Positions 1-64,000 are shown, counted from the stretch's first letter. The stretch: DNA of 64,000 nucleotides from Chitinispirillum alkaliphilum (GCA_001045525.1 LDWW01000015.1:1-64000); one strand, 5' to 3'. The notes: generated by a model not told the origin, from the letters alone. Numbers and translations: made by a program.

Positions 1-384
1 CATGTTCGTCAGCTTATCATAAATCCATTCAGGGGTTACAGTGAAGCAGAACGCAATATAATGGACCCCGGCCTGATTGAAACAATCAAAGAATTCGCCA
101 GCATTGATGGTGCTTTTATAGTTACAGGAGATGGCATAGTGTTATCGGCCGGAAGCTACCTGCGTCCCCAGCTCAGTGCCAGGGAATTGGAGCTTTTGCC
201 CGGAGGGTTTGGAGCACGACATGCCGCAGCAGCGGGTATTACAGCATGCACCAATTCACTTGCTATAACCATATCTGAATCAACCGGAATGGTAACTCTG
301 TTTAAGGGTGGGGTAATGATGATGTCCTTGTCAAAACCGGTGGTTAGAGACAAAGAAGCGGTGCAGAGGTATGAATCACTTTAA
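1..384 (+). CDS. DisA_N (diadenylate cyclase) domain protein, C-terminal part
   Basis: The reading frame is open from base 1, so the gene starts upstream of the window; the ATG at 61 is internal. The visible 127 residues match the end of a DisA_N/DAC domain, which condenses two ATP into c-di-AMP. Seen: the DGA motif (IDGAFIV), then GARHAAAAGIT where the family's RHR motif lies, and a following ISESTGMV segment like the usual VSEETG. The third position of RHR is Ala here. In characterised enzymes this triad contacts ATP phosphates, so activity is not certain. The chain ends soon after the domain, so any N-terminal domains are outside the window. Pgi follows 72 bp later. The domain call is fairly sure; catalytic status is open. 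Confidence 0.75.
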   Translation, partial: HVRQLIINPFRGYSEAERNIMDPGLIETIKEFASIDGAFIVTGDGIVLSAGSYLRPQLSARELELLPGGFGARHAAAAGITACTNSLAITISESTGMVTLFKGGVMMMSLSKPVVRDKEAVQRYESL

Positions 385-456
385 ATATAGAATCCATTAC
401 AGTATGACTGCTATACTGAGGTGTTTGCCCATTTATCTATAAAACGAGGAGTAATT

Positions 457-1800
457 ATGCAAAAGATTTGGTATGATGACCGCTTTCTGTCAAAAGATAT
501 TTCCTCAGATGAACTCAATAGATACAACCCCGCTTTGACCGATGCACTAAAAAACCTGAGAGAAAAATCAGGCCCCGGAAACGATTTCCTCGGATGGCTT
601 GATATCCCATCCAAAACAGCCCCTTCCCAGCTTGCTGCAATAAATGAGAAAGCAGATGAAATCCGCTCAAAGGCAGATGTTCTTGTATGTATTGGTATCG
701 GGGGCTCTTACCTTGGGGCAAAGGCTGCGATAGAATTCATGTCTCCCTCCTTTGAGGAACTCAGAAAGCCACAAATTCTCTTTGCCGGTCACACTATCAA
801 TTCGGATTATCTTGCAGATCTGCTCGAATTGATAAAAGATAAAGAGGTCGCGGTAAACGTAATATCAAAAAGCGGAACAACAACTGAGCCCGGGGTCACC
901 TTCAGAGTGATCCGCAACTGGATGGAGCAGCGTTACGGAAGAAAAGAAGCTGCATCGCGGATTATTGCTACGACTGATCCCGCCCAGGGAGCTCTCAGAA
1001 AACTGGCCAGGGAAGAAGGCTATTCCACATTCGATATACCTCCTGATGTTGGGGGGAGATTCTCTGTTCTCACCGCAGTGGGACTATTCCCTATAGCTGT
1101 TGCGGGTATAAACATCACCTCACTTATTGAAGGCAGCGCTCAGGGGGCCCAGCTTTGCAGCAAAGACGGAGTTGACAGTAATATGGCTGGGCGCTACGCG
1201 GCAGTGCGAAATATCCTCTTCAGGAGAGGTTACACAACTGAGGTTATGGCTACATTCCAACCACAGCTCCACTACATCAATGAGTGGTGGAAACAGTTGG
1301 CAGGAGAGAGTGAGGGTAAAGACAATACAGGCATTTTCCCTGCCGGACTCGACTATACTACCGATCTTCATTCCCTTGGGCAGTGGATGCAGGAAGGGGT
1401 GAGGTCAGTATTTGAAACATTTATGATTCTGAAAAACACCAATTCCTCAGTTAAGGTACCAAAGTTTTCTGATGACAGTGATGGTTTAAATTACCTCGCA
1501 GACAGAACGTTTGAGCAGATAAATGAAAAAGCTTATCAGGGAACTCTTCTCGCGCACCTGGATGGTGGGGTTCCGGCCGCAACTCTGATGCTTCAGGATC
1601 GTTCCGAGCATACTTTGGGCCAGCTGTTTTATTTCTTCGAAAAGGCTGTCGCGATCTCAGGATATATGCTTCGTGTCAATCCCTTTGATCAGCCCGGAGT
1701 TGAGGCATACAAGAAAAATATGTTCGCTCTTTTGGGGAAAGCCGGTTTTGAAAAACAAAAAGAGGAGCTTCACAACAGAACAAAGGATATAAGCTTATGA
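457..1800 (+). CDS. pgi: Glucose-6-phosphate isomerase
   Basis: Interconverts glucose 6-phosphate and fructose 6-phosphate in cytosolic glycolysis/gluconeogenesis. The 447-residue product has the length of the short bacterial type (about 450). Visible marks are the sugar-phosphate SIS fold with [12 protein letters not shown], the phosphate-binding SKSGTTTEP, the GGRFSVLT stretch and a C-terminal region with QPGVEAYK. I start at ATG 457, preceded by an AACGAGGAG Shine-Dalgarno at about 7 bp, rather than the in-frame GTG at 421, which has none. The stop overlaps the next start (ATGA), so the two are translationally coupled. Confidence 0.95.
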
Positions 1801-2213
1801 AATCGTTCAGAAAAATTCTGACCTTTTCAACCCCGCACAGACGGGATTACATAAATATCACTCCGGATGTGGAGTCTGCACTTGGCGAAAGTAATATCAG
1901 GGAAGGGCTATGTCTTGTAAACGCAATGCATATAACTGCAAGTGTGTATATAAATGATGACGAGCCCGGGCTGATCAAGGATTATGACGATTGGCTTGAA
2001 CAGCTCGCACCCCATGAACCCATTTCAAGGTATCGTCATAACGGTGCTGAGGATAATGGGGATGCCCATCTTAAACGTCAGGTTATGGGCAGGGAGGTCG
2101 TGGTCGCTGTTACCGACGGGAAATTGGATTTCGGACCATGGGAGCAGATTTTCTACGGTGAATTTGATGGGCGCAGACCAAAAAAGGTTATGGTTAAAAT
2201 CATAGGCGAGTAA
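1797..2213 (+). CDS. yjbQ: YjbQ/UPF0047 family protein
   Basis: This 138-residue protein belongs to the UPF0047/YjbQ family (TIGR00149), members of which show weak thiamine-phosphate synthase activity; the physiological role is unsettled. Visible family features are the N-terminal hydrophobic strand region with ITPDVESAL, the segment [15 protein letters not shown], a histidine-bearing [16 protein letters not shown] and a C-terminal [18 protein letters not shown]. The start ATG overlaps the pgi stop by four bases, and trpE begins 26 bp after the stop. No metabolic link to its neighbours is evident. Confidence 0.88.
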
Positions 2214-2239
2214 AGAGCCATTTCTAATGAAAGGTTATT

Positions 2240-3715
2240 TTGATATATCCTGACATCCAAGAAGTAAAGAAAGCTGCCAAAACCCATACTGTGATCCCGG
2301 TGTGCAAAACTCTTCTTGCAGATACGGAAACACCAGTGTCGGTGTGGATGAAATTATTCAGAAAACAGCAATACAGTTTTTTGCTGGAGAGTGTGACAGG
2401 GGGAGATAAGGCCGCCAGGTATTCTTTTTCAGGAGGTAATCCCTATGCTGTTTTCAAAGCAGACAAAAAGGGCTGGAGCTTTGAGGGACCTGAGAAGATA
2501 GAGGGTACGGGTAACCCGGTTGATTTCCTTAAAACTCTGTTCATGTTGTATCGACAGGCACCGGTTGAAAATGTCCCAAGGTTCTCCGGAGGTGCTGTGG
2601 GGTATTTTGCCTACGATTCTGTCCGGTTTCATGAATCCATTCCGGATGAAAATCTCAAAGATGATCCTTTCCATGATATCTTTTTTGGCTTCTATAAGGA
2701 TATTGTTGCTTTTGACAATAAGGAGCACAGAATTGTACTTATCAGCAATATCATAATAGCCGATAACGATACTGCCATTGAGGATCTTTACAACGAGGCG
2801 ATTGCCTCCATCGAATCAATGGAAAAGCAGATTTATAACTCCGTAGTTTCTACCGATGTGTCGATTGGAGAAGCTGGTGAGATATCCTCAAATATTGACA
2901 AAAACATCTTTTCACAAGCTGTGGAAAAAAGTAAAGAGTACATAAAAGCCGGTGATATCTTTCAGGTTGTACTCTCCCAAAGGTTTTCCCTGAGTGTTGA
3001 TGCCGATCCCTTTGACCTGTACAGAATGCTTAGAGTCGTAAACCCGTCTCCCTACATGTACTTTCTCAATTTAGATGATACCTCAGTTGTAGGGGCATCT
3101 CCTGAAATGTTAGTCAGGGTTGATCAGGGAGAGGTTGAGACCAGGCCCATAGCAGGTACAAGGAGAAGAGGGCGGGATGAAAATGAAGATGATGAACTGA
3201 TCAGGGAGCTAAAGGCTGACACCAAAGAAGTGGCAGAACATGTTATGCTTGTTGATCTGGGCAGAAATGATGTGGGACGTGTATGCGAGTATGGCAGTGT
3301 TGAAGTTGAAGAAATGATGCATACAGAAAAGTATTCCCATGTCATTCATCTTGTAACCAATGTTAAGGGGAAGTTGAAAGAGGGCATGGATGCCTTCGAT
3401 GCCTTCTTCTCATGCTTTCCTGCCGGAACACTCTCAGGTGCTCCGAAAATCAGGGCAATGGAGATTATCGATGAATTGGAGAGTGTAAAAAGAGGCCTGT
3501 ATGGCGGGGCACTTGGATATATTGATTTCAGCGGAAACATGGACACGTGTATCGTTATCCGCACAATCGTTTACCATAAGGGAAGAGCCTATATTCAGGC
3601 CGGAGCCGGAGTCGTAGCAGACTCCAATGCTGAACGGGAGTACCAGGAAACTGTAGAGAAGGCCTCTGCGTTGTTTTCATCCATAAAAAGAGCTGCCGAA
3701 ATAGTAGGGAATTAA
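2240..3715 (+). CDS. trpE: Anthranilate synthase component I
   Basis: Catalyses the chorismate-to-anthranilate step of tryptophan synthesis, using ammonia delivered by TrpG. The product is 491 residues, normal for TrpE. Near the N-terminus FLLES corresponds to the element that forms the tryptophan feedback site, followed by the N-terminal TrpE domain. The chorismate-binding domain fills the C-terminal half, with PSPYMYFL, GASPEMLVR, RPIAGTRRRG, DLGRNDVGRVC and FPAGTLSGAPK. The likely start is TTG at 2240, 5 bp after GAAAGG; I saw no better ATG. First gene of a trpEGCF run. No leader peptide or T-box is apparent in the 26 bp upstream, so attenuation of the classic kind is not supported. Confidence 0.94.
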   Translation: MIYPDIQEVKKAAKTHTVIPVCKTLLADTETPVSVWMKLFRKQQYSFLLESVTGGDKAARYSFSGGNPYAVFKADKKGWSFEGPEKIEGTGNPVDFLKTLFMLYRQAPVENVPRFSGGAVGYFAYDSVRFHESIPDENLKDDPFHDIFFGFYKDIVAFDNKEHRIVLISNIIIADNDTAIEDLYNEAIASIESMEKQIYNSVVSTDVSIGEAGEISSNIDKNIFSQAVEKSKEYIKAGDIFQVVLSQRFSLSVDADPFDLYRMLRVVNPSPYMYFLNLDDTSVVGASPEMLVRVDQGEVETRPIAGTRRRGRDENEDDELIRELKADTKEVAEHVMLVDLGRNDVGRVCEYGSVEVEEMMHTEKYSHVIHLVTNVKGKLKEGMDAFDAFFSCFPAGTLSGAPKIRAMEIIDELESVKRGLYGGALGYIDFSGNMDTCIVIRTIVYHKGRAYIQAGAGVVADSNAEREYQETVEKASALFSSIKRAAEIVGN

Positions 3716-3751
3716 ACGACAAGTATTTTATTTCGGCAAACGGAGTGTGTT

Positions 3752-4345
3752 ATGCTTTTGATAATTGATAATTATGATTCCTTCACCTTTAATCTGGTGC
3801 AGTATTTCGGGGAATTATATAAAGGGGATATTCAGGTCTATAGAAATGATAAAATCAAAATAGCTCAGATCGAAAATCTGAACCCGTCGGCAATTGTTAT
3901 TTCACCGGGACCATGCACTCCAAGAGAAGCAGGGATATCGGTTGAGGTTATTAAAAAAATGAGTCGCAGTGTACCGATCCTTGGCGTATGTCTGGGGCAC
4001 CAGTCCATAGGGGAAGCTTTTGGTGCAAAGGTTATAAGGGCTCCGTATCTGATGCATGGAAAGACTTCTCTTGTAAAACATAATCAGGAGGGCATTTACA
4101 AAAACATTCCTGATCCCTTTACCGCAACCCGATATCACAGCCTCATTCTCGAGAGAGAAAATTTCCCTGAGTGCCTCAACATTACAAGTGAAACCGATGA
4201 CGGATGTATAATGGGTATACAGCATAAGGAACTGCAGGTTTATGGTGTGCAGTATCATCCCGAGGCAATTCTTACCGAGTATGGTAAGGTTCTCCTCAAT
4301 AATTTTCTTCAACTCGCCGGAATGACCTCCGCTCAGAAGGAATAA
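3752..4345 (+). CDS. trpG: Anthranilate synthase component II (glutamine amidotransferase)
   Basis: Class I glutamine amidotransferase subunit that supplies ammonia to TrpE; the family is shared with PabA, so dual use in folate synthesis is possible. The 197-residue chain opens with IIDNYDSFTFNLVQYF, carries the nucleophile motif GVCLGHQSIGEAFG, and the catalytic His-Glu in QYHPEAIL. A Shine-Dalgarno CGGAG precedes ATG 3752. It lies 36 bp after trpE and 3 bp before trpC, which supports assignment to tryptophan synthesis. Confidence 0.93.
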   Translation: MLLIIDNYDSFTFNLVQYFGELYKGDIQVYRNDKIKIAQIENLNPSAIVISPGPCTPREAGISVEVIKKMSRSVPILGVCLGHQSIGEAFGAKVIRAPYLMHGKTSLVKHNQEGIYKNIPDPFTATRYHSLILERENFPECLNITSETDDGCIMGIQHKELQVYGVQYHPEAILTEYGKVLLNNFLQLAGMTSAQKE

Positions 4346-4348
4346 CAA

Positions 4349-5128
4349 ATGAATGAAGTACTGACAAGAATTCTGGAAGAAAAAAAGACCGAAGTCCGGA
4401 TGCTCAGGGACAGACGCTCCGGGTTCAATGGACGCAGTGATACAAAACGGGGGTTTGTTGAATGTTTTAACAAAACAGACCGCTTGTCCCTTATAGCAGA
4501 AGTAAAAAAGGCATCTCCCTCAAAGGGGGTGATACGGGAAGATTTTGATCCTGTGCAGATAGCCCTGAACTATGAAAAATATGGCGCTGATGCTGTATCG
4601 GTTTTAACGGATGAAAAATTTTTCCAGGGACATGAGGAATTTCTCATTTCTGTAAGGGAGAATATCTCTCTTCCGGTATTACGTAAAGATTTCATCATCG
4701 ACACTCTTCAGGTCGAACACACTGCGGCGATAAATGCCGATGCAATGCTTTTGATTGCTGCGGCACTCGGTGATTCTCAGCTGAAGGATCTCTATCAGGC
4801 TGCTGTTGAATGTGAATTGGACCCGCTTATTGAAATACATTCTCTTGAAGAACTCGAGCGGGCAATGAAACTGCAGCCCCCTGTTATAGGTATAAATAAC
4901 CGTGACCTGAACTCTTTCAAAACAGATATTTCTGTCACTCTTGAAATTGTCAAAAATATTCCTTCCGATATTCCGGTAATATCTGAGAGTGGGATTCATA
5001 GTGAAGAGCAGGCTTGTAAGCTGATGGAAGCGGGAGTCAGGGGATTGCTTGTGGGTGAATCTCTTATGCGCTGTAATGATCCGCGCGATCTTATGACAAA
5101 ACTCTCAAGCGGAAAGGCCGGGGTATAA
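4349..5128 (+). CDS. trpC: Indole-3-glycerol phosphate synthase
   Basis: Closes the indole ring, turning CdRP into indole-3-glycerol phosphate. The product is a 259-residue TIM barrel. Seen are IAEVKKASPSKG (substrate phosphate and catalytic lysine region), VLTDEKFFQGHEEFL, PVLRKDFIID, GINNRDLNSFKTD and the phosphate-binding SESGIHSEEQ and LVGESLMR. Starts 3 bp after trpG and its TAA overlaps the trpF ATG by one base (TAATG), so the genes are tightly coupled. Confidence 0.95.
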   Translation: MNEVLTRILEEKKTEVRMLRDRRSGFNGRSDTKRGFVECFNKTDRLSLIAEVKKASPSKGVIREDFDPVQIALNYEKYGADAVSVLTDEKFFQGHEEFLISVRENISLPVLRKDFIIDTLQVEHTAAINADAMLLIAAALGDSQLKDLYQAAVECELDPLIEIHSLEELERAMKLQPPVIGINNRDLNSFKTDISVTLEIVKNIPSDIPVISESGIHSEEQACKLMEAGVRGLLVGESLMRCNDPRDLMTKLSSGKAGV

Positions 5129-5754
5129 TGCCAGTGCGCATAAAAATATGTGGTATTACCAGGTATGAGGATGCGAGAATCGCCGCTAATCTTGGAGTCG
5201 ATGCATTAGGGTTTATTTTCTACCCGGGTAGTCCACGATTCATAGAGCCCTCCAGTGTCTCGGAGATAACCAAAATGCTGCCTCCCTTTATCTCAAAGGT
5301 GGGAGTATTCGTAGATGAAGAGTTATCGGTTGTAGAGCAGATCGCAAGGGAGTCTGGCATTGACACTGTACAGCTGCATGGTTCAGAATCACCCCGGTAC
5401 TGCGACTCTGTTTCTTTACCTGTGGTAAAGGCTTTCTCGGTTCAGCCAAACTCCGATCTGGAACTTCTCTCTCAGTATAACGTGCAGGGATTCCTTCTTG
5501 ATACCTGGCGGGATGGGCAGCGGGGCGGAACCGGAGTGACTTTCGACTGGTCTATAGCGGTGAAAGCCTGCGCTCGTTATAAAAATGTAATTCTTGCGGG
5601 TGGGCTGGGCCCTTCAAATATTCAGGAAGCCCTGGATTCGGTAAGTCCCTATGCTGTGGATGTAAACAGCGGAGCTGAGATCAGTCCTGGGGTGAAAAAC
5701 CCGCTTAAGTTAAGAGATGTTGTAAAAATTGTCAAAGCCTGGAAAGGTGTTTGA
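5128..5754 (+). CDS. trpF: Phosphoribosylanthranilate isomerase
   Basis: Isomerises phosphoribosylanthranilate to CdRP, the step before TrpC. The 208-residue TIM barrel has the catalytic cysteine in KICGITRYEDA, GFIFYPGSPRFI, VGVFVD, the VQLHG strand, the catalytic aspartate region LLDTWRDG with the flexible GGTG loop, LAGGLGPSN and VDVNSGAE. Last gene of the trp run. The phosphoribosyltransferase trpD, whose product it uses, is not next to it, nor are trpB and trpA. Confidence 0.94.
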   Translation: MPVRIKICGITRYEDARIAANLGVDALGFIFYPGSPRFIEPSSVSEITKMLPPFISKVGVFVDEELSVVEQIARESGIDTVQLHGSESPRYCDSVSLPVVKAFSVQPNSDLELLSQYNVQGFLLDTWRDGQRGGTGVTFDWSIAVKACARYKNVILAGGLGPSNIQEALDSVSPYAVDVNSGAEISPGVKNPLKLRDVVKIVKAWKGV

Positions 5755-5791
5755 AACACCGGCTTAGAAGTCCAGAGATCTAACCTGTTAT

Positions 5792-6937
5792 ATGAATAGT
5801 CGCCCCATTTCTCTCTATATACATGTACCCTTCTGTGTAGATAAATGCAGATACTGCGATTTCTATTCTCTTCCCTACAAAAATGAGTATGCAGACTCCT
5901 ATGTGTTTGCTTTGACACGTGAGTGGTCATTGCTTGTTGATAGGAAAAGTATCGACGGAAATATAAGTACCATATTTATGGGGGGAGGGACACCTTCACT
6001 GCTAACCGAAGAACATTGGGATCAGCTCAATGAGGGTTTGTTCTCCAGGCTCAACCTCAGAAATCTCAGGGAGTGGACTCTGGAAGTCAACCCTGAGACA
6101 TTTTCTGAAAAAAAGGCTGCTTTGTGGAAGCGTATGGGTGTAACAAGGCTTACGTTTGGAATCCAGTCCATGAATAAACGGGAGCTCAGTGTCTGCGGCA
6201 GAATTCATACAGAGAAAAAGGCTCTTGAAGTTCTCTCTCATCCAGTGCTCCAGGAGTTTAACTCCACCGGGGCTGACGTTATGTTCGCCTTACCCGGACA
6301 AACCCAAAAATCTCTTGAACATACGCTGAGAACCGTTTTATCCTGCAGGGAAGTTAATCATCTGTCAGCCTATGAGCTCACCCTAAACAAAAGTACCCCT
6401 TTTGGGAAGCACCGTAAGATACTGCCTCTGCCAGAGGAGGCTGTATCTCTGAAAATGTATAAACTAATATGGGATATTTGCAGCGAGTATGGTTTGGAGC
6501 AGTATGAAATTTCAAACTACAGCAGAAAAGGCCATCAATCGGAGCATAACAAGGCATATTGGAATCACTCTCCCTACATAGGGCTTGGCCCTGCGGCTCA
6601 CTCCTATGTGCACCCGTTGCGATGGAGCAATACAAACAATCTGGAAGAGTATATCAGTAGTATCGGTACTGGTAAGCTGCCCATAAGTTTTTCTGAGGAG
6701 ATTGGCCCGAACGAATTGGCTTCTGAGATGATATTTCTGCGGCTAAGGAAAAACGAGGGACTGGATGAAATTGAGTATTTTGAAAAGACCGGTTACAGGT
6801 TTGCAGATGGAAACAGGGTGTCTTTGCTGAGGAGGCTGTCATCTGAACAGATGATCCTGCATGAGGGCAATCGGTGGATTCTGACCCGAAAGGGGAGGCT
6901 TTTTGCAGATAAAATCGCATCTGATCTAATGTTTTAA
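5792..6937 (+). CDS. hemW: Radical SAM protein HemW (heme chaperone family)
   Basis: HemW-type radical SAM protein, often mis-annotated as oxygen-independent coproporphyrinogen III oxidase. The 381 residues match HemW length (HemN is longer). The cluster motif is VPFCVDKCRYCDFY, giving CxxxCxxC followed by a phenylalanine. GGGTPSLL, LEVNPETF, FGIQSMN and the HemW-type HNKAYW followed by GLGPAAHSY are all visible. Characterised HemW proteins bind and transfer heme rather than oxidise coproporphyrinogen. It starts 37 bp after trpF with a weak ribosome site and may be read from the trp transcript. The repeat array begins about 215 bp downstream. Confidence 0.92.
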   Translation: MNSRPISLYIHVPFCVDKCRYCDFYSLPYKNEYADSYVFALTREWSLLVDRKSIDGNISTIFMGGGTPSLLTEEHWDQLNEGLFSRLNLRNLREWTLEVNPETFSEKKAALWKRMGVTRLTFGIQSMNKRELSVCGRIHTEKKALEVLSHPVLQEFNSTGADVMFALPGQTQKSLEHTLRTVLSCREVNHLSAYELTLNKSTPFGKHRKILPLPEEAVSLKMYKLIWDICSEYGLEQYEISNYSRKGHQSEHNKAYWNHSPYIGLGPAAHSYVHPLRWSNTNNLEEYISSIGTGKLPISFSEEIGPNELASEMIFLRLRKNEGLDEIEYFEKTGYRFADGNRVSLLRRLSSEQMILHEGNRWILTRKGRLFADKIASDLMF

Positions 6938-7151
6938 TTTAACACCAGAAAACTAACGGACAGAGCATTACCTGTGTGGAAAGTTAGAAAAAGGAGTGTT
7001 GGCACCCAGGGCTTATGTTAACACTAAAAAGCTAAGGAATAGAAATATATTCTGGTCGAACGAACTGTCTTCGCGCAGCCCCATAACGTCGCAGCCGATC
7101 CCGCCGAGTGGCCGTCAGTGCTCTGTTTCTCCGTTTTCCATCAAAAATGAT
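6938..7151. other. Intergenic flank left of the repeat array
   Basis: There is no convincing gene here. The first 100 bp are AT-rich. About 7060-7140 is a patch noticeably richer in C and G than its surroundings, which on the minus strand can be read as an arginine-rich peptide joined to the repeat reading. It has no recognisable domain and no ribosome site, so I treat it as non-coding, possibly the remnant of something that once adjoined the repeats. Confidence 0.5.
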
Positions 7152-7860
7152 TATATTTGCCAAAATTTCCACTGTATTCGCCAACCCGAGGGTATATATT
7201 TGCTTGATTTCCACTATATTTGCCTCCCTGAGGGTGTATATTTGTCCCGATTTCCACTATATTTGCCTCCCTGAGGTGTATATTTGCCCCGATCTCCACT
7301 ATATTTGCCTCCCTGAGGGTGTATATTTGTCCCGATCTCCACTATATTTGCCTCTCGGAGGTGTATATTTGTCCCGATCTCCACTATATTTGCCTCCCTG
7401 AGGGTGTATATTTGTCCCGATCTCCACTATATTTGCCTCTCGGAGGTGTATATTTGCCCCGATCTCCACTATATTTGCCTCCCTGAGGGTGTATATTTGC
7501 ACCGATCTCCACTATATTTGCCTCTCGGAGGTGTATATTTGCCCCGATCTCCACTATATTTGCCTCCCTGAGGGTGTATATTTGCACCGATCTCCACTAT
7601 ATTTGCCTCTCGGAGGTGTATATTTGCCCCGATCTCCACTATATTTGCCTCCCCGAGGGTGTATATTTGTCCCGATCTCCACTATATTTGCCTCTCGGAG
7701 GTGTATATTTGCCCCGATCTCCACTATATTTGCCTCTCGGAGGTGTATATTTGCCCCGATCTCCACTATATTTGCCTTCAGAGTGTGTATATTTGCCCGA
7801 TTCTCACTATATTTGTCTCCCGGAGGTGTATATTTGCCCGATTTCCACTATATTTGTCCC
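7152..7860. repeat. Tandem array of 42/43-bp repeats with 21-bp TATATTTG sub-periodicity
   Basis: About 17 head-to-tail units. Each has two half-units: TATATTTG plus a GATCTCC-type 13-mer (YCCCGATCTCCAC), then TATATTTG plus either CCTCTCGGAGGTG (13) or CCTCCCTGAGGGTG (14). The 8-mer therefore recurs every 21 or 22 bp along some 700 bp. In the middle, 42- and 43-bp units alternate, giving an 85-bp higher-order period. Unit sequence is nearly constant centrally and degenerates at both ends. The second half-unit spacer is a small palindrome (CCTC/GAGG). Many frames are open on both strands only because the repeat lacks stops, and an 85-bp period shifts the frame, so coding is not supported. Spacers are not unique, so it is not CRISPR. 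Function unknown: a protein-binding array or a minisatellite are both possible. Confidence 0.95.
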
Positions 7861-8096
7861 AATCAGACCACATTTATCATCGTAAATCAGCACTTACTGC
7901 TTTTTTGATTACTATCTTTGTTAACCATCTGGTATCTAATCTGATTATGTAAGTTGATAAGTTCGGCCCGGTATTGCCGGTCAAAGTTAATAACAAACTG
8001 CGCCGGAATAGATTGTAAATCTGCTAAAGTAGTTTTCTCTGTTTTGAGGCATTACGTATTTTTGAGGAGTTAAATTAATCCAATGGAGACAATTTT
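7861..8096. other. Intergenic region between the repeat array and folD
   Basis: AT-rich, no gene. It presumably contains the folD promoter, but no clear consensus pair stands out. A small CCGG-TATTG-CCGG inverted repeat lies near 7969-7981. I see no ZTP or THF riboswitch here, in contrast to glyA. Confidence 0.4.
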
Positions 8097-8936
8097 ATGG
8101 CACTGATTCTTGATGGTAAAGCATTGGCAAAATCAATGGAGAAGGAAATTTCTCAGAGAGTTGCAAGCCACAGGGAAAAAACCGGCATCACTCCTGTATT
8201 GGCAACTATCCTTGTTGGTAATGACCCCGCTTCTGCGACCTATGTCAAAATGAAAGGGAATGCGTGTGCAAGGGTCACCATGGAATCTAAACGGGTAGAG
8301 CTTCCTGAAAACACCACAACCTCAGAGCTTTTGGATGTTATCCGTTCCCTCAATAAAGACCCTTCAGTGCATGGAATACTGCTCCAGCATCCGGTACCTT
8401 CCCAGATAGACGAACGTGAGGCTTTTGACTCAATCGATCTTAAAAAGGATGTGGATGGGGTTACCTGCCTTGGTTTCGGACGTATGTCCATGGGTGAGAG
8501 CGCATATGGCAGTGCAACTCCTGCGGGAATTATGAAACTGCTCGATCATTACAATATTGCGCTGGAAGGTAAATCTGCAGTTGTAGTGGGCAGAAGCCCG
8601 ATTTTGGGTAAACCGATGGCTATGATGCTTCTCAATAGAAATGCAACGGTGACAATCTGTCACTCCAGAACCAAAGATCTGTCCGAAATCATTAAAAGGG
8701 CTGATCTGGTGGTTGGCGCTGTAGGTAAACCGAAATTTATCAAAGGTGATTGGATCAAAGAAGGGGCTGTTGTTATTGATGCAGGTTATCATCCAGGTGG
8801 TGTGGGGGATGTCGATCTGGAAACAGCCGCACCGAGATCTTCTGCATACACCCCTGTTCCCGGTGGTGTTGGGCCTATGACCATTTCTACCCTGATAAGC
8901 CAAACCATGGATTCTGCAGAAGGGTCCGTTTCCTGA
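8097..8936 (+). CDS. folD: Bifunctional methylene-THF dehydrogenase / methenyl-THF cyclohydrolase
   Basis: Interconverts 5,10-methylene-THF and 10-formyl-THF with NADP+, feeding purine and formyl-Met synthesis; works downstream of GlyA, which is also in this window. The 279 residues match FolD length. Seen are [16 protein letters not shown] (with the YxxxK active-site lysine), the [14 protein letters not shown] segment, [23 protein letters not shown], the Rossmann [13 protein letters not shown] and [10 protein letters not shown] near the end. A GGAG lies about 10 bp before ATG 8097. A rho-independent terminator follows. Confidence 0.95.
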
Positions 8937-8949
8937 TCTGCCTCTAAAA

Positions 8950-10317
8950 TCAGCCCTCTGACTCCGGAGGGCTTTTGCTTAACTCCTCCACTTTACTTTG
9001 GAGCTGTTCTATCTGTCTTTGCATTCTTTCAAATTCATGAAGAATCCAGCCGGTCATCTCGCCATGAATCCTTTTGTAGATCTCGGTATGAACATCAGGC
9101 GCATGAGCATTTTCCTGGCCTGATTTGACTTCTTTCTCTGAATGTATAGCTTCTGGCTGATCTTCTTTTTGCGGTTCTGGTGATTCTGTCTTGATGCAAT
9201 TTGAATTCCTGCCCAGAGAGAAATCAGGACCGTGATTTGAACTCTCTTCTGAAATTGTTTCTTCCGGCTTTGTTTCTGGCTGAGGCGGGTATGGTTCCCT
9301 TTTCTCTGATTGAGAATTTAATTCTTTGAGCTTTGTTTTGTCCTCATCTGAGAAGCGTTTCAAAGGGTACTCTTTTGGCGTTTGCGGTTTGGGTGGTCTG
9401 TTATAATAGAAACGTTTCTGTTTTGCGGGTGTTTTTTTTCTGATGATCAGAATGGTTAGGGTGGTGAAAAATGCAGTTATCAAAATCAGCATCAGATGTC
9501 TGATTTCAGATTTACGTTTTGTTTCACCTGCTTCAGCAGTAATTTGGGTTTCTGAATCCTTTATTTGTTTATAATCTGAAGATGTTTTTTTTTCAACGCT
9601 ATCTGCTGAAGCCGCTTTATCCTCAGCGGGAGCTGTGGTTTCCTTTTCATTTTTCTGCTCAGTTTGGGTTTTATCCATGTATGTAATTACGCTCACCTGT
9701 TCAAACCCTTTTATCCTGAGGGGTGTTTGTACAGGATCGGATGGCCTCGCCCAGTCGTGTGTTCTGAAAAACGGGGTGTTGTCTACGTTTATCTGAAAGG
9801 GCTTATCATTCTCTACAAGTGCAAACAGTATGGCCATATCTATTTGTACCGCCATTGCTCCGGCAAACTCCGTTCCTGAAATCAGTGGTCGCGCCCAGAA
9901 AAGATTTTCTGCACCATCCGACTCAATAGTACTGTAATAGCTGTCTTTGTTCTGGGATACAGCCTGGTACCAGTTTTGCCGGCTCATCAGTCTGCCTGCA
10001 TTGGCTTGTGTTTCCCCGGCACGTATATCGTAGGTGGTTATTCCCTGGGAGTTTGTGATAATTATTCTTCTAATCATGCGGTTATTTCTCATAAAATCAC
10101 TGAGGAACACAGTGACAGAGTCACGTTTAGTCGATTTGATGATATCGTTTTTTGATAGCGTGGCAATTGAACTGTCCAGGTTATGGAATTTTTTATCGAT
10201 TCTTTCTGAAACAGGCATGGAGAGAGCATTTGTATTGAAGGCTGTAAAGATGAGGCATAGCCACAGGATTTGCTTTGGAAGGATAAATGTGTTACTGTGT
10301 GTTTTACCGTAATTCAT
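8950..10317 (-). CDS. Membrane-anchored Cache-like sensor protein without output domain
   Basis: A 455-residue protein not recognised by name. An N-terminal hydrophobic segment (about 13-33) is a signal peptide or first TM. Residues about 40-185 have the look of an extracytoplasmic Cache/PDC sensor, with RRIIITNSQGITTYD, then NWYQAV, FWARPLISG and AGAMAVQIDM, as in chemoreceptor and kinase sensor domains. A second TM (LMLILITAFFTTLTILII) lies near residue 275-293. The remaining ~160 residues are a Pro/Glu/Lys-rich, probably disordered stretch ending in a short coiled coil (about 425-450). No kinase, GGDEF, HAMP or methyl-accepting segment is visible, so how a signal would be passed on is unknown. 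A GGAG precedes ATG 10317. Confidence 0.6.
   Translation of the reverse strand: MNYGKTHSNTFILPKQILWLCLIFTAFNTNALSMPVSERIDKKFHNLDSSIATLSKNDIIKSTKRDSVTVFLSDFMRNNRMIRRIIITNSQGITTYDIRAGETQANAGRLMSRQNWYQAVSQNKDSYYSTIESDGAENLFWARPLISGTEFAGAMAVQIDMAILFALVENDKPFQINVDNTPFFRTHDWARPSDPVQTPLRIKGFEQVSVITYMDKTQTEQKNEKETTAPAEDKAASADSVEKKTSSDYKQIKDSETQITAEAGETKRKSEIRHLMLILITAFFTTLTILIIRKKTPAKQKRFYYNRPPKPQTPKEYPLKRFSDEDKTKLKELNSQSEKREPYPPQPETKPEETISEESSNHGPDFSLGRNSNCIKTESPEPQKEDQPEAIHSEKEVKSGQENAHAPDVHTEIYKRIHGEMTGWILHEFERMQRQIEQLQSKVEELSKSPPESEG
8952..8979 (+). terminator. Rho-independent terminator after folD
   Basis: AGCCCTC (8952-8958) pairs with GAGGGCT (8967-8973) around an 8-base loop and is followed by TTTTG. 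It overlaps the 3' end of the convergent minus-strand gene, whose stop codon is at 8950-8952. Confidence 0.75.
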
Positions 10318-10504
10318 TGATATACTCCGGGCTTTGTGTCGTTCTCAATTGGATTCCCAATTCTTAAATATATAAACATCGCACTGTGATTTGGTAGTTG
10401 TGATGGATTTAGAGGGGATAAATTGCTGTGGCACAAAACTTGTTTTGATATTGTGGGAGAGCAGGGAAAGGACAGTTTCTTTTGTTTTTGTAGAGGAGGT
10501 CATC

Positions 10505-10756
10505 ATGAAGCAACTAAGTGGTCTTGATTGGGCAGCACTGGTTATACTGATTATCGGTGGAATCAATTGGGGTTTGGTAGGCTTTTTCACTTTCGATCTG
10601 GTTCAGGCCATATTTGGTCCTCTAACTGCCATGTCTCGCATAATCTATGCCCTTGTAGGTATATCGGCTATTTATATTGCAGTAATCTCTCCGGGCTTAT
10701 CCCGAAAAACCGCGCCTCGGAGGGAGGCTCATAGAGGAGTCCATCAGCCTACCTGA
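10505..10756 (+). CDS. DUF378 (YuzA-like) small membrane protein
   Basis: An 83-residue membrane protein of the DUF378 family, function unknown. It shows LDWAALVILIIGGINWGLVG, the typical opening with conserved Gly-Gly-x-Asn-Trp-Gly, then a second TM (IIYALVGISAIYIAVI). I place the start at ATG 10505, 6 bp after AGAGGAGGT, a strong ribosome site; an upstream in-frame GTG at 10391 would add an unlikely hydrophilic extension. Followed by a good terminator. Confidence 0.88.
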   Translation: MKQLSGLDWAALVILIIGGINWGLVGFFTFDLVQAIFGPLTAMSRIIYALVGISAIYIAVISPGLSRKTAPRREAHRGVHQPT

Positions 10757-10779
10757 GGATTTATACATTTTTCCTCTGT

Positions 10780-10815
10780 ACCGGCTCTGTTTTTCAGGGC
10801 CGGTAATATTTTTTT
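10780..10815 (+). terminator. Rho-independent terminator after the DUF378 gene
   Basis: A 10-bp stem, ACCGGCTCTG (10780-10789) with CAGGGCCGGT (10795-10804, one G-T pair), closes on a TTTTT loop and is followed by AATA and seven T residues. Confidence 0.85.
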
Positions 10816-10828
10816 CCTGATTTATACA

Positions 10829-11740
10829 CTATAAGCTGAACGGCATACCTTGGCGGCTTATAAAACGCTTGTTGTCACGCCATCCGGGACTCACCTTCAC
10901 ATGAAGTGTTAATGATACCGGTACACCCGTTAGTTCCGATATCTCTCTTGAGGCCGATCTCTTTATTCTGGAAATAAGTGACCCCTTTTTCCCAACTATT
11001 ATGCCACGTTGTCCCGTGGTCTCAACGTGTATTGTAGCTATTATCCAGTGGCGCTCCTCTGATTCCCTGTAAGATTCAATCTCCACAAATGTAGCATGAG
11101 GAACTTCTTCTCGTGTATTGAGTATTATCTGCTTGCGGATAATTTCTGAAGAGATAAATCGCATGCTGGCGTCTGTTAAACTGTCTTCATCAAAATACTG
11201 AGGACCGGGATTTATGAACGGTTCTATAGAGCTGATAAAGATGCTTTTGGCATCCTTTGAGATGGCTGACAGAGTAATGGACGGGGTGTCTTTAAATATC
11301 TGAAACTTGTCATGGAATTCCCTCTTTTTCTCCTCTGCGGAACTGCACTTATCAGACTTGTTGAAAATTATAAGCTTGGGTAAACTACTGGATGCAATTA
11401 TTTGGGATACTATTTGCTCCTCTTCACCAAAGTCTCTGGAGAGATCAACAATGTAGCATACAAGGTCTATTCCACCTTCATTAAGAACTGCTGAGGCTTC
11501 TTTGATCATAGCTTCATTAAACGCATGCTTTCCTTTATGTATCCCGGGAGTATCTACAAATATCAGCTGCATGGACTCGGTTGTGTATATTCCCCTGATG
11601 TTTTTGCGTGTGGTCTGCGGCAGTGCGGTAACAATCGAGATCTGCTCTTCGAGAATGCTGTTCATTAATGTGGATTTACCGCTGTTTGGTCTTCCGAGTA
11701 ATGCAATAAAAGCGGATCTGAATTGGGGGCTGTTATTCAT
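10829..11740 (-). CDS. era: GTPase Era
   Basis: Ribosome-assembly GTPase that binds the 3' end of 16S rRNA. The 303-residue product has the GTPase motifs in order: GRPNSGKST (G1), a switch region TTRKNIRG, DTPGI (G3), NKSD (G4), and SAIS (G5). A C-terminal KH domain has GQRGIIVGKKGSLI. I choose ATG 11740, which gives normal Era length; a TTG at 11779 would add 13 residues. Neither has a clear Shine-Dalgarno. Divergent from uvrA. Confidence 0.94.
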   Translation of the reverse strand: MNNSPQFRSAFIALLGRPNSGKSTLMNSILEEQISIVTALPQTTRKNIRGIYTTESMQLIFVDTPGIHKGKHAFNEAMIKEASAVLNEGGIDLVCYIVDLSRDFGEEEQIVSQIIASSSLPKLIIFNKSDKCSSAEEKKREFHDKFQIFKDTPSITLSAISKDAKSIFISSIEPFINPGPQYFDEDSLTDASMRFISSEIIRKQIILNTREEVPHATFVEIESYRESEERHWIIATIHVETTGQRGIIVGKKGSLISRIKRSASREISELTGVPVSLTLHVKVSPGWRDNKRFISRQGMPFSL

Positions 11741-12049
11741 ATGATTATCGTTTCGTTTACAGGTTGTTTGGATTGCCAAAAATTTGTACTATTCAGTTGG
11801 TTAAAAATAAAAACCGGCATAGGCACAAACGCCTTAAAAATGCCACAAAAAAATTTTTGAACCCAACCTGAACACCGACGACTTGCCTTCATGTGCCTTG
11901 GTGCAAATAAAACATCCCTTCAATAAATCTTACCTTACCATGAACGTAATAGATTATTGATCTCAATCAAAAAATTGTATTTTAATAGACTCTCGTTACC
12001 AATCGAACGTAATCGCTCAAAATTTTTTCCGCTCGAAATACTGACCAAA

Positions 12050-15000
12050 ATGAAAAAACGAAAATCACTGCCCGCAGCTCAGAACAGAATTACAATAGAA
12101 GGCGCATCCCAGAACACTCTCAAAAATATTGATCTGGAAATCCCTCTCAATAAACTGGTGGTAATAACAGGTGTAAGCGGCTCCGGAAAGTCTTCCCTTG
12201 CTTTTGATACCATTTATGCAGAAGGACAGAGAAGATATATTGAGACATTCTCATCCTATGCACGACAGTTTCTCGACAGGATGGATAAACCAAAGGTCGA
12301 ACGGATCACAGGTATTCCTCCCGCTATTGCAATCGACCAGACAAATCCTGTGAGGACATCCCGCTCAACAGTGGGTACAATGAGCGAAATAAATGACCAC
12401 CTTAAGCTGCTCTTTGCCCGCACCGCGGATCTTTATTGTTCCGGTTGTGGCAAACAGGTTAAAAGAGAAACAGCTTTGTCAATTTGTGATCATTTGTTGG
12501 AACAGGAAAACGGAATGACTGGTGTAGCTGTACTTATCACTTTCACTGTCACTGTTCCATCCAATTTTGAAGAATCTGAGGTGCTTGAAATGCTTCAGGC
12601 GCGTGGATATTCCAGAATTCATTCCAAATCAAAAAGCGGCATTGAAGTGATTCAGGACAGGGTTCATCTCGATGCTGAAAACCGGGATCGCATCATCGAA
12701 GACATTGAGCATGCTTTGAGTCACGGCAAAGGAAAAGTTGCGATTTACCGTATCGGTGACGAAAATGCTGAGCCCCTGAGGTTTTCCTCCGGCCTCCACT
12801 GTGCTGATTGTGACATTCACTTCAACGACCCTCTCCCAAACCATTTCTCATTCAACTCACCACTGGGCGCTTGTGAAAGGTGCAGAGGTTTTGGGCGCGT
12901 AATCGGAGTTGATTATTCACAGGTGATTCCTGATACATCAAAAACACTCGCAGGTGGGGCAATTAAGCCCTGGCAAACTGACAGCTACAGTGAATGCCAG
13001 GATGATCTTGTCCGATTCGCAAGAAAACGTTCTGTACCTTTGGATATACCCTGGAGAGAGCTTCCTGAAGAGCATAAGAGATGGGTGCTTGAAGGAGAAG
13101 GCAGTTGGGAGGATGGGTATTGGTATGGAGTAAGCAGATTTTTCGAATGGCTTGAAAGTAAAAGCTACAAGATGCACATCAGGGTTTTGCTATCACGTTA
13201 CAGAACCTATAAGCTGTGTCCGGAGTGTGATGGGGCGCGGCTGAAACCGCAGTCCCTGATGTGGCGTTTGGGAAAAGAGAAGGGTTATTCGATACATGAG
13301 ATAATGACTCTTTCTCTAAGGGAATGTTTTGAGTTTTTTCAGGGCATGGAGGTTGATTCCGGTGATGAACCTGTTGTGATAATTCTCAAAGAGATTAACA
13401 CAAGACTGGGGTACCTTAATGATGTGGGGCTTGGGTATCTGACGCTGGATCGTCAGTCACGTACTCTCAGTGGCGGGGAAGTCCAGCGAATTAATCTTAC
13501 TACAGCTCTGGGAACATCTTTGGTCAACACACTGTTTGTGCTCGATGAGCCCAGCATAGGGCTTCATGCTTCTGATGTTGGCAGACTGATAAAAATACTG
13601 GAAAAACTCCGGGATGCGGGTAACAGTCTGATTGTGGTTGAACATGATCCTGCAATTATTCTTTCTGCCGATCATATTATCGAGATGGGCCCAAAACCTG
13701 GTCTGGAGGGAGGGGAAGTAGTGTTTTCCGGGGCGTTGGATAAGTTTATTCAATGTAAAAGGTCGGATACCGCAGCATTTCTGTCTGGAAAAAAGAAGGT
13801 CTCTGGTGAGATGCACTCTTCACATGTGGCATCCAGGGAGCATATCAGGGTGCTTGGAGCTCATGAGCATAACCTGAAAAATGTAGACGTCTCGATACCG
13901 TTGGGGAAACTGGTATGTTTGACAGGTGTGAGCGGATCAGGAAAAAGCACCCTTATAGACACACTGCATAATGGATGGAGGAGCATAACAGGGAAAAGCG
14001 GTGATGAAAAAGTGGCCTGCAGAAAAATCACCGGCATAAAAAACATAGATGATATGGTATTTGTGGATCAGTCGCCGATTGGTAAAACAACCAGGTCAAA
14101 TCCCGCAAGCTATGTAGGGGCTTTGGATTATATCCGTAAATTGTTTGCTTCACAGCCGCTCTCTAAGGAAAGGAGATATACTGCAGGGACATTCAGTTTC
14201 AACTCCGGAAAGGGCAGATGTCCAACCTGTTCGGGAAATGGTTTTGAACAGGTGGAGATGCAGTTTCTCAGTGATGTCTATATTAAATGTGAAGATTGTG
14301 ATGGAAACCGCTACAGGCCTGAAATTCTCGAAGTCACTTTACCGGGAGAAAAGGGCACCAGACTCTCCATTTCGGATGTGTTACATATGACGGTCAAAGA
14401 GGCGTGTGGATTTTTCAAAAACAATGCCCAGATAAAAGCGCGACTCCAACCACTTCTTGACGTAGGCCTCTCTTATTTGTCCTTAGGTCAGCCTGTCCCA
14501 ACCTTGAGTGGAGGGGAGGCGCAGAGACTAAAACTTGCAGGACACCTTACCGAGAAAAAACGAACAAAAAACAATAAGGGAACGCTGTTTGTTTTTGATG
14601 AACCGACTACCGGGCTGCATTTTGAAGATATTTCCCGACTTATTGCAGCGCTCAGAAGTCTGATCGCTGCAGGTAATTCTGTTTTGGTTATTGAGCATAA
14701 CCTCGATGTGATCAGTCTGGCTGATTGGATAATTGATCTTGGGCCAGGAGGGGGAGAAAATGGTGGGGAAGTAGTGTGCGTTGGTACACCTGAAACTGTA
14801 ATGAAATCCCGCTCAAGTCTGACGGGTAAAGCACTGTTGAGCAGTAAAGAGATCAAGCCACAGCTACCACTTGCCAAAAATCTGTTATCGACCGAAAAAG
14901 ACATCGCGATTACCAATGCCTCTGAACATAATCTTAAAAATATTGATGTGAAAATTCCAAAAAATGCTTTCACTGTAATAACCGGAGTTAGCGGAAGCGG

Positions 15001-17485
15001 TAAAAGCACAGTGGCTTTTGATATTCTTTTTGCAGAAGGGCAGAGGCGCTATTTAGAATCTCTGAACGCCTATGCCCGACAGTTTGTTCAGCCAGCGGCA
15101 AGGGCAGAGTTTGATGCCGTTTCTGATATTCCGCCCACTGTTGCAATTGAACAGCGTACAAGCAGGGGTGGAAGAAAAAGTACGGTTGCCACTGTGACTG
15201 AAGTGTATCATTATATCAGACTGCTTTATGTAAAGCTTGGGGTTCAGCACTGTCCGCAATGTAAAATTCCTATTAAGCCCCGCTCTGAAGAATCAATACT
15301 ATCTTCTATTATAAAAGAAGAGAAAGATAAAAGGGTTGAAGTGTTTGCTCCTCTTGTAAGCAATAGGAAAGGGATTTATAAGGAACTGGCGTCATGGGCA
15401 AATTCAAATGGGTTTGGGTTTCTTAAAGTGGATGGGAAAAAGATTTCCACAACGAAATGGCCAAGTCTCGACCGTTACAAAGAACACAATATCGATCTGC
15501 CGCTTGGGGAATTGAATGTCGCCGAAAAATCTTATCCAGAATTAAGTTCTGTAGTGACTCGTGCTCTTGAACTGGGGAAGGGTACAATAAAAATCGAAAT
15601 CAAAGAGGGTCGGAAAAAGAGAACCGCAATCTACTCTGTTCACAGAAATTGTCCTGATTGCGGCAGAGGATTTCAGGAACTTGACCCCAGACTATTTTCA
15701 TTCAATTCCAAACACGGGTGGTGTACATCCTGTTTTGGAACCGGTATCGAAATCAAAGGGTTTGATGAGTTTCAGACTGGTGAGGAAATCTGGTGGAACG
15801 AATGGTGGGATGGAGAAAACAGGAACTGCAAAAAGTGCAACGGAAAACGACTTAGCCCCCAAGCTCTTTCTGTTTTGTTTCAAAACAGACCCATTTCAGA
15901 AATTGTCGAACTTGATATCGAACATGCTGCATATTTTTTCAGACAATTGAAGTTGAATTCCAGGGAAACTGCTATTTCTGCAGATATAATTTCTGAGCTT
16001 ATATCGCGACTTGACTTTCTCAAGAGTGTGGGTCTTGGGTATCTTACACTTGATCGTGCCGTGCCTACATTGAGTGGCGGAGAGGCTCAGCGCATAAGGC
16101 TTGCTTCCCAGCTTGGTTCAAACCTTCAGGGAGTGTGTTATATCCTTGACGAGCCCACAATCGGTCTACACCCAAGAGATAATATCATGCTCCTTGATAC
16201 ACTGTTCAGGTTAAAGGATAAGGGCAATACTGTAGTGGTGGTTGAACACGACGAAGAAACAATCCGGCGAGCTGAGCACCTGATTGACCTTGGACCCGGA
16301 GGAGGGGTTGCCGGCGGAAGCCTTCTATCTCAGGGATCACTCAAAACTCTTCTAAGAAACAAAAAATCTGAAACCGCAAAATATCTTAACAAACCGATAC
16401 TGCATCGTGAGGACAGGCTGAGGCCATGCCCTGCAAACTGCGATTCACTCACAATATCAAATGCAAACTTACACAATCTTAGGAATATTACAGTTTCGCT
16501 GCCTCTTGGAAGACTGGTGTGTGTAACAGGTGTAAGTGGAAGCGGTAAGAGCACACTCGTTCGCGATGTACTTTTTGACAATCTTAAACAGCTACTTGAC
16601 AAGAAAAAAAGAGGTGCATCGGGGAGATTGTCGGGGTGTAAAAGTATAACCGGATACGAATCAATCGCACGAGTTATCGAAGTAGACCAGAGTCCGATTG
16701 GGAAAACATCCAGGTCCTGTCCCGCAACATATGTGGGTTTGTGGGATGATATTAGAAAACTATATGCAGGTACACCGGAAGCAAATCTAAGGGGGTTTTC
16801 TCCAAGCCGGTTCTCTTTTAATGTGGAGGGCGGCAGGTGCAGTAATTGCAGAGGAATGGGAGTGAAAAAAGTTGAAATGAGTTTTCTGCCGGATGTGACT
16901 GTCAGCTGTGATGTGTGCAGGGGTAAACGTTTTACGAGTGATACCCTTGAGGTCAGGTATAAGGGAAAGTCAATCGGTGATGTTCTTGAGATGAGTATTG
17001 ATGAAGCCGCAGAGTTTTTCTCCTTTCACTCTTCTGTTTCAAAAACACTGAATCTTCTAAAAGATGTAGGGCTGGGGTATCTCTCTCTCGGTCAGCCATC
17101 CTCTGCATTAAGCGGCGGTGAGGCTCAGAGGATTAAACTTGTTTCTGAACTCTCCCGTTCAATGCCAGGCAGCCGTTTCAGAAAAAAAGGTTCCTCAAAT
17201 TCAACACTTTACATTTTGGACGAGCCAACCATAGGTCTTCACATGGCAGATATCGATAACCTCATTCACGTACTGCACAGACTTGTTGATGCGGGTAATA
17301 CGGTTGTAGTGATAGAGCATGACCTGGATATTATTGCTGAGGCTGATAGGGTCATTGATCTTGGCCCTGAAGGTGGTGATAAGGGGGGACAGTTGGTAGC
17401 GCAGGGTACTCCGTGGGAGTTACCGGTACGGTATAAAAAATCTTATACGGGGCAGTTTTTAAAAAGAGTGTTGAATTCCCGGTGA
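12050..17485 (+). CDS. uvrA: Tandem-fused excinuclease subunit UvrA (four ABC ATPase domains)
   Basis: Damage-recognition ATPase of nucleotide excision repair, about 1811 residues: two whole UvrA copies in one chain. Module 1 spans about 12050-14870 and module 2 about 14880-17485. Each module has two Walker A motifs (GVSGSGKS; starting near 12170, 13924, 14984 and 16529), two signatures (LSGGE[VA]QR) and two Walker B segments ending DEP[ST][IT]GLH. Zinc-finger cysteine pairs are visible in each, such as [16 protein letters not shown] and [16 protein letters not shown]. The modules are diverged from each other, so the fusion is old. Fused UvrAs of about 1800 residues are known from Chlamydia. 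The start is uncertain: I use ATG 12050, but a TTG at 11957 is in frame; no clear ribosome site for either. UvrB and UvrC are not in the window. Confidence 0.93.
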
Positions 17486-17497
17486 TTAGTTTTCGGC

Positions 17498-18250
17498 TTA
17501 CAATCCGTAGAGAATTCTTATGGCATACCCTACAGTAAATGCAAGGGATGCAGCTATTCCGCCTATAAGCAGCGTGAAAAGTCCTGATTTCAGTACAGGT
17601 TTTTTGAGTATGATCCCCTTAGCTGAACCTATAAGAAGAAATGTAATTCCTGTGAGAACTGAACTTAAGATAAATTGTTCCTGGATTGGAAGATCCAAAA
17701 CCAGAAAGGGAAGCAGTGGGATTAGTCCGGTGAGCACAAAGGCTAAAAAAGTGGTGATTCCGGCTCGTGTCGGATGAAATTTTCCGATATGCAGACCATG
17801 TTCTTCTGTAAGCATAGTGTCTATCCACAAATCTCTATTGCTTGTAATACCTTCCACTACTTTGTCCAGAGTTTCGCCACTGAACCCCTTTCTGGCAAAT
17901 ATTTCTCTTACTTCTGCCTTCTCACCCCATGGCACCCTCTCTATATGTGTTTCTTCACGGCTCCTTGCGCTTTCAACCTCCTCGCGGTCACTTCTGGTAC
18001 TGAGAAAGTTGCTTGCAGCCATACTGAACCCGTCTGCAAGCAAATTAGCCAGTCCAAGTATAATTATCACCGTTACAGAAAGACCACCCCCCATACTTCC
18101 GGCAGCAACTGCAAAAGTTGTAACACAGCCATCAATGCCACCCAGCACAGCATCCCCTATATAGCTGTACTGGTCTTTATCGCCAAGGCGCTTTTGGATG
18201 GCCTCAAACTGGTGATCGTCTTTAAGGTTTTCATCATCTTTATAGCTCAT
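17498..18250 (-). CDS. VIT1/CCC1-family Fe2+/Mn2+ transporter-like protein
   Basis: A 250-residue integral membrane protein of the VIT1/CCC1 (vacuolar iron transporter) family. TM1-TM2 carry [20 protein letters not shown] and [19 protein letters not shown], close to the family's conserved DG(I)VT and A-D-x-x-S-M-A-x-x-x-[YF] elements. A cytosolic segment rich in Glu/Asp ([15 protein letters not shown] and following) sits between TM2 and TM3, where the family binds metal, and three more TMs end the chain. ATG 18250 is preferred to TTG 18295. Converges with uvrA, 12 bp apart. Substrate (Fe or Mn) is inferred from family. Confidence 0.8.
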
Positions 18251-18499
18251 AGACAGCACTATCCTCAATAAAACTGTTGTTAGGGTTTTATACAAGCAAA
18301 CACTGTGACCGATTTTTTGCGGATGGATCTTTTGGGAGACCCTTTTTTCAGGATTTTATGCATATTTATCGATTAACGGTTATAATCTGTTCCAACAGTA
18401 GATATTATGGAGAAGGTTGAATTATTTTAACTATTCCAGTTTCAAATCCTGATTCAGAGAGTTTTGAGTCGTGTCGCATTGTCTGGAGAGACCATTTTT

Positions 18500-19258
18500 A
18501 TGATAAGCATTATTGTATCTGCAAAAAAACCGGTTCCAAAATCTCCGCTTGAACTGAATATCAGAAAAACTGTCGGAGTTGAACACGAAGTTATCATTAT
18601 CAACAATTCAAAAGGCAAGGCAGGGCTTGCCGCTGTGTATAATTTCGGTGTGCAGAAATCCAAAGGTGATATTTTGGTGTTTATGCATGATGATATTTTC
18701 TTTATGACAAAAGATTGGGGCAAAGTAGTGCAGGAGAGGTTTTCTTTGCAAACTGATCTGGGGATTATTGGGGTTGCAGGGACGCAGTATCTGTTTTCTG
18801 AAAAATGTTCCTGGACTGCAGCCGGGCGCCCTTTCATAAAGGGCAGACTTGTACATCACCTTCCTAATGATGACTTTTTCATAACGCTTTTTTCTTCTGA
18901 GAGGCAGGACTGTGATGTGGTTTGCTGTACAGGTGTTTATATGGCCTGCAGACGGGAGCTTTTTGATACTGTTTCCTTTGATGAGACCACGTTTGATGGT
19001 TTCTGCTTTCATGATATTGACCTTTGTATGCAGGTAAGGGAAAAGTGGCGTATTATGGTTACTACTGACATCCTGATCAAACATCGGTCAATGGGAACTT
19101 TCAACGAGCAATGGAAACTTTATGGCTCCCGGTTCCTGAAAAAATATGCGGGGTCTCTCCCTGTGTCATGCTGCGATTTTGTGCCTGACCTCAATAACAC
19201 CTCCTCTGCGCAGGTAATCGATCTGAAGGGGAAGATCAGTCAGGAGACAATTGTATAA
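18500..19258 (+). CDS. Glycosyltransferase, GT2-like family (Glyco_tranf_2_5 type)
   Basis: A 252-residue cytosolic protein of the GT-A fold. The chain begins MISIIVSAKKP, then EVIIINNSKGKAGLAAVYN (nucleotide-sugar region), and carries FMHDDIFF, where the DD corresponds to the metal/nucleotide-binding DxD-like motif. FCFHDIDLCMQVREK matches the acceptor-side catalytic Asp of this group. This type occurs in surface-polysaccharide and protein glycosylation; the acceptor is unknown and no sugar-pathway genes are adjacent. ATG 18500 follows GGAGAG; a TTG at 18464 is in frame but less likely. Confidence 0.8.
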   Translation: MISIIVSAKKPVPKSPLELNIRKTVGVEHEVIIINNSKGKAGLAAVYNFGVQKSKGDILVFMHDDIFFMTKDWGKVVQERFSLQTDLGIIGVAGTQYLFSEKCSWTAAGRPFIKGRLVHHLPNDDFFITLFSSERQDCDVVCCTGVYMACRRELFDTVSFDETTFDGFCFHDIDLCMQVREKWRIMVTTDILIKHRSMGTFNEQWKLYGSRFLKKYAGSLPVSCCDFVPDLNNTSSAQVIDLKGKISQETIV

Positions 19259-19318
19259 CTTCGAGTATAAAATGTAAATTTACATCCCCATCATTTAATT
19301 AGGAATGGCAGTGCTTAG

Positions 19319-20275
19319 ATGGATTTTTCAGACAAACTCTTTCTTGCTCCACTTGCAGGGATAACAGATTCAGCTTACAGACAAATTTGTAAAATTCACG
19401 GGGCTGATATTGTTGTTTCTGAGATGGTCTCTGCAGAAGGTATAAAGTACAGATCAGCAAATACCCTCTCTTTGCTCTCTTTCAGGGAGTGCGAGCGCCC
19501 TGTAGGGATCCAGCTTTTTGGCTCAGACCCATATTCTTTAAGTGAAGCTGCAAAATTTGTTCAGGATTATGCAAATCCGGATTTCATTGATCTCAATGCG
19601 GGGTGTCCTGTACCCAAGGTCGTGAAAAAAAATGGCGGATCATCTTTACTTCGTGACCGGCACTTGTTTGAACAGATTCTCACTGCGATGGTTAAGGCTG
19701 TTGATATTCCTGTAACAGTCAAGATCAGGTCTGGTTGGAAAAAACATGAATGGGTCGATGTGCAGTTCGCCAAAACCGCACAAGAGTGTGGGGTAAGTTG
19801 TATAACACTTCATCCCAGATCCCAAACCATGGGTTTTTCCGGATCCGCTTTCTGGGAACGGATAACGGAGGTAAAGCAGGCTGTATCCATACCGGTTGTT
19901 GGTAACGGAGATATATGCAATGAATCGGATGCGCTGAAAATGCTAAATCTGAGTGGGTGCGATTCTCTGATGATAGGACGGGCAACATATGGTAATCCCT
20001 GGATATTTGCCGCAGCTAAAGCAGCGCTCTCAGACAAGCCTTATACACCGCCCTCAGCCCGGGAGAGAATAGCCACAATTGTCAGGCACCTTGAGCTCTT
20101 TGCCTGCATGCATGGAGAACAGAGGGCGTGTAAGGAGATGAAAAAACATGTCGCCTGGTACATAAAGGGAATGCCGGGGGCCGCAGTTTTGCGTAACAGG
20201 CTGTTTCGGTCGGAAACTATAGATGAGCTGAGAGATATAATAGATCTGCTCAAAGACGGGATGGAAAATGGATAA
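19319..20275 (+). CDS. dus: tRNA-dihydrouridine synthase
   Basis: FMN enzyme that reduces uridines in the tRNA D-loop. The 318-residue product has LAPLAGITDSAYR at the N-terminus, IDLNAGCPVPKVVKKNGG with the catalytic cysteine, VTVKIRSGW, the HPRSQTMGFSG loop, PVVGNGDI and the FMN-phosphate segment MIGRATYGNPWIF. A C-terminal helical domain follows. Which Dus subfamily (A, B or C) cannot be told by eye, though length fits DusB. The end overlaps the larB start by 8 bp, suggesting co-translation. Confidence 0.93.
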   Translation: MDFSDKLFLAPLAGITDSAYRQICKIHGADIVVSEMVSAEGIKYRSANTLSLLSFRECERPVGIQLFGSDPYSLSEAAKFVQDYANPDFIDLNAGCPVPKVVKKNGGSSLLRDRHLFEQILTAMVKAVDIPVTVKIRSGWKKHEWVDVQFAKTAQECGVSCITLHPRSQTMGFSGSAFWERITEVKQAVSIPVVGNGDICNESDALKMLNLSGCDSLMIGRATYGNPWIFAAAKAALSDKPYTPPSARERIATIVRHLELFACMHGEQRACKEMKKHVAWYIKGMPGAAVLRNRLFRSETIDELRDIIDLLKDGMENG

Positions 20276-21023
20276 TTTCAAGCTTGAAACACTTTTAAAC
20301 CAATTAAAAGCGGGAAACACAACTGTTGAGAAAGTAATCTCAGAGTTAAGGGATATTACCTTTGAAAATCTTGATTTTGCAAAGGTTGACCATCACAGAG
20401 CACTCAGGAAAGGTTTTCCCGAAGTTATATTTTGTCAAAATAAAACTGCAGAGCATGTAGTGCGGATCGCAAAAGCCCAGATCGCTCATGATGAAACTGT
20501 TTTTGGGACCAGAGCAACGGAAGAAATCCTCAATGCGGTGGAACAGGAGATCGACGGTATTCAGATTGACAGACAATCCAAACTCTTTTTTAAAAAATCA
20601 CCCTATTGGAGAAAAAAAGAGGACACCCGAGGCTACGTTCTTGTCTGCTCAGCAGGGACCTCGGATTTACCCGTGGCAGGGGAAGCCCTCAGAACACTGG
20701 ATATACTGGGTCATCCAGTCAGGGAACTCCATGATGTTGGTGTAGCCGGGATCCATCGGCTCTTTGCCCACAGGGAAACCATACTTGGTGCTTCGGTGCT
20801 TATAGTGGTTGCAGGAATGGAGGGGGCGTTGCCTTCGGTTGTAACCGGTTTTGTTAAAGTACCTGTAATAGGGGTTCCGACAAGTGTGGGGTATGGTTCG
20901 CATCTCAACGGGCTGGTGCCCATGTTTGCGATGCTTAACTCCTGTGCTTCGGGGTTGACTGTGGTAAATATTGACAATGGTTTCGGGGCTGGATGTGCAG
21001 CTGCTGCAATAAACGGAAATTAG
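20268..21023 (+). CDS. larB: LarB-type AIR-carboxylase-related protein (nickel-pincer cofactor synthesis)
   Basis: Matches LarB, which carboxylates and hydrolyses nicotinic acid adenine dinucleotide to start the nickel-pincer nucleotide cofactor of lactate racemase and relatives. The N-terminal ~90 residues include FPEVIFCQNKTAEHV. The C-terminal ~150 are PurE-like, with VLVCSAGTSDLPVAGEALRT, the HDVGVAGIHRL segment, VVAGMEGALPSVV, VPVIGVPTSVGYG and NIDNGFGAGCAAA. Length 251 fits LarB. The partner genes larC and larE are not in the window. Overlaps dus by 8 bp. Family call is firm; a working Ni-pincer pathway is not shown. Confidence 0.88.
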   Translation: MDNFKLETLLNQLKAGNTTVEKVISELRDITFENLDFAKVDHHRALRKGFPEVIFCQNKTAEHVVRIAKAQIAHDETVFGTRATEEILNAVEQEIDGIQIDRQSKLFFKKSPYWRKKEDTRGYVLVCSAGTSDLPVAGEALRTLDILGHPVRELHDVGVAGIHRLFAHRETILGASVLIVVAGMEGALPSVVTGFVKVPVIGVPTSVGYGSHLNGLVPMFAMLNSCASGLTVVNIDNGFGAGCAAAAINGN

Positions 21024-21024
21024 C

Positions 21025-21822
21025 TCACTGTGGCAGACGAACCTTATAGATGTTCTGCCACTCTTTACCCGTGAGATACCACAGGTCCTCGTCCTGGTTG
21101 TAGGCAATACCATTGAGCACCTGCTCCGGACCCAGCGGTAATTCCCTTCTGACCAGTTCTGAAGCATCTATAAGACGAAGAACCTTTCCACTTTCCGGAT
21201 CTATTTCAACTATGTAATTTTGCTTCCACACATTTGCATAGATACTGCCGTTACTGTAGTTGAGTTCGTTCAGTTTTTGAACCGCTCTCCCGTCCAGAGT
21301 TACAGGGAGTTTTCTGTATGTCTCAAAAGAAGAATCTCTGAAGTAAAGGGTGTCGGAGCCGTTGCTCATTATAAAACCCTCCGAATCAGAAGTCAGCCCC
21401 CAACCCTCTCCGCTGTATCTGAATGTCCCCAGGTGATTAAGGTCTGGAAAGGAATATCTGATAGCGATCTGACTTTTCCAGGTTAGCTGAACCAGTTCAT
21501 TTCCAAACAAAGCGATACCTTCACCGAATACTCCCGGAGCAGGTATAAATACCTTGAGTTCTCCGTTGGTTGCATCGATTTTCCGCAGGGATGACCTTCC
21601 CACAATTCCGGTACTTTCATACAGATAGCCATCATTGTATAGAAATCCCTGAGTAAAAGCTTTAGTGTCATGGGGAAGTGTGGAAATAATTTCGGGTCTG
21701 ATAACCGGTACGTTTGTTTTGGGAATCGAAGCAGTTGCACGTTGTGCTGAGGGGGTAAAGATAAGAGCCGATATAATCAGAGTTAAACCAAAATTGAGGC
21801 AAAGTGAGCTGAATCTGTGCAT
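21025..21822 (-). CDS. Glutaminyl-peptide cyclotransferase, exported
   Basis: A 265-residue exported protein of the glutamine cyclotransferase family (plant/bacterial five-bladed beta-propeller type), which converts N-terminal glutamine of peptides to pyroglutamate. A signal peptide covers about residues 1-31 (FGLTLIISALIFTPSAQR). The propeller opens with DTKAFTQGFLY and YESTGIVGRSSLRK, then FGEGIALFGNELVQLTWK, GEGWGLTSD, LNELNYSNGSIYANVW and LNGIAYNQ, all typical. Probably periplasmic. Converges with larB with one base between the stops; no terminator is visible between them. Confidence 0.88.
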   Translation of the reverse strand: MHRFSSLCLNFGLTLIISALIFTPSAQRATASIPKTNVPVIRPEIISTLPHDTKAFTQGFLYNDGYLYESTGIVGRSSLRKIDATNGELKVFIPAPGVFGEGIALFGNELVQLTWKSQIAIRYSFPDLNHLGTFRYSGEGWGLTSDSEGFIMSNGSDTLYFRDSSFETYRKLPVTLDGRAVQKLNELNYSNGSIYANVWKQNYIVEIDPESGKVLRLIDASELVRRELPLGPEQVLNGIAYNQDEDLWYLTGKEWQNIYKVRLPQ

Positions 21823-22047
21823 GTGTCTGTCCTTGAAATGAGACCTGTCAGGAGTTGCTACTATTACGTTTTAGTGTATGAAGTCCTGTAAGGCTTTATG
21901 AAGATTTTTTTTTCTCTATCAAAAAGTAATAAACCAACCAGTGACAAGGCCTCCGGATTACCCCAAAAGGTCTTGTCTGAAAGCTATCTTGTTAAATTAT
22001 TTTGCGACAATCAGTTTTTTTGTCAACTTTTTCAGGTGCCCGGGGCA

Positions 22048-24822
22048 TTACCTGAAATGGTTCATCATCAATGCTTTATAGTTTCTAAGTGCGCTCTGGT
22101 AATCCGGGTTGAGATCAATTGCTCTCTGGAAATAATTCGCAGCTTCTCTGTATGATCCTTTTTGGGCATGAATAACCCCAAGATTGTTGAATGCCATATA
22201 GTTTGTTGGTTTAATCCTGACTACCCTTTCATACTGTTCAATAGCATTTTGAAGCTCTTTTTCTCTCTGGTAGAGCATAGCCAGATTGAAATGCACACTA
22301 TGGTTATCCGGTCTTATCTTTGAAGCTTCTTTGTAATACCGGATTGCCTCTTGCATGTCGCCTCTTTTTTTGTACTCTTCTGCCAGAAGGAAAATTGCTC
22401 TGAAATTAAGCGGGTTGATTTTGTGGGCCTGTCTAAGGATTATTTTTTCTCCATGTTGTTCGTAGTGGGTTAAGAGTGACTGGGTAATTATATCTGAAAC
22501 ATGAAGACGCCTCATGAAATTAACCGCGGTAATCATTGTATCCGTAATATCGCTCCATATGATATCAGGATCATCGAATAGTGGGATTATGCTGTCGAGG
22601 AAATGTTCATTGGTCTGGTTTCTTGCAGCAAAGTATTCAAGTCTGGGATTATTATCGGTAAAAACAGGACTGTTCTCTGTGAACTGTGCAAGAGTTGACG
22701 GGCCACACAGGAAACCTGCAGTAAAAATGTAGGGGTTATTTACATATTGTCTTGGCCCTCCAAAATAGCTGAATGAGAGGTCATCATACAATTCAGGATC
22801 TGAGAGGCGGGATGAAAAGCGGTCCAGGGAAAACGTTGGGGTTGAAGATACAGATCCGATCAGTAAAAATTCAGATTCGTTATACCACAGCACTGTATTG
22901 GGAAAAACAGAAATAAAGGTGCTGACTGCTGATTTGAAATGGTCGTAGTCAAATGAAGCAATTGGAAGAAACTGGGAGACTATTCCGCCCTCATTTAGCC
23001 TTTTTTTGCACTCACGGTAAAATTCTCTGGTGTAAAATGACGAAAGGTTGGGCCTGAATGTCTGGCCAATTTCAATGGATATTAAGTCAAACATCTTATC
23101 TGTATTGGACAAAAACAAGCGCCCGTCTTCACTCAGAAATCTGACTCTGGGATCCTCTGTCCAGTTTGAGGGGAAGTGTTGCTGTATAATCGGAAGTATT
23201 TCCCGTTCAATATCCACGCAAAAAAGAGAATCGATATCGTACTTTAGAAAACGACTTGCTGTTTGACCTACACCTGTTCCGATAACCGCAACATTTGAAG
23301 GTGAAGACTGGTGGAGCATCATTGGTATATGAGCTGCCATAAATTGTCGGTTTTTTCTCTCTTCCCCCTGCCACATCTTATCGATTTCAAGGATCTTGTT
23401 GTTGCCTTCCTGAATGACGGACAGAAACGAACCTATGCCTTCATATACGGCAACTAATTCTCCTCTGCTTTTAAGGTAATCATGAGGAACCTTTGCTCCA
23501 ATGAACATTGGATAGATTACCCATACCAGAACGGAAACTGCAACGGTGCAGGTTTTTTGAATATTGTTCAATTTCTGAGAGAAGGCAAATAGGGTGTATG
23601 AGCCGGCAATTAAAAGGATTCCGGTTGTAATTGCAAGAGTAATCTGTATGCCTGTGAGCGGGAGGAGAATAAACCCTGTTATAAATGCTCCAAGTACTCC
23701 CCCGGCAATGTTTACAGCAGATAGAAATCCGGTTGTGTAACTTGTGGTTGTGGCTGATTTTGCGGACATCTTAACCGCAAGAGGAAACAGCATACCGGAC
23801 AGTACTGCCGGTATCATGAAAAGAAGTACACACAAGACTACCATATTGAGAGCGCTTTGTTCCGCAACGATTCCCTGTATTATCTGATGGGGCAGCAAGG
23901 TAAAAACAGTGACAAAAAGTGCCGCAAAGATCGTTATTACCCCAAAGACAAAGCCATGATCCTTTATTCTCTTTGAGATCGCGGAGATCAGAAAGTATCC
24001 GGTTGCGAGTCCGAACAGAATCGACGAAAGGGTAAGTGTGTAGGTGTATACTGTATTGTGTACCAGAAGTGAAAGAAATCTTGTCCAGAGTACTTCGTGG
24101 GCCATTACAGAAAATCCAATAGCCATGAAAACAAAGTAGAGTGGAATATGTCTGAGGGAAAATTCCGGTTCTTTAGTCTTGTGAAGTTCTTCTGAGGGTT
24201 GTGAAAATGTCCCGGGAGTTGCCTTTTTCAGCAGATATATTCCAATAAAAATGTCAATCGCACCGCCTATGATCAGAGTCTGGTACATGCCCAGGTGCGG
24301 TATGAGAAGGAACCCCGCAGTGAGTGTACCGAAAAAGGCTCCGATTGTGTTTATGGAGCTGAGATTTCCCACACTTTTCAGTATCTTGTTTTCAGAATTT
24401 ACGAAATACCTTACAAGAAGCGGCAGAGTTCCACCCATCAGAAAAGCCGGTGGCATAAACAGAGCGGCAACAACCATTATCCTTACCACTGAAACTATGT
24501 AGAAATTGCTGCCCAGAAGATTGTATGAAAAAGAAAAAGGTATCCGAAGTAAAAAGAAGAGAAGGGGAGTCAGAATCACCCAGATCCCTGTAAGTATTTC
24601 TATTATACCGTACATCTTTATAGGATTGGAGTTGGTTTGTGACTTTTTCCCAAACCAGTAGGAACCTGCTGACATTCCGGCAAAAAACACACCCGTCACT
24701 GTTGCTATTGCCAATGAAGCAGACCCGAAAATGAGGGTTGCCTGTCTGATCCATATCAGCTCATATACCAAGGATAAAAAACCTGTTGCAAAAAAAATCG
24801 CTATAAACATAACCACCCGCAT
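22048..24822 (-). CDS. Multi-pass membrane / spermidine-synthase-fold / TPR fusion protein
   Basis: A 924-residue three-part protein. Residues about 1-430 hold some 12 or more TMs resembling the membrane domain often fused to spermidine-synthase-like proteins (FLSLVYELIWIRQATLIFGS at the start). Residues about 450-680 are a Rossmann methyltransferase-like spermidine-synthase fold, with VAVIGTGVGQTASRFL and a downstream RFLSEDGRLFL. The usual acidic catalytic aspartate segment reads ISIEIGQTFRPN, so true aminopropyl transfer is doubtful. Residues about 800-920 contain at least three TPRs (NPLNFRAIFLLAEEYKKRGD, then NLAMLYQREKE, NNLGVIHAQKGS). TPRs suggest binding to a partner on the same side as the catalytic fold. 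Start is ATG 24822 or the fifth codon; neither has a strong ribosome site. Confidence 0.8.
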   Translation of the reverse strand: MRVVMFIAIFFATGFLSLVYELIWIRQATLIFGSASLAIATVTGVFFAGMSAGSYWFGKKSQTNSNPIKMYGIIEILTGIWVILTPLLFFLLRIPFSFSYNLLGSNFYIVSVVRIMVVAALFMPPAFLMGGTLPLLVRYFVNSENKILKSVGNLSSINTIGAFFGTLTAGFLLIPHLGMYQTLIIGGAIDIFIGIYLLKKATPGTFSQPSEELHKTKEPEFSLRHIPLYFVFMAIGFSVMAHEVLWTRFLSLLVHNTVYTYTLTLSSILFGLATGYFLISAISKRIKDHGFVFGVITIFAALFVTVFTLLPHQIIQGIVAEQSALNMVVLCVLLFMIPAVLSGMLFPLAVKMSAKSATTTSYTTGFLSAVNIAGGVLGAFITGFILLPLTGIQITLAITTGILLIAGSYTLFAFSQKLNNIQKTCTVAVSVLVWVIYPMFIGAKVPHDYLKSRGELVAVYEGIGSFLSVIQEGNNKILEIDKMWQGEERKNRQFMAAHIPMMLHQSSPSNVAVIGTGVGQTASRFLKYDIDSLFCVDIEREILPIIQQHFPSNWTEDPRVRFLSEDGRLFLSNTDKMFDLISIEIGQTFRPNLSSFYTREFYRECKKRLNEGGIVSQFLPIASFDYDHFKSAVSTFISVFPNTVLWYNESEFLLIGSVSSTPTFSLDRFSSRLSDPELYDDLSFSYFGGPRQYVNNPYIFTAGFLCGPSTLAQFTENSPVFTDNNPRLEYFAARNQTNEHFLDSIIPLFDDPDIIWSDITDTMITAVNFMRRLHVSDIITQSLLTHYEQHGEKIILRQAHKINPLNFRAIFLLAEEYKKRGDMQEAIRYYKEASKIRPDNHSVHFNLAMLYQREKELQNAIEQYERVVRIKPTNYMAFNNLGVIHAQKGSYREAANYFQRAIDLNPDYQSALRNYKALMMNHFR

Positions 24823-25005
24823 CCGGAAAAATGTGTCTGGGTCTATTATTCTAAATTTAAGGCTGCTTCAGATAAATAATTTACGTTTTTTTTCGGTCAT
24901 TCGCAAAAAACAGATGGTTTAAACTAATTAAGTCTGAAGGGGGAAGAGTGAAAAGTGATTAAGGTTTCTTCTTTGATGGTCAGAAACTATTTTTTTTAGT
25001 TAAAC

Positions 25006-25072
25006 AACTGGCGCACTAAGATGGGTAACCATCGGGGAGTTCTCAGCTGCAACTGTCGCGCGCCTGGGCAGG
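25006..25072 (+). promoter_or_regulatory. ZTP (pfl) riboswitch upstream of glyA
   Basis: The leader contains the conserved blocks of the ZTP/pfl aptamer in order: AACTGGCG (25006-25013), TGGGTAACCATCGGGGAG (25022-25039), and CGCGCCTGGGCA (25059-25070), corresponding to the consensus ACUGGCG, GGGA-ACC-CGGGGAG and CCGCCUGGGCA. ZTP/ZMP signals 10-formyl-THF shortage and these riboswitches commonly control glyA, folD and purH. Seven T residues (25080-25086) follow the aptamer immediately, suggesting control by transcription termination; the glyA ribosome site AAGGAG comes just after at 25091. The rest of the 24823-25102 intergenic region is AT-rich with no other recognised feature. Confidence 0.88.
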
Positions 25073-25102
25073 GCAGATCTTTTTTTAAAAAAGGAGACTT
25101 CC

Positions 25103-26617
25103 ATGTCAGGTTCTGCACTTAAAGCATATCTAAATGAAACACCTGCCGAAAAAATCAATGATGGAATGGTGGCTTATCTGGCAAATCTCTCAGAAGTAGC
25201 CAAAGTGGTACCGGAGATCGCAAAATCAATTGTTAAGGAATTGTCAGACCAGCGCTCAAATCTCAAGCTTATTGCAAGTGAAAACTATTGCTCGGTTCCA
25301 ACCCAGCTTGCCATGGGAAATCTTCTGACTGATAAGTATGCAGAGGGCTACCCTCATCACCGGTTTTACGCAGGCTGTGACAATGTGGACTTTGTGGAAT
25401 CCTATGCCGCAGAGCAGGCCTGCAGGCTTTTTGGCAGTGAGCATGCTTATGTGCAGCCCCATAGTGGTGCTGATGCAAACCTTATTGCATACTGGGCGAT
25501 TCTCAATACAAGGGTTGAAATACCTGCCCTTGAAAATCTGGGAGAGACAAATCCATCAAAACTGAGCCAGTCAGACTGGAACAAGTTACGGGATCTGCTT
25601 GGAAATCAGAAACTGCTTGGGATGGATTACTATTCAGGCGGTCACCTTACACACGGTTACCGGCACAATGTTTCTGCTCAGATGTTTGACGCTTACACTT
25701 ATGGAGTTGACAAGCAGAGCGGATTGATCGATTACGATGCCCTCGAAAAACAGGCCCTGGAAATCAAGCCACTGATTCTTCTGGCAGGTTACAGTGCATA
25801 TCCAAGAAAAATCGATTTTGCTCGGATGCGTGCAATTGCAGACAAGGTTGGGGCTGTATTTATGGTGGATATGGCGCATTTTTCAGGTCTGGTAGCAGGC
25901 GGTGTCTTCACAGAAGATTTTAACCCCGTTCCTCATGCACACGTTGTAACCACAACTACCCATAAAACTCTGAGAGGGCCAAGAGGTGGTATGGTTCTTT
26001 GTACAAAGGAATTTGCTCAGAGTGTGGATAAGGGATGTCCTTTGGTTATCGGGGGACCGCTCGCTCATGTGATGGCAGCAAAAGCAGTCGCTTTCACAGA
26101 AGCAAATACACCAGAGTTTAAAACCTATGCGCAATCAATCGTGCAAAACTCCTCAGATCTGGCTCAGTTTTGCAAAGATGAGGGGATGAGTATTGCAACC
26201 GGGGGCACAGACAATCACCTCTTTTTGATCGATGTCACACCGTTTGGTCTTACAGGCCGTCAGGCCGAGAGTGCCTTAAGAGAGTGCGGAATCACCCTAA
26301 ACCGAAACTCTCTTCCATATGATCCAAACGGACCATGGTACACAAGTGGTTTGAGAATCGGAACCCCTGCAATCACCACTCTGGGTATGGGTAATACCGA
26401 AATGAAAGAGATTGCCTCGATATTTAAACTGGTGCTGTCAAATACAAAAGCAAATACAATAGCTTCAGGGGCTAACGCAGGCAAGATAAGCAAGGCTAAA
26501 TATACAACCGATCCCAACGCAGCTCAGGAAGCGAGGGACAGAGTCAAGACATTGCTTGACAGATACCCTGTTTACTCTCATATCGATCTGAACTTTCTGC
26601 AGAGTCACTTTGCCTGA
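25103..26617 (+). CDS. glyA: Serine hydroxymethyltransferase (long form)
   Basis: PLP enzyme that makes glycine and 5,10-methylene-THF from serine, the entry of one-carbon units used by FolD. The product is 504 residues against about 415-430 for most bacteria, because of an N-terminal extension of about 30 residues and an insertion around residues 130-170; this long form is like that of Chlamydia. Visible motifs are KLIASENYCS, YAEGYPHHRFYAGC, QPHSGADAN, DMAHFSGLVAGG and the PLP lysine at residue 288 in TTTTHKTLRGPRGG. Ribosome site AAGGAG lies 6 bp before the ATG. Controlled by the ZTP riboswitch just upstream. Confidence 0.95.
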   Translation: MSGSALKAYLNETPAEKINDGMVAYLANLSEVAKVVPEIAKSIVKELSDQRSNLKLIASENYCSVPTQLAMGNLLTDKYAEGYPHHRFYAGCDNVDFVESYAAEQACRLFGSEHAYVQPHSGADANLIAYWAILNTRVEIPALENLGETNPSKLSQSDWNKLRDLLGNQKLLGMDYYSGGHLTHGYRHNVSAQMFDAYTYGVDKQSGLIDYDALEKQALEIKPLILLAGYSAYPRKIDFARMRAIADKVGAVFMVDMAHFSGLVAGGVFTEDFNPVPHAHVVTTTTHKTLRGPRGGMVLCTKEFAQSVDKGCPLVIGGPLAHVMAAKAVAFTEANTPEFKTYAQSIVQNSSDLAQFCKDEGMSIATGGTDNHLFLIDVTPFGLTGRQAESALRECGITLNRNSLPYDPNGPWYTSGLRIGTPAITTLGMGNTEMKEIASIFKLVLSNTKANTIASGANAGKISKAKYTTDPNAAQEARDRVKTLLDRYPVYSHIDLNFLQSHFA

Positions 26618-26664
26618 ATCGAGTGTGCTCTGAATCTCTCCCAAAATATCAGTTTCTAATATCG

Positions 26665-26699
26665 CTTTGTTACTCCTTGATTCCTCAGGAGTAACAAAG
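26665..26699. repeat. 12-bp perfect inverted repeat after glyA
   Basis: CTTTGTTACTCC (26665-26676) and GGAGTAACAAAG (26688-26699) form a perfect stem with an 11-base loop. It sits 48 bp after the glyA stop and would be a stable 3' hairpin, but no T-run follows on either strand, so it is not a standard terminator. It may be a 3'-end-stabilising structure or an operator. Confidence 0.6.
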
Positions 26700-26854
26700 T
26701 GCTTGAACCGTCCGATACTTGATCATTTATGATTTCAATCTCATACTGTAAGTGTGTATTATTTAAATTACTACATATGGTATAGTGTGGACTGCTTCGC
26801 GTTTCCGTATTTCAATTCAATTATCGTAAAAACCTCACTACAGCAGGTAATTTA

Positions 26855-28030
26855 ATGGATGTTTCAATTTCTGGCGCACTGTCGGTACTGAATATAGGCA
26901 GGAAATCTGCTCTTCTGTGCCATATGTTTATAATCTGTTGTGTAGCTGCAGTGTTGTCCCAAGAGGTTTTAATCCCCTGTGTTCCCTCAGTTATTGAGGA
27001 TCACCAGGTTTTGCACTATTTGGGATTGGGTCAGGTTAGTGGGGTTGAGTACCGGGCCTGTCTGAGTGGTGATAAGAATCAAAGAAAACTGATCCTGTTT
27101 CGGGATGGAACACAAATTGGCGAACTGGACCCACAAAAAACAGAGAGACTACTGGTTGAGCATAAAAACTTTGGGCTGTCATTGTCACAAAACAGGTCTC
27201 CAAGGGCGCTGGGTGGCAGTGCGGGAAAAACTTTTTTCAGGGATACCATTTTCAATCCTCAGATAGATAACAGAGAAAAGATTGCTGCAATTATGGAAAG
27301 TGGCGCCTGGCCTGCCGGTTTTGAAATAATTAAAAGATTAGAGTTTGCTGGCAGTACCACAGCCCTCCTCCGTAACTCTGTTGCGTTTAATGGAATGTAT
27401 AACTATCATTATTTTTATATCGGTGCGGGGTTACAAAGAAACTGGTATAGTGGGGGACTGCCCGATATTTTGCTCTCAAATGAGAAGAATAATTACCTGA
27501 ACCATGCTTTTTCCTTTACATTGGGAGTCCCTTTTGTCCGATATGAACTGAAGCAGGCGGGGTGGATACTTCCTGAGTATTTTTGGCTGGAAGATGATAT
27601 CATTGCTGTGACTGACAAAAGAGTGGAGCCGAGGACTGTTGGACAAATCAGTCGTCAGTGGGATAAAAGTCATAAAAAAAACTTCTCCCATGCTCTCTAT
27701 TTCAAGGCAGGCCATTTTGGATTCAGTATGCTGTTTGATTTTGAGATGTATAGCAGGACAATATATCAGTTTCAAATGGATAATCTTCCGTCTGTTTTCG
27801 GTACCTGGGGAGCTTCACTGACATTTGCGGCTGATGCGTGGATACCAGGGGTTTGGCTTGATGTTCCAAAATTTGAAACCGTTTTTTTCCGTGGCAGAAA
27901 TTTCCAAGTACCTGTTGAGGTGGAGCCTTTGCAGCTACATTTTCATTACTGGAACCTCCGGAGGTATAATCTGGGTTGCAGTATGCGAATAAATTTTGAC
28001 GTTCGTAAAAATAGTCAGGAGAGGTTATGA
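26855..28030 (+). CDS. Predicted exported beta-rich (outer-membrane-like) protein, envelope cluster gene 1
   Basis: 391 residues, no family recognised. An N-terminal hydrophobic stretch (about 18-36, ALLCHMFIICCVAAVLS) acts as signal peptide; a second possible start is Met24. The C-terminal half has many alternating aromatic strands, such as YNYHYFYIGAGLQRNWY, AFSFTLGVPFVRYEL, HALYFKAGHFGFSMLFDFEM and SLTFAADAW, and its late strand LGCSMRINFDV resembles outer-membrane barrel proteins. The stop overlaps the ATG of the next gene by four bases, so it is co-translated with the ExbB/MotA-like protein. Topology is inference. Confidence 0.55.
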   Translation: MDVSISGALSVLNIGRKSALLCHMFIICCVAAVLSQEVLIPCVPSVIEDHQVLHYLGLGQVSGVEYRACLSGDKNQRKLILFRDGTQIGELDPQKTERLLVEHKNFGLSLSQNRSPRALGGSAGKTFFRDTIFNPQIDNREKIAAIMESGAWPAGFEIIKRLEFAGSTTALLRNSVAFNGMYNYHYFYIGAGLQRNWYSGGLPDILLSNEKNNYLNHAFSFTLGVPFVRYELKQAGWILPEYFWLEDDIIAVTDKRVEPRTVGQISRQWDKSHKKNFSHALYFKAGHFGFSMLFDFEMYSRTIYQFQMDNLPSVFGTWGASLTFAADAWIPGVWLDVPKFETVFFRGRNFQVPVEVEPLQLHFHYWNLRRYNLGCSMRINFDVRKNSQERL

Positions 28031-29118
28031 AATCTGATCAAAAAAGACAGGAAGTCTTAAACTTCTCAATTCTTGATCTTGCAGGAATGCATCTTAAAAA
28101 TTGTAAGACTCTGATTTATACAACTATGGGCTTGCCCTTACCCCTGATAGCGGCTGCCGTATTTGGGTTTTTCTATTTTCAACCCACCTGGTACAAGGAT
28201 GTTTTCCTTTGGTCTATTCTGATTCTCTTTGTTGCTGGGCAGTTGGGGGCGCTCATTCAGCTGATCAGTTTGAAAATGGGGGCTACAAAGACAGGTGTTG
28301 TGTTATCTGTTCTGAAAAAATTCGGTAACAAACCCGATCTTCAGGGATTACAGGAACAGCTACTGTATAAGGCTCCCGCCTGCCATGCGCGTGATGGCCT
28401 GTTGCGCTGGATTCAACTGGGAGTTCAGGGGGAGTCGGAGGGGCTTGAGAGATTAATGGAACACGCTGCAGACCGACGCGATCAGGTCTCTTCAAAAATC
28501 CTCTCATTTCACGGCTTAATTACTCGAACCACTCTCAAACTGGGATTTCTTGGAACGCTTATCGGATTGTTGATGACTTTTGAACCAATGAAGCAGGCAA
28601 TGCTTTCACTGCAGGGCAGCGAAGGGGAGTTTCAGTTCATCAACGATATCGTTAAAGCTATTGATGGTAATGCTTATGCCATACTTACAACTATGTTCGC
28701 CACCGGACTTTCAATTTTCATTGAACTTCTGACTATTCAGGTAATGGAGAAAATTCTCACTAAATTTGAAATGGTAAACAGCAATCTCGATGATTGGTGT
28801 ATCATACATCTGCAGCCATGGATTAAGAACAGTCACTCATCAGAAAAAAACAGATTGGATAAGCTGGCTGAGTTACAAAAGGGATTTGCCGAGAAAATCA
28901 CCTCACTTCACAAGTCAATGGATGAGCAACTCCGTGTCCTTGCTTCACGCGTGGAGGAAACCGGGCGTCAGATTAATAGTCTTATCCCCCTTGAAAAGGA
29001 GATGTCAAGGAAGATACAACTCCTTACAGATTATGAAACAGAGTATCGTCAATTTATAAGTTCAAAGCTTCAGAGTGTTGCTGCACCGTTTGAGGGTATG
29101 GGGAAAATTGATGAGTAG
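28027..29118 (+). CDS. ExbB/TolQ/MotA-type proton-channel protein with coiled-coil tail
   Basis: A 363-residue inner-membrane protein. TMs lie at about 30-50, 59-82, 168-187 and 212-236. The last two with their connecting loop follow the MotA/TolQ/ExbB domain pattern: TTLKLGFLGTLIGLLMTF then ILTTMFATGLSIFIELLTIQ. A cytosolic segment of about 85 residues separates TM2 and TM3, as in this superfamily. After TM4 there is an unusual ~125-residue C-terminal tail with heptad-like hydrophobics (about 275-345), probably a coiled coil. Such proteins form pentameric channels that turn proton or sodium flow into movement of a partner protein. It overlaps its neighbours by 4 and 8 bp. Which subfamily it joins I cannot say. 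Confidence 0.78.
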   Translation: MKSDQKRQEVLNFSILDLAGMHLKNCKTLIYTTMGLPLPLIAAAVFGFFYFQPTWYKDVFLWSILILFVAGQLGALIQLISLKMGATKTGVVLSVLKKFGNKPDLQGLQEQLLYKAPACHARDGLLRWIQLGVQGESEGLERLMEHAADRRDQVSSKILSFHGLITRTTLKLGFLGTLIGLLMTFEPMKQAMLSLQGSEGEFQFINDIVKAIDGNAYAILTTMFATGLSIFIELLTIQVMEKILTKFEMVNSNLDDWCIIHLQPWIKNSHSSEKNRLDKLAELQKGFAEKITSLHKSMDEQLRVLASRVEETGRQINSLIPLEKEMSRKIQLLTDYETEYRQFISSKLQSVAAPFEGMGKIDE

Positions 29119-29644
29119 GAGAAAAAGGAACATAAAGTGCGATTCCGGAAATGCAATTTCCATAGAGGATGCATTGTCGATAATGGTGGTGATATTTGTC
29201 TTGTTTTTCCTTTTCATCGTGCCCCTTGTGAATATTGACAGGGCCAAACTTGAAGAGGCTCAGCTGGATGAGTACTGGGAAAAACTGACATCGTGGATAG
29301 AAACTGAAGAGCATCACTCTGCTGAATCAGCCCCTTACAAACAGGCATTTGGCCTTTACGGTCAGAAGGTGATTGTAACGGAAATTGACGGCGCGAGGTA
29401 TATAAAGGCCCTCTCCCCGGATGGGGATCTGACAGTTATAAATCACACCGGACAAAAATATATCTCTTTTATTGTCAGGGAACATAGTTCTGTTGTGACC
29501 TACAGGTATGGCAATATCCACTGGAGTACATCGGAACAGGAATGGTTTACCCTTAACAACCGCATAGATTATGGCAGTGAAGAATTTACAACTGCTATGC
29601 AGGAAGAGTTCAGGTTATGGACCAAAGCAAACAGAGGATTCTGA
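29111..29644 (+). CDS. One-TM ExbD/TolR/MotB-like partner protein
   Basis: 177 residues from ATG 29111, which overlaps the previous stop by 8 bp. A basic N-terminus (RRKRNIK) is followed by IEDALSIMVVIFVLFFLFIV, one TM with Glu19-Asp20 at its cytosolic edge. ExbD, TolR and MotB each have one N-terminal TM with a functional aspartate in about this place. The ~130-residue periplasmic part is not obviously an ExbD or OmpA-like fold. Role inferred mainly from position directly after the channel-type gene. An upstream in-frame TTG at 29075 is less likely. The next gene overlaps its end by 28 bp. Confidence 0.6.
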   Translation: MSRRKRNIKCDSGNAISIEDALSIMVVIFVLFFLFIVPLVNIDRAKLEEAQLDEYWEKLTSWIETEEHHSAESAPYKQAFGLYGQKVIVTEIDGARYIKALSPDGDLTVINHTGQKYISFIVREHSSVVTYRYGNIHWSTSEQEWFTLNNRIDYGSEEFTTAMQEEFRLWTKANRGF

Positions 29645-32160
29645 GCCTCAGTCATAAACCGAAATTTCTTATATGGAAAATTGTATTCCCCTGGTTTTGT
29701 ATAATATTGCTGACGGTTACTGCTGAGGGAGCGGACAACCGGGGACCACTTACCCATATGGGTATAAAAAAATTGAATGTGGAACCACTCGCATCACAGT
29801 TCGCCGAGCGATTGGCCGCACAGGGCAAACCCCTCTTTTATATCAGGAACATAAATCAGGGTGTGTCTCAGGGTGACATTATTCGCTTCAGGGACAAAGC
29901 CGTTTTAATCGACGGTGATGTATGGCAAACGATGCGCAGCATGGGTATTCTCAGGCATCTCAGTGATATTCCTTTACTGACTTTAAATGCCAGAGCCAGA
30001 AGTAATGTCTGGGATTCACGTTCAAAGCAGGTCTCCAATCCCGGGGAAATTAAAGGGTATACACTGGGGCGGGAACTGCTGAAAATATTTGAAGACTATT
30101 TCGGGAGCACCCCTTCGGGGACGGAGCTGGTAATTCGGTTTAGTGGTGCAAATATGACAATGGTAGCTCCGAGGCAATTGATGAATGAGCTGAATTTCAC
30201 CAACGTGGCTCCGATTAGAGGCGCAGCTGGTGCCCCTGCATTTATCACAACCCAACCACCGGAAAGAATCTTTGCCGGAGAGCCTTTTGAGTGGAGAGTT
30301 TGGGCAATAGATCCTGTTGAACCGGCTTCAAACATAAACTATACTACTGCTTCACAGTTGCCAGCCGGACTTCACTGGAACTCTTCCCGACACACGATTT
30401 CAGGTGTTCCGGATGAAACCGGAGCGTTTCCCTTAACTGTGTTGGCAAGAAATACCCGCGGACAATCAGTTGCACTGAATTGCACTTTGGTTATAGTAGA
30501 AAATACTCCTCCCCACATATATGTCAACACAGAAGAGCCTGCGGTATCTGGAAGCACATGGCACAACACTCCCTTTGTTACCGATTCAGAGCACTTGCTT
30601 AATGAAATAGAGGTAAGGCTCTTTGAACAACCCCAGGGAATGGTAATCAGCCAGGAAACAAAAGAGATCATTTGGGATGTTCCGGAAAGCTTCGTGGATA
30701 CTACTATAAGTTTTTATCTCGCAGCAAGAGATCCCCTGGGGGCGACATCCAGAGAAAAGGTATATCTCGATGTGATTTCTTATGAAGTGGCAGATGCAAA
30801 GGTTACTATTGATTTGAGATTGCCACTTGACACCCTGATTCAGGGCCATTTATACAGATGGCCGGAAAGCATCCTTTCAGTAACAGAATGGAACAGACGT
30901 GAAGTAAAATTGGTTGATGTGCAGGGGGATGACACTACCCGGTTCCATACAGGTGATATTCAGGATGAGGGTCTTTTAATGATTAGGCCTATGAGTCATG
31001 GGTCTCATACTCTGAATTTTACATTTGCACTCGATACCATTTTGATTCACGTTCAAAAGAATTGTGAGGTGATTCCAAATCGCCCGCCGGTATTTAAGAG
31101 CCGGCTTACAGCAGGCACATATAAAAAAAATCAGCATGCGGTATATACACCAGTTGTTTTCGACAAGGATGGGGATGCCCTGGTGTTGAGTGTTACAGAC
31201 ACAAGTGGAAACAGATGGCCGCTTGAAACTGGTGAATTCAGGCTACCCACAGATCAGTCCGGAGTCCATGCGTTTCTTCTGACTGCACAGGATCCTTTCG
31301 GTAACAAAGCCCGTCAGCATATCAGCTATTATGTAGAACCCGATCGTAAACATTATAGAAAGTGGTACATTCAGCAGCTTTACAGAAGTAGTTTGGACGT
31401 GGGTTACCAGTCTGGAGGGTTTCGAATAGGGCTGTATTCTACAGATATTTTCAAAACACTCACCACAGGTTTTCTGGGGATAAATACCTATGAAACTCCG
31501 TTGATTTATATTGGAGCCAATCCAATGGGTGAGAGGCAGGCAGCACTGAATAATTATCTTTTTCTTGACTGTGGGATAAGTTTTCGTATGTATAACGAAA
31601 AACTCTTCGGTGGTGGAATCATGGGGCGCATACAGGCAAATTATCGAAAAGATGGAACTTCACCCTGGCGTTTTATGGGAAAATTCAATACACGAATCAA
31701 GCAGAGTATATTTGTCACTGATACTTCCGGTCTGCACGACAAGTTAAAAGGGTATGTCGAGGACTGGCCAAATTTCTCAGAAAATGAAATTTATGAGTAT
31801 ATCGAGAAACTCGCCAGCATGTTCAATGCTTACGGACAACCTGACAATTTCGGATTGTATCTCTCCTTACAGACGCTTTACCATTTACCCTACGGATTCT
31901 GGGCCGGACCTTCAGTGTGGATCAGGGATGATATTAAACAGCCCGAGATAACAAAAGAAACTGATTTTCCCTATAATAACAGTGGCGCGGACTGGGGGAA
32001 TTTTCTGGTTCAGTATACTGGTTTCTGCATTCTGCATGAGCTGGACTACCGAAGAATCAACCTCTCCCAGCAATTGCATTTGGGATGGCGGGGTGATAGC
32101 CCCACTCCTGAATTGAAGTGGAATGCAACTTTTAGATTCTTAAACCGTAATTATTACTGA
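29617..32160 (+). CDS. Large envelope protein: Ig/cadherin-like periplasmic domains plus C-terminal beta-barrel
   Basis: 847 residues. A signal/TM segment lies at about 17-40. Residues about 45-195 form an unrecognised domain. Residues about 205-300 are a putative Ig / dystroglycan-cadherin-like domain (ITTQPPERIFAGEPFEWRV, then LPAGLHWNSSRHTISGVPDE, the classic form of that fold), followed by two or three further related repeats; the one near 490-580 includes FDKDGDALVLSV. From about residue 590 the chain turns to aromatic alternating strands (SLDVGYQSGGFRIGLYSTD onwards) and ends FRFLNRNYY, an outer-membrane barrel-like C-terminus. It would span periplasm and outer membrane. Last gene of the overlapping cluster. 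Confidence 0.65.
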   Translation: MDQSKQRILSLSHKPKFLIWKIVFPWFCIILLTVTAEGADNRGPLTHMGIKKLNVEPLASQFAERLAAQGKPLFYIRNINQGVSQGDIIRFRDKAVLIDGDVWQTMRSMGILRHLSDIPLLTLNARARSNVWDSRSKQVSNPGEIKGYTLGRELLKIFEDYFGSTPSGTELVIRFSGANMTMVAPRQLMNELNFTNVAPIRGAAGAPAFITTQPPERIFAGEPFEWRVWAIDPVEPASNINYTTASQLPAGLHWNSSRHTISGVPDETGAFPLTVLARNTRGQSVALNCTLVIVENTPPHIYVNTEEPAVSGSTWHNTPFVTDSEHLLNEIEVRLFEQPQGMVISQETKEIIWDVPESFVDTTISFYLAARDPLGATSREKVYLDVISYEVADAKVTIDLRLPLDTLIQGHLYRWPESILSVTEWNRREVKLVDVQGDDTTRFHTGDIQDEGLLMIRPMSHGSHTLNFTFALDTILIHVQKNCEVIPNRPPVFKSRLTAGTYKKNQHAVYTPVVFDKDGDALVLSVTDTSGNRWPLETGEFRLPTDQSGVHAFLLTAQDPFGNKARQHISYYVEPDRKHYRKWYIQQLYRSSLDVGYQSGGFRIGLYSTDIFKTLTTGFLGINTYETPLIYIGANPMGERQAALNNYLFLDCGISFRMYNEKLFGGGIMGRIQANYRKDGTSPWRFMGKFNTRIKQSIFVTDTSGLHDKLKGYVEDWPNFSENEIYEYIEKLASMFNAYGQPDNFGLYLSLQTLYHLPYGFWAGPSVWIRDDIKQPEITKETDFPYNNSGADWGNFLVQYTGFCILHELDYRRINLSQQLHLGWRGDSPTPELKWNATFRFLNRNYY

Positions 32161-32300
32161 GTCCGCTTGGCAATGATCAACGGAAGTTTCACTGCGGAAA
32201 AAGTCATGTAAACCCCGGATTGTCTTCTGCTTGCCACTTTATCAGAAATTATATAATTTATAAGCTTACTATCGTTAATTTAAAACAGGAGAAATATTTT

Positions 32301-32585
32301 ATGGCTTCAAAGGTTGAGGACCTTACCATTAACTATGAGGAAGATGGTGTACTTGTAGTTAAAGTTCTGGATAAAGCGATTTTGTCAAAGGGATCATGGG
32401 CGACAGTTATGTTCAGGTATCAGCAGTGGGAAAAAGCTAAAAATGACTACGGGCCCGATCGTTATTCTATAAGAAGATACCGAAAGATAAATGATGAATA
32501 TCGTCAGCAGAGCAAGTTCAATATCTCAAGCAAAGATCAGGCTGTTAAGCTTATCGAAACACTTCAGAAATGGGTACAGGAATAA
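32301..32585 (+). CDS. Small conserved-looking basic protein, function unknown
   Basis: 94 residues. I start at ATG 32301, 10 bp after ACAGGAG; an upstream in-frame reading to 32220 has no ribosome site. Two halves are visible: a beta-rich N-terminus (INYEEDGVLVVKVLDKAI) and KGSWATVMFRYQQW, then a basic Arg/Tyr-rich part and a C-terminal helix (AVKLIETLQKWVQE). The pattern faintly resembles the PC4/Sub1 single-strand-binding fold, but this is weak. It sits 140 bp after the envelope cluster, with its stop one base from the stop of the convergent gene. Confidence 0.6.
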   Translation: MASKVEDLTINYEEDGVLVVKVLDKAILSKGSWATVMFRYQQWEKAKNDYGPDRYSIRRYRKINDEYRQQSKFNISSKDQAVKLIETLQKWVQE

Positions 32586-32586
32586 A

Positions 32587-33657
32587 TTAGGTTGTAAAGT
32601 ATAAGGATCTGATCCCAAACAGTCTTTCAATCTCTTTTGCTTCATCACGGGTATAGCAAAAACAGATCAGTTTATTGAGGGGGATGCCTCTGAGTGAAAA
32701 ATCCCCCCTGCACCTATATTCTTGTTCAATCTGCCAGTTTCCTTTGGTACCTCTTGACTGATATCTCCACAACTCCTCTTTTCCACCAGGCTTTATGGCC
32801 GAATCAAAATAGGTTACTGGTATAACACCTGAATGGTAAGCTGTTGTTTTCTCTACGCCTATGCCGTATGGTTCAAAAGACATTTGTCTGTACCGCTTGC
32901 GCCATTTCATCAAAGCTGTAAACTTTTGCGGTGGTGAGGACGTGAAACACACACATCTGCTAAGAGAAGGCATATGACGAGCGGAAGAAATAATTGTGCG
33001 GCATTTTAAAATGTTTATAAGGGTGTGAAATGCACTTCTTGGATATTCCCTGGATGAGATGATGTCACGGTAGTAGTCAAGCAGTCGTTCTGTTGGCCAT
33101 GCAGTATCAGAAGTTCGCGTCCAGTGATAAAGGTAACGCTCTTCAATGTCAGACCAGGGTTTTGTTGTAAATGTATATCGGGGATGACTGTTTGGCGCTG
33201 ATACATAAGGTGTACTGAATCTGGTATCAATTTTTTGGGATGGCAAGGTTTTCAAAATAGAATCGAAATTACCCTTGGGGCGAATACAAATGGGAAGTAT
33301 AAGATCAGCGTTCTCTATCACCGCTTTATCCCTTATACTCATTTCTAATCGATGGCTGCGGTTTTGGGGAATCTTACATAATTCCGTCTGCTCTTCTAAA
33401 TCAAATTGCTCAAACAGACTGTCTGCCGCGGCTGTGGAGTGGGTATTTTCCGCAACTACAACTTTCATCTTCATCCCCCTGTCTCTGCCCATTGTGGTTA
33501 GAATATTCCAGGAATGCATTCCGGTTGAAGTCAATAATCCGAAATTGTTACATTTTAAGAAATCCAAAGCATTTTCAGCGGCTTTAACCCAGCTTTCAGT
33601 TCCGGAAAAATGGACATGTTGCCGCGAAAACAAGCAGGCAGCAAATTTTCCTGCCAT
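32587..33657 (-). CDS. SLOG-like Rossmann domain fused to an AbiGi/DUF2971-like (ART-fold-like) domain
   Basis: 356 residues; two parts judged by pattern. Residues about 1-165 resemble a SLOG (DprA/LOG-related) nucleotide-sensing Rossmann fold: GLLTSTGMHSWNILTT, MKVVVAENTHS and RDKAVIENADLILPICIRP. Residues about 170-356 resemble the DUF2971/AbiGi-type group related to ADP-ribosyltransferase toxins: YLYHWTR, CVCFTSSPPQKF, YGIGVEKTTAYHSGVIPV and WQIEQEYRCRGDFSL, the last like the conserved W..E.E.R segment. SLOG domains fused to toxin-like effectors occur in anti-phage and stress systems. It is alone, with no visible antitoxin. Function is a proposal only. Confidence 0.5.
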   Translation of the reverse strand: MAGKFAACLFSRQHVHFSGTESWVKAAENALDFLKCNNFGLLTSTGMHSWNILTTMGRDRGMKMKVVVAENTHSTAAADSLFEQFDLEEQTELCKIPQNRSHRLEMSIRDKAVIENADLILPICIRPKGNFDSILKTLPSQKIDTRFSTPYVSAPNSHPRYTFTTKPWSDIEERYLYHWTRTSDTAWPTERLLDYYRDIISSREYPRSAFHTLINILKCRTIISSARHMPSLSRCVCFTSSPPQKFTALMKWRKRYRQMSFEPYGIGVEKTTAYHSGVIPVTYFDSAIKPGGKEELWRYQSRGTKGNWQIEQEYRCRGDFSLRGIPLNKLICFCYTRDEAKEIERLFGIRSLYFTT

Positions 33658-33801
33658 GACCGGTACCCTTTTGATGAATGTTTGAGGAATTGTGTCATTC
33701 GGGAGAGTTGCAGATTATTGTATTATGTAATATAAAGTGTGAAGAAACTGCCGGACAATTTTTTTTCAATCATTACTATACTGGAACGTATTTTGTATGT
33801 T

Positions 33802-34881
33802 ATGAAACCTGCAAAAAAGAAAAAATTGCTTCTGTTGGGTATTGCTCTGAGTGCTGTGGTGGTATTTCAGTTAATCCAATTCACTGCCCCGACCAAAACT
33901 GAATATGGAATAATGAAACCTCTGGGTAGTATGGAGGAATTGAGATCGGTATCTGAAACTTCAGGCGACAGGCTCCTTGTGATCTATTTCTATGCTGACT
34001 GGTGTGGCCCCTGCAGAGCACTGTCACCCGTTTTGGAAGATGTTGCGGTAAAGATGAAAAGCAGTGCTGATTTTTTTAAAGTTAATGTGGACAAGAGCGC
34101 TGAAATCGCACACCACTATAATGTACGGGGTATTCCTTACGTTATAATGAAATCTAACCAGAATGTGGTTCATACAATAGAAGGTAAGCAGAGAGAAAGT
34201 CTCTATTTAGATGCTATTGAGAAGTTTGCATCAGGGCAGAACAGTTCTGACCCCGATGGTGAAATTATTAATGGAATCAGATATATATCTATAGAAAATT
34301 ACAGTGAACCTTTAAGGCTGAATGTCTATAGAGGGGAAACTGTGGTTCTCTCCTTTGGAGAAAAACAAAGTGTCAGATCTGTATCGGCGCCTCTTCTGGG
34401 GGTTGATAGTAAGGCTGATATGGGTGAAGTGATGTCTTTGTCATTCACAGCCAGGGAAACCGGTGTCATTCCTGTAGAAATCAGGGAGCGGGCAGGGGAG
34501 GAGGGTGAAAAAGTAATTCCACTGACTGTTTTGGTCTCTCCTTTCAGACCATCGGTTAATGCGTTCAAAAATGTAACTCCTGCGGAATCCCGGATGCTCA
34601 TAGATGAATCTGAGGATGTCATCATTCTGGATATAAGAACCGTTCAGGAATTTCGCTCAGGGCATCTCAAAAATTCGACCCATATACCCTTGAATGAGTT
34701 GCAAAACCGCATCGATGAGATTCAACAGTACAAAGATCAAAAAATACTTGTTTACTGCAGATCCGGTAACCGAAGTATTGCCGGTTCTCAGATCCTTCTG
34801 AGCAATGGTTTCAATCAAATTTATCACCTTAGTACCGGAATAAATGGTTGGATCCGTGATGGATTTGAAATTGGAAGATAG
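33802..34881 (+). CDS. Exported thioredoxin-rhodanese fusion protein
   Basis: 359 residues from ATG 33802, giving a classic KKKK plus hydrophobic signal anchor (KKKKLLLLGIALSAVVVFQL); a GTG at 33739 would add 21 residues ahead of it. Residues about 45-150 are a thioredoxin domain with FYADWCGPCRAL and the cis-proline segment GIPYVIM. Residues about 165-255 are an unassigned beta-rich linker domain. The last ~105 residues are a rhodanese domain with DIRTVQEFRSGHL and the active-site loop YCRSGNRSIA. It is probably periplasmic or membrane-tethered, acting in disulfide or sulfane-sulfur handling. No dsbD-like gene is adjacent. Confidence 0.85.
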   Translation: MKPAKKKKLLLLGIALSAVVVFQLIQFTAPTKTEYGIMKPLGSMEELRSVSETSGDRLLVIYFYADWCGPCRALSPVLEDVAVKMKSSADFFKVNVDKSAEIAHHYNVRGIPYVIMKSNQNVVHTIEGKQRESLYLDAIEKFASGQNSSDPDGEIINGIRYISIENYSEPLRLNVYRGETVVLSFGEKQSVRSVSAPLLGVDSKADMGEVMSLSFTARETGVIPVEIRERAGEEGEKVIPLTVLVSPFRPSVNAFKNVTPAESRMLIDESEDVIILDIRTVQEFRSGHLKNSTHIPLNELQNRIDEIQQYKDQKILVYCRSGNRSIAGSQILLSNGFNQIYHLSTGINGWIRDGFEIGR

Positions 34882-35198
34882 AAATATCCTCTAAACCACA
34901 CCTGCTTCTGCTAAGATTGGCAGTTCCTTCCTGTTTTTTTCTCATGCCCCCTTTCTTTGAGTCGTTGTAACGGCTTGATTTGTAAAAGGTTATAAAACCG
35001 TTGAGGAGGGTCCGTTTAATTTTTTGTTTAAGCAAAAAAAACATGCTTTCTCTGTAGATTTTTCTTATACTTTATAGTAAGATAGATCTGATTGAAAGCT
35101 CTGTCGTTAAAAACCAGTGACCTTAAGTTAAGTAATAGTCTCATTCCCTATCTCTTCGCTATGTAAATGCGTGAGTGTAGTAAGTGGAGGTTGCAGCA
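34882..35198. other. Non-coding gap before the PilZ gene
   Basis: No gene seen. The stretch contains scattered AT-rich, promoter-like tracts (for example around 35057-35080), presumably for the PilZ gene, but no convincing -35/-10 pair and no clear terminator for the upstream gene. Confidence 0.4.
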
Positions 35199-35483
35199 GT
35201 GTATAAAACTTCAGAAAAAAGAAAACACGTCAGAAAGCCATGTAATGGTAAAATGTACATTACCAGATTGTCCCAGACTGGTGGTGGCGAAGAGATTCCT
35301 CTTTACCTGCGTGAAATCAGCCAAGGTGGTATGTCTGGTACCTGCTTCAGAAATGACCTGGATGAGAGGGGTGAGGTGTTTTTGGTCAAACATAACGGGA
35401 CTGGTATAAGGCAGGCAAAACTGGTTTGGTCATATAAAAGTATAGAATCTGTTTATATGCTCGGTTTCAGTTTTCAGAATTGA
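35199..35483 (+). CDS. PilZ-domain protein (c-di-GMP receptor family)
   Basis: 94 residues, a stand-alone PilZ domain. The first c-di-GMP motif RxxxR lies in KRKHVRK near the N-terminus, and the second, normally [DN]xSxxG, reads EISQGGMSG (Glu in place of Asp/Asn). I start at GTG 35199, 8 bp after GGAGG; GTG 35184 is also in frame but lies upstream of that ribosome site. Single PilZ domains act as small adaptors for motility, polysaccharide or envelope machines. Which one is not shown by context: its neighbour is a convergent metal pump. Confidence 0.8.
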   Translation: MYKTSEKRKHVRKPCNGKMYITRLSQTGGGEEIPLYLREISQGGMSGTCFRNDLDERGEVFLVKHNGTGIRQAKLVWSYKSIESVYMLGFSFQN

Positions 35484-35501
35484 TGAGCAATGTAGTTTGG
35501 T

Positions 35502-37673
35502 TCAAACTGCCGTTTTTTCTAAGGATTTTAATCGTGCTGCGGGTTGAACGTGCTGTATCTCTTTTACAGATCGCTGTTTCAGCGCTCTGCCAGAGTTTAT
35601 TATTGCCGCGATTGCCATTCCTACATCTGCAAATATTGCCTCCCAAATAGAGGCAAGCCCCAAGGCTCCGAACGAAACAAATACTATTTTCACTCCCAGG
35701 GCAAGAAAAATATTCTGCCAAACAATTTTATTGGTTGTCCTGGCGATTTTTATAGCCTCAGCGACTTTTACCGGAGAATCACCGTTTATAACAACATCTG
35801 CAGTTTCAATTGCGGCATCTGAGCCAAGAGTACCCATAGCGATTCCAACATCGGCCCTGGCCAAAACCGGGGCATCATTTATTCCATCCCCTACGAAAGC
35901 GATACTGCCGTCATGGCTGGTCCTGAGGATTTCTTCAAGGCAGGTAACCTTATCTTCAGGTAAAAGAGAGGCTCTGAAGTTATCAATGCCCAAAACCGAA
36001 GCGGTTTCGGACGCCGGTTCGTAATGATCACCCGTGAGCATCCAAATCTGGCGAACTCCCGCTTTACGTAGCTTTTGAATTGCGGTTATGGACTCCTCTT
36101 TTAACTCATCTCCAACAACAAGATATCCGGCAAGGGTGTCGTTGATAGCTATGTGAAGTGATGATCTTTGTTTATCCTCCACATTGATCCCGTTTTGTTC
36201 CATAAGCTTACCGTTACCGACAAGCACTCTTTTGGTTTTATAATTTGCCTCTATCCCTTTACCCGGAATTTCCTTGTGGTAACTTATTAAGGATGGGTCT
36301 ATGCTGATGTTATACTCATTCAACTCTTCTTTAATTGAACAGGCTATGGGGTGATTTGAATGAAATTCTGCAGCACCGGCAAACTCAAGAATCTCTCTTT
36401 GGGTGTAATCACTTTGTGAAATGATCCTGTGTACAGTGAAAACTCCTTTGGTAAGGGTTCCGGTTTTATCGAAAACCACGGTTTTTACACCTGATAACCT
36501 TTCGAGAAAATGTGCGCCTTTTATGAGAATGCCTCTTCGTGATGCACCTCCAATACCCCCGAAAAAACCCAGGGGGATACTTATTACAAGTGCACAGGGA
36601 CACGATATCACAAGAAGAACCAGTGCCCGGTATATCCAGGTGGAAAAATCCTGACCAGGATAGATAAGCGGTGGAAGTAATCCTATAAGTGCTGCTGCAC
36701 TTACAACTATAGGGGTGTAAATACGTGCAACGCGACTTATAAATTTTTCCGTTTTAGCTTTTCGCGATGATGCACTTTCAACCTGTTCAAGGAGTTTGAC
36801 AATGGTAGAGCTTGAGAAAGGGCGTGTAACTTCGGCCCTGATGAGACTGCTGAGGTTGACCTCTCCTGCTAAAATCGTGTCTCCCGGAGAAGCTCTTCGG
36901 GGAGTCGGCTCACCGGTAAGGGCTGAGGTGTCAATTCTGGATGAACCGCTCTGGACAAGGCAGTCAAGAGGGACTTTCTCTCCCGGTCTTATAACTATGC
37001 TCTCGCCTACGCTTGCCTCCTCGGGTGAGAGATCAACCTGCTTGTCATCTCTGATTACATGTGCCAAATTAGGGCGCACTGCAAGCAATGACCGTATCGA
37101 ATTCCGTGACCGGTGAACTGCAAGATTCTGGAAAAACTCTCCGATCTTGTAAAAAATCATCACCCCTACAGCCTCAGACAGGGCCTTGATTCCAATTGCT
37201 CCAAAGGTTGCAATTGTCATAAGCACATTTTCATCAAAAAATACGCCTCTCCGTATGGTCCTTGCCGCTCCTCTGATCACGTTCCAGCCAGCAAGAAGAT
37301 AGGAGCTTAGGGCCAGTGCATACAGGTAGAAAGTGCCATAGTCATTTTCGCCCAGAACTGAATTCATAGTAAGGAGAACTATAAATAAAATGGAGGAAAT
37401 CGCAATTATAAGGACATTTCTCTTAACCTGGAATCCGGACTTCTCCGGTGGGACCTGTTGAGTTGAACTATTCAGCGGGATAAGTTCAACTCCGGGCTCA
37501 ATTTTTTGAACTTCTTTTCTTATCAGTTCTGGGTTGTCGGTTTCTACTGTAAGGGTTAGTGAGGCAAAATTAAGGTCTGCATATTCAAATCCCCTGACAC
37601 TCTTTAGATGTTTCTCTATGCCCAGGGCACAATCTGCACAGTTAAGATTGTTTACATGAAAGCGTGTGATCAT
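35502..37673 (-). CDS. P1B-type Zn2+/Cd2+/Pb2+ efflux ATPase
   Basis: 723 residues. An N-terminal heavy-metal-associated domain has NLNCADC (CxxC). The P-type core follows: a TGEPTPR actuator motif, the metal-binding TM with SCPCALVIS, the phosphorylation site DKTGTLT, an HP segment (NHPIACS) and GDGINDAPVLA. The C-terminal TMs contain KIVFVSFGALGL and ADVGM, the Lys and Asp that mark the Zn/Cd/Pb class (ZntA/CadA) rather than the copper class. It would export toxic divalent metals from the cytosol. No ArsR/MerR regulator is adjacent. Confidence 0.92.
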   Translation of the reverse strand: MITRFHVNNLNCADCALGIEKHLKSVRGFEYADLNFASLTLTVETDNPELIRKEVQKIEPGVELIPLNSSTQQVPPEKSGFQVKRNVLIIAISSILFIVLLTMNSVLGENDYGTFYLYALALSSYLLAGWNVIRGAARTIRRGVFFDENVLMTIATFGAIGIKALSEAVGVMIFYKIGEFFQNLAVHRSRNSIRSLLAVRPNLAHVIRDDKQVDLSPEEASVGESIVIRPGEKVPLDCLVQSGSSRIDTSALTGEPTPRRASPGDTILAGEVNLSSLIRAEVTRPFSSSTIVKLLEQVESASSRKAKTEKFISRVARIYTPIVVSAAALIGLLPPLIYPGQDFSTWIYRALVLLVISCPCALVISIPLGFFGGIGGASRRGILIKGAHFLERLSGVKTVVFDKTGTLTKGVFTVHRIISQSDYTQREILEFAGAAEFHSNHPIACSIKEELNEYNISIDPSLISYHKEIPGKGIEANYKTKRVLVGNGKLMEQNGINVEDKQRSSLHIAINDTLAGYLVVGDELKEESITAIQKLRKAGVRQIWMLTGDHYEPASETASVLGIDNFRASLLPEDKVTCLEEILRTSHDGSIAFVGDGINDAPVLARADVGIAMGTLGSDAAIETADVVINGDSPVKVAEAIKIARTTNKIVWQNIFLALGVKIVFVSFGALGLASIWEAIFADVGMAIAAIINSGRALKQRSVKEIQHVQPAARLKSLEKTAV

Positions 37674-37959
37674 TGAACGGTAGTTCCTCTTTGTAAGAAG
37701 AAAGTAAAAGAAAAAAAGGATGAAGGCTGTTTTAAACGTAAAAACAGTTGCAGAAAACTGATAGTCCCGACTGTGTCACCCAATAAACTCTACCTGTGAA
37801 TTTTATGAAGTTATACGATTGCACGACTGTGTTTATTTTAACCTTAAAACATCAGAGCGTAAGATTGTATTGCCAGTTATGTGCATTATATGAAAGACAA
37901 TAATTTATTTTGTTAACAGGTCGCTAAGTCTGTCCAAAATTGGCTCAAGGTGAAAATCA

Positions 37960-40212
37960 ATGGATCACATTCAACTGATTTGTGATATCGGTGAATTAAA
38001 TGATGTGTTTATAGGTACACAGAACATTGAAGCGCTGCTTCAGAAAGTTGTGCATATGGTAGCTAAGCACATGGAAGCAGATGTGTGCTCTATATACCTG
38101 TACAATGAAGACAAAAATGAGTTGGTGTTAAAAGCCACAGTTGGCCTTAACCCGGAATCTGTTAACACAGTTCGTATGAAATTGGGCGATGGTCTGGTGG
38201 GTAAATCTCTCAGGGAGATGAGCCCGGTTTACGAGAGAAAAAGTAGTGTGCATCCTGATTTTAAGTATTTTTCTGGGATTCAGGAAGAAAAGTATGAGGC
38301 GTTTCTTGCGGTTCCGGTTCTTCGTGGGCGGACTAGAATCGGAGTTTTGGTTGTGCAAAGGCCCAGCCGAAGTGTGTTTAAAGAACAGGAAATTGTGACA
38401 TTAAGGGCCGTTGCTTCACAGCTTGCAAATCTTGTTGAGAATGCCCGTTTGTTTATGATGTTGCATAGGGGCCGGAAAAAAGAGAGGAAAAAGACAGGTG
38501 TAAGAGTCCCTAAACTGGTAAAGGGAAAAATTGCTTCAGAAGGGTTTGCACTGGGACCGGCACGCACAATTGATCTGGACAGTGTGTTTGAGAGTTTTCT
38601 GAACCGAAAGTATCAAAACATCTACACCATATCCGATTTTCATAACGCACTTCTGACTACAGAAAAACAGCTGGAGGATCTTCAGGCGAAAGTGGAGGAG
38701 AGACTCTCGGATGTGGCTTCGTTGATATTTACCGCTCATCTTCTTCTCCTTAAGGACACAGAGTTTGTGGGAGCCATGGCAAAGAAGATCGAAGGAGGTA
38801 TGAATGTTCCCGAAGCGATCCTTTCAGTGGCAAAAGATTACGTTGAGCTGTTTTCTCATGGGGAGAGTTATCTTAGAGAAAAAGTTCAGGATATTGAAGA
38901 TCTGACGGTTCGGTTGATGGGAAATCTTATAAAGGAACTGAGGGAATTGTACCGGTGTAATGGTCATGTTGTGATTGCAAAAGAACTTTACCCATCTGAT
39001 ATCCTCAAGCTCTCCTCCGAAGATGTGCTTGGAATAGTTATGGCCACGGGTGGTGTGACCTCTCATCTCTCTATTCTGGCCCGCTCACTTGGTATTCCTA
39101 TGTTGATCATTGATAACCCAAAATTACTGTCCATATCTGATGAAACAGACTTGCTTCTGGACGCAGAGGTCGGGAACCTCTATGTCAATCCTGGGGAATC
39201 AGTAATTGCAAATTTCCATTCCAGGAATCAGGCCCGGGCTAAATCCAAAGGTAAACTAAAGGCGCTAAAACCCCAAACGTTTACCCGGGATGGAGTACGG
39301 GTAAAGCTGATGGCGAGCATAAACCTGCTTTCTGATGTCAAATTGGCAAAAGAAGTAAAATCTGAAGGGATAGGGCTGTACAGAACAGAATTCCCCTTTT
39401 TGATCAGAAGTGATTTTCCAACCGAAGAGGAACAGTATGTGGTATACCGGCAGCTTGCAGAAAGTGTAAAAGGGGAGGAGATAAACTTTAGGACTCTCGA
39501 TATCGGCGGAGATAAGGTTCTCTCCTATTATGATATGGCCAAGGAGCAAAATCCTTTTTTAGGTATGCGATCCATCAGGTTTTCGCTTTGCAAAAGGGAT
39601 GTTTTCCTGCAGCAGATCCGCGCCATGCTTAAGGCCGGATTTGATACCGATATACGTATCACTTTTCCGATGATATCCTCTCTGGAGGAGTTTCTTGAGG
39701 CGCGTAATCTTGTTTTGAAAAGCATAAAACAGCTTAAAGAGAAAAATATCCCACATAATTCAAAACCAAAAATTGGTATGATGGTAGAGGTACCTTCGGT
39801 AATTGATATGGCTGAAGAGTTTGCCGCGGCAAGTGATTTTCTGTCAATAGGAAGTAATGATCTTGTTCAGTATATGCTCGCCGTTGACAGGACAAATGAA
39901 AAGGTTGCCTCTTTTTATATCCCTCATCATCCCTCTATTTTCAGAGCTGTAAAGAGAGTGGCTGATGCGGCTGTTGCCTGCGGGAAAGAAATTATGATCT
40001 GTGGGGATATGGCTCATCAGGAAAAATATATACCTTTCTTCCTGGGTGCAGGAATTAAAACCCTCAGTCTTGAGCCCGGATATATTCCAAAAATCCAAAA
40101 GACAATAGAGAACATTGATTCCCAAAAAGCTAAGAAGGCTGCTGAAAAGATGCTTCGTTATTCCAAATCCTCTGACATTTTAAGATGTCTGGGGAGATCT
40201 TTTTCTCTCTAA
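37960..40212 (+). CDS. ptsP: PtsP-type phosphoenolpyruvate-protein phosphotransferase (GAF-Enzyme I)
   Basis: 750 residues: an N-terminal GAF domain (about 1-150), then a complete Enzyme I. The swivelling domain holds the phospho-accepting His369 in GGVTSHLSILARS. The PEP-binding barrel shows GLYRTEFPF, TLDIGGDK, GMRSIRFSL, GMMVEVPS, FLSIGSNDLVQYMLAVDRTN and the catalytic Cys681 in MICGDMAHQ. PtsP with GAF starts the nitrogen-type phosphorelay (to NPr and EIIA-Ntr) rather than sugar transport. HPr- and EIIA-like genes are not in the window. The 3' end overlaps the convergent murJ by 33 bp. Confidence 0.92.
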   Translation: MDHIQLICDIGELNDVFIGTQNIEALLQKVVHMVAKHMEADVCSIYLYNEDKNELVLKATVGLNPESVNTVRMKLGDGLVGKSLREMSPVYERKSSVHPDFKYFSGIQEEKYEAFLAVPVLRGRTRIGVLVVQRPSRSVFKEQEIVTLRAVASQLANLVENARLFMMLHRGRKKERKKTGVRVPKLVKGKIASEGFALGPARTIDLDSVFESFLNRKYQNIYTISDFHNALLTTEKQLEDLQAKVEERLSDVASLIFTAHLLLLKDTEFVGAMAKKIEGGMNVPEAILSVAKDYVELFSHGESYLREKVQDIEDLTVRLMGNLIKELRELYRCNGHVVIAKELYPSDILKLSSEDVLGIVMATGGVTSHLSILARSLGIPMLIIDNPKLLSISDETDLLLDAEVGNLYVNPGESVIANFHSRNQARAKSKGKLKALKPQTFTRDGVRVKLMASINLLSDVKLAKEVKSEGIGLYRTEFPFLIRSDFPTEEEQYVVYRQLAESVKGEEINFRTLDIGGDKVLSYYDMAKEQNPFLGMRSIRFSLCKRDVFLQQIRAMLKAGFDTDIRITFPMISSLEEFLEARNLVLKSIKQLKEKNIPHNSKPKIGMMVEVPSVIDMAEEFAAASDFLSIGSNDLVQYMLAVDRTNEKVASFYIPHHPSIFRAVKRVADAAVACGKEIMICGDMAHQEKYIPFFLGAGIKTLSLEPGYIPKIQKTIENIDSQKAKKAAEKMLRYSKSSDILRCLGRSFSL

Positions 40213-41793
40213 AAGTCCCATAAAAGAGCTGCGCAACTTCTGAAGCCCCATTAATTCATAAAGAATAAATATTACAATCATTGATGGAAGTGAGGAAGTC
40301 GCTCCAATGACAATGTTGTAGATCAGTTTGTTATGCTCCGGAAAAATCTCAATGGCCAATCTGCGCAGAAAAACACAAAGGGCTGCTCCTATAGCAGATG
40401 CAAAAAGTATCCTGCTTAACTTACTAAACCACTCTATAAGCGACCTATATCCGCCAAAAGAACGACACCATAAAAAATACAGTGTTAAGAATTGTAAAAC
40501 CATTGCAGACGCAGAGGCGAGCGCAATACCTTCCGCTCCGAGGCTTGAACTGAAAAGTATATAAAGGGGAATGCTTGAAATTGCAATCACAGTACTCACA
40601 ACCATAGGCAGAATTGTGTTTTGCAGGGCATAGAATGAACGGGATATTATAAATGATGCAGAATATGCAAAGGCGCCTGTCAGGTAAACAGAAAAAACGG
40701 AGGCAACCTGACTTGTTGATTGTGCAGTAAAACTACCCCTTTCAAAAAGAATCGAAACAATCTCGGCCGAAAGCACTGCCATCAGGGCTGAAAGCGGGAT
40801 GAGATAAATGGCAATGCCTGTGAGCATGTTATTGAGAAGGTCTGCCATTTTTTTATAAGCTTTTTCTGCCGCCATTTTGGAAAGATAGGGGTAGAATGCC
40901 ACACCTGAAGCCTGTCCGAATATTGCAACAATAAACATCATGGTTCGTAAAGCGTAGTTTACACTGGATGCTGCTCCTTCATCAAGAAATGCACTGAAAA
41001 ACCTGAAAAAGATTTCATTTGAAAAAGCCATGCCCAATCCTAAAACGAGTGGAATCGTCTTTTTGACATAATTAATGAACTCTGGATCCAGTGGCTTTAC
41101 CTGTGGTTTAAACTTTAATCCTACACGCATCGCACCCGGGAGTTGCAGAAAAACATTTCCAACCAGCGAGCCGATCAAAACCCCCCAGGCGAATCCCTCT
41201 ATACCGATATAGGGTCTGAGGAAATATCCGCATAAAATTATTCCAAGATTATAGCATAATGGGGATAATGCCGGAAGGAAGTACTTGTGATTGGCGTACT
41301 GCACAGCCATAAGAAACGCACCCCAGTAAAAAAACATCTGGGCCGGAAGAATAATTCTTGTCAGACGTATAGTAAGCTCGGCAGTTGCGGGATCTGAGGC
41401 GTTAGAGTTAAGAAAGGACAGAAGATTCGGAGTGAAAAACATCGCAACGGGAATAAATATGAGAAAAAGGATTGATCCGGTTGTAAACAAATTGGAGAAC
41501 GTATTCCATGCCCCTTTGTTATCACCTCTGGTAAGAAACTTTTGAAAAATTGGTATAAAGGTAATTGAAAGAAAGCCACCGGCAAGAAAATGATTGAGAA
41601 TTTCAGGTATAAGAAAAGAGGTAACATAGGCATCCATCTCGTAGCTGGTGCCTCCATATTGGGCCAGAACCATTTCCCGTATAAGGCCGGTGATTCTGCT
41701 TAAAAAAACAGAGCCCACCATGATCGCAGTAGCAATGGAGAGTGATTTTTTTAAGGATGGTTGTTTTTTTTGGGCTGCTTTATTAGAACTCAT
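40180..41793 (-). CDS. murJ: Lipid II flippase MurJ (MviN)
   Basis: 537-residue polytopic membrane protein that flips the peptidoglycan precursor lipid II to the outer leaflet. Family features seen are the N-terminal SRITGLIREMVLAQYGG, FLIPEILNHFLAGGFLSITF, NLFTTGSI, about 14 TMs and the FERGSFTAQST segment found in most MurJ. Length is normal (about 510-540). Its 3' end overlaps ptsP tail to tail. Confidence 0.93.
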   Translation of the reverse strand: MSSNKAAQKKQPSLKKSLSIATAIMVGSVFLSRITGLIREMVLAQYGGTSYEMDAYVTSFLIPEILNHFLAGGFLSITFIPIFQKFLTRGDNKGAWNTFSNLFTTGSILFLIFIPVAMFFTPNLLSFLNSNASDPATAELTIRLTRIILPAQMFFYWGAFLMAVQYANHKYFLPALSPLCYNLGIILCGYFLRPYIGIEGFAWGVLIGSLVGNVFLQLPGAMRVGLKFKPQVKPLDPEFINYVKKTIPLVLGLGMAFSNEIFFRFFSAFLDEGAASSVNYALRTMMFIVAIFGQASGVAFYPYLSKMAAEKAYKKMADLLNNMLTGIAIYLIPLSALMAVLSAEIVSILFERGSFTAQSTSQVASVFSVYLTGAFAYSASFIISRSFYALQNTILPMVVSTVIAISSIPLYILFSSSLGAEGIALASASAMVLQFLTLYFLWCRSFGGYRSLIEWFSKLSRILFASAIGAALCVFLRRLAIEIFPEHNKLIYNIVIGATSSLPSMIVIFILYELMGLQKLRSSFMGLLERKRSPQTS

Positions 41794-41892
41794 TACTGTT
41801 TCTTTGGTGAAAATGGAGTGATTTATTAAAACTATACCTTGTCCGGCAATATTAGCAAAGAGTTAATTTAAGTTCCGGCATTACCCAAAAAA

Positions 41893-41919
41893 AAAAGGGC
41901 CTGCATAGCTGGCCCTTTT
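41893..41919 (-). terminator. Rho-independent terminator after the HTH/H1-like gene
   Basis: AAAAGGGCC (41893-41901) and GGCCCTTTT (41911-41919) form a 9-bp stem with a 9-base loop; on the minus strand it runs into about ten T residues. It separates the HTH gene from murJ downstream. Confidence 0.88.
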
Positions 41920-41942
41920 GGTTGCGATAATTTGAAATTATC

Positions 41943-42299
41943 TTATTTTTTCTTTCTACCTGCCTTTTTTGCTGTCTTTTTGGTGGTTTTTTTCACCGCT
42001 TTCTTTGCAGCGACAGCCTTTTTGGGCTTTTTCTTCTGTGTCTCATTAATAATACGGTAAGTTTGGGAAACAGACAATTTGAATTTTTTTGCCAGAGCAG
42101 TACCTGACTTGCCGCTATTGTAAAGTTCTACAATTTCAGCATTCCTGGCACCATTTTGTGCAATTCTTGACTCAATCCCATATTTCTTGCGTAATTGATG
42201 AATCGCTTGCCGTGTAATGCCGAACTGTTCTCCAATTGCGGCATCCGTTTTAAACTTTTTCTGTAGTTTGACTAACTGAGACTTGGAAATCCTTGCCAT
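41943..42299 (-). CDS. Tandem-HTH DNA-binding protein with histone-H1-like lysine tail
   Basis: 118 residues. Residues about 1-45 look like one helix-turn-helix (IGEQFGITRQAIHQLRKKYG), and about 50-86 like a second, resolvase/Mor-like one (AKKFKLSVSQTYRIINE). The last 31 residues hold 16 lysines with Ala and Thr (KAVKKTTKKTAKKAGRKKK), the composition of histone-H1-like tails such as Chlamydia HctA/HctB. The combination suggests an abundant nucleoid-associated or regulatory protein rather than an operon-specific repressor; that is inference. GAGGAG lies 6 bp before the ATG, and a strong terminator follows. Confidence 0.72.
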   Translation of the reverse strand: MARISKSQLVKLQKKFKTDAAIGEQFGITRQAIHQLRKKYGIESRIAQNGARNAEIVELYNSGKSGTALAKKFKLSVSQTYRIINETQKKKPKKAVAAKKAVKKTTKKTAKKAGRKKK

Positions 42300-42569
42300 A
42301 CCATCTCCTCTCTTAAGTGAACACTCAATTTAAAGATCCCTGTTGTATAATTATTAATGTGTGTGGATGTAGGCTTTAAGTCTCAACCCTTATAAATATA
42401 ATATAATTTACATAGGAGTCAATAGGGTTGTTTGCTTTTTAATACCTAATTGTAAAAATAGTTTACGACTTATACTAAGAATTATTGTGTATACCTTGAA
42501 AAAAGAAACAATTTGCCTCTCAGCACCCTATCTTTTGTATAAATAGCAAGCGTAAGGTATATTTCTCAT

Positions 42570-44012
42570 ATGCATGAAGATATTGTTGATTTTCTGGTAA
42601 GCAGGCCTGAAGGCACGCCATCACGGGTGATTTCTGAAATTTTTCTGAAATTCAAAAACCCCGATGATTCAATGGCCGATCTTGCAGTTAAAAGTATACT
42701 TCAGAAAGACCCCAGGTGTTTTAAGGGCAAAAACGGGTCGTGGTATGCCCAAAAAAAAACTGAAACAAAGCAGCAACGTGTTTTGCAGCTGCCCTGGGTC
42801 GCAGTGTATCTCCTGACAGATCCAGATCCTAAGAGTAAAAGATTACATCATATTGCCCTGTGGAACCTGATACCTGTTCCGGCATGTCTGAAATCTGCCT
42901 GGCTTACAGACCCTTCCGTTTTGAAATATGACGAAAAGTTGTCACTTGTGAGTCCGTATGACGCTCCGTTTGACCCTGACAAGGAATCGCTTTGCGGACA
43001 AATCAAGGCTGAACTGGAAAACAAAATTGTTGTGTTCTTCTCCTTCAGGCAGATGTCGCTCTTTACTTCCTTTATGTCGAATTATGGAGAATCCCCCCTG
43101 GACAACTCCTTTCTTTTGAGTCATTTTTACAAAGTGTTAAATTTGCCATCCTGCAAGCCCCTTGACCTCAACTCCTGTGCACAACAAATACTTGGTGCAC
43201 AAAACACCTCCATAAACAGCGCCTATAAACAGGGTGAACTTTTCGCTTCCGTAATAAGTGAATTGATAAACAGGATTGAGGAAAACGGGATGGGTACACT
43301 GGATGAACTTGATGGTAATTTAAACAAAGGAAATACTTCACTATTCAGGAGTAAGGCTTTTACAGCAAATGATATTTCCTCACTTCCGGAAAAACCCGGT
43401 GTGTATGGATTTAAAAATGCCCAGGGGCACTACATATACATTGGTAAGGCTGTCAATCTAAAAAGGCGCATGTTAAGCTACTTTCGGGAAAATGATGAAT
43501 CTCCGCAGAAGTTACTGCGCCTCAGAGAGGATACACACTCTTTTATAACACACATCTGCGGCTCGGAACTGGAGGCCCTGTTGTATGAGTACAGGCTGAT
43601 AAGGAAATATTCACCTGCTTTAAACAGTCAAACTCAAATTACAGAGAGAAAAGGTGATTATAAGGAACTTGGTGATTGCATTGTGTTGCTCCCCGGTGTG
43701 CGGAAAAACAAAGGGATGTCGTTTTGGTTCAGAAACGGGCAAAAAATTAAAATTGTTCCCTTTGAAACTGACTTTTCTGAGTATGATTCCCTGAAAACTC
43801 TTTTGGAGGAATTCTTCTTTTCAGAAAAACTTTCTGCTGAATCAACCGATTTTCCGGAGCTGGAGATCGCCTTCAGGTGGATAAAGAAAAAGCAGGATTT
43901 TCTTACTATAGTTCCGGTGAGCAGGTACGCTGGTTCAGACGAGATTGTCAATGCAATGAAAAGCTACTGGGGTGATTTCGCTGAGCGTTATCAATGTTTG
44001 GATAAGCAGTGA
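42570..44012 (+). CDS. GIY-YIG (UvrC/Cho-like) nuclease fused to an inactive DnaQ-like exonuclease
   Basis: 480 residues. Residues 1-62 resemble a winged-helix HARE-HTH-type domain. About 72-235 align by pattern with the DnaQ/DEDDh exonuclease fold but lack the catalytic residues: DxE reads Tyr80..Leu82, the HNAxFD segment reads FFSFRQM, and HxAxxDA reads NSAYKQG (216-222). Residues about 272-360 are a GIY-YIG domain with PGVYGF (277-279 GVY), YIYIGKAVNLKRR, Glu340 in LEALLYEYRLIRKYSP and Asn352, all as in the N-terminal nuclease of UvrC and Cho. DnaQ-UvrC-like fusions with live exonucleases are known in other bacteria. Likely acts in DNA repair. The last 120 residues are unassigned. Confidence 0.75.
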   Translation: MHEDIVDFLVSRPEGTPSRVISEIFLKFKNPDDSMADLAVKSILQKDPRCFKGKNGSWYAQKKTETKQQRVLQLPWVAVYLLTDPDPKSKRLHHIALWNLIPVPACLKSAWLTDPSVLKYDEKLSLVSPYDAPFDPDKESLCGQIKAELENKIVVFFSFRQMSLFTSFMSNYGESPLDNSFLLSHFYKVLNLPSCKPLDLNSCAQQILGAQNTSINSAYKQGELFASVISELINRIEENGMGTLDELDGNLNKGNTSLFRSKAFTANDISSLPEKPGVYGFKNAQGHYIYIGKAVNLKRRMLSYFRENDESPQKLLRLREDTHSFITHICGSELEALLYEYRLIRKYSPALNSQTQITERKGDYKELGDCIVLLPGVRKNKGMSFWFRNGQKIKIVPFETDFSEYDSLKTLLEEFFFSEKLSAESTDFPELEIAFRWIKKKQDFLTIVPVSRYAGSDEIVNAMKSYWGDFAERYQCLDKQ

Positions 44013-44020
44013 TTGTTGAG

Positions 44021-44776
44021 TTATTTCTGATCAACAAAAAAGAGGGGGTCTTTCAACAGTACCTTGTGTGCTTCTTTCCACATCGTTGCAGCATCTAAAA
44101 GATGGCACTCCGCATTAAATACATTACCGAAAACCAAACCCCTGTTGGTTACAATACCGGAGATCCTCTCGTAGCGCTGCAGTACACCTTTGAAGTTGTG
44201 TCTGAGAACTGTCATATAACGGTTATCTCCGTTTTCGAGTATTACTCTGTATCTGACATAATCTCCGAACAGATAAGGCGGTTCTGAAAGTTCCTCCACT
44301 GCATGCATGGATGTATTTGGTCTCAGGCCACATCCCAAAAAAAGAATTTTGCCACCATGTTCTTTAAGCTTTTGATAGGGGGAGTTTTTACCACATGGGG
44401 TATTACACTGTATGTGAGACTGTAACAATGTTTCGGCAAGTGGCCCAAATCCGCAAACTGAATGTGTAGGGTGCACGCTGCGCAAGACACCCTTTGTCGT
44501 CCTGAAAAATTCAGACATGCCGCCGACGCATGACGGAGTACGCTTTACATCGAAAAGGTTGTTCACTTTGTTGACTGTTTCGTAAGAGAGGGCCGGTACC
44601 AGAAGAGTACCATTGGCCCCGATGCAGTTCAATATGGAGTCTGTTACAATTTCGGCCTTACAGCTGAAATCCCCCAGTGATCTTAGCGACGAATGTACAA
44701 GAACGGTATCACCGGCTTCCAGGCCAAGTGAACTCAGTCCTCTTGTGAGCTGTTTTCTAATTTCACTGGCGTTCAC
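44021..44776 (-). CDS. AAC(3)-family (YokD-like) N-acetyltransferase
   Basis: 251 residues of the Antibiotic_NAT family, acetyl-CoA-dependent enzymes including aminoglycoside 3-N-acetyltransferases and many housekeeping homologues. Seen are LEAGDTVLVHSSLRSLG, GTLLVPALSY, the catalytic-site SVHPTHSVCGFGP and LGCGLRPNTSMHAVEE. Real antibiotic resistance cannot be inferred from family alone. The start is GTG 44776 with a weak ribosome site. It follows the SDR gene by 11 bp and is likely co-transcribed with it. Confidence 0.85.
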   Translation of the reverse strand: MNASEIRKQLTRGLSSLGLEAGDTVLVHSSLRSLGDFSCKAEIVTDSILNCIGANGTLLVPALSYETVNKVNNLFDVKRTPSCVGGMSEFFRTTKGVLRSVHPTHSVCGFGPLAETLLQSHIQCNTPCGKNSPYQKLKEHGGKILFLGCGLRPNTSMHAVEELSEPPYLFGDYVRYRVILENGDNRYMTVLRHNFKGVLQRYERISGIVTNRGLVFGNVFNAECHLLDAATMWKEAHKVLLKDPLFFVDQK

Positions 44777-44787
44777 TTCCGTGATTT

Positions 44788-45483
44788 TCAGATGTCTTTA
44801 TAGTCGTGTGCATGGTAAGAGGCACCGTTGACAATTTTGTCATCAAGCAGAAGAGGAGCCAAAGCGCCTGGAATCACCGTTTCCACGGCGTACTCTCCTT
44901 CAGGTCCCCCAAGATCGGTACGCAGCCAGCCCGGATCCAGAGAGTTGATTTTGACTCCTGTATTCTCCAGTTCCGGTACAAGGTCTTTGCAGTACTTATC
45001 GACTCCGGCCTTTGAAACACCATAAGGCATCATCTGGGGAATATCCTGAATGCCAGAAGTGGTAATTATTACTCTGCCCCAGCCACGTTTGATCATAAGC
45101 GGAATAAAGGCTTGGTTAAGCTGAACTATTGAAAACAGATTAATCTGGAAAAGCTCTTTCCACTCTGCTAATGAGATATCAAATACCTCTTTCCATTCGT
45201 TTTGAATGCCGGCGTTATTATACAGAATATCAACATGCCCTACCTGCTCAAGAACAGTGTTGATAATGCCCTGAACACTTTTTTCGTTGTTCAGTTCTCC
45301 GCAGATAACTTTTTTCTCTACATTATAGGGTTCAAGCATTTCCAGTGTTTGTTTTGCACCCTCTTCAGTTCGTCCGTGAATGATAACGTTGCACTCATGG
45401 CTTGCAAGACACTTTGCGATCTGCTGACCAATTCCTCTGTTTGAGCCGGTTACAAGCGCCCATTTTCCATTTAGATTACCCAT
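44788..45483 (-). CDS. Short-chain dehydrogenase/reductase
   Basis: 231 residues of the classical SDR type. N-terminal NAD(P)-binding GSNRGIGQQIA, LYNNAGI, the catalytic serine region ITTSGI and YGVSKAG (YxxxK) are all present, as is a PGWLRTDLGG near the C-terminus. The Arg of GSNRGIG hints at NADPH. Substrate unknown. GAGGG lies upstream of ATG 45483. Upstream partner of the acetyltransferase gene. Confidence 0.9.
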   Translation of the reverse strand: MGNLNGKWALVTGSNRGIGQQIAKCLASHECNVIIHGRTEEGAKQTLEMLEPYNVEKKVICGELNNEKSVQGIINTVLEQVGHVDILYNNAGIQNEWKEVFDISLAEWKELFQINLFSIVQLNQAFIPLMIKRGWGRVIITTSGIQDIPQMMPYGVSKAGVDKYCKDLVPELENTGVKINSLDPGWLRTDLGGPEGEYAVETVIPGALAPLLLDDKIVNGASYHAHDYKDI

Positions 45484-45735
45484 GTTTATTAACCCTCTGT
45501 GATGAATTAGTAGATTTATTTGAAATAATATAGCTAATTAACAGGAATAAGAAAAGGGGGGTAGGGAGCAGGTTATAAGTGATTGCGGAAAACGGGGGCT
45601 GAATGAAAGATGATAAATGCCTTCCTGGAGCAGGGGGTTAACTATACAATTGTATTGTTGTAAATTAGCTGCTCGACAATTTATTTTTACCTTTTTTGAA
45701 TTTTTCCGATTTTCTCACAATTCTCAGGAGGATAG

Positions 45736-46893
45736 ATGCGTCGTTTTTTTACTTCAGAAAGTGTGTCTCAGGGGCATCCGGACAAGGTCTGTGACCAGAT
45801 CTCAGATGCTATCCTTGATGCAATGCTGGCACAGGATTCAGAATCACGTGTAGCCTGTGAAACATTAGTTACCACAGGGCTGGTTGTTGTTGCCGGAGAG
45901 ATCACAAGCAAGGCTGTTGTTGACGTGCAGGAGATTGTGAGAAAAACTATCCGGGAGATCGGTTATAACAGTACAGAGCTTGGTTTTGATGCTGATAGCT
46001 GCGGAATCCTTCTCTCCCTTCACCAGCAGTCCCCGGATATTTCCCAGGGTGTAACACAGGGCGAAGGGCTTTATAAGGAGCAGGGAGCCGGAGATCAGGG
46101 TATAATGTTCGGGTATGCATGTAATGAAACCGAAACCTATATGCCTATGGGTATATACTACGCCCACCGCCTGATGGAGGAACTGGTTGTACAGCGTGAA
46201 AGTGGTAAAATCCCCTACTTAAGACCCGATTCCAAATCCCAGGTCAGTGTTGAATATGATGATCTTACCCCAAAAAGAATCGACACTGTGGTTATTTCAA
46301 CTCAGCATGACCCCGATGTCGATCATGCTACCATACAAAAGGATATGGCCGAGGTAGTTAAAAAGGTTATCCCTGCAGAACTTCTCGACTCTGAAACCGT
46401 CTATCACATCAATCCGACCGGCCGTTTTGTGGTCGGTGGTCCTCACGGAGATTCCGGCGTTACTGGGCGGAAAATAATAGTGGATACATATGGAGGCTAC
46501 GGTGCCCATGGCGGAGGAGCATTTTCCGGGAAAGATCCTTCTAAGGTTGACAGAAGTGCGGCCTATGCTGCCCGCTGGGTGGCTAAAAACATAGTGGCAG
46601 CAGGTCTGGCTACACATTGTGAAATTCAGCTTAGTTATGCTATTGGTGTGGCAAAACCACTCTCTATTCATGTGGATACATACGGAACCGGCAAGCTTTC
46701 TGAATTGCAAATATGTGAAATAATCTGTGAATTGTTTGACCTTACTCCTTCCGGTATTATTGAGCGCCTTAACCTAAAGAGACCTATCTACAGGGAAACT
46801 GCCCGCAATGGTCATTTCGGAAGAGAGTTGCCAGATTTCACATGGGAAAAAACCGATATGGCAGAAGCAATAAAAAAAGCAGCAAAACTTTGA
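45736..46893 (+). CDS. metK: S-adenosylmethionine synthetase
   Basis: Makes SAM from methionine and ATP. The 385 residues match MetK. Seen are [20 protein letters not shown] at the N-terminus, [15 protein letters not shown] (the hexapeptide region), [16 protein letters not shown], and the P-loop-like [27 protein letters not shown] ribosome site precedes the ATG. I looked in the 250-bp leader for a SAM riboswitch and did not find one. Confidence 0.96.
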
Positions 46894-47082
46894 TCTGTAT
46901 TTAAGGAAATTTTTGAAAATAAAATCTTTTTCAGATCATAGTTTTATATTAAATGGTAGTGTAAGTTCCTTATCTATAGGCTGTGCCCAAGCAAATAGTT
47001 TCAGGGCACAGCTCATCAGGTATCTGCCTTCGCCCCGAAATGCCCTGTACAGACTATATATTTATCCCCTTTGGAGAGTACT

Positions 47083-47922
47083 ATGGCTTTAATCCAGAAT
47101 AAAGAAAAACTTTCAGATTCAGTTTGGCGTTTTCGTCTGTTTGCTCCCCGCATTGCCAGAAAAAGAGCTGCTGGGCAGTTTATTATTCTCAGGCCGGTTG
47201 AAAACAGTGAACGCATTCCTCTCACTATCGCTGATGCAGATGCAAATGAGGGCTGGATTGAAATCATTTTTCAGGCTGTGGGTAAAACTACCATGCAGTT
47301 ACTGCAACTAAACGAGGGAGATTCTGTCCTGGACTTAGCTGGCCCACTTGGGAAGCCCACTCATATAGAAAAGTTCGGAGAAGTGCTCTGTATAGGCGGG
47401 GGAGTTGGTGTGGCACCCTTATATCCGATCATTTCAGCTCTGAGCGATGCAGGAAATGAGGTCACTTCAATAATTGGGGCAAGAAACAGGGACCTGCTTA
47501 TCCTTGAAAATGAAGTTTCGGAAAAATCAAAACGTACACTGGTTGCCACTGATGATGGCTCCGCTGGTACAAAAGGTTTCGTTTCAGACGTTTTCAATCA
47601 ACTTATAAGCAATGGTGAGCAGTTCGATGCTGCGTTTGTTATCGGGCCGGTTATAATGATGAAGGTCACCGCTTCTCTTACAGTTAAAGCGGGAATAAAA
47701 ACCTTTGTATCACTCAATCCTATTATGATTGATGGTACAGGAATGTGCGGTGGGTGCAGGGTCACTGTTGGTGATAAGATCAGATTCGCCTGTGTGGAAG
47801 GGCCGGAATTTGATGCCGCTCAGATCGATTGGGATGAAATGGTGAATCGACTCGGCAGTTACAGAAAATTTGAGGAAAAATCCAGGGAAGAGCATGATTG
47901 CAGACTGGAAGGTGCAAAATGA
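47083..47922 (+). CDS. nfnA: NfnA/SudB-type ferredoxin-NADP reductase subunit (PyrK-like flavoprotein)
   Basis: 279 residues. FAD/NAD(P)-binding reductase fold: AAGQFIILRP and RIPLTIADAD (flavin), CIGGGVGVAPLYPII (pyridine nucleotide), and a C-terminal [2Fe-2S] segment GTGMCGGCRVTVGD with a later FACVEGPEF. This order is that of NfnA, the small subunit of the NADH-dependent ferredoxin:NADP+ transhydrogenase, and of SudB. ATG 47083 follows TTTGGAGAG; TTG 47071 is in frame. It overlaps the next gene by 25 bp, matching the usual nfnAB pair. Confidence 0.85.
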   Translation: MALIQNKEKLSDSVWRFRLFAPRIARKRAAGQFIILRPVENSERIPLTIADADANEGWIEIIFQAVGKTTMQLLQLNEGDSVLDLAGPLGKPTHIEKFGEVLCIGGGVGVAPLYPIISALSDAGNEVTSIIGARNRDLLILENEVSEKSKRTLVATDDGSAGTKGFVSDVFNQLISNGEQFDAAFVIGPVIMMKVTASLTVKAGIKTFVSLNPIMIDGTGMCGGCRVTVGDKIRFACVEGPEFDAAQIDWDEMVNRLGSYRKFEEKSREEHDCRLEGAK

Positions 47923-49328
47923 GCAAAGCAGAAACGAAAAAGAAATTTGAATCACGCATTACTATGCGGGAGCAGGACCCAAAAATCAGAGCAGCCAATT
48001 TCCAGGAAGTACCCCACGGGTACTCTGAGCAGGAAGCTGTACAGGAGGCAAAGCGTTGCCTTCAGTGCAAAAAACCCCTGTGTGTCCAGGGCTGTCCTGT
48101 GAATGTGAAAATACCTGAATTCATTGACCTGATCGCAAAGGGTGATTTCGCTGCTGCCGCCAGAAAACTGAAAGAAACAAACGCATTGCCCGCTATATGC
48201 GGAAGAGTATGTCCTCAGGAGGAGCAGTGTGAGTCAAGGTGTATTCTTCAGAAAAAAGGGGTTCCCATTGCTGTAGGGAATCTGGAACGGTTTGCGGCTG
48301 ATTGGGAGCGGGATCACAATGCTGTTAAACTGCCCGGAAAAAAACCTCCCAATGGCAAAAAGGTGGCTATTGCGGGTTCGGGACCCGCTGGTCTTACCTG
48401 TGCTGGTGAGCTGATAAAGGAAGGATTCGAGGTTACCATTTTCGAAGCCTTGCATGAAGCTGGAGGGGTGTTGGTGTATGGAATACCGGAATTCCGTTTG
48501 CCCAAAGAAATTGTAAGGCAGGAAATTGAATACCTTAAAAATCTGGGTGTGAAAATAGAGAAAAATTTTATCATCGGAAAAACTGCCACCATTGAAGAAC
48601 TGCTTAGTGAAGAGGGTTTTGATGCAGTTTTCATAGGCAGTGGGGCAGGGCTGCCCTCATTTATGAAAATAAAGGGGGAAAACAGCATAGGGGTTTATTC
48701 TGCAAATGAGTATCTCACCAGAAGCAATCTGATGAAAGCCTATAGTGACACCCCCTCCACGCCGGTCATGAAGGGTAAGAGCGTGGTTACAATCGGGGGT
48801 GGAAATGTTGCCATGGATTCCGCCCGTACCGCTCTTAGGTTGGGTGCAGATGAATCGAGAATTGTCTACAGAAGAAGTGAATCTGAAATGCCGGCGCGAA
48901 AAGCTGAAGTTCATCATGCCAGGGAAGAGTGTATCATTTTTGAGCTGCTTTGCAACCCGACAGAGATCTTCTCTGATGAGAAAGGGGCAGTGAAGGGTAT
49001 CAGATGTATACGCATGGAGTTGGGAGAACCTGATGCTACCGGGCGAAGAAGACCTGTACCGATTAAAGGAAGTGAATTTACAATCGATTGTGATGTGGTA
49101 GTCATTGCCATCGGGAATAATCCAAATCCATTGATCCCGGAGAGTACTCCGGATCTTGAGGTCTCAAAATGGGGTACCATCGTGGCCGATGAAGCTGATG
49201 GAAGAACTTCAAAAAAATATGTGTATGCAGGAGGCGATATCGTTACCGGGGCTGCAACAGTTATTCTGGCAATGGGAGCCGGAAAAACTGCCGCTCAGAG
49301 TATGATAAAAGATCTCCTAAGCTCTTGA
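47898..49328 (+). CDS. nfnB: NfnB/SudA-type (GltD-like) NADPH oxidoreductase subunit
   Basis: 476 residues. The N-terminal domain has two [4Fe-4S] cysteine sets, RCLQCKKPLCVQGCPVNV and ICGRVCPQEEQCESRC. Two Rossmann domains follow: VAIAGSGPAGLTCAGELIKE (FAD) and VVTIGGGNVAMDSARTALRL (NADPH), with GVLVYGIPEFRLPK and YAGGDIVTGAATVILAMG. The architecture is shared by GltD and NfnB; the adjoining nfnA-like gene and absence of gltB favour NfnB, which bifurcates electrons between NADPH, NADH and ferredoxin. A GltD role cannot be fully excluded. Confidence 0.87.
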   Translation: MQTGRCKMSKAETKKKFESRITMREQDPKIRAANFQEVPHGYSEQEAVQEAKRCLQCKKPLCVQGCPVNVKIPEFIDLIAKGDFAAAARKLKETNALPAICGRVCPQEEQCESRCILQKKGVPIAVGNLERFAADWERDHNAVKLPGKKPPNGKKVAIAGSGPAGLTCAGELIKEGFEVTIFEALHEAGGVLVYGIPEFRLPKEIVRQEIEYLKNLGVKIEKNFIIGKTATIEELLSEEGFDAVFIGSGAGLPSFMKIKGENSIGVYSANEYLTRSNLMKAYSDTPSTPVMKGKSVVTIGGGNVAMDSARTALRLGADESRIVYRRSESEMPARKAEVHHAREECIIFELLCNPTEIFSDEKGAVKGIRCIRMELGEPDATGRRRPVPIKGSEFTIDCDVVVIAIGNNPNPLIPESTPDLEVSKWGTIVADEADGRTSKKYVYAGGDIVTGAATVILAMGAGKTAAQSMIKDLLSS

Positions 49329-49337
49329 TATGCCCAG

Positions 49338-49371
49338 AAGGCAGAATCCTTCTTGCAATTCTGCCTTTCTG
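49338..49371 (+). terminator. Hairpin terminator after nfnAB
   Basis: AAGGCAGAAT (49338-49347) pairs perfectly with ATTCTGCCTT (49358-49367), followed by only a short T-rich tail (TCTG). It lies 9 bp after the stop codon. Confidence 0.6.
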
Positions 49372-49563
49372 ACCCGCCTCTGTTTTGGTGTGATTTGCCT
49401 TCTTTTGCATTGCAATCACACCTTTTTATCACTTCTTTTTTTTATTTCTATATATTATATGAATACAGGTGCAGCAGATATTGAAGATATCTGTTAAACT
49501 GCGTGGCTTAAAATGAATAATATCTTTTTAATCTTTTAAAGTTCTGCTGCAAAGGAGTGGGCT

Positions 49564-51456
49564 ATGGCTAAAGGATCTTTATTGTTGCTGTTCATCTTGT
49601 TGGGTCGGGTTTTTGGGTATTTTGGTGGGGTGTACTACTCCGCAGAGAGCCCCGGTGGTTTGGATCCGCAGAATATCCCCATGTTTATCAATCTTGGGTT
49701 TGATGACAATCGTTATGCTGATGGGGTGGATTGGGTTCTGGATGAGCTTTTGGCCGGACGATACAATAATCAGGGAATTGGAAATAAGGCTACCTTTGAT
49801 GGCACACCTATGGCTGTGAGTTTTTATGTCATAGGAAATGTCGATCTGCCCTGGTCTGAAGACCCCTTCAATCAACCGATTCCAGATGAGCGTCCCGTAA
49901 CCGATGCTTTCAGGAGGGCCTATGATGCGGGGATGGGTATAGGGAATCACACCTGGACACATCAATACAACCTTTACGATCTTTCCGAAAATGAATCGAT
50001 TGGCGGAAGACCGTCTCTTTACATGGAAATAGGCACCTGCTCAAAATATCTGGTAAATATAATGGGTATGCCCGTGCAGCATATTTATGGGTTCAGAACG
50101 CCCTATCTTGCCAATTCTCTGGACGGATCGTCATTTAAGGTTACCCGTGACTTAGGTATACTCTATGACTGCACTCTCAACAACAGCTTGCAGGGAAGTC
50201 GGCCTGCTGAGTGGACAAGAGCGGATTTCCCAGGTCGGATGGATAATGGCTGGACTGCCTGGGGCAGATTCCCGGTTGATAATTTCTGGCAGTTTCCCAA
50301 TGCCACCTATCCTGTTACAGAGGGGGGGACCTTTTCTGACATGGGTTTCGACTCCGGGCCAAACGGATGGCCGGGAGGAGCAAGTGCAACTGCTATGTTC
50401 AACCAGATGAAATGGGCGATTCAGTATCATTATGAAACCAATCGTGCCCCAATAGATCTGGGCTTACACAGCGACTACTATTCTCAGGAAGCCCAGAACA
50501 CACCCGGAAGCGGAGCCAGTCAATTTACCACACCCTTGAATGAGCGCCGCCGGGCTTTGGTCATGCTTCTTGATTGGATAGAGGAAGAGCTTCCTGATGC
50601 CAGAGTTGTTACCAAAATAGACGCAATTCGCTGGCTCACTAACCCTGTTGCTCTTGACGACCTGTCGAGAAATGATGAACTTACTTTCTCTGATGCAAGT
50701 GGGAGCGGCGTTTTGGCAAATATCCACACCATAACTGACGGAAACGGTTCAACAGCAGAAATAATTGATCCATTGTCACTTGGGGGTAACGGGACTGTAA
50801 ATGTAACTGTACAGGATCCACCTACCTGGCGTGTGGAATCATATGCCGGTGTGGTTTACCCGCTAAAAAAGAATATGAGTGAAGTGCATTCTGTGCGTGT
50901 AACCTATAGCTCAGATCTGCCACTGAGGCTTGTTCTTGTCCAGGATGGTTTGGGAATGGGCTCTTATGGTAAGGGGCTGCCTTCAACCAATGGTGAAGTG
51001 AGAGTGGTGGAGCTGCCGGTGATCAGGGATTATTTTGAACTTCCCCGCCCTTATCAGAGCAATGCAGATCTTGATCTCTCAGCAGTTACGGAAGTTGCTC
51101 TTGTGGCTCAGGTTTTCGATACCACAATGAGTGGGACCTTCATTCCAAGCGTCGAGTTTTTCGGAGCTGGTCAGTTGAGTGATGAAGTCAGCGTGGCAAG
51201 TACAAGAAGAGCAAATGTTGAAAGAACATTCAGAGTTGAATCTTCAACAAGATCCGGTGTTTCAATATCAGTTCCTTATTCGGGCCTGTACAATGTAACA
51301 CTCTATAATTTCCGTGGTCAGAGAGTGACTCAGCTCAATCAAAATCTCACCACAGGTAAGAATCTGATTAATTTTGGAAATGTTTCACCCGGCTCCTATA
51401 TATTGAGAATAGAGGGGCGGAGCGGAACCCATACTGCAAGGTTTATGATCAAATAA
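49564..51456 (+). CDS. Secreted CE4 polysaccharide deacetylase with type-IX-like C-terminal sorting domain
   Basis: 630 residues. A signal peptide occupies about 1-18. The NodB-type catalytic domain (about 35-370) has the Asp pair in LGFDDNR (47-48), HTWTH (His129, His133; the metal-binding HxxxH) and RTPY (178-181); a later HSDYY may give the last catalytic His. Long insertions separate the motifs. About 385-540 is a beta-sandwich, possibly carbohydrate-binding. The last ~75 residues (SISVPYSGLYNVTLYNFRGQ, then GSYILRIEG and ARFMIK) have the form of Por/type IX secretion sorting domains, also common in Fibrobacter cellulases. A strong GCAAAGGAG site precedes the ATG. Likely substrate is chitin, xylan or peptidoglycan. 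Confidence 0.82.
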   Translation: MAKGSLLLLFILLGRVFGYFGGVYYSAESPGGLDPQNIPMFINLGFDDNRYADGVDWVLDELLAGRYNNQGIGNKATFDGTPMAVSFYVIGNVDLPWSEDPFNQPIPDERPVTDAFRRAYDAGMGIGNHTWTHQYNLYDLSENESIGGRPSLYMEIGTCSKYLVNIMGMPVQHIYGFRTPYLANSLDGSSFKVTRDLGILYDCTLNNSLQGSRPAEWTRADFPGRMDNGWTAWGRFPVDNFWQFPNATYPVTEGGTFSDMGFDSGPNGWPGGASATAMFNQMKWAIQYHYETNRAPIDLGLHSDYYSQEAQNTPGSGASQFTTPLNERRRALVMLLDWIEEELPDARVVTKIDAIRWLTNPVALDDLSRNDELTFSDASGSGVLANIHTITDGNGSTAEIIDPLSLGGNGTVNVTVQDPPTWRVESYAGVVYPLKKNMSEVHSVRVTYSSDLPLRLVLVQDGLGMGSYGKGLPSTNGEVRVVELPVIRDYFELPRPYQSNADLDLSAVTEVALVAQVFDTTMSGTFIPSVEFFGAGQLSDEVSVASTRRANVERTFRVESSTRSGVSISVPYSGLYNVTLYNFRGQRVTQLNQNLTTGKNLINFGNVSPGSYILRIEGRSGTHTARFMIK

Positions 51457-51470
51457 CTACAACCGCAAAA

Positions 51471-51504
51471 CTACAGGGCAAGGGTTTGCAGGCCCGCCCT
51501 GTAG
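51471..51504. terminator. Inverted repeat between convergent genes, probable terminator
   Basis: CTACAGGGC (51471-51479) and GCCCTGTAG (51496-51504) form a perfect 9-bp stem with a 16-base loop. On the minus strand it is followed at once by TTTT, so it most likely ends the histidine kinase transcript; on the plus strand no T-run follows. Confidence 0.6.
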
Positions 51505-51580
51505 CTTAACATTCTCTGCACCTACAGCAGTAATGCGAACCTCATAAATAGAGCCTGTTTTGAGTTGGAAAAATCTGGAA

Positions 51581-53299
51581 TCAGTTGTACAACGGTAGTT
51601 TTACAATAACTATGCACCCGCGGGGCGATGTGTGGTTGCGAATCGCTACACTACCCTTGTGACCTTCGATTATGCGTCTTACAATGCTTAAACCAAGGCC
51701 GTAGCGCCCCTTCTCAGTAGTGAAAAATGGCTCAAAGATTCTATCCGCACCGGCAAGAGGTAGTCCGGAGCCGTTATCGACAATCCGCACGATTATGTGG
51801 GATTCACCGGGTTCTGCAATATCGATTATAATTTCGGAGTTCCCCGGGCTGTGTTGTGCGGCGTTTTCAAGCAGATGGAGAAACGCTTCAATCAGTTTTT
51901 CCTTTTGAGCCGCAATAATTGCGTTGTGCTCATCTATTGGGGCATTCAATCGTACAGTTCGGTTCTCATGTGTTGAAGAGATTTTCCATAGCTGTATCGT
52001 TTCGTTGCAGATTTTCGCCAGAGAATTTGGAGTCATCTTCTCAGAATCTATGGACAAACCAAGGGTCAGTAATTGCTTTGTTAGATGGGACAGACGTTCT
52101 GTTTGTGATTTGATATGGTAAAAATAGTCCTTGTACTTGTTTTTCTTCCCTAAATCTTTCTGGAGTGCGTCTGAAAGTGAGGCAATACCGTTGAGGGGAT
52201 TACGGACCTCGTGTGCAAGGCCGGATGTGATCTGGGCTAAAGTTGGATCATCATTAATTGTAGTCAGCTGCTCGTTTCTTGCATTCAGATCGTTTTTAAG
52301 TGAGAAGATCCGGGCTGAAACCTTAAGGAACTGAAGGATTTGATCATCAACGAAAAGAGGATTCTTATCAGCAATACAAATAACCCCGCAGAGCTTACCT
52401 GTGCTGCTTATAACCGGCACTCCCAGAAAACTTTTAAAATGGTTGTTCAGGTACTTGAGGTCATCGGAAAACATCAACTTAAGATCTCCGGAAACTCTGC
52501 AGGCATGGCCCTTTTTTATTACTATTCTACAGAACTTCGATGCCAGTTCTGTCCTCCGGAGATATCCCTCTTTGCAGGAAGTTGAAATGTGGAATATCCT
52601 CTTATCCTTTATGAGAGCCACGGAAACGAATTCACACTCAACCAGCTCTGCTATGCATTTCGAAAACAATGAACACTGGGTTTCCCCTGATGTGCATTGG
52701 GTTTCTGTTGCTGTTAATAAACTCTGAAGCAGTTTTTCTGAGCGTAACTGTTTTTGCACTGATAAGGAGGGAACCGTGTGTTCATCGGTATAATAGCCTG
52801 CTTGCATTGCGTCTGAATATGCTTGGGTGCTGCAGACTTTTTCAATAGTTATAATTCTGTAGTGATCCGATTTGTGGATTGAATTCACCACACACTTTAC
52901 TTTTATTTGATTTCTGTTTTTCACCGCAAGATTATGGATACCTTCCCAATAACAGGTCTTTCCGGGGTGGAGCGGTGATAATGGCTGGTCTGTGTCCCTT
53001 GGGGTAAAGATGTCACTTAAGTACATGCATCTTAGTTCTGACTCGTCAAAGAGGCAGATGTTTCTAAACTCATGGTTGGAATATATGATTTTGTTTCTGT
53101 TATTAACTACAACAGATGGTGCAGACAGAGAATTTATAAGCTGCTCAATAAACAATAGAGATTTCTGAGCTGAATGTATAGGGTTAAAATCAAAAATGCC
53201 CGAAACTTTTTTTTCGTTTATAATCTGCCCCCTCTGAGATTTCTCCCCGCTTAGCTCTGTAATTTGTTTTTCAGTGGATATATTGCTAACTTGCTTCAT
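51581..53299 (-). CDS. Cytosolic PAS-GAF sensor histidine kinase
   Basis: 572 residues without TMs. A PAS domain covers about 55-160, and a GAF domain about 190-340 (FKSFLGVPVISSTGKLCGVI). The HisKA phosphoacceptor is His363 in GLAHEVRNPLNG. The ATPase domain has the N-box LLENAAQHSPGN, the G1 motif VDNGSGLPL and G2 YGLGLSIVRRIIEGHKG. The NtrB-like H-box fits pairing with the NtrC-type regulator encoded two genes upstream on the same strand. Signal unknown; a soluble PAS-GAF layout suggests an internal cue. Confidence 0.9.
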   Translation of the reverse strand: MKQVSNISTEKQITELSGEKSQRGQIINEKKVSGIFDFNPIHSAQKSLLFIEQLINSLSAPSVVVNNRNKIIYSNHEFRNICLFDESELRCMYLSDIFTPRDTDQPLSPLHPGKTCYWEGIHNLAVKNRNQIKVKCVVNSIHKSDHYRIITIEKVCSTQAYSDAMQAGYYTDEHTVPSLSVQKQLRSEKLLQSLLTATETQCTSGETQCSLFSKCIAELVECEFVSVALIKDKRIFHISTSCKEGYLRRTELASKFCRIVIKKGHACRVSGDLKLMFSDDLKYLNNHFKSFLGVPVISSTGKLCGVICIADKNPLFVDDQILQFLKVSARIFSLKNDLNARNEQLTTINDDPTLAQITSGLAHEVRNPLNGIASLSDALQKDLGKKNKYKDYFYHIKSQTERLSHLTKQLLTLGLSIDSEKMTPNSLAKICNETIQLWKISSTHENRTVRLNAPIDEHNAIIAAQKEKLIEAFLHLLENAAQHSPGNSEIIIDIAEPGESHIIVRIVDNGSGLPLAGADRIFEPFFTTEKGRYGLGLSIVRRIIEGHKGSVAIRNHTSPRGCIVIVKLPLYN

Positions 53300-53545
53300 G
53301 TATACTGAGTAAGATGCTTATAAGTGAATAAAACTGTTTATATACAATTTGGTTGTAACAGATGTGGTTGTGCCTGTGTTTTCCAGAATGAGGAACAGGT
53401 TCTGAAGTGAATGCGGTTAGCCTCTATTTGGAACTACAAATATAAGTGCTTTCAGAAAGGAAATGGGGAAAAATTGTAATTTAATAAATTCTGAAAATTG
53501 AACCAGATAGTATTACTGTTTTGGTTTTTTATCTGAATAAATTGC

Positions 53546-54052
53546 TCAGGCGTAACATTTCACCTCCGGGGTTGCTGATAATTTCGCCAGGATTGAGCAT
53601 TTGTGATGGTATGGCCCCTTCTCAGACCGGAAGCTGGAATAACCGCCAGAAACATCTTTAAGGTATTGCTTAGCCTGCCGGGAGAGGGAAAGGAGCAGCT
53701 TTTTGGTTTCGGGATCCTCCTCAAGTGTGGAAAGATAGGAGAAGAGTTTAAGGTCTTTTTGCGCTTTCTCCTTTGCATATGTGCGGATTTCCTTAAGGGT
53801 GGTGGATGCAATTGGGTGAAAATTACTTGTGTTTGCCAGTTTCTCTATTTCTTCGTTTGAAATGGTAGTTTGTTTTTTGGCATCAAGCTGGACCTGAACA
53901 AACTGTACACGTTTTTTGCCGGCAAGGTAATAGAGATAGAGTTTTTTATCGTGATTGGTACACATTTTTGCCTGCTGTGCATAAAAGTTTGCGGTTTCCA
54001 GTATTTGTTTAAGGGCAAAGTTGAGGAAATCTGTATAGCGACAGTCGTTCAT
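53546..54052 (-). CDS. Ferritin-like helical protein lacking metal-ligand motifs
   Basis: 168 residues, mostly helical. Its repeating pattern (FALKQILETANFYAQQAK, KLYLYYLAGKKRVQFVQVQL, TLKEIRTYAKEKAQKDLKLF and LLLSLSRQAKQYLKD) resembles the four-helix rubrerythrin/ferritin-like bundle, but the ExxH iron-ligand pairs are absent: helix 2 has KKR where E..H would be. It is cysteine-poor, with a C-terminal HHKC and VKCYA. It lies between a two-component kinase and regulator gene on the same strand, with gaps of about 170 and 250 bp, so it may be co-regulated. Function not known. Confidence 0.55.
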   Translation of the reverse strand: MNDCRYTDFLNFALKQILETANFYAQQAKMCTNHDKKLYLYYLAGKKRVQFVQVQLDAKKQTTISNEEIEKLANTSNFHPIASTTLKEIRTYAKEKAQKDLKLFSYLSTLEEDPETKKLLLSLSRQAKQYLKDVSGGYSSFRSEKGPYHHKCSILAKLSATPEVKCYA

Positions 54053-54220
54053 TTGGTTTTCTCCCTGGAATTGATAAAAAGTGACACACTAACTAACGCA
54101 ATTCGTGTGCCACTTTTCACCTTGATTTCAGGGGAACTTTGGTAAGTTAAGAGCGGTAAGGTCTGGAGCGTTTTTTAAAATAGGAATCAAAATGAGAAAA
54201 TTTTTGACAAAAAAGCTTTT

Positions 54221-55561
54221 TCATGCCGTTGTATGCTGTTGTAATTTATCCAGTTTTCTGTACAATGAAGAGAGTGATATGCCCAGAGCTGAGCTTGTTT
54301 CATACTTATCTCCTCCAAAGTGCTTAAGTGCTTTGACAATGTGGCGTTTCTCAAGATCATCCAGATTCCATATTTCCGGCGTGGGTTCATCGTATTTTGC
54401 ACTGCCGGATGTTTCCAGGCCAGGGAAATGTGCAGGGCTCAGTGGTGCGCCCTGTGCCAGGAGAAGTGCCCGCTCAAGCATATTGCGCAATTCTCTTATG
54501 TTACCGGGCCATTTATAGTTTATGAGCAAATTGATCAGATCCTCTGAGAGCGGAAAGTGCTGATAGCTGAAGCTTGTGAGAACATGCTTTAAAAGCTCTG
54601 CAAGATCGCTTTTTCTCTCCCTTAAAGCCGGAATATTAATTGGAAAAATGCATATCCTGTAATAGAGGTCTTTTCTGAAGTTTCCGCTGTCTGATTCCTC
54701 CATGAGGTTGCGGTTGGTTGCACATACCAGTCTGAAATCGCTTGTGCGGAGTTTGTTTTCACCTATTCTTCTATAGGATTTTTCCTCAATCGTTTTAAGG
54801 AGCTGAGTTTGCACTTCCAGATCCATATCTCCTATTTCATCCAAAAACAGCGTTCCTCCATCTGCAACCTCAATCAATCCGGCACGGTCTTTAATGGCCG
54901 AAGTGAAAGCGCCTTTGGTGTGCCCGAAAAGCTCACTTCTGAGAAGTTCTCCCTTTAGACTTGAACAGTTAACCTCAACAAATGCCTCGTTTTTTCTGGC
55001 ACTGTGGTCGTGAATCCAGCGCGCAAGAACCCCCTTGCCTGTACCGGTTTCCCCATGCAGCAATACTACAGTGTGGTTCATGGCTGCGACATTTGCATAC
55101 TGAAGCACTTTTTCTATTACGGGGCTGGAACCGAAATAGGGTTCTCCCTGCTGGGGGGTGAGACGTTGGTGGATTATGTCCCGTTTGCGAAGGGCTTCAA
55201 ACTCGAGCCCTTTTTTGAGGCTGATGTTGAGATCATCCATGTTTACCGGCTTGGTAAGGAAGTTGTGCGCTCCGAGTTTCATCGCTTTAACGGCGGTTGG
55301 GATATCGCTGATCCCGGTGATAATTATTATAGCGGTGTTTTCGTGGGCGCTTTTAAGCTCCCCTATCCAGTCAATTGAATTGCCGTCGGGAAGCTTGAGA
55401 TCCAAAAGAACTGCATCAAAACTCTCCTTGGAGGTAAGACGCTTGGCATCCTTGAGGCATTTGGCTGTCTGCATAGTGTAGCCGGCTTTGGTCAGGTATC
55501 GGGAATATGCAAATAGTGTGGCTTCTTCATCGTCAACTAAAAGTATCTTGCGTGTTTTCAT
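54221..55561 (-). CDS. NtrC-family sigma54-dependent response regulator
   Basis: 446 residues in the order receiver, AAA+, Fis-type HTH. The receiver has KILLVDDEEA and phospho-Asp54 in VLLDLKLPDG. The AAA+ domain has Walker A GETGTGKG, the sigma54-contact loop as GAFTSA instead of the usual GAFTGA, Walker B LFLDEIGDMD and RLVCATNRN. The C-terminal HTH is ALGISLSSLYRKLDKL. It should activate RpoN promoters on phosphorylation. A GGGAGC site precedes ATG 55561. Its likely kinase is at 51581-53299. Confidence 0.93.
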   Translation of the reverse strand: MKTRKILLVDDEEATLFAYSRYLTKAGYTMQTAKCLKDAKRLTSKESFDAVLLDLKLPDGNSIDWIGELKSAHENTAIIIITGISDIPTAVKAMKLGAHNFLTKPVNMDDLNISLKKGLEFEALRKRDIIHQRLTPQQGEPYFGSSPVIEKVLQYANVAAMNHTVVLLHGETGTGKGVLARWIHDHSARKNEAFVEVNCSSLKGELLRSELFGHTKGAFTSAIKDRAGLIEVADGGTLFLDEIGDMDLEVQTQLLKTIEEKSYRRIGENKLRTSDFRLVCATNRNLMEESDSGNFRKDLYYRICIFPINIPALRERKSDLAELLKHVLTSFSYQHFPLSEDLINLLINYKWPGNIRELRNMLERALLLAQGAPLSPAHFPGLETSGSAKYDEPTPEIWNLDDLEKRHIVKALKHFGGDKYETSSALGISLSSLYRKLDKLQQHTTA

Positions 55562-55813
55562 TCAAAGCTCCCTAAACCAATGGATTAATTTTTCTTTTTT
55601 GTCTCTGAGAATAAGTAAAAGATGCAGCGCGCGCATGCGAAATGTATGCTTACCGTTAAGACCTGCTGAAGCATACTCAATAATCGAGAGTAATTGTAAG
55701 AACTAACAAAATAAATTGTTGTATCTGTGATAACCCACTGAAAAAAGATGCTGCAAAAACCTTACCGAAAAAATTCACGCCACATTTTTACCACTATACC
55801 TACTAATATAACT

Positions 55814-56599
55814 CTATTTGCGATAAACTTCTTTCACAAAACCAAAATTGTCAAAAAGATGGCGTGAGCATAAAAAAAGGTTGATGAAAACCCCAAGCGT
55901 CGTGGAGGCAAATATCGCAATCATCACACCTATCTGATACCGTATGGCTGTCCCGGGGGAAGCTCCTCCAAGTATCTGCCCGGTCATCATCCCCGGAAGA
56001 GAAACAAGACCCATAGTGGCCATTGTAGAAACGGTAGGCGCAAGAGCGCTCTGTACGGATGTGGAAAAAATTGGCCTTGAGGCCTCAAATGGTGTTGCAC
56101 CCATGAAAAGAAAGTTAATGTACTCTTCCTCACGATCTCTTATCTGGGAGGTGTATCTTTCAAGACCCACTATATTTCCCCTCAGACAGTTTCCAAGTAT
56201 CATCCCTGATATAGGTATAAGATAACGGGCATCATAAAAGGGGGTAGGGCCGACTGCAAAAAGAATGAAAAAGGCTACTATCAGGATGGTGCTTATGGAG
56301 AGTCCTGTAAAAGTAATAAGGAAAAGGGGTTTGGATTTTAATCCGCTGTTGGAGCGTATGTTGAAATTTGCAACAAGAATCATGATTAAAATCCATGAAA
56401 AATTGATTAAGGGATGATTGGTGGTAAAAACAACCTCCAGATAAAGCCCAACCAGAAAGAGCTGAATGCTCATCCGCAATATCGCACCGAGTGATCTCCT
56501 CACAAGGGAAGTATCGGTAAGGATGAAAAGTATCACGGGTATCAGGCTCAAGCTGTAGATCCAGATCATATTATAAAAAGACAGCTCCGCAGTGTTCAT
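55814..56599 (-). CDS. fetB: FetB-type (UPF0014/YbbM) ABC transporter permease
   Basis: 261-residue membrane protein of the UPF0014 family, permease of the FetAB iron exporter. About seven TMs. Conserved parts seen are RRSLGAILRMSIQLFLVGLY, LIPISGMILGNCLRG, REEEYINFLFMGATPFEA and TVSTMATMGLVSLPGMMTGQ followed by GASPGTAIRYQIGVM. Starts directly at the last base of the ATPase gene with which it forms the transporter. Iron or another metal as substrate is inferred from E. coli FetAB. Confidence 0.88.
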   Translation of the reverse strand: MNTAELSFYNMIWIYSLSLIPVILFILTDTSLVRRSLGAILRMSIQLFLVGLYLEVVFTTNHPLINFSWILIMILVANFNIRSNSGLKSKPLFLITFTGLSISTILIVAFFILFAVGPTPFYDARYLIPISGMILGNCLRGNIVGLERYTSQIRDREEEYINFLFMGATPFEASRPIFSTSVQSALAPTVSTMATMGLVSLPGMMTGQILGGASPGTAIRYQIGVMIAIFASTTLGVFINLFLCSRHLFDNFGFVKEVYRK

Positions 56600-57283
56600 T
56601 CAGCCCCCATCCCCCCTTCTCTCATACAGATTGGCTCTTTCCCCGTTCTCGATCTCCAAAACCTTGTCAAACGATCTCTTCCAGCCTGAGTTGTGGGTGA
56701 TAACTACAAGGGTTTTTTCCATCCTCAAAAGTAACCTGAGCAAATCTGATTCGTTTTTCTCATCCAATGCCGAAGCGGGCTCATCGATAAGGAAAAGATC
56801 TCTTTCCAAAAGCAGTGCACGTGCGATTGCAAGTCTCTGCTTCTCGCCCCCTGAGAGTGCGGAGGTTTTTCTGTTTAAAATTTCTCCTCTCAGATTCACC
56901 GCTGTGAGCACCTGTTCAATTTTTTCCCGTGAGGGAGTAAGATCTCTGTTTGCCGCAAAAGAAAATGGTAAAAGCAGGCTTTCTTTGACTGATTCTGCTC
57001 CCGGAGCAGCTGTCTGGGGAATGTAGGTAATTTGGGTTCTGAGGGATTTTGCCAGTTTGGGGGTGAGTGGACGATTATTGAAAAGGACCTCTCCTGAGGC
57101 AGGCCTGTGTCTGCCCATCAATGTAAATAGTATAGTGGATTTGCCCGATCCTGAAGGTCCGAAAATGAGTACCTTTTCACCTGCGTCTACAGTGAAGGAT
57201 ATGTTTTTCAGTATCGGGTTCCCTTCCCTGCCAAAAACTGTGACATTTCTGAACTCAATCAGCGGTATTGTCAATTTCTCCAA
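56600..57283 (-). CDS. fetA: ABC transporter ATPase partner of FetB
   Basis: 227 residues: Walker A GPSGSGKST, Q-loop YIPQTAAP, signature LSGGEKQRLAIARAL, Walker B LFLIDEPASALDE and the switch His in VVITHNSGW. It abuts fetB and overlaps the padR-like gene by 29 bp, so it is the ATPase of the FetAB-like exporter. The single NBD and short length fit FetA. Confidence 0.86.
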   Translation of the reverse strand: MEKLTIPLIEFRNVTVFGREGNPILKNISFTVDAGEKVLIFGPSGSGKSTILFTLMGRHRPASGEVLFNNRPLTPKLAKSLRTQITYIPQTAAPGAESVKESLLLPFSFAANRDLTPSREKIEQVLTAVNLRGEILNRKTSALSGGEKQRLAIARALLLERDLFLIDEPASALDEKNESDLLRLLLRMEKTLVVITHNSGWKRSFDKVLEIENGERANLYERRGDGG

Positions 57284-57560
57284 GGAGTTCCCTCGCTTTT
57301 TCTCTGCCCTCTTTGAGCGCCAGCTGCCCGTCAGGGGTTATATAGTAACATTTGCGGAGTTTGCCGTTGGTTTTTTCCGTAGCCCTGCTCAGGTATCCCT
57401 CGCGAAGCATCCGGTGAAGGATCGGGTAGAGGGTGCCGGGGCTGAGGGTGTAGCCATGGGAGGAAAGTTCCCTCAGCAGTTCAAACCCATACACTTTCCC
57501 CTCGTCTGCGTGGTGGAGGATGTGAAGCTTGATAAAACCGAGAAAAAGTGACCTCTGCAC
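57255..57560 (-). CDS. PadR-family transcriptional regulator
   Basis: 101 residues, winged-helix PadR type: FIKLHILHHADEGKVYGFEL, then GYTLSPGTLYPILHRMLREG and the wing with RKCYYITPDGQLAL. The GTG start at 57560 follows GGAGGG by 8 bp. Very short C-terminus (subfamily 1-like). First gene of the padR-ABC-fetB operon, and overlaps the ATPase gene, so it probably represses its own transporter operon; the ligand is unknown. Confidence 0.9.
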   Translation of the reverse strand: MQRSLFLGFIKLHILHHADEGKVYGFELLRELSSHGYTLSPGTLYPILHRMLREGYLSRATEKTNGKLRKCYYITPDGQLALKEGREKARELLGEIDNTAD

Positions 57561-57716
57561 TGTATCGCCCTCCGTTATCGAAAACCGATATAAAATACAT
57601 CGTTTGATTTTTTAGATCAAGAAGAATAGATTGAGTGCTGTTGTCTTCCTGCAGAGTATTATTTTACATCTCTTTGCATTCGATTTAATCATATAAAAAA
57701 TGAGGGGCTGTTTTTT

Positions 57717-59519
57717 ATGAACAATTCTTTACCCTGGAGCCGCACCCACAGTTGTGGTGAACTTAGCTCAAATGATGAGAATAGAGAAGTTGTTCTTGCT
57801 GGTTGGGTTCATAACTGGAGGGATCATGGTGGAGTTATATTTATCGATCTGAGAGACAGGGCTGGCATAACTCAGCTGATTTTTAATCCTTCTGCAAATG
57901 CCGGGCTTGCCAAAAAGGCTTCACGCCTGAGGCATGAGTTTGTGATAGCGATAAGGGGCAGGGTTCAGAGACGGCCTGATGAGATGGTAAATCCCAAAAT
58001 GGTAACCGGGGGGATTGAGATTGCGGTAGACGCACTGGAAATTCTCAACGACTCCCAGACACCTCCCCTGCACATCAACAGTCCGGAAAAGACGGAATCC
58101 GAGGAACTGAGGTTAAAATACCGCTACCTCGATTTGAGGCGGCCCTTTTTGAAAAAAAACATCATTTTCAGGCATACCCTGACCATGGAGGTTCGAAAGT
58201 TTCTCAGTTCCCAGGGGTTTTATGAAATTGAGACTCCATTACTAATGAAGAGCACTCCGGAGGGAGCACGTGATTTTCTGGTTCCAAGCAGACTCAGCAA
58301 GGGACGGTTTTATGCTCTGCCCCAGTCGCCACAGACCTATAAGCAGTTATTGATGGTGTCGGGGTTTGAGAGGTATTTTCAGCTGGCGCGCTGTTTCAGG
58401 GACGAGGACCTTCGGGCCGATCGTCAGCCTGAGTTTACCCAGATCGATGCGGAGTTGTCGTTTGTGGATGAGGAGGAGATTTATCTATTGTTTGAGGGAC
58501 TGATAAAAACTGTTTTCCAGAACTGTCTGGGTAAAGAGATCAGCACACCATTCAGGCGTATGAGCTACAGGGAAGCGCTTTACACCTATGGAACCGATAA
58601 GCCCGATTTGAGGTTTGATCTGCCGATAAAAGATGTTTCTTCACTCTTTAGCGACTCGTCATTTAAGGTTTTCAGAACAGTATTGCAGAAGAAGGGTGCG
58701 ATTGGAGCGATATGCGGAAAAAGCTGCGGGGATTTTTCCAGAAAGAAAATCGATGAACTTACGGCTCTTGTGGGAAGGTATGGTGCGGCCGGTCTCGTTT
58801 GGTTAAGGGTTAAGGATGGGGGGCTGCTTGAGGGCCCTTCTGCAAAGTTTTTTACACCTCAGGAGTCAGAGTCCCTTATTGCAGAAACCGGTGCTGAGCA
58901 GGGGGATATGATTTTCATTGTTGCGGCTTCGGGTGAAGTATGTTTTCCTTCTCTTGGGCAGTTGAGGCTGGAGCTGGGGCGGATAAAGGATTTGATGCGA
59001 AAAGATGAGTTCAGTTTGCTTTGGGTATATGGGTTTCCGCTTTTTCAGTTTAGTGAGGAGGAGAATCGCTACACCTCTGTTCATCATCCGTTTACTGCGC
59101 CGTTGGGGGAGGATGTGGAGTTGCTGGATGGAGCTGACTTTCACAAGGCGCGTTCAAGGGCTTACGATTTAGTGCTCAACGGAACTGAAATCGGGGGCGG
59201 AAGTATCAGAATTCACAATCAGAGCCTTCAGAGGAAAATATTCAACCTTCTTGAGATAGGTGAGAGGGAGGCGGAGGAGAAGTTTGGTTTTCTGCTTCAT
59301 GCCCTCTCTTTCGGAGCGCCGCCTCACGGCGGGATTGCTCTTGGGCTGGACAGGTTGATTATGCTTATGCTCGGATTGGACAGTATACGGGATGTGATAC
59401 CGTTTCCAAAAACTGCTGCGGGTATTTCTGTGATGGATAATGCACCCGACACAGTTTCCGGCAGGCAACTTGCTGAACTGGGTATAGGGCTGGTTGGTGA
59501 TGAGGGAGGAGACGGGTAA
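57717..59519 (+). CDS. aspS: Aspartyl-tRNA synthetase
   Basis: Charges tRNA-Asp. The 600 residues match the bacterial type. An N-terminal OB-fold anticodon-binding domain (VVLAGWVHNWRDHGGVIFID) is followed by class II motif 2 (FQLARCFRDEDLRADRQPEF), the bacterial GAD insertion (about 290-420) and motif 3 (GIALGLDRLIMLMLG). Whether it is Asp-specific or also charges tRNA-Asn is not decided. Starts after GAGGGG at about 14 bp. The tRNA-Asp gene lies 3.9 kb downstream. Confidence 0.95.
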   Translation: MNNSLPWSRTHSCGELSSNDENREVVLAGWVHNWRDHGGVIFIDLRDRAGITQLIFNPSANAGLAKKASRLRHEFVIAIRGRVQRRPDEMVNPKMVTGGIEIAVDALEILNDSQTPPLHINSPEKTESEELRLKYRYLDLRRPFLKKNIIFRHTLTMEVRKFLSSQGFYEIETPLLMKSTPEGARDFLVPSRLSKGRFYALPQSPQTYKQLLMVSGFERYFQLARCFRDEDLRADRQPEFTQIDAELSFVDEEEIYLLFEGLIKTVFQNCLGKEISTPFRRMSYREALYTYGTDKPDLRFDLPIKDVSSLFSDSSFKVFRTVLQKKGAIGAICGKSCGDFSRKKIDELTALVGRYGAAGLVWLRVKDGGLLEGPSAKFFTPQESESLIAETGAEQGDMIFIVAASGEVCFPSLGQLRLELGRIKDLMRKDEFSLLWVYGFPLFQFSEEENRYTSVHHPFTAPLGEDVELLDGADFHKARSRAYDLVLNGTEIGGGSIRIHNQSLQRKIFNLLEIGEREAEEKFGFLLHALSFGAPPHGGIALGLDRLIMLMLGLDSIRDVIPFPKTAAGISVMDNAPDTVSGRQLAELGIGLVGDEGGDG

Positions 59520-59572
59520 GTGGGTTAAAGTTTCCTTGGTCAATGTTTTAGGGGGGAACTTTTAGCTTAGAC

Positions 59573-59602
59573 TTGACATGTTCTTTAATTAATAACTATT
59601 AT
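59573..59602 (+). promoter_or_regulatory. Sigma70-type promoter for the small lipoprotein gene
   Basis: TTGACA (59573-59578) and TATTAT (59597-59602) are separated by 18 bp of AT-rich DNA. It is the best -35/-10 pair I found in the window, about 60 bp ahead of the lipoprotein ATG. Confidence 0.7.
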
Positions 59603-59661
59603 TATTGTTACCGGTTTAGAGCTGGTCCGGTTATAGAAAAGAAATTAATCTGGAGGATGGA

Positions 59662-59895
59662 ATGTTGGTTAAGGCAAAGGCAATTGCAAGATTTTTGATT
59701 GTTGGAGGAATTTTGATCTCTTTTGGCGCAGGATGTAGTACAACCCCAACGATAAGTCAGGAAGATCAGGACAGGCTTGAAGAGGCCAGGATTGCAGCTG
59801 AAGAAGCAGAAAGAAAGCTCTCTGAGCTAAGACAGGAAAGGATTCGCCTTGAGCAGGGTGTTGATGAAGAGCCTGAAGCAGATCAGGAGCCGTAG
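59662..59895 (+). CDS. Small coiled-coil lipoprotein
   Basis: 77 residues. Signal peptide with lipobox SFGAGC (Cys at about residue 25), followed by STTPT and a Glu/Arg-rich helix (about 32-66) with heptads (RLEEARIAAEEAERKLSELR), then an acidic tail. It resembles Lpp-like or other small trimeric envelope lipoproteins in layout, without a C-terminal Lys for peptidoglycan attachment. GGAGG lies upstream of ATG 59662; a good promoter suggests high expression. Confidence 0.8.
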   Translation: MLVKAKAIARFLIVGGILISFGAGCSTTPTISQEDQDRLEEARIAAEEAERKLSELRQERIRLEQGVDEEPEADQEP

Positions 59896-60100
59896 GAAGT
59901 TTTCCCATGTTTGCAAACTGTACGGTCACGTAGAGTGTTTTTTCACTATAACCTATCCTGAGGATGGCCGCTTTCCGACATTTTGGACGAATTTCAAATG
60001 CAAGTCAGGACTATCGGTTTGAAACGTTTCTGTTCCGAGAGACGGTCATATATAATTCTCTGAAAAATTTTGTTTAAGGCGAAGGATACTCGGTCCTTTA

Positions 60101-62410
60101 ATGAACACTAATTCCCGGAAAAAAACAGCACGGATAATCACAATCGGCGGGCGTAACTTTAAGCCCCGTATTCCGTCATTCCTAACCTATCCGCTCGTAG
60201 TACTGGCTCTCACTGTTATCGTTTTAATTCTGTTTTTTCCTTTCCACACAACAGTGCAGCCTTACGACTTGCCCAAAGTGGGTGAAGCAGCAAAAGAGAC
60301 GATTATAGCTCCTTTTACTTTTGACATAAAACGATCGGCCGATGAGCTGGAGAGGGAGCGTAACAGGGCAATGGATCAGGTACTTCTGGTTATGGAGTAT
60401 GATTCTGATGTTGCCGCAGGGGTTTTAGAAAGAATGGAGGAGGTTAGAGCTGATCTGAATCTCTATATCGATGAAACTGCCTCCGACTCTTTAAAAGAGC
60501 AGGTATATCGCCGACTCTCAAGGGAACTTTCCAACAGGGCTTTGCAGAATCTTATCAGCAGACCCGCACTTCTTGACGAGGCTGCAAGACAGGCGTCATT
60601 CACTCTGGAGAACGGAATCGCTTCAGTGCTTCTTGTCTCCAGTCCCGAGCAGCTTGCAGAGCTCAGGGCCCAGTACAATACCTCCTTTGATCAGCAGCTC
60701 CACTACGATAAGAAATTCGTTTCTCTTAAAAGGGACGGCTCAGAGTCTGTGGTTTCCACTGCGGAGATTCCGGTCAAGGAGGTTGCTCTCGAGCAGGTAA
60801 ATGACCGTCTCAAAAGGGAGCGTAACCTCAGCTCTGAAGCGTTAAACACAATTTATGAGTTGTTGTATGTTTATGTGCGTCCCAACATAAGAGTTAACGG
60901 GGCTCTGACCATGAAGCGGCGCAATGAGGCTGCTGATGCAGTTCTTGAAATCAGTGGCAAGGTGATTAAGGATACAGAGGTGGTTAGAAAGCACCAGGAG
61001 GTGACCCCTGAAATCGTACAGAAAATCAGATCTCTTCATAAAGCTCTGGACAGAACGGAGGGTGTGGAGGCGAAAAGGCGGATAAGGGCGGGTAATATCG
61101 GGCGTTTGATGTTTGCATTGATCCCCTTACTCTTTTTTGCCTATTACATCAAATATCATGAACCTGATCTGGTCAAGTCACCAAAACAGCTAAGTGCGCT
61201 GGCACTCTGTCTTGTGCTGCAGGTGGTTGTTATCCGGGCTGCACTGTTCATTTTGCCAAAGTTGTTTGGTGAGGGGATGTATGAACTGCTGGTGGTCCCT
61301 GAGTATCTCATACCTGTTTCTCTTGGCGCAATCCTTACCGCTATTCTGTTCAACTTGCGCATATCTATGATGATGGCTCTGTTTACAGCTATCTATTTAG
61401 CTGTGGTGCTGGGGTTCAACCATTTTTTCTTTATCTATGGATTTCTCTGTTCTTTGGTTTCCAGCCTTTTTACTCATCACATCCGCTACAGGTGGCATTT
61501 TTTCAAGGCTATTCCGCCCGTCACTATCGTAAGCGTTGTGCTTATTACATTTTGGCATCTTATCGGGTTCAAAATTCCGCTGATTGCACTTGGTCAGAAT
61601 TTCATCCTTGCCTTTTTAAGTGTTGTGGGGTCGATGTTTCTGGCCATGATTCTTACTCCGATGTTTGAAAGGCTCTTTGACATATCAACTGATATGACTC
61701 TGGTAGAGCTTTCAGACATGAATCATCCGATACTCAAGAGGCTCTCCATTGAGGCTGCCGGTACGTACAATCATAGTGTTCTGGTTGGTAATCTTGCTGA
61801 GTCTGCAGCTCAGAGAATAGGGGCAAATGCGCTTCTTGCAAGAGTGGCATCCTACTATCATGATATAGGGAAAATTGAAAAATCTGACTATTTTGTTGAA
61901 AACTGTATGCATGGAGACAGAAATCGTCACAGCAAGCTGACTCCCAGCATGAGTGCCCTGGTGATATCTTCACATGTCAAGGATGGTGTTGAGCTGGCCA
62001 AAAAGTACAAGCTTCCACGGGTAATTCAGGATGTGATAATGCAGCATCATGGCACCAGTACCGTATCCTTCTTCTATGAGAAAGCTCTTGAGCAGGACCC
62101 TCATAAGCAGGTGCAGGAGAAAGATTTCCGTTATCCGGGACCACCTCCTCAGACTCGTGAAACCGCTATTATCATGCTGGCCGATTCAGTGGAGGCAGCA
62201 TCAAGAAGCATTGCCAGCAGCTCACCCAAGCTTCTCAGGGAATTGGTAAAGAAAATCATCAGAGACAAGTTTCTTGCCTCTCAACTGGATCAGTGTAATC
62301 TGACTCAAAGAGATTTATACGAAATAGTGGAAGGCTTTATGCCTGTCCTGCAGGGGATCTTTCACACCAGGATAGAGTATCCAAATAAAAAAAAGGGAGT
62401 GTTTATATAA
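60101..62410 (+). CDS. 7TMR-HD family phosphohydrolase (PgpH-like)
   Basis: 769 residues. TM1 at about 30-48; an extracytoplasmic 7TMR-HDED domain at about 50-325; a seven-TM block at about 328-530; and a cytosolic HD domain at about 545-740 with YNHSVLVGNLAE, YYHDIGKIEKSDYF (His587-Asp588) and VIMQHHGT. Characterised relatives such as Listeria PgpH hydrolyse c-di-AMP to pApA, which would make this the counterpart of the cyclase-domain gene at the left edge. The substrate is inferred from family. ybeY and dgkA, frequent followers, are absent; the stop shares one base with the next ATG. Confidence 0.9.
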   Translation: MNTNSRKKTARIITIGGRNFKPRIPSFLTYPLVVLALTVIVLILFFPFHTTVQPYDLPKVGEAAKETIIAPFTFDIKRSADELERERNRAMDQVLLVMEYDSDVAAGVLERMEEVRADLNLYIDETASDSLKEQVYRRLSRELSNRALQNLISRPALLDEAARQASFTLENGIASVLLVSSPEQLAELRAQYNTSFDQQLHYDKKFVSLKRDGSESVVSTAEIPVKEVALEQVNDRLKRERNLSSEALNTIYELLYVYVRPNIRVNGALTMKRRNEAADAVLEISGKVIKDTEVVRKHQEVTPEIVQKIRSLHKALDRTEGVEAKRRIRAGNIGRLMFALIPLLFFAYYIKYHEPDLVKSPKQLSALALCLVLQVVVIRAALFILPKLFGEGMYELLVVPEYLIPVSLGAILTAILFNLRISMMMALFTAIYLAVVLGFNHFFFIYGFLCSLVSSLFTHHIRYRWHFFKAIPPVTIVSVVLITFWHLIGFKIPLIALGQNFILAFLSVVGSMFLAMILTPMFERLFDISTDMTLVELSDMNHPILKRLSIEAAGTYNHSVLVGNLAESAAQRIGANALLARVASYYHDIGKIEKSDYFVENCMHGDRNRHSKLTPSMSALVISSHVKDGVELAKKYKLPRVIQDVIMQHHGTSTVSFFYEKALEQDPHKQVQEKDFRYPGPPPQTRETAIIMLADSVEAASRSIASSSPKLLRELVKKIIRDKFLASQLDQCNLTQRDLYEIVEGFMPVLQGIFHTRIEYPNKKKGVFI

Positions 62411-63021
62411 TGGGCAGAAAGAACAAGGGGTTTACAAGGAAAAACTTTTTCATCGACCGTAATTTACAGGGCAGGTATATGGTTACTTTTCTTGTTCCCA
62501 TGATAATACTCCTGCTTTTTATGCTGGTTACCCTGTATTTCGCTTCTCAAACAATTATTTCCACGACAGCACGAATTGCAAGAAGGGATATGCAGAACAT
62601 TACTGCTATGCATATGCAGGACAGGCCAGAGCCTACGGTGGAAGAGTACAGGGCACTCACAAACGAACTGAATGAATATGTAAGGGAACTCTCTACCAGT
62701 GCCAGTATCAGGCGTGAGCTTGTGGGCTCCTTGTTGTTTGTGTTTGGTGTGGGGCTGTTGCTTGTGATAGCTCAGATCGTTCTGTTAACTATATTTTTCT
62801 CTCATAAACTGGCAGGTCCGGTGTATCGTTTTGAAAAAGCCTGTAAAACTGTGATAGAGGGGTCATATGTAGATATGATCTATCTGCGCAGGGGAGATCA
62901 GATGCAGAATCTGGCGAAATTGCTAAATGAAGCGATAAGTGTTACACGGGAAAGAATGAATATCCTGGCCTCTGGTGAGCAGGATAAAAAAGAAGAACTT
63001 AGTTCAAAAATAAAGATATAA
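62410..63021 (+). CDS. Two-TM HAMP-domain membrane protein
   Basis: 203 residues. TM1 at about 25-46 (YMVTFLVPMIILLLFMLVTL), a short extracytoplasmic loop of about 60 residues, TM2 at about 106-129, then a HAMP-like segment (SHKLAGPVYRFEKACKTVIE and further to about 185). No kinase, cyclase or methyl-accepting domain follows, only a charged tail. The start shares its first base with the previous stop, so it is co-translated with the 7TMR-HD protein and may form part of its regulation. Confidence 0.75.
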   Translation: MGRKNKGFTRKNFFIDRNLQGRYMVTFLVPMIILLLFMLVTLYFASQTIISTTARIARRDMQNITAMHMQDRPEPTVEEYRALTNELNEYVRELSTSASIRRELVGSLLFVFGVGLLLVIAQIVLLTIFFSHKLAGPVYRFEKACKTVIEGSYVDMIYLRRGDQMQNLAKLLNEAISVTRERMNILASGEQDKKEELSSKIKI

Positions 63022-63085
63022 ACACTTTTTTATGTTGACTTTAACCTTACAATAATCTAATTTATTAAACTGTTTTGGAAACGTT

Positions 63086-63307
63086 ATGAAAAAAAATCTC
63101 TTTGAAAAAAATAATTTTGTTCTTTTCGGAATTAGTTTGGTCCTTCTGGCTGTAGGATATATTTTATTAGCCCAGGGTCCTGCGGACAATCACTTGTCCA
63201 AAAGTGTTGCTCCAGCTATTCTGGTTTTTGTTTACGGCGGACTTCTACCTTATAGTATATTGTCAGGGTATCTGAAGGCCGGTAAAAAAGAGAACAAAGG
63301 AAAATAA
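63086..63307 (+). CDS. DUF3098 small membrane protein
   Basis: 73 residues with two TMs: FEKNNFVLFGISLVLLAVGY and VAPAILVFVYGGLLPYSI. The segment GPADNHLSKSVAP between them matches DUF3098, a small integral-membrane family of unknown role. It ends in a basic KAGKKENKGK tail. The tRNA-Val gene begins at the next base after the stop. Confidence 0.85.
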   Translation: MKKNLFEKNNFVLFGISLVLLAVGYILLAQGPADNHLSKSVAPAILVFVYGGLLPYSILSGYLKAGKKENKGK

Positions 63308-63382
63308 GGGCGTTTAGCTCAGCTGGTATAGAGTGCCTGCCTTACAAGCAGGTGGTCGTAGGTTCGAATCCTACAACGCCCA
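63308..63382 (+). tRNA. tRNA-Val (TAC anticodon)
   Basis: Full cloverleaf: acceptor GGGCGTT with AACGCCC, D-arm GCTCAGCTGGTATAGAGT, anticodon arm CTGCCTTACAAGCAG with anticodon TAC, and T-arm with GGTTCGAATCC. The discriminator is A; no CCA is encoded. Confidence 0.95.
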
Positions 63383-63393
63383 TTTAAATATAT

Positions 63394-63470
63394 GGACCGG
63401 TAGTTCAGTTGGTTAGAACGCTGGCCTGTCAAGCCAGAGGCCGCGAGTTCAAGTCTCGTCCGGTCCGCCA
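63394..63470 (+). tRNA. tRNA-Asp (GTC anticodon)
   Basis: Acceptor GGACCGG with CCGGTCC, anticodon arm CTGGCCTGTCAAGCCAG with anticodon GTC, T-arm GAGTTCAAGTCTC, discriminator G and an encoded CCA. It lies 11 bp after tRNA-Val, with which it is probably co-transcribed. Confidence 0.96.
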
Positions 63471-63475
63471 TATGA

Positions 63476-63510
63476 AGCCCTCTTCAAAAAAGAGGGCTAT
63501 TTTTGTTTTT
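63476..63510 (+). terminator. Rho-independent terminator after the tRNA pair
   Basis: AGCCCTCTT (63476-63484) and AAGAGGGCT (63490-63498) form a perfect 9-bp stem with a CAAAA loop, followed by ATTTTTGTTTTT. Confidence 0.93.
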
Positions 63511-63594
63511 GGGACTGGTTTTTAATCATATTTAGATAATCGTATTTATTTACTCAGAAGCTTGAATTTTTCCTAATCAGGGATTGAGCAACTA

Positions 63595-64000
63595 ATGGCT
63601 CAGAATATTGTGCTTATTGGTTCTTTGGCCGATAGTGAACTGGAATTAATAAAAGAAGTTGCGTCCCAATGGAATCTGGAAATTACCCCATTTGATTCCC
63701 AAAAATCTTCACCTTCTGCGGTTGGTTATATTTCCGCACTTCCATGCTCCTTTGACTCTCTGTTACAGTTATTTGCATCACAATCAATTGGTTTTGGGGA
63801 AAGAATTCCTTTCTTTCAGAAGCTTGAGACTGGTACTGTTCCGGAGTTTATGAAGGCGCTGCCTGTAAGCGGATTTTTCCAATTACCCCTAACTCCTCCG
63901 GTTGTTTACAACATGATTGCAGCCATGGTTCGGAACTGTGATGTGGTAAAGAGGGAAAACCAGCTAATCCGTGATATTTCTAAATACAGAAATCAAAACC
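63595..64000 (+). CDS. Unidentified protein, N-terminal part (runs off the window)
   Basis: Open frame from ATG 63595 to the window end (135 residues, no stop), upstream of which is the weak site CAGGGATTGAG. The first ~120 residues suggest an alpha/beta receiver-like fold: NIVLIGSLADSELELIKEVA (strand and helix) at the start and LPVSGFFQLPLTPPVVYNMI near residue 100-118, with no phospho-aspartate at the expected place. A charged helix (VKRENQLIRDISKYR) begins at the cut, like the linker of a pseudo-receiver followed by an output domain. The identity depends on sequence beyond 64000. Confidence 0.65.
   Translation, partial: MAQNIVLIGSLADSELELIKEVASQWNLEITPFDSQKSSPSAVGYISALPCSFDSLLQLFASQSIGFGERIPFFQKLETGTVPEFMKALPVSGFFQLPLTPPVVYNMIAAMVRNCDVVKRENQLIRDISKYRNQN

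Follow-up and report, generated by a model that had tools for sequence, protein, structure and literature searches.

A conserved four-gene unit of Fibrobacterota as a candidate envelope-spanning machine with a MotA/TolQ/ExbB-type component

The known machines that carry inner-membrane energy to the outer membrane of Gram-negative bacteria are of few kinds, i.e., the Ton, Tol, flagellar, Gld, and Agl systems. A cluster of four overlapping genes in the genome of Chitinispirillum alkaliphilum (GCA_001045525.1), which was searched as 4.4 Mb in 160 contigs, raises the question of whether its products together form a machine of this sort. The cluster is located in the window analyzed here, a stretch of 64,000 nucleotides (LDWW01000015.1:1-64000). 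An earlier sequence-only reading had placed four plus-strand genes between positions 26855 and 32160, with overlaps of 4, 8, and 28 bp, and these coordinates of the open reading frames proved to be exact. The genes, here termed g1 to g4, and the element preceding them are as follows.

26663..26701, plus strand: hairpin between the SHMT gene and g1, with a stem of ~15 bp, -22.3 kcal/mol, and no T run
26855..28030, plus strand: g1, 391 aa
28027..29118, plus strand: g2, 363 aa
29111..29644, plus strand: g3, 177 aa, with an ATG start backed by homologues
29617..32160, plus strand: g4, 847 aa

An alternative in-frame GTG start of g3 is present at position 29075. The hairpin is a probable transcription boundary that was omitted by the consensus terminator scan because of its missing T run; consensus promoters and terminators occurred at or below chance level. 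Together with the gap of >100 bp 3' of g4, the hairpin makes g1 to g4 look like a transcription unit of their own, which we regard as likely.

In the first search, 8 of 61 genomes contained a relative of g2, which was a weak match in one case. Profiles of the individual genes were then compared with 168 Fibrobacterota genomes and recovered the same 16 to 18 genomes in all four cases, i.e., 16 with g1, 17 plus one weak match with g2, 17 with g3, and 18 with full-length g4 (one at a contig edge), while the many weak g4 matches in other genomes covered Ig-type repeats only. The unit is accordingly found in about one tenth of the sampled phylum and is missing from ~90%. Conserved synteny, which the sequence-only reading had proposed as a check, was strict: the order g1-g2-g3-g4 is maintained in all 21 loci, the window included, across several families, and g4 is absent solely in three loci that run off the contig end. 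The association of the four genes in 21 loci from several families exceeds chance, and co-occurrence combined with fixed order strongly indicates that they form one functional unit. The flanking genes vary between families (pfkB-like, FloA/NfeD, radical SAM, and histidine kinase genes), and the unit is therefore self-contained. A fifth constant gene was considered and rejected, as recurrent neighbors are confined to one family, e.g., the pfkB-like gene in eight loci, or are common to close relatives only. Gene trees show a grouping by family and one older duplicate with a shorter g4; the pairwise distances among the four genes correlate with an r of 0.92 to 0.97, a value that shared inheritance alone would also give.

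With respect to the wider distribution, a g2 profile scan of one genome per species (84,980 species) yielded 15 loci. Thirteen of them carry Fibrobacterota titles (Fibrobacter, Fibrobacteria, Fibrobacteres, and Chitinispirillum), and the other two are titled "bacterium" only, one of these being the same-order genome of the phylum search. No relatives outside the Fibrobacterota were found among the 84,980 species; the scan relies on exact matches to g2 peptides, neither of which occurs in 3 of the 21 known loci, so that relatives in other phyla may be missed. Plasmid and viral collections searched with g2 contained no relative, and no description of this four-gene set was found in the literature.

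The sequence-only reading had assigned the product of g2 to the MotA/TolQ/ExbB group with four transmembrane (TM) segments, and both statements hold. Hydropathy reveals four hydrophobic segments at about residues 33-51, 59-77, 164-186, and 219-237, which are followed by a coiled-coil-like C-terminal tail. The match to PF01618 (MotA_ExbB) amounts to 22.2 bits in Pfam (E value of 1.3e-4; curated cutoff of 22.9) and to 24.2 bits, above the cutoff, in the genome search, and it recurs in 8 of 16 g2 members. In a profile-profile comparison (hhalign) with the ExbB/TolQ set of the same genome, g2 reached an E value of 3.4e-6, versus 0.43 for the reversed control. Judged by sequence, g2 is thus a distant member of the MotA/TolQ/ExbB superfamily, and a profile search against solved structures returned coiled-coil noise only. 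Thr177, Thr222, Thr226, and Glu233 are invariant in the 21 loci. Thr177 aligns with the GT motif of every ExbB, TolQ, and MotA of the genome, and the second pore threonine corresponds in the alignment to Thr222 or Thr226. The essential threonines are Thr145/178 in TolQ and Thr148/181 in ExbB (PMC12905483), of which the first aligns with Thr177 of g2 and the second with Thr222 or Thr226.

The product of g3 has a positively charged N terminus, one TM helix (residues 22-40; a single hydrophobic segment by hydropathy, as had been proposed), and a periplasmic domain of ~135 residues. The expected Glu-Asp pair at the edge of this helix is indeed acidic, but the conserved residue is Glu19 at the cytoplasmic edge and not Asp20: position 19 is acidic in all 21 loci (Glu in 20, Asp in 1; register versus Asp23/25 ambiguous), whereas position 20 varies (17 Asp, 2 Glu, 1 Asn, and 1 Ser). 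ExbD, TolR, and MotB are characterized by one TM helix and, near its cytoplasmic end, an essential acidic residue (Asp). Asp20, previously suggested for mutation, is therefore not the best target and was the wrong first choice. The designation "ExbD-like" agrees with the topology and the gene order and rests on these two, because the sequence match is not significant. Comparisons by hhalign gave E values of 0.004 against MotB and 0.04 against TolR (reversed controls, 0.063 and 0.01), i.e., nothing significant for a kinship to ExbD, TolR, or MotB, in a test that has little power, as ExbD against MotB itself scored no better than 0.0026. Pfam searches of 16 g3 members detected no useful match and no OmpA domain, and the profile search against solved structures was likewise without a useful result.

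A four-TM protein with a coiled-coil tail next to a single-TM partner recalls ZorA, the MotA-like protein with a cytoplasmic tail, and its MotB-like partner ZorB, and a Zorya-like or other defense system with a MotA/MotB-type sensor would also suit the patchy distribution of the unit. The matches to ZorA (E values of 0.067 and 0.5) and ZorB (0.027) are nevertheless below significance, no cytoplasmic effector gene is a constant neighbor in the 21 loci, the partners that are always present are exported, and plasmids and viral contigs harbor no relative. We consider a role in defense highly improbable.

The product of g1 had been described as exported, beta-rich, and barrel-like, in agreement with its single, N-terminal hydrophobic segment and with an AlphaFold2 model (16 sequences, pLDDT of 81, pTM of 0.65) in which a signal helix and a small alpha/beta domain (residues ~40-150) precede 13 strands. 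The relevant part is as follows.

27308..28003, plus strand: barrel part of g1, residues 152-383, from model and fold match

In the structural comparison with VIA-align, this part matched KdgM with a Z score of 16.2 (2.5 A over 158 residues), and the autotransporter barrels AIDA-I/NalP/EspP as well as FapF followed with Z scores of about 15. The product of g1 is hence predicted from its model to be an outer-membrane beta-barrel of 12 to 13 strands. The fold matches span oligosaccharide channels, autotransporters, and an amyloid secretion pore, and the shared fold gives no function. Pfam searches of all g1 members and the profile search against solved structures provided nothing useful, and g1 and g4 showed no profile kinship to each other (E value of 0.18).

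The largest protein of the unit, encoded by g4, bears a signal peptide and consists of three parts.

29761..30216, plus strand: N-terminal domain of g4, residues 49-200, from model and conservation
30223..31347, plus strand: four Ig/cadherin-like domains of g4, residues 203-577
31357..32142, plus strand: C-terminal region of g4, residues 581-842, with 12 predicted strands

This order was taken from a model based on 13 sequences (pLDDT of 74), in which an alpha/beta domain at the N terminus is followed by the four Ig-like domains and by 12 strands at the C terminus. The Ig domains, part of the original description, are substantiated by He_PIG (Pfam E value of 3e-11) and by a fold search whose list was filled by Ig domains, with SraP and cadherins among the best matches; the barrel, the other part, stands as 12 predicted strands without an independent fold match. 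It comes from a single model with a pTM of 0.37, which is a point against viewing the four genes as one machine. The C-terminal region exhibits strong strand alternation, and the long loops (699-745, 771-797, and 608-629) lie on one side with mostly short turns opposite, as counted from the C terminus. In our reading of the predicted strands, this pattern would fit an outer-membrane barrel with both ends in the periplasm. As alternation is common to Ig strands and a terminal aromatic residue is present in 8 of 18 g4 members, the modeled C-terminal barrel is likely rather than proven.

Mean pairwise identity within g4 is highest in the N-terminal domain (0.45), followed by the first Ig domain (0.41) and by the second Ig domain and the barrel (0.28 to 0.29); four loci with a short g4 lack the third Ig domain (395-490). 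A conserved N-terminal domain, a variable barrel, and an Ig-sized domain that can be lost are as expected of a docking head, an output end, and a spacer, respectively. Both termini of a 12-strand barrel are periplasmic, and the preceding Ig domains would therefore be periplasmic too if they are not translocated in the manner of a passenger. By analogy with GldM, whose four-domain shaft measures 18 nm (PMC9389320), the four Ig-sized domains of g4 could bridge the periplasm.

The chief rival to such a periplasmic arm is an extracellular Ig adhesin, as autotransporters also pair a C-terminal 12-strand barrel with N-terminal repeats, so that the Ig part of g4 could be extracellular. It would then be exported through its barrel and moved by g2/g3 in surface motility or adhesion, comparable to GldLM/SprB or AglRQS/Glt. 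The resemblance of the Ig/cadherin-like domains to adhesins (SraP and cadherins) and the autotransporter-like layout of the C-terminal barrel point in this direction, and GldLM and AglRQS are motors of the same class that power gliding (PMC9389320). Against it, the N-terminal domain of g4 is more conserved than the Ig domains and the barrel, which is unusual for a surface-exposed tip, and in the comparison with type Va autotransporters the 12 predicted strands are not accompanied by a Pfam autotransporter domain, which was not found in g4. Moreover, the Agl/Glt system of Myxococcus, which also couples a motor (AglR-AglQ-AglS) to outer-membrane beta proteins, comprises one AglR and two ExbD-type proteins plus Glt proteins (PMC3169522), whereas all 21 loci contain a single g3, and TPR or GltD-G-type components are lacking from the unit. 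The flagellar protein FliF is encoded in 16 of the 18 carriers, which gives no sign that the unit replaces flagella, and this idea was rejected. Overall, we regard a surface-exposed, motile or adhesive g4 as unlikely.

The relation to the Gld machinery also bears on type IX secretion (T9SS). GldL-GldM resembles the unit in combining a motor with a multidomain periplasmic shaft of similar expected length and in having a functional glutamate, but GldL has two TM helices and GldM a large periplasmic part (PMC8986121), compared to four TM segments in g2 and only 177 aa in g3, and the shaft is carried by GldM itself, while the shaft-like domains of the unit are located on the outer-membrane partner. 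The T9SS requires a motor driven by the proton motive force (PMC8986121), and almost every genome of the phylum encodes its tail domains, which could make the unit the T9SS motor of Fibrobacterota. These tails are, however, encoded in 167 of 168 genomes, versus 17 to 18 for the unit, which thus cannot be the general T9SS motor; that candidate was rejected, and a T9SS motor in any form appears extremely improbable. The GldM search was silent, as was its control, and it is not counted as evidence.

In keeping with the sequence-only reading, none of the annotated genes of the window was found to encode TonB, TolA, Pal, or a flagellar protein. The Ton system is similar to the unit in its inner-membrane, ion-driven pair that acts on an outer-membrane barrel, and g2 shares its superfamily and the pore threonine. 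It differs in that ExbB has three TM segments, as does TolQ (PMC12215075), versus four in g2, that neither TonB nor a recognized plugged TonB-dependent receptor is encoded by the four genes or their annotated neighbors in the window, and that the periplasmic link here appears to be part of the outer-membrane protein g4. In the MotA-MotB stator, the ring protein likewise has four TM segments and its partner one, but g3 has no OmpA-type domain, flagellar genes are not nearby, and the genome encodes its own MotAB (locus L003). The Tol-Pal system belongs to the same motor class (PMC12905483) and couples the inner to the outer membrane, and the layout of the unit would suit a direct link of this kind, with a motor that draws the outer membrane inward at division or at the pole and g4 as an integral Pal-like anchor. 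However, neither the unit nor its annotated neighbors encode TolA, TolB, or Pal, Pfam searches of g1, g3, and g4 revealed no peptidoglycan-binding domain, and a separate TolQ-TolR pair with a TonB/TolA-like gene exists in the genome (locus L001). This pair and the absence of the unit from ~90% of the phylum indicate that it is not a housekeeping system, and we judge such a tether to be quite unlikely. Since TolQR with its TonB/TolA-like protein, MotAB, and several ExbB-ExbD sets are all present in the same genome, the unit represents an addition and not a substitute.

The interpretation given in the sequence-only reading is supported in part, and none of the findings that it had named as refuting, i.e., a cytoplasmic location or a missing barrel for g1 and g4, a g2 outside the MotA/TolQ/ExbB group, or a lack of conserved synteny, was observed. 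We return to the question of a single machine. In our preferred reading, the four gene products make up a single envelope-spanning machine, with g2/g3 as the motor, g4 as the arm, and g4 and g1 at the outer membrane, a reading for which we estimate a probability of about 0.5, slightly better than even. In this machine, g2, probably as a pentameric ring, and g3, probably as a dimeric axle, would constitute a 5:2-type ion-driven motor in the inner membrane, and protonation would likely take place at Glu19 of g3, beside the invariant threonines of g2. Through its periplasmic domain, g3 would act on the conserved N-terminal domain of g4, which in turn would be anchored in the outer membrane via its C-terminal barrel, its Ig-like arm spanning back across the periplasm and standing in for a separate TonB, TolA, or Pal adaptor. 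Motion would be passed to an assembly that g4 forms with the g1 barrel in the outer membrane, and the most likely output may be the opening or driving of a channel or the movement of an outer-membrane or surface component. Only tentatively, and at less than even odds, do we propose the more specific view of a lineage-specific class of adaptor-free energized outer-membrane systems, in which the barrel protein docks with its own Ig arm on a four-TM 5:2 motor that uses a glutamate as the coupling residue.

A recent survey of nonflagellar MotAB relatives classed them as "generic ion transporters" of diverse structure, many of which contain domains of unknown function, and Fibrobacterota are not mentioned in its main text (PMC12505986). 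The four-gene combination corresponds to no described machine and probably belongs within the 5:2-type motor class. If our preferred reading is true, the motor and both outer-membrane partners are encoded in one operon, which would be among the smallest machines of this kind and would allow force transfer to be tested without a TonB-type adaptor. Little work has been done on the envelope machinery of the Fibrobacterota, a polymer-degrading phylum in which the four-gene unit represents a defined target.

The N-terminal domains of g1, the predicted outer-membrane barrel, and g4, the protein with Ig/cadherin-like domains and a predicted barrel, each contain a short, similar strand-FRD-strand-helix stretch, and no significant kinship between the two proteins was detected by profile comparison.

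Window 27086-27160, + strand: stretch in g1, residues ~78-102
Window 29878-29940, + strand: stretch in g4, residues ~88-108

In the genomes with loci L068, L071, and L073, a second, divergent g1-g4 unit with a shorter g4 is found in addition to the full copy. The one-TM gene g3 is split into two reading pieces in one MAG (L025, 10880-11200 and beyond; also L039), where the matches lie on G039:C8 at 11876-12154 and 12160-12369; the gene may be genuinely interrupted there, or the split may be an error of sequencing.

The other genes annotated in the window include the following two, the first of which is a tandem UvrA-like fusion.

11957-17485, + strand: UvrA-like protein of 1842 residues with two UvrA interaction domains
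22048-24822, - strand: multi-TM protein of 924 residues that carries TPRs at its C-terminus and also has a domain resembling spermine synthase

With respect to type IX secretion (T9SS), C-terminal tail domains were found in 167 of the 168 Fibrobacterota genomes; a search of the same set for the motor component GldM returned zero matches, but its control was equally silent. The genome of C. alkaliphilum itself harbors, besides TolQR and MotAB, several separate ExbB sets (L002, L004, L005, and L006), three of which have two ExbD-type genes after ExbB. Motor pairs are abundant within this single genome.
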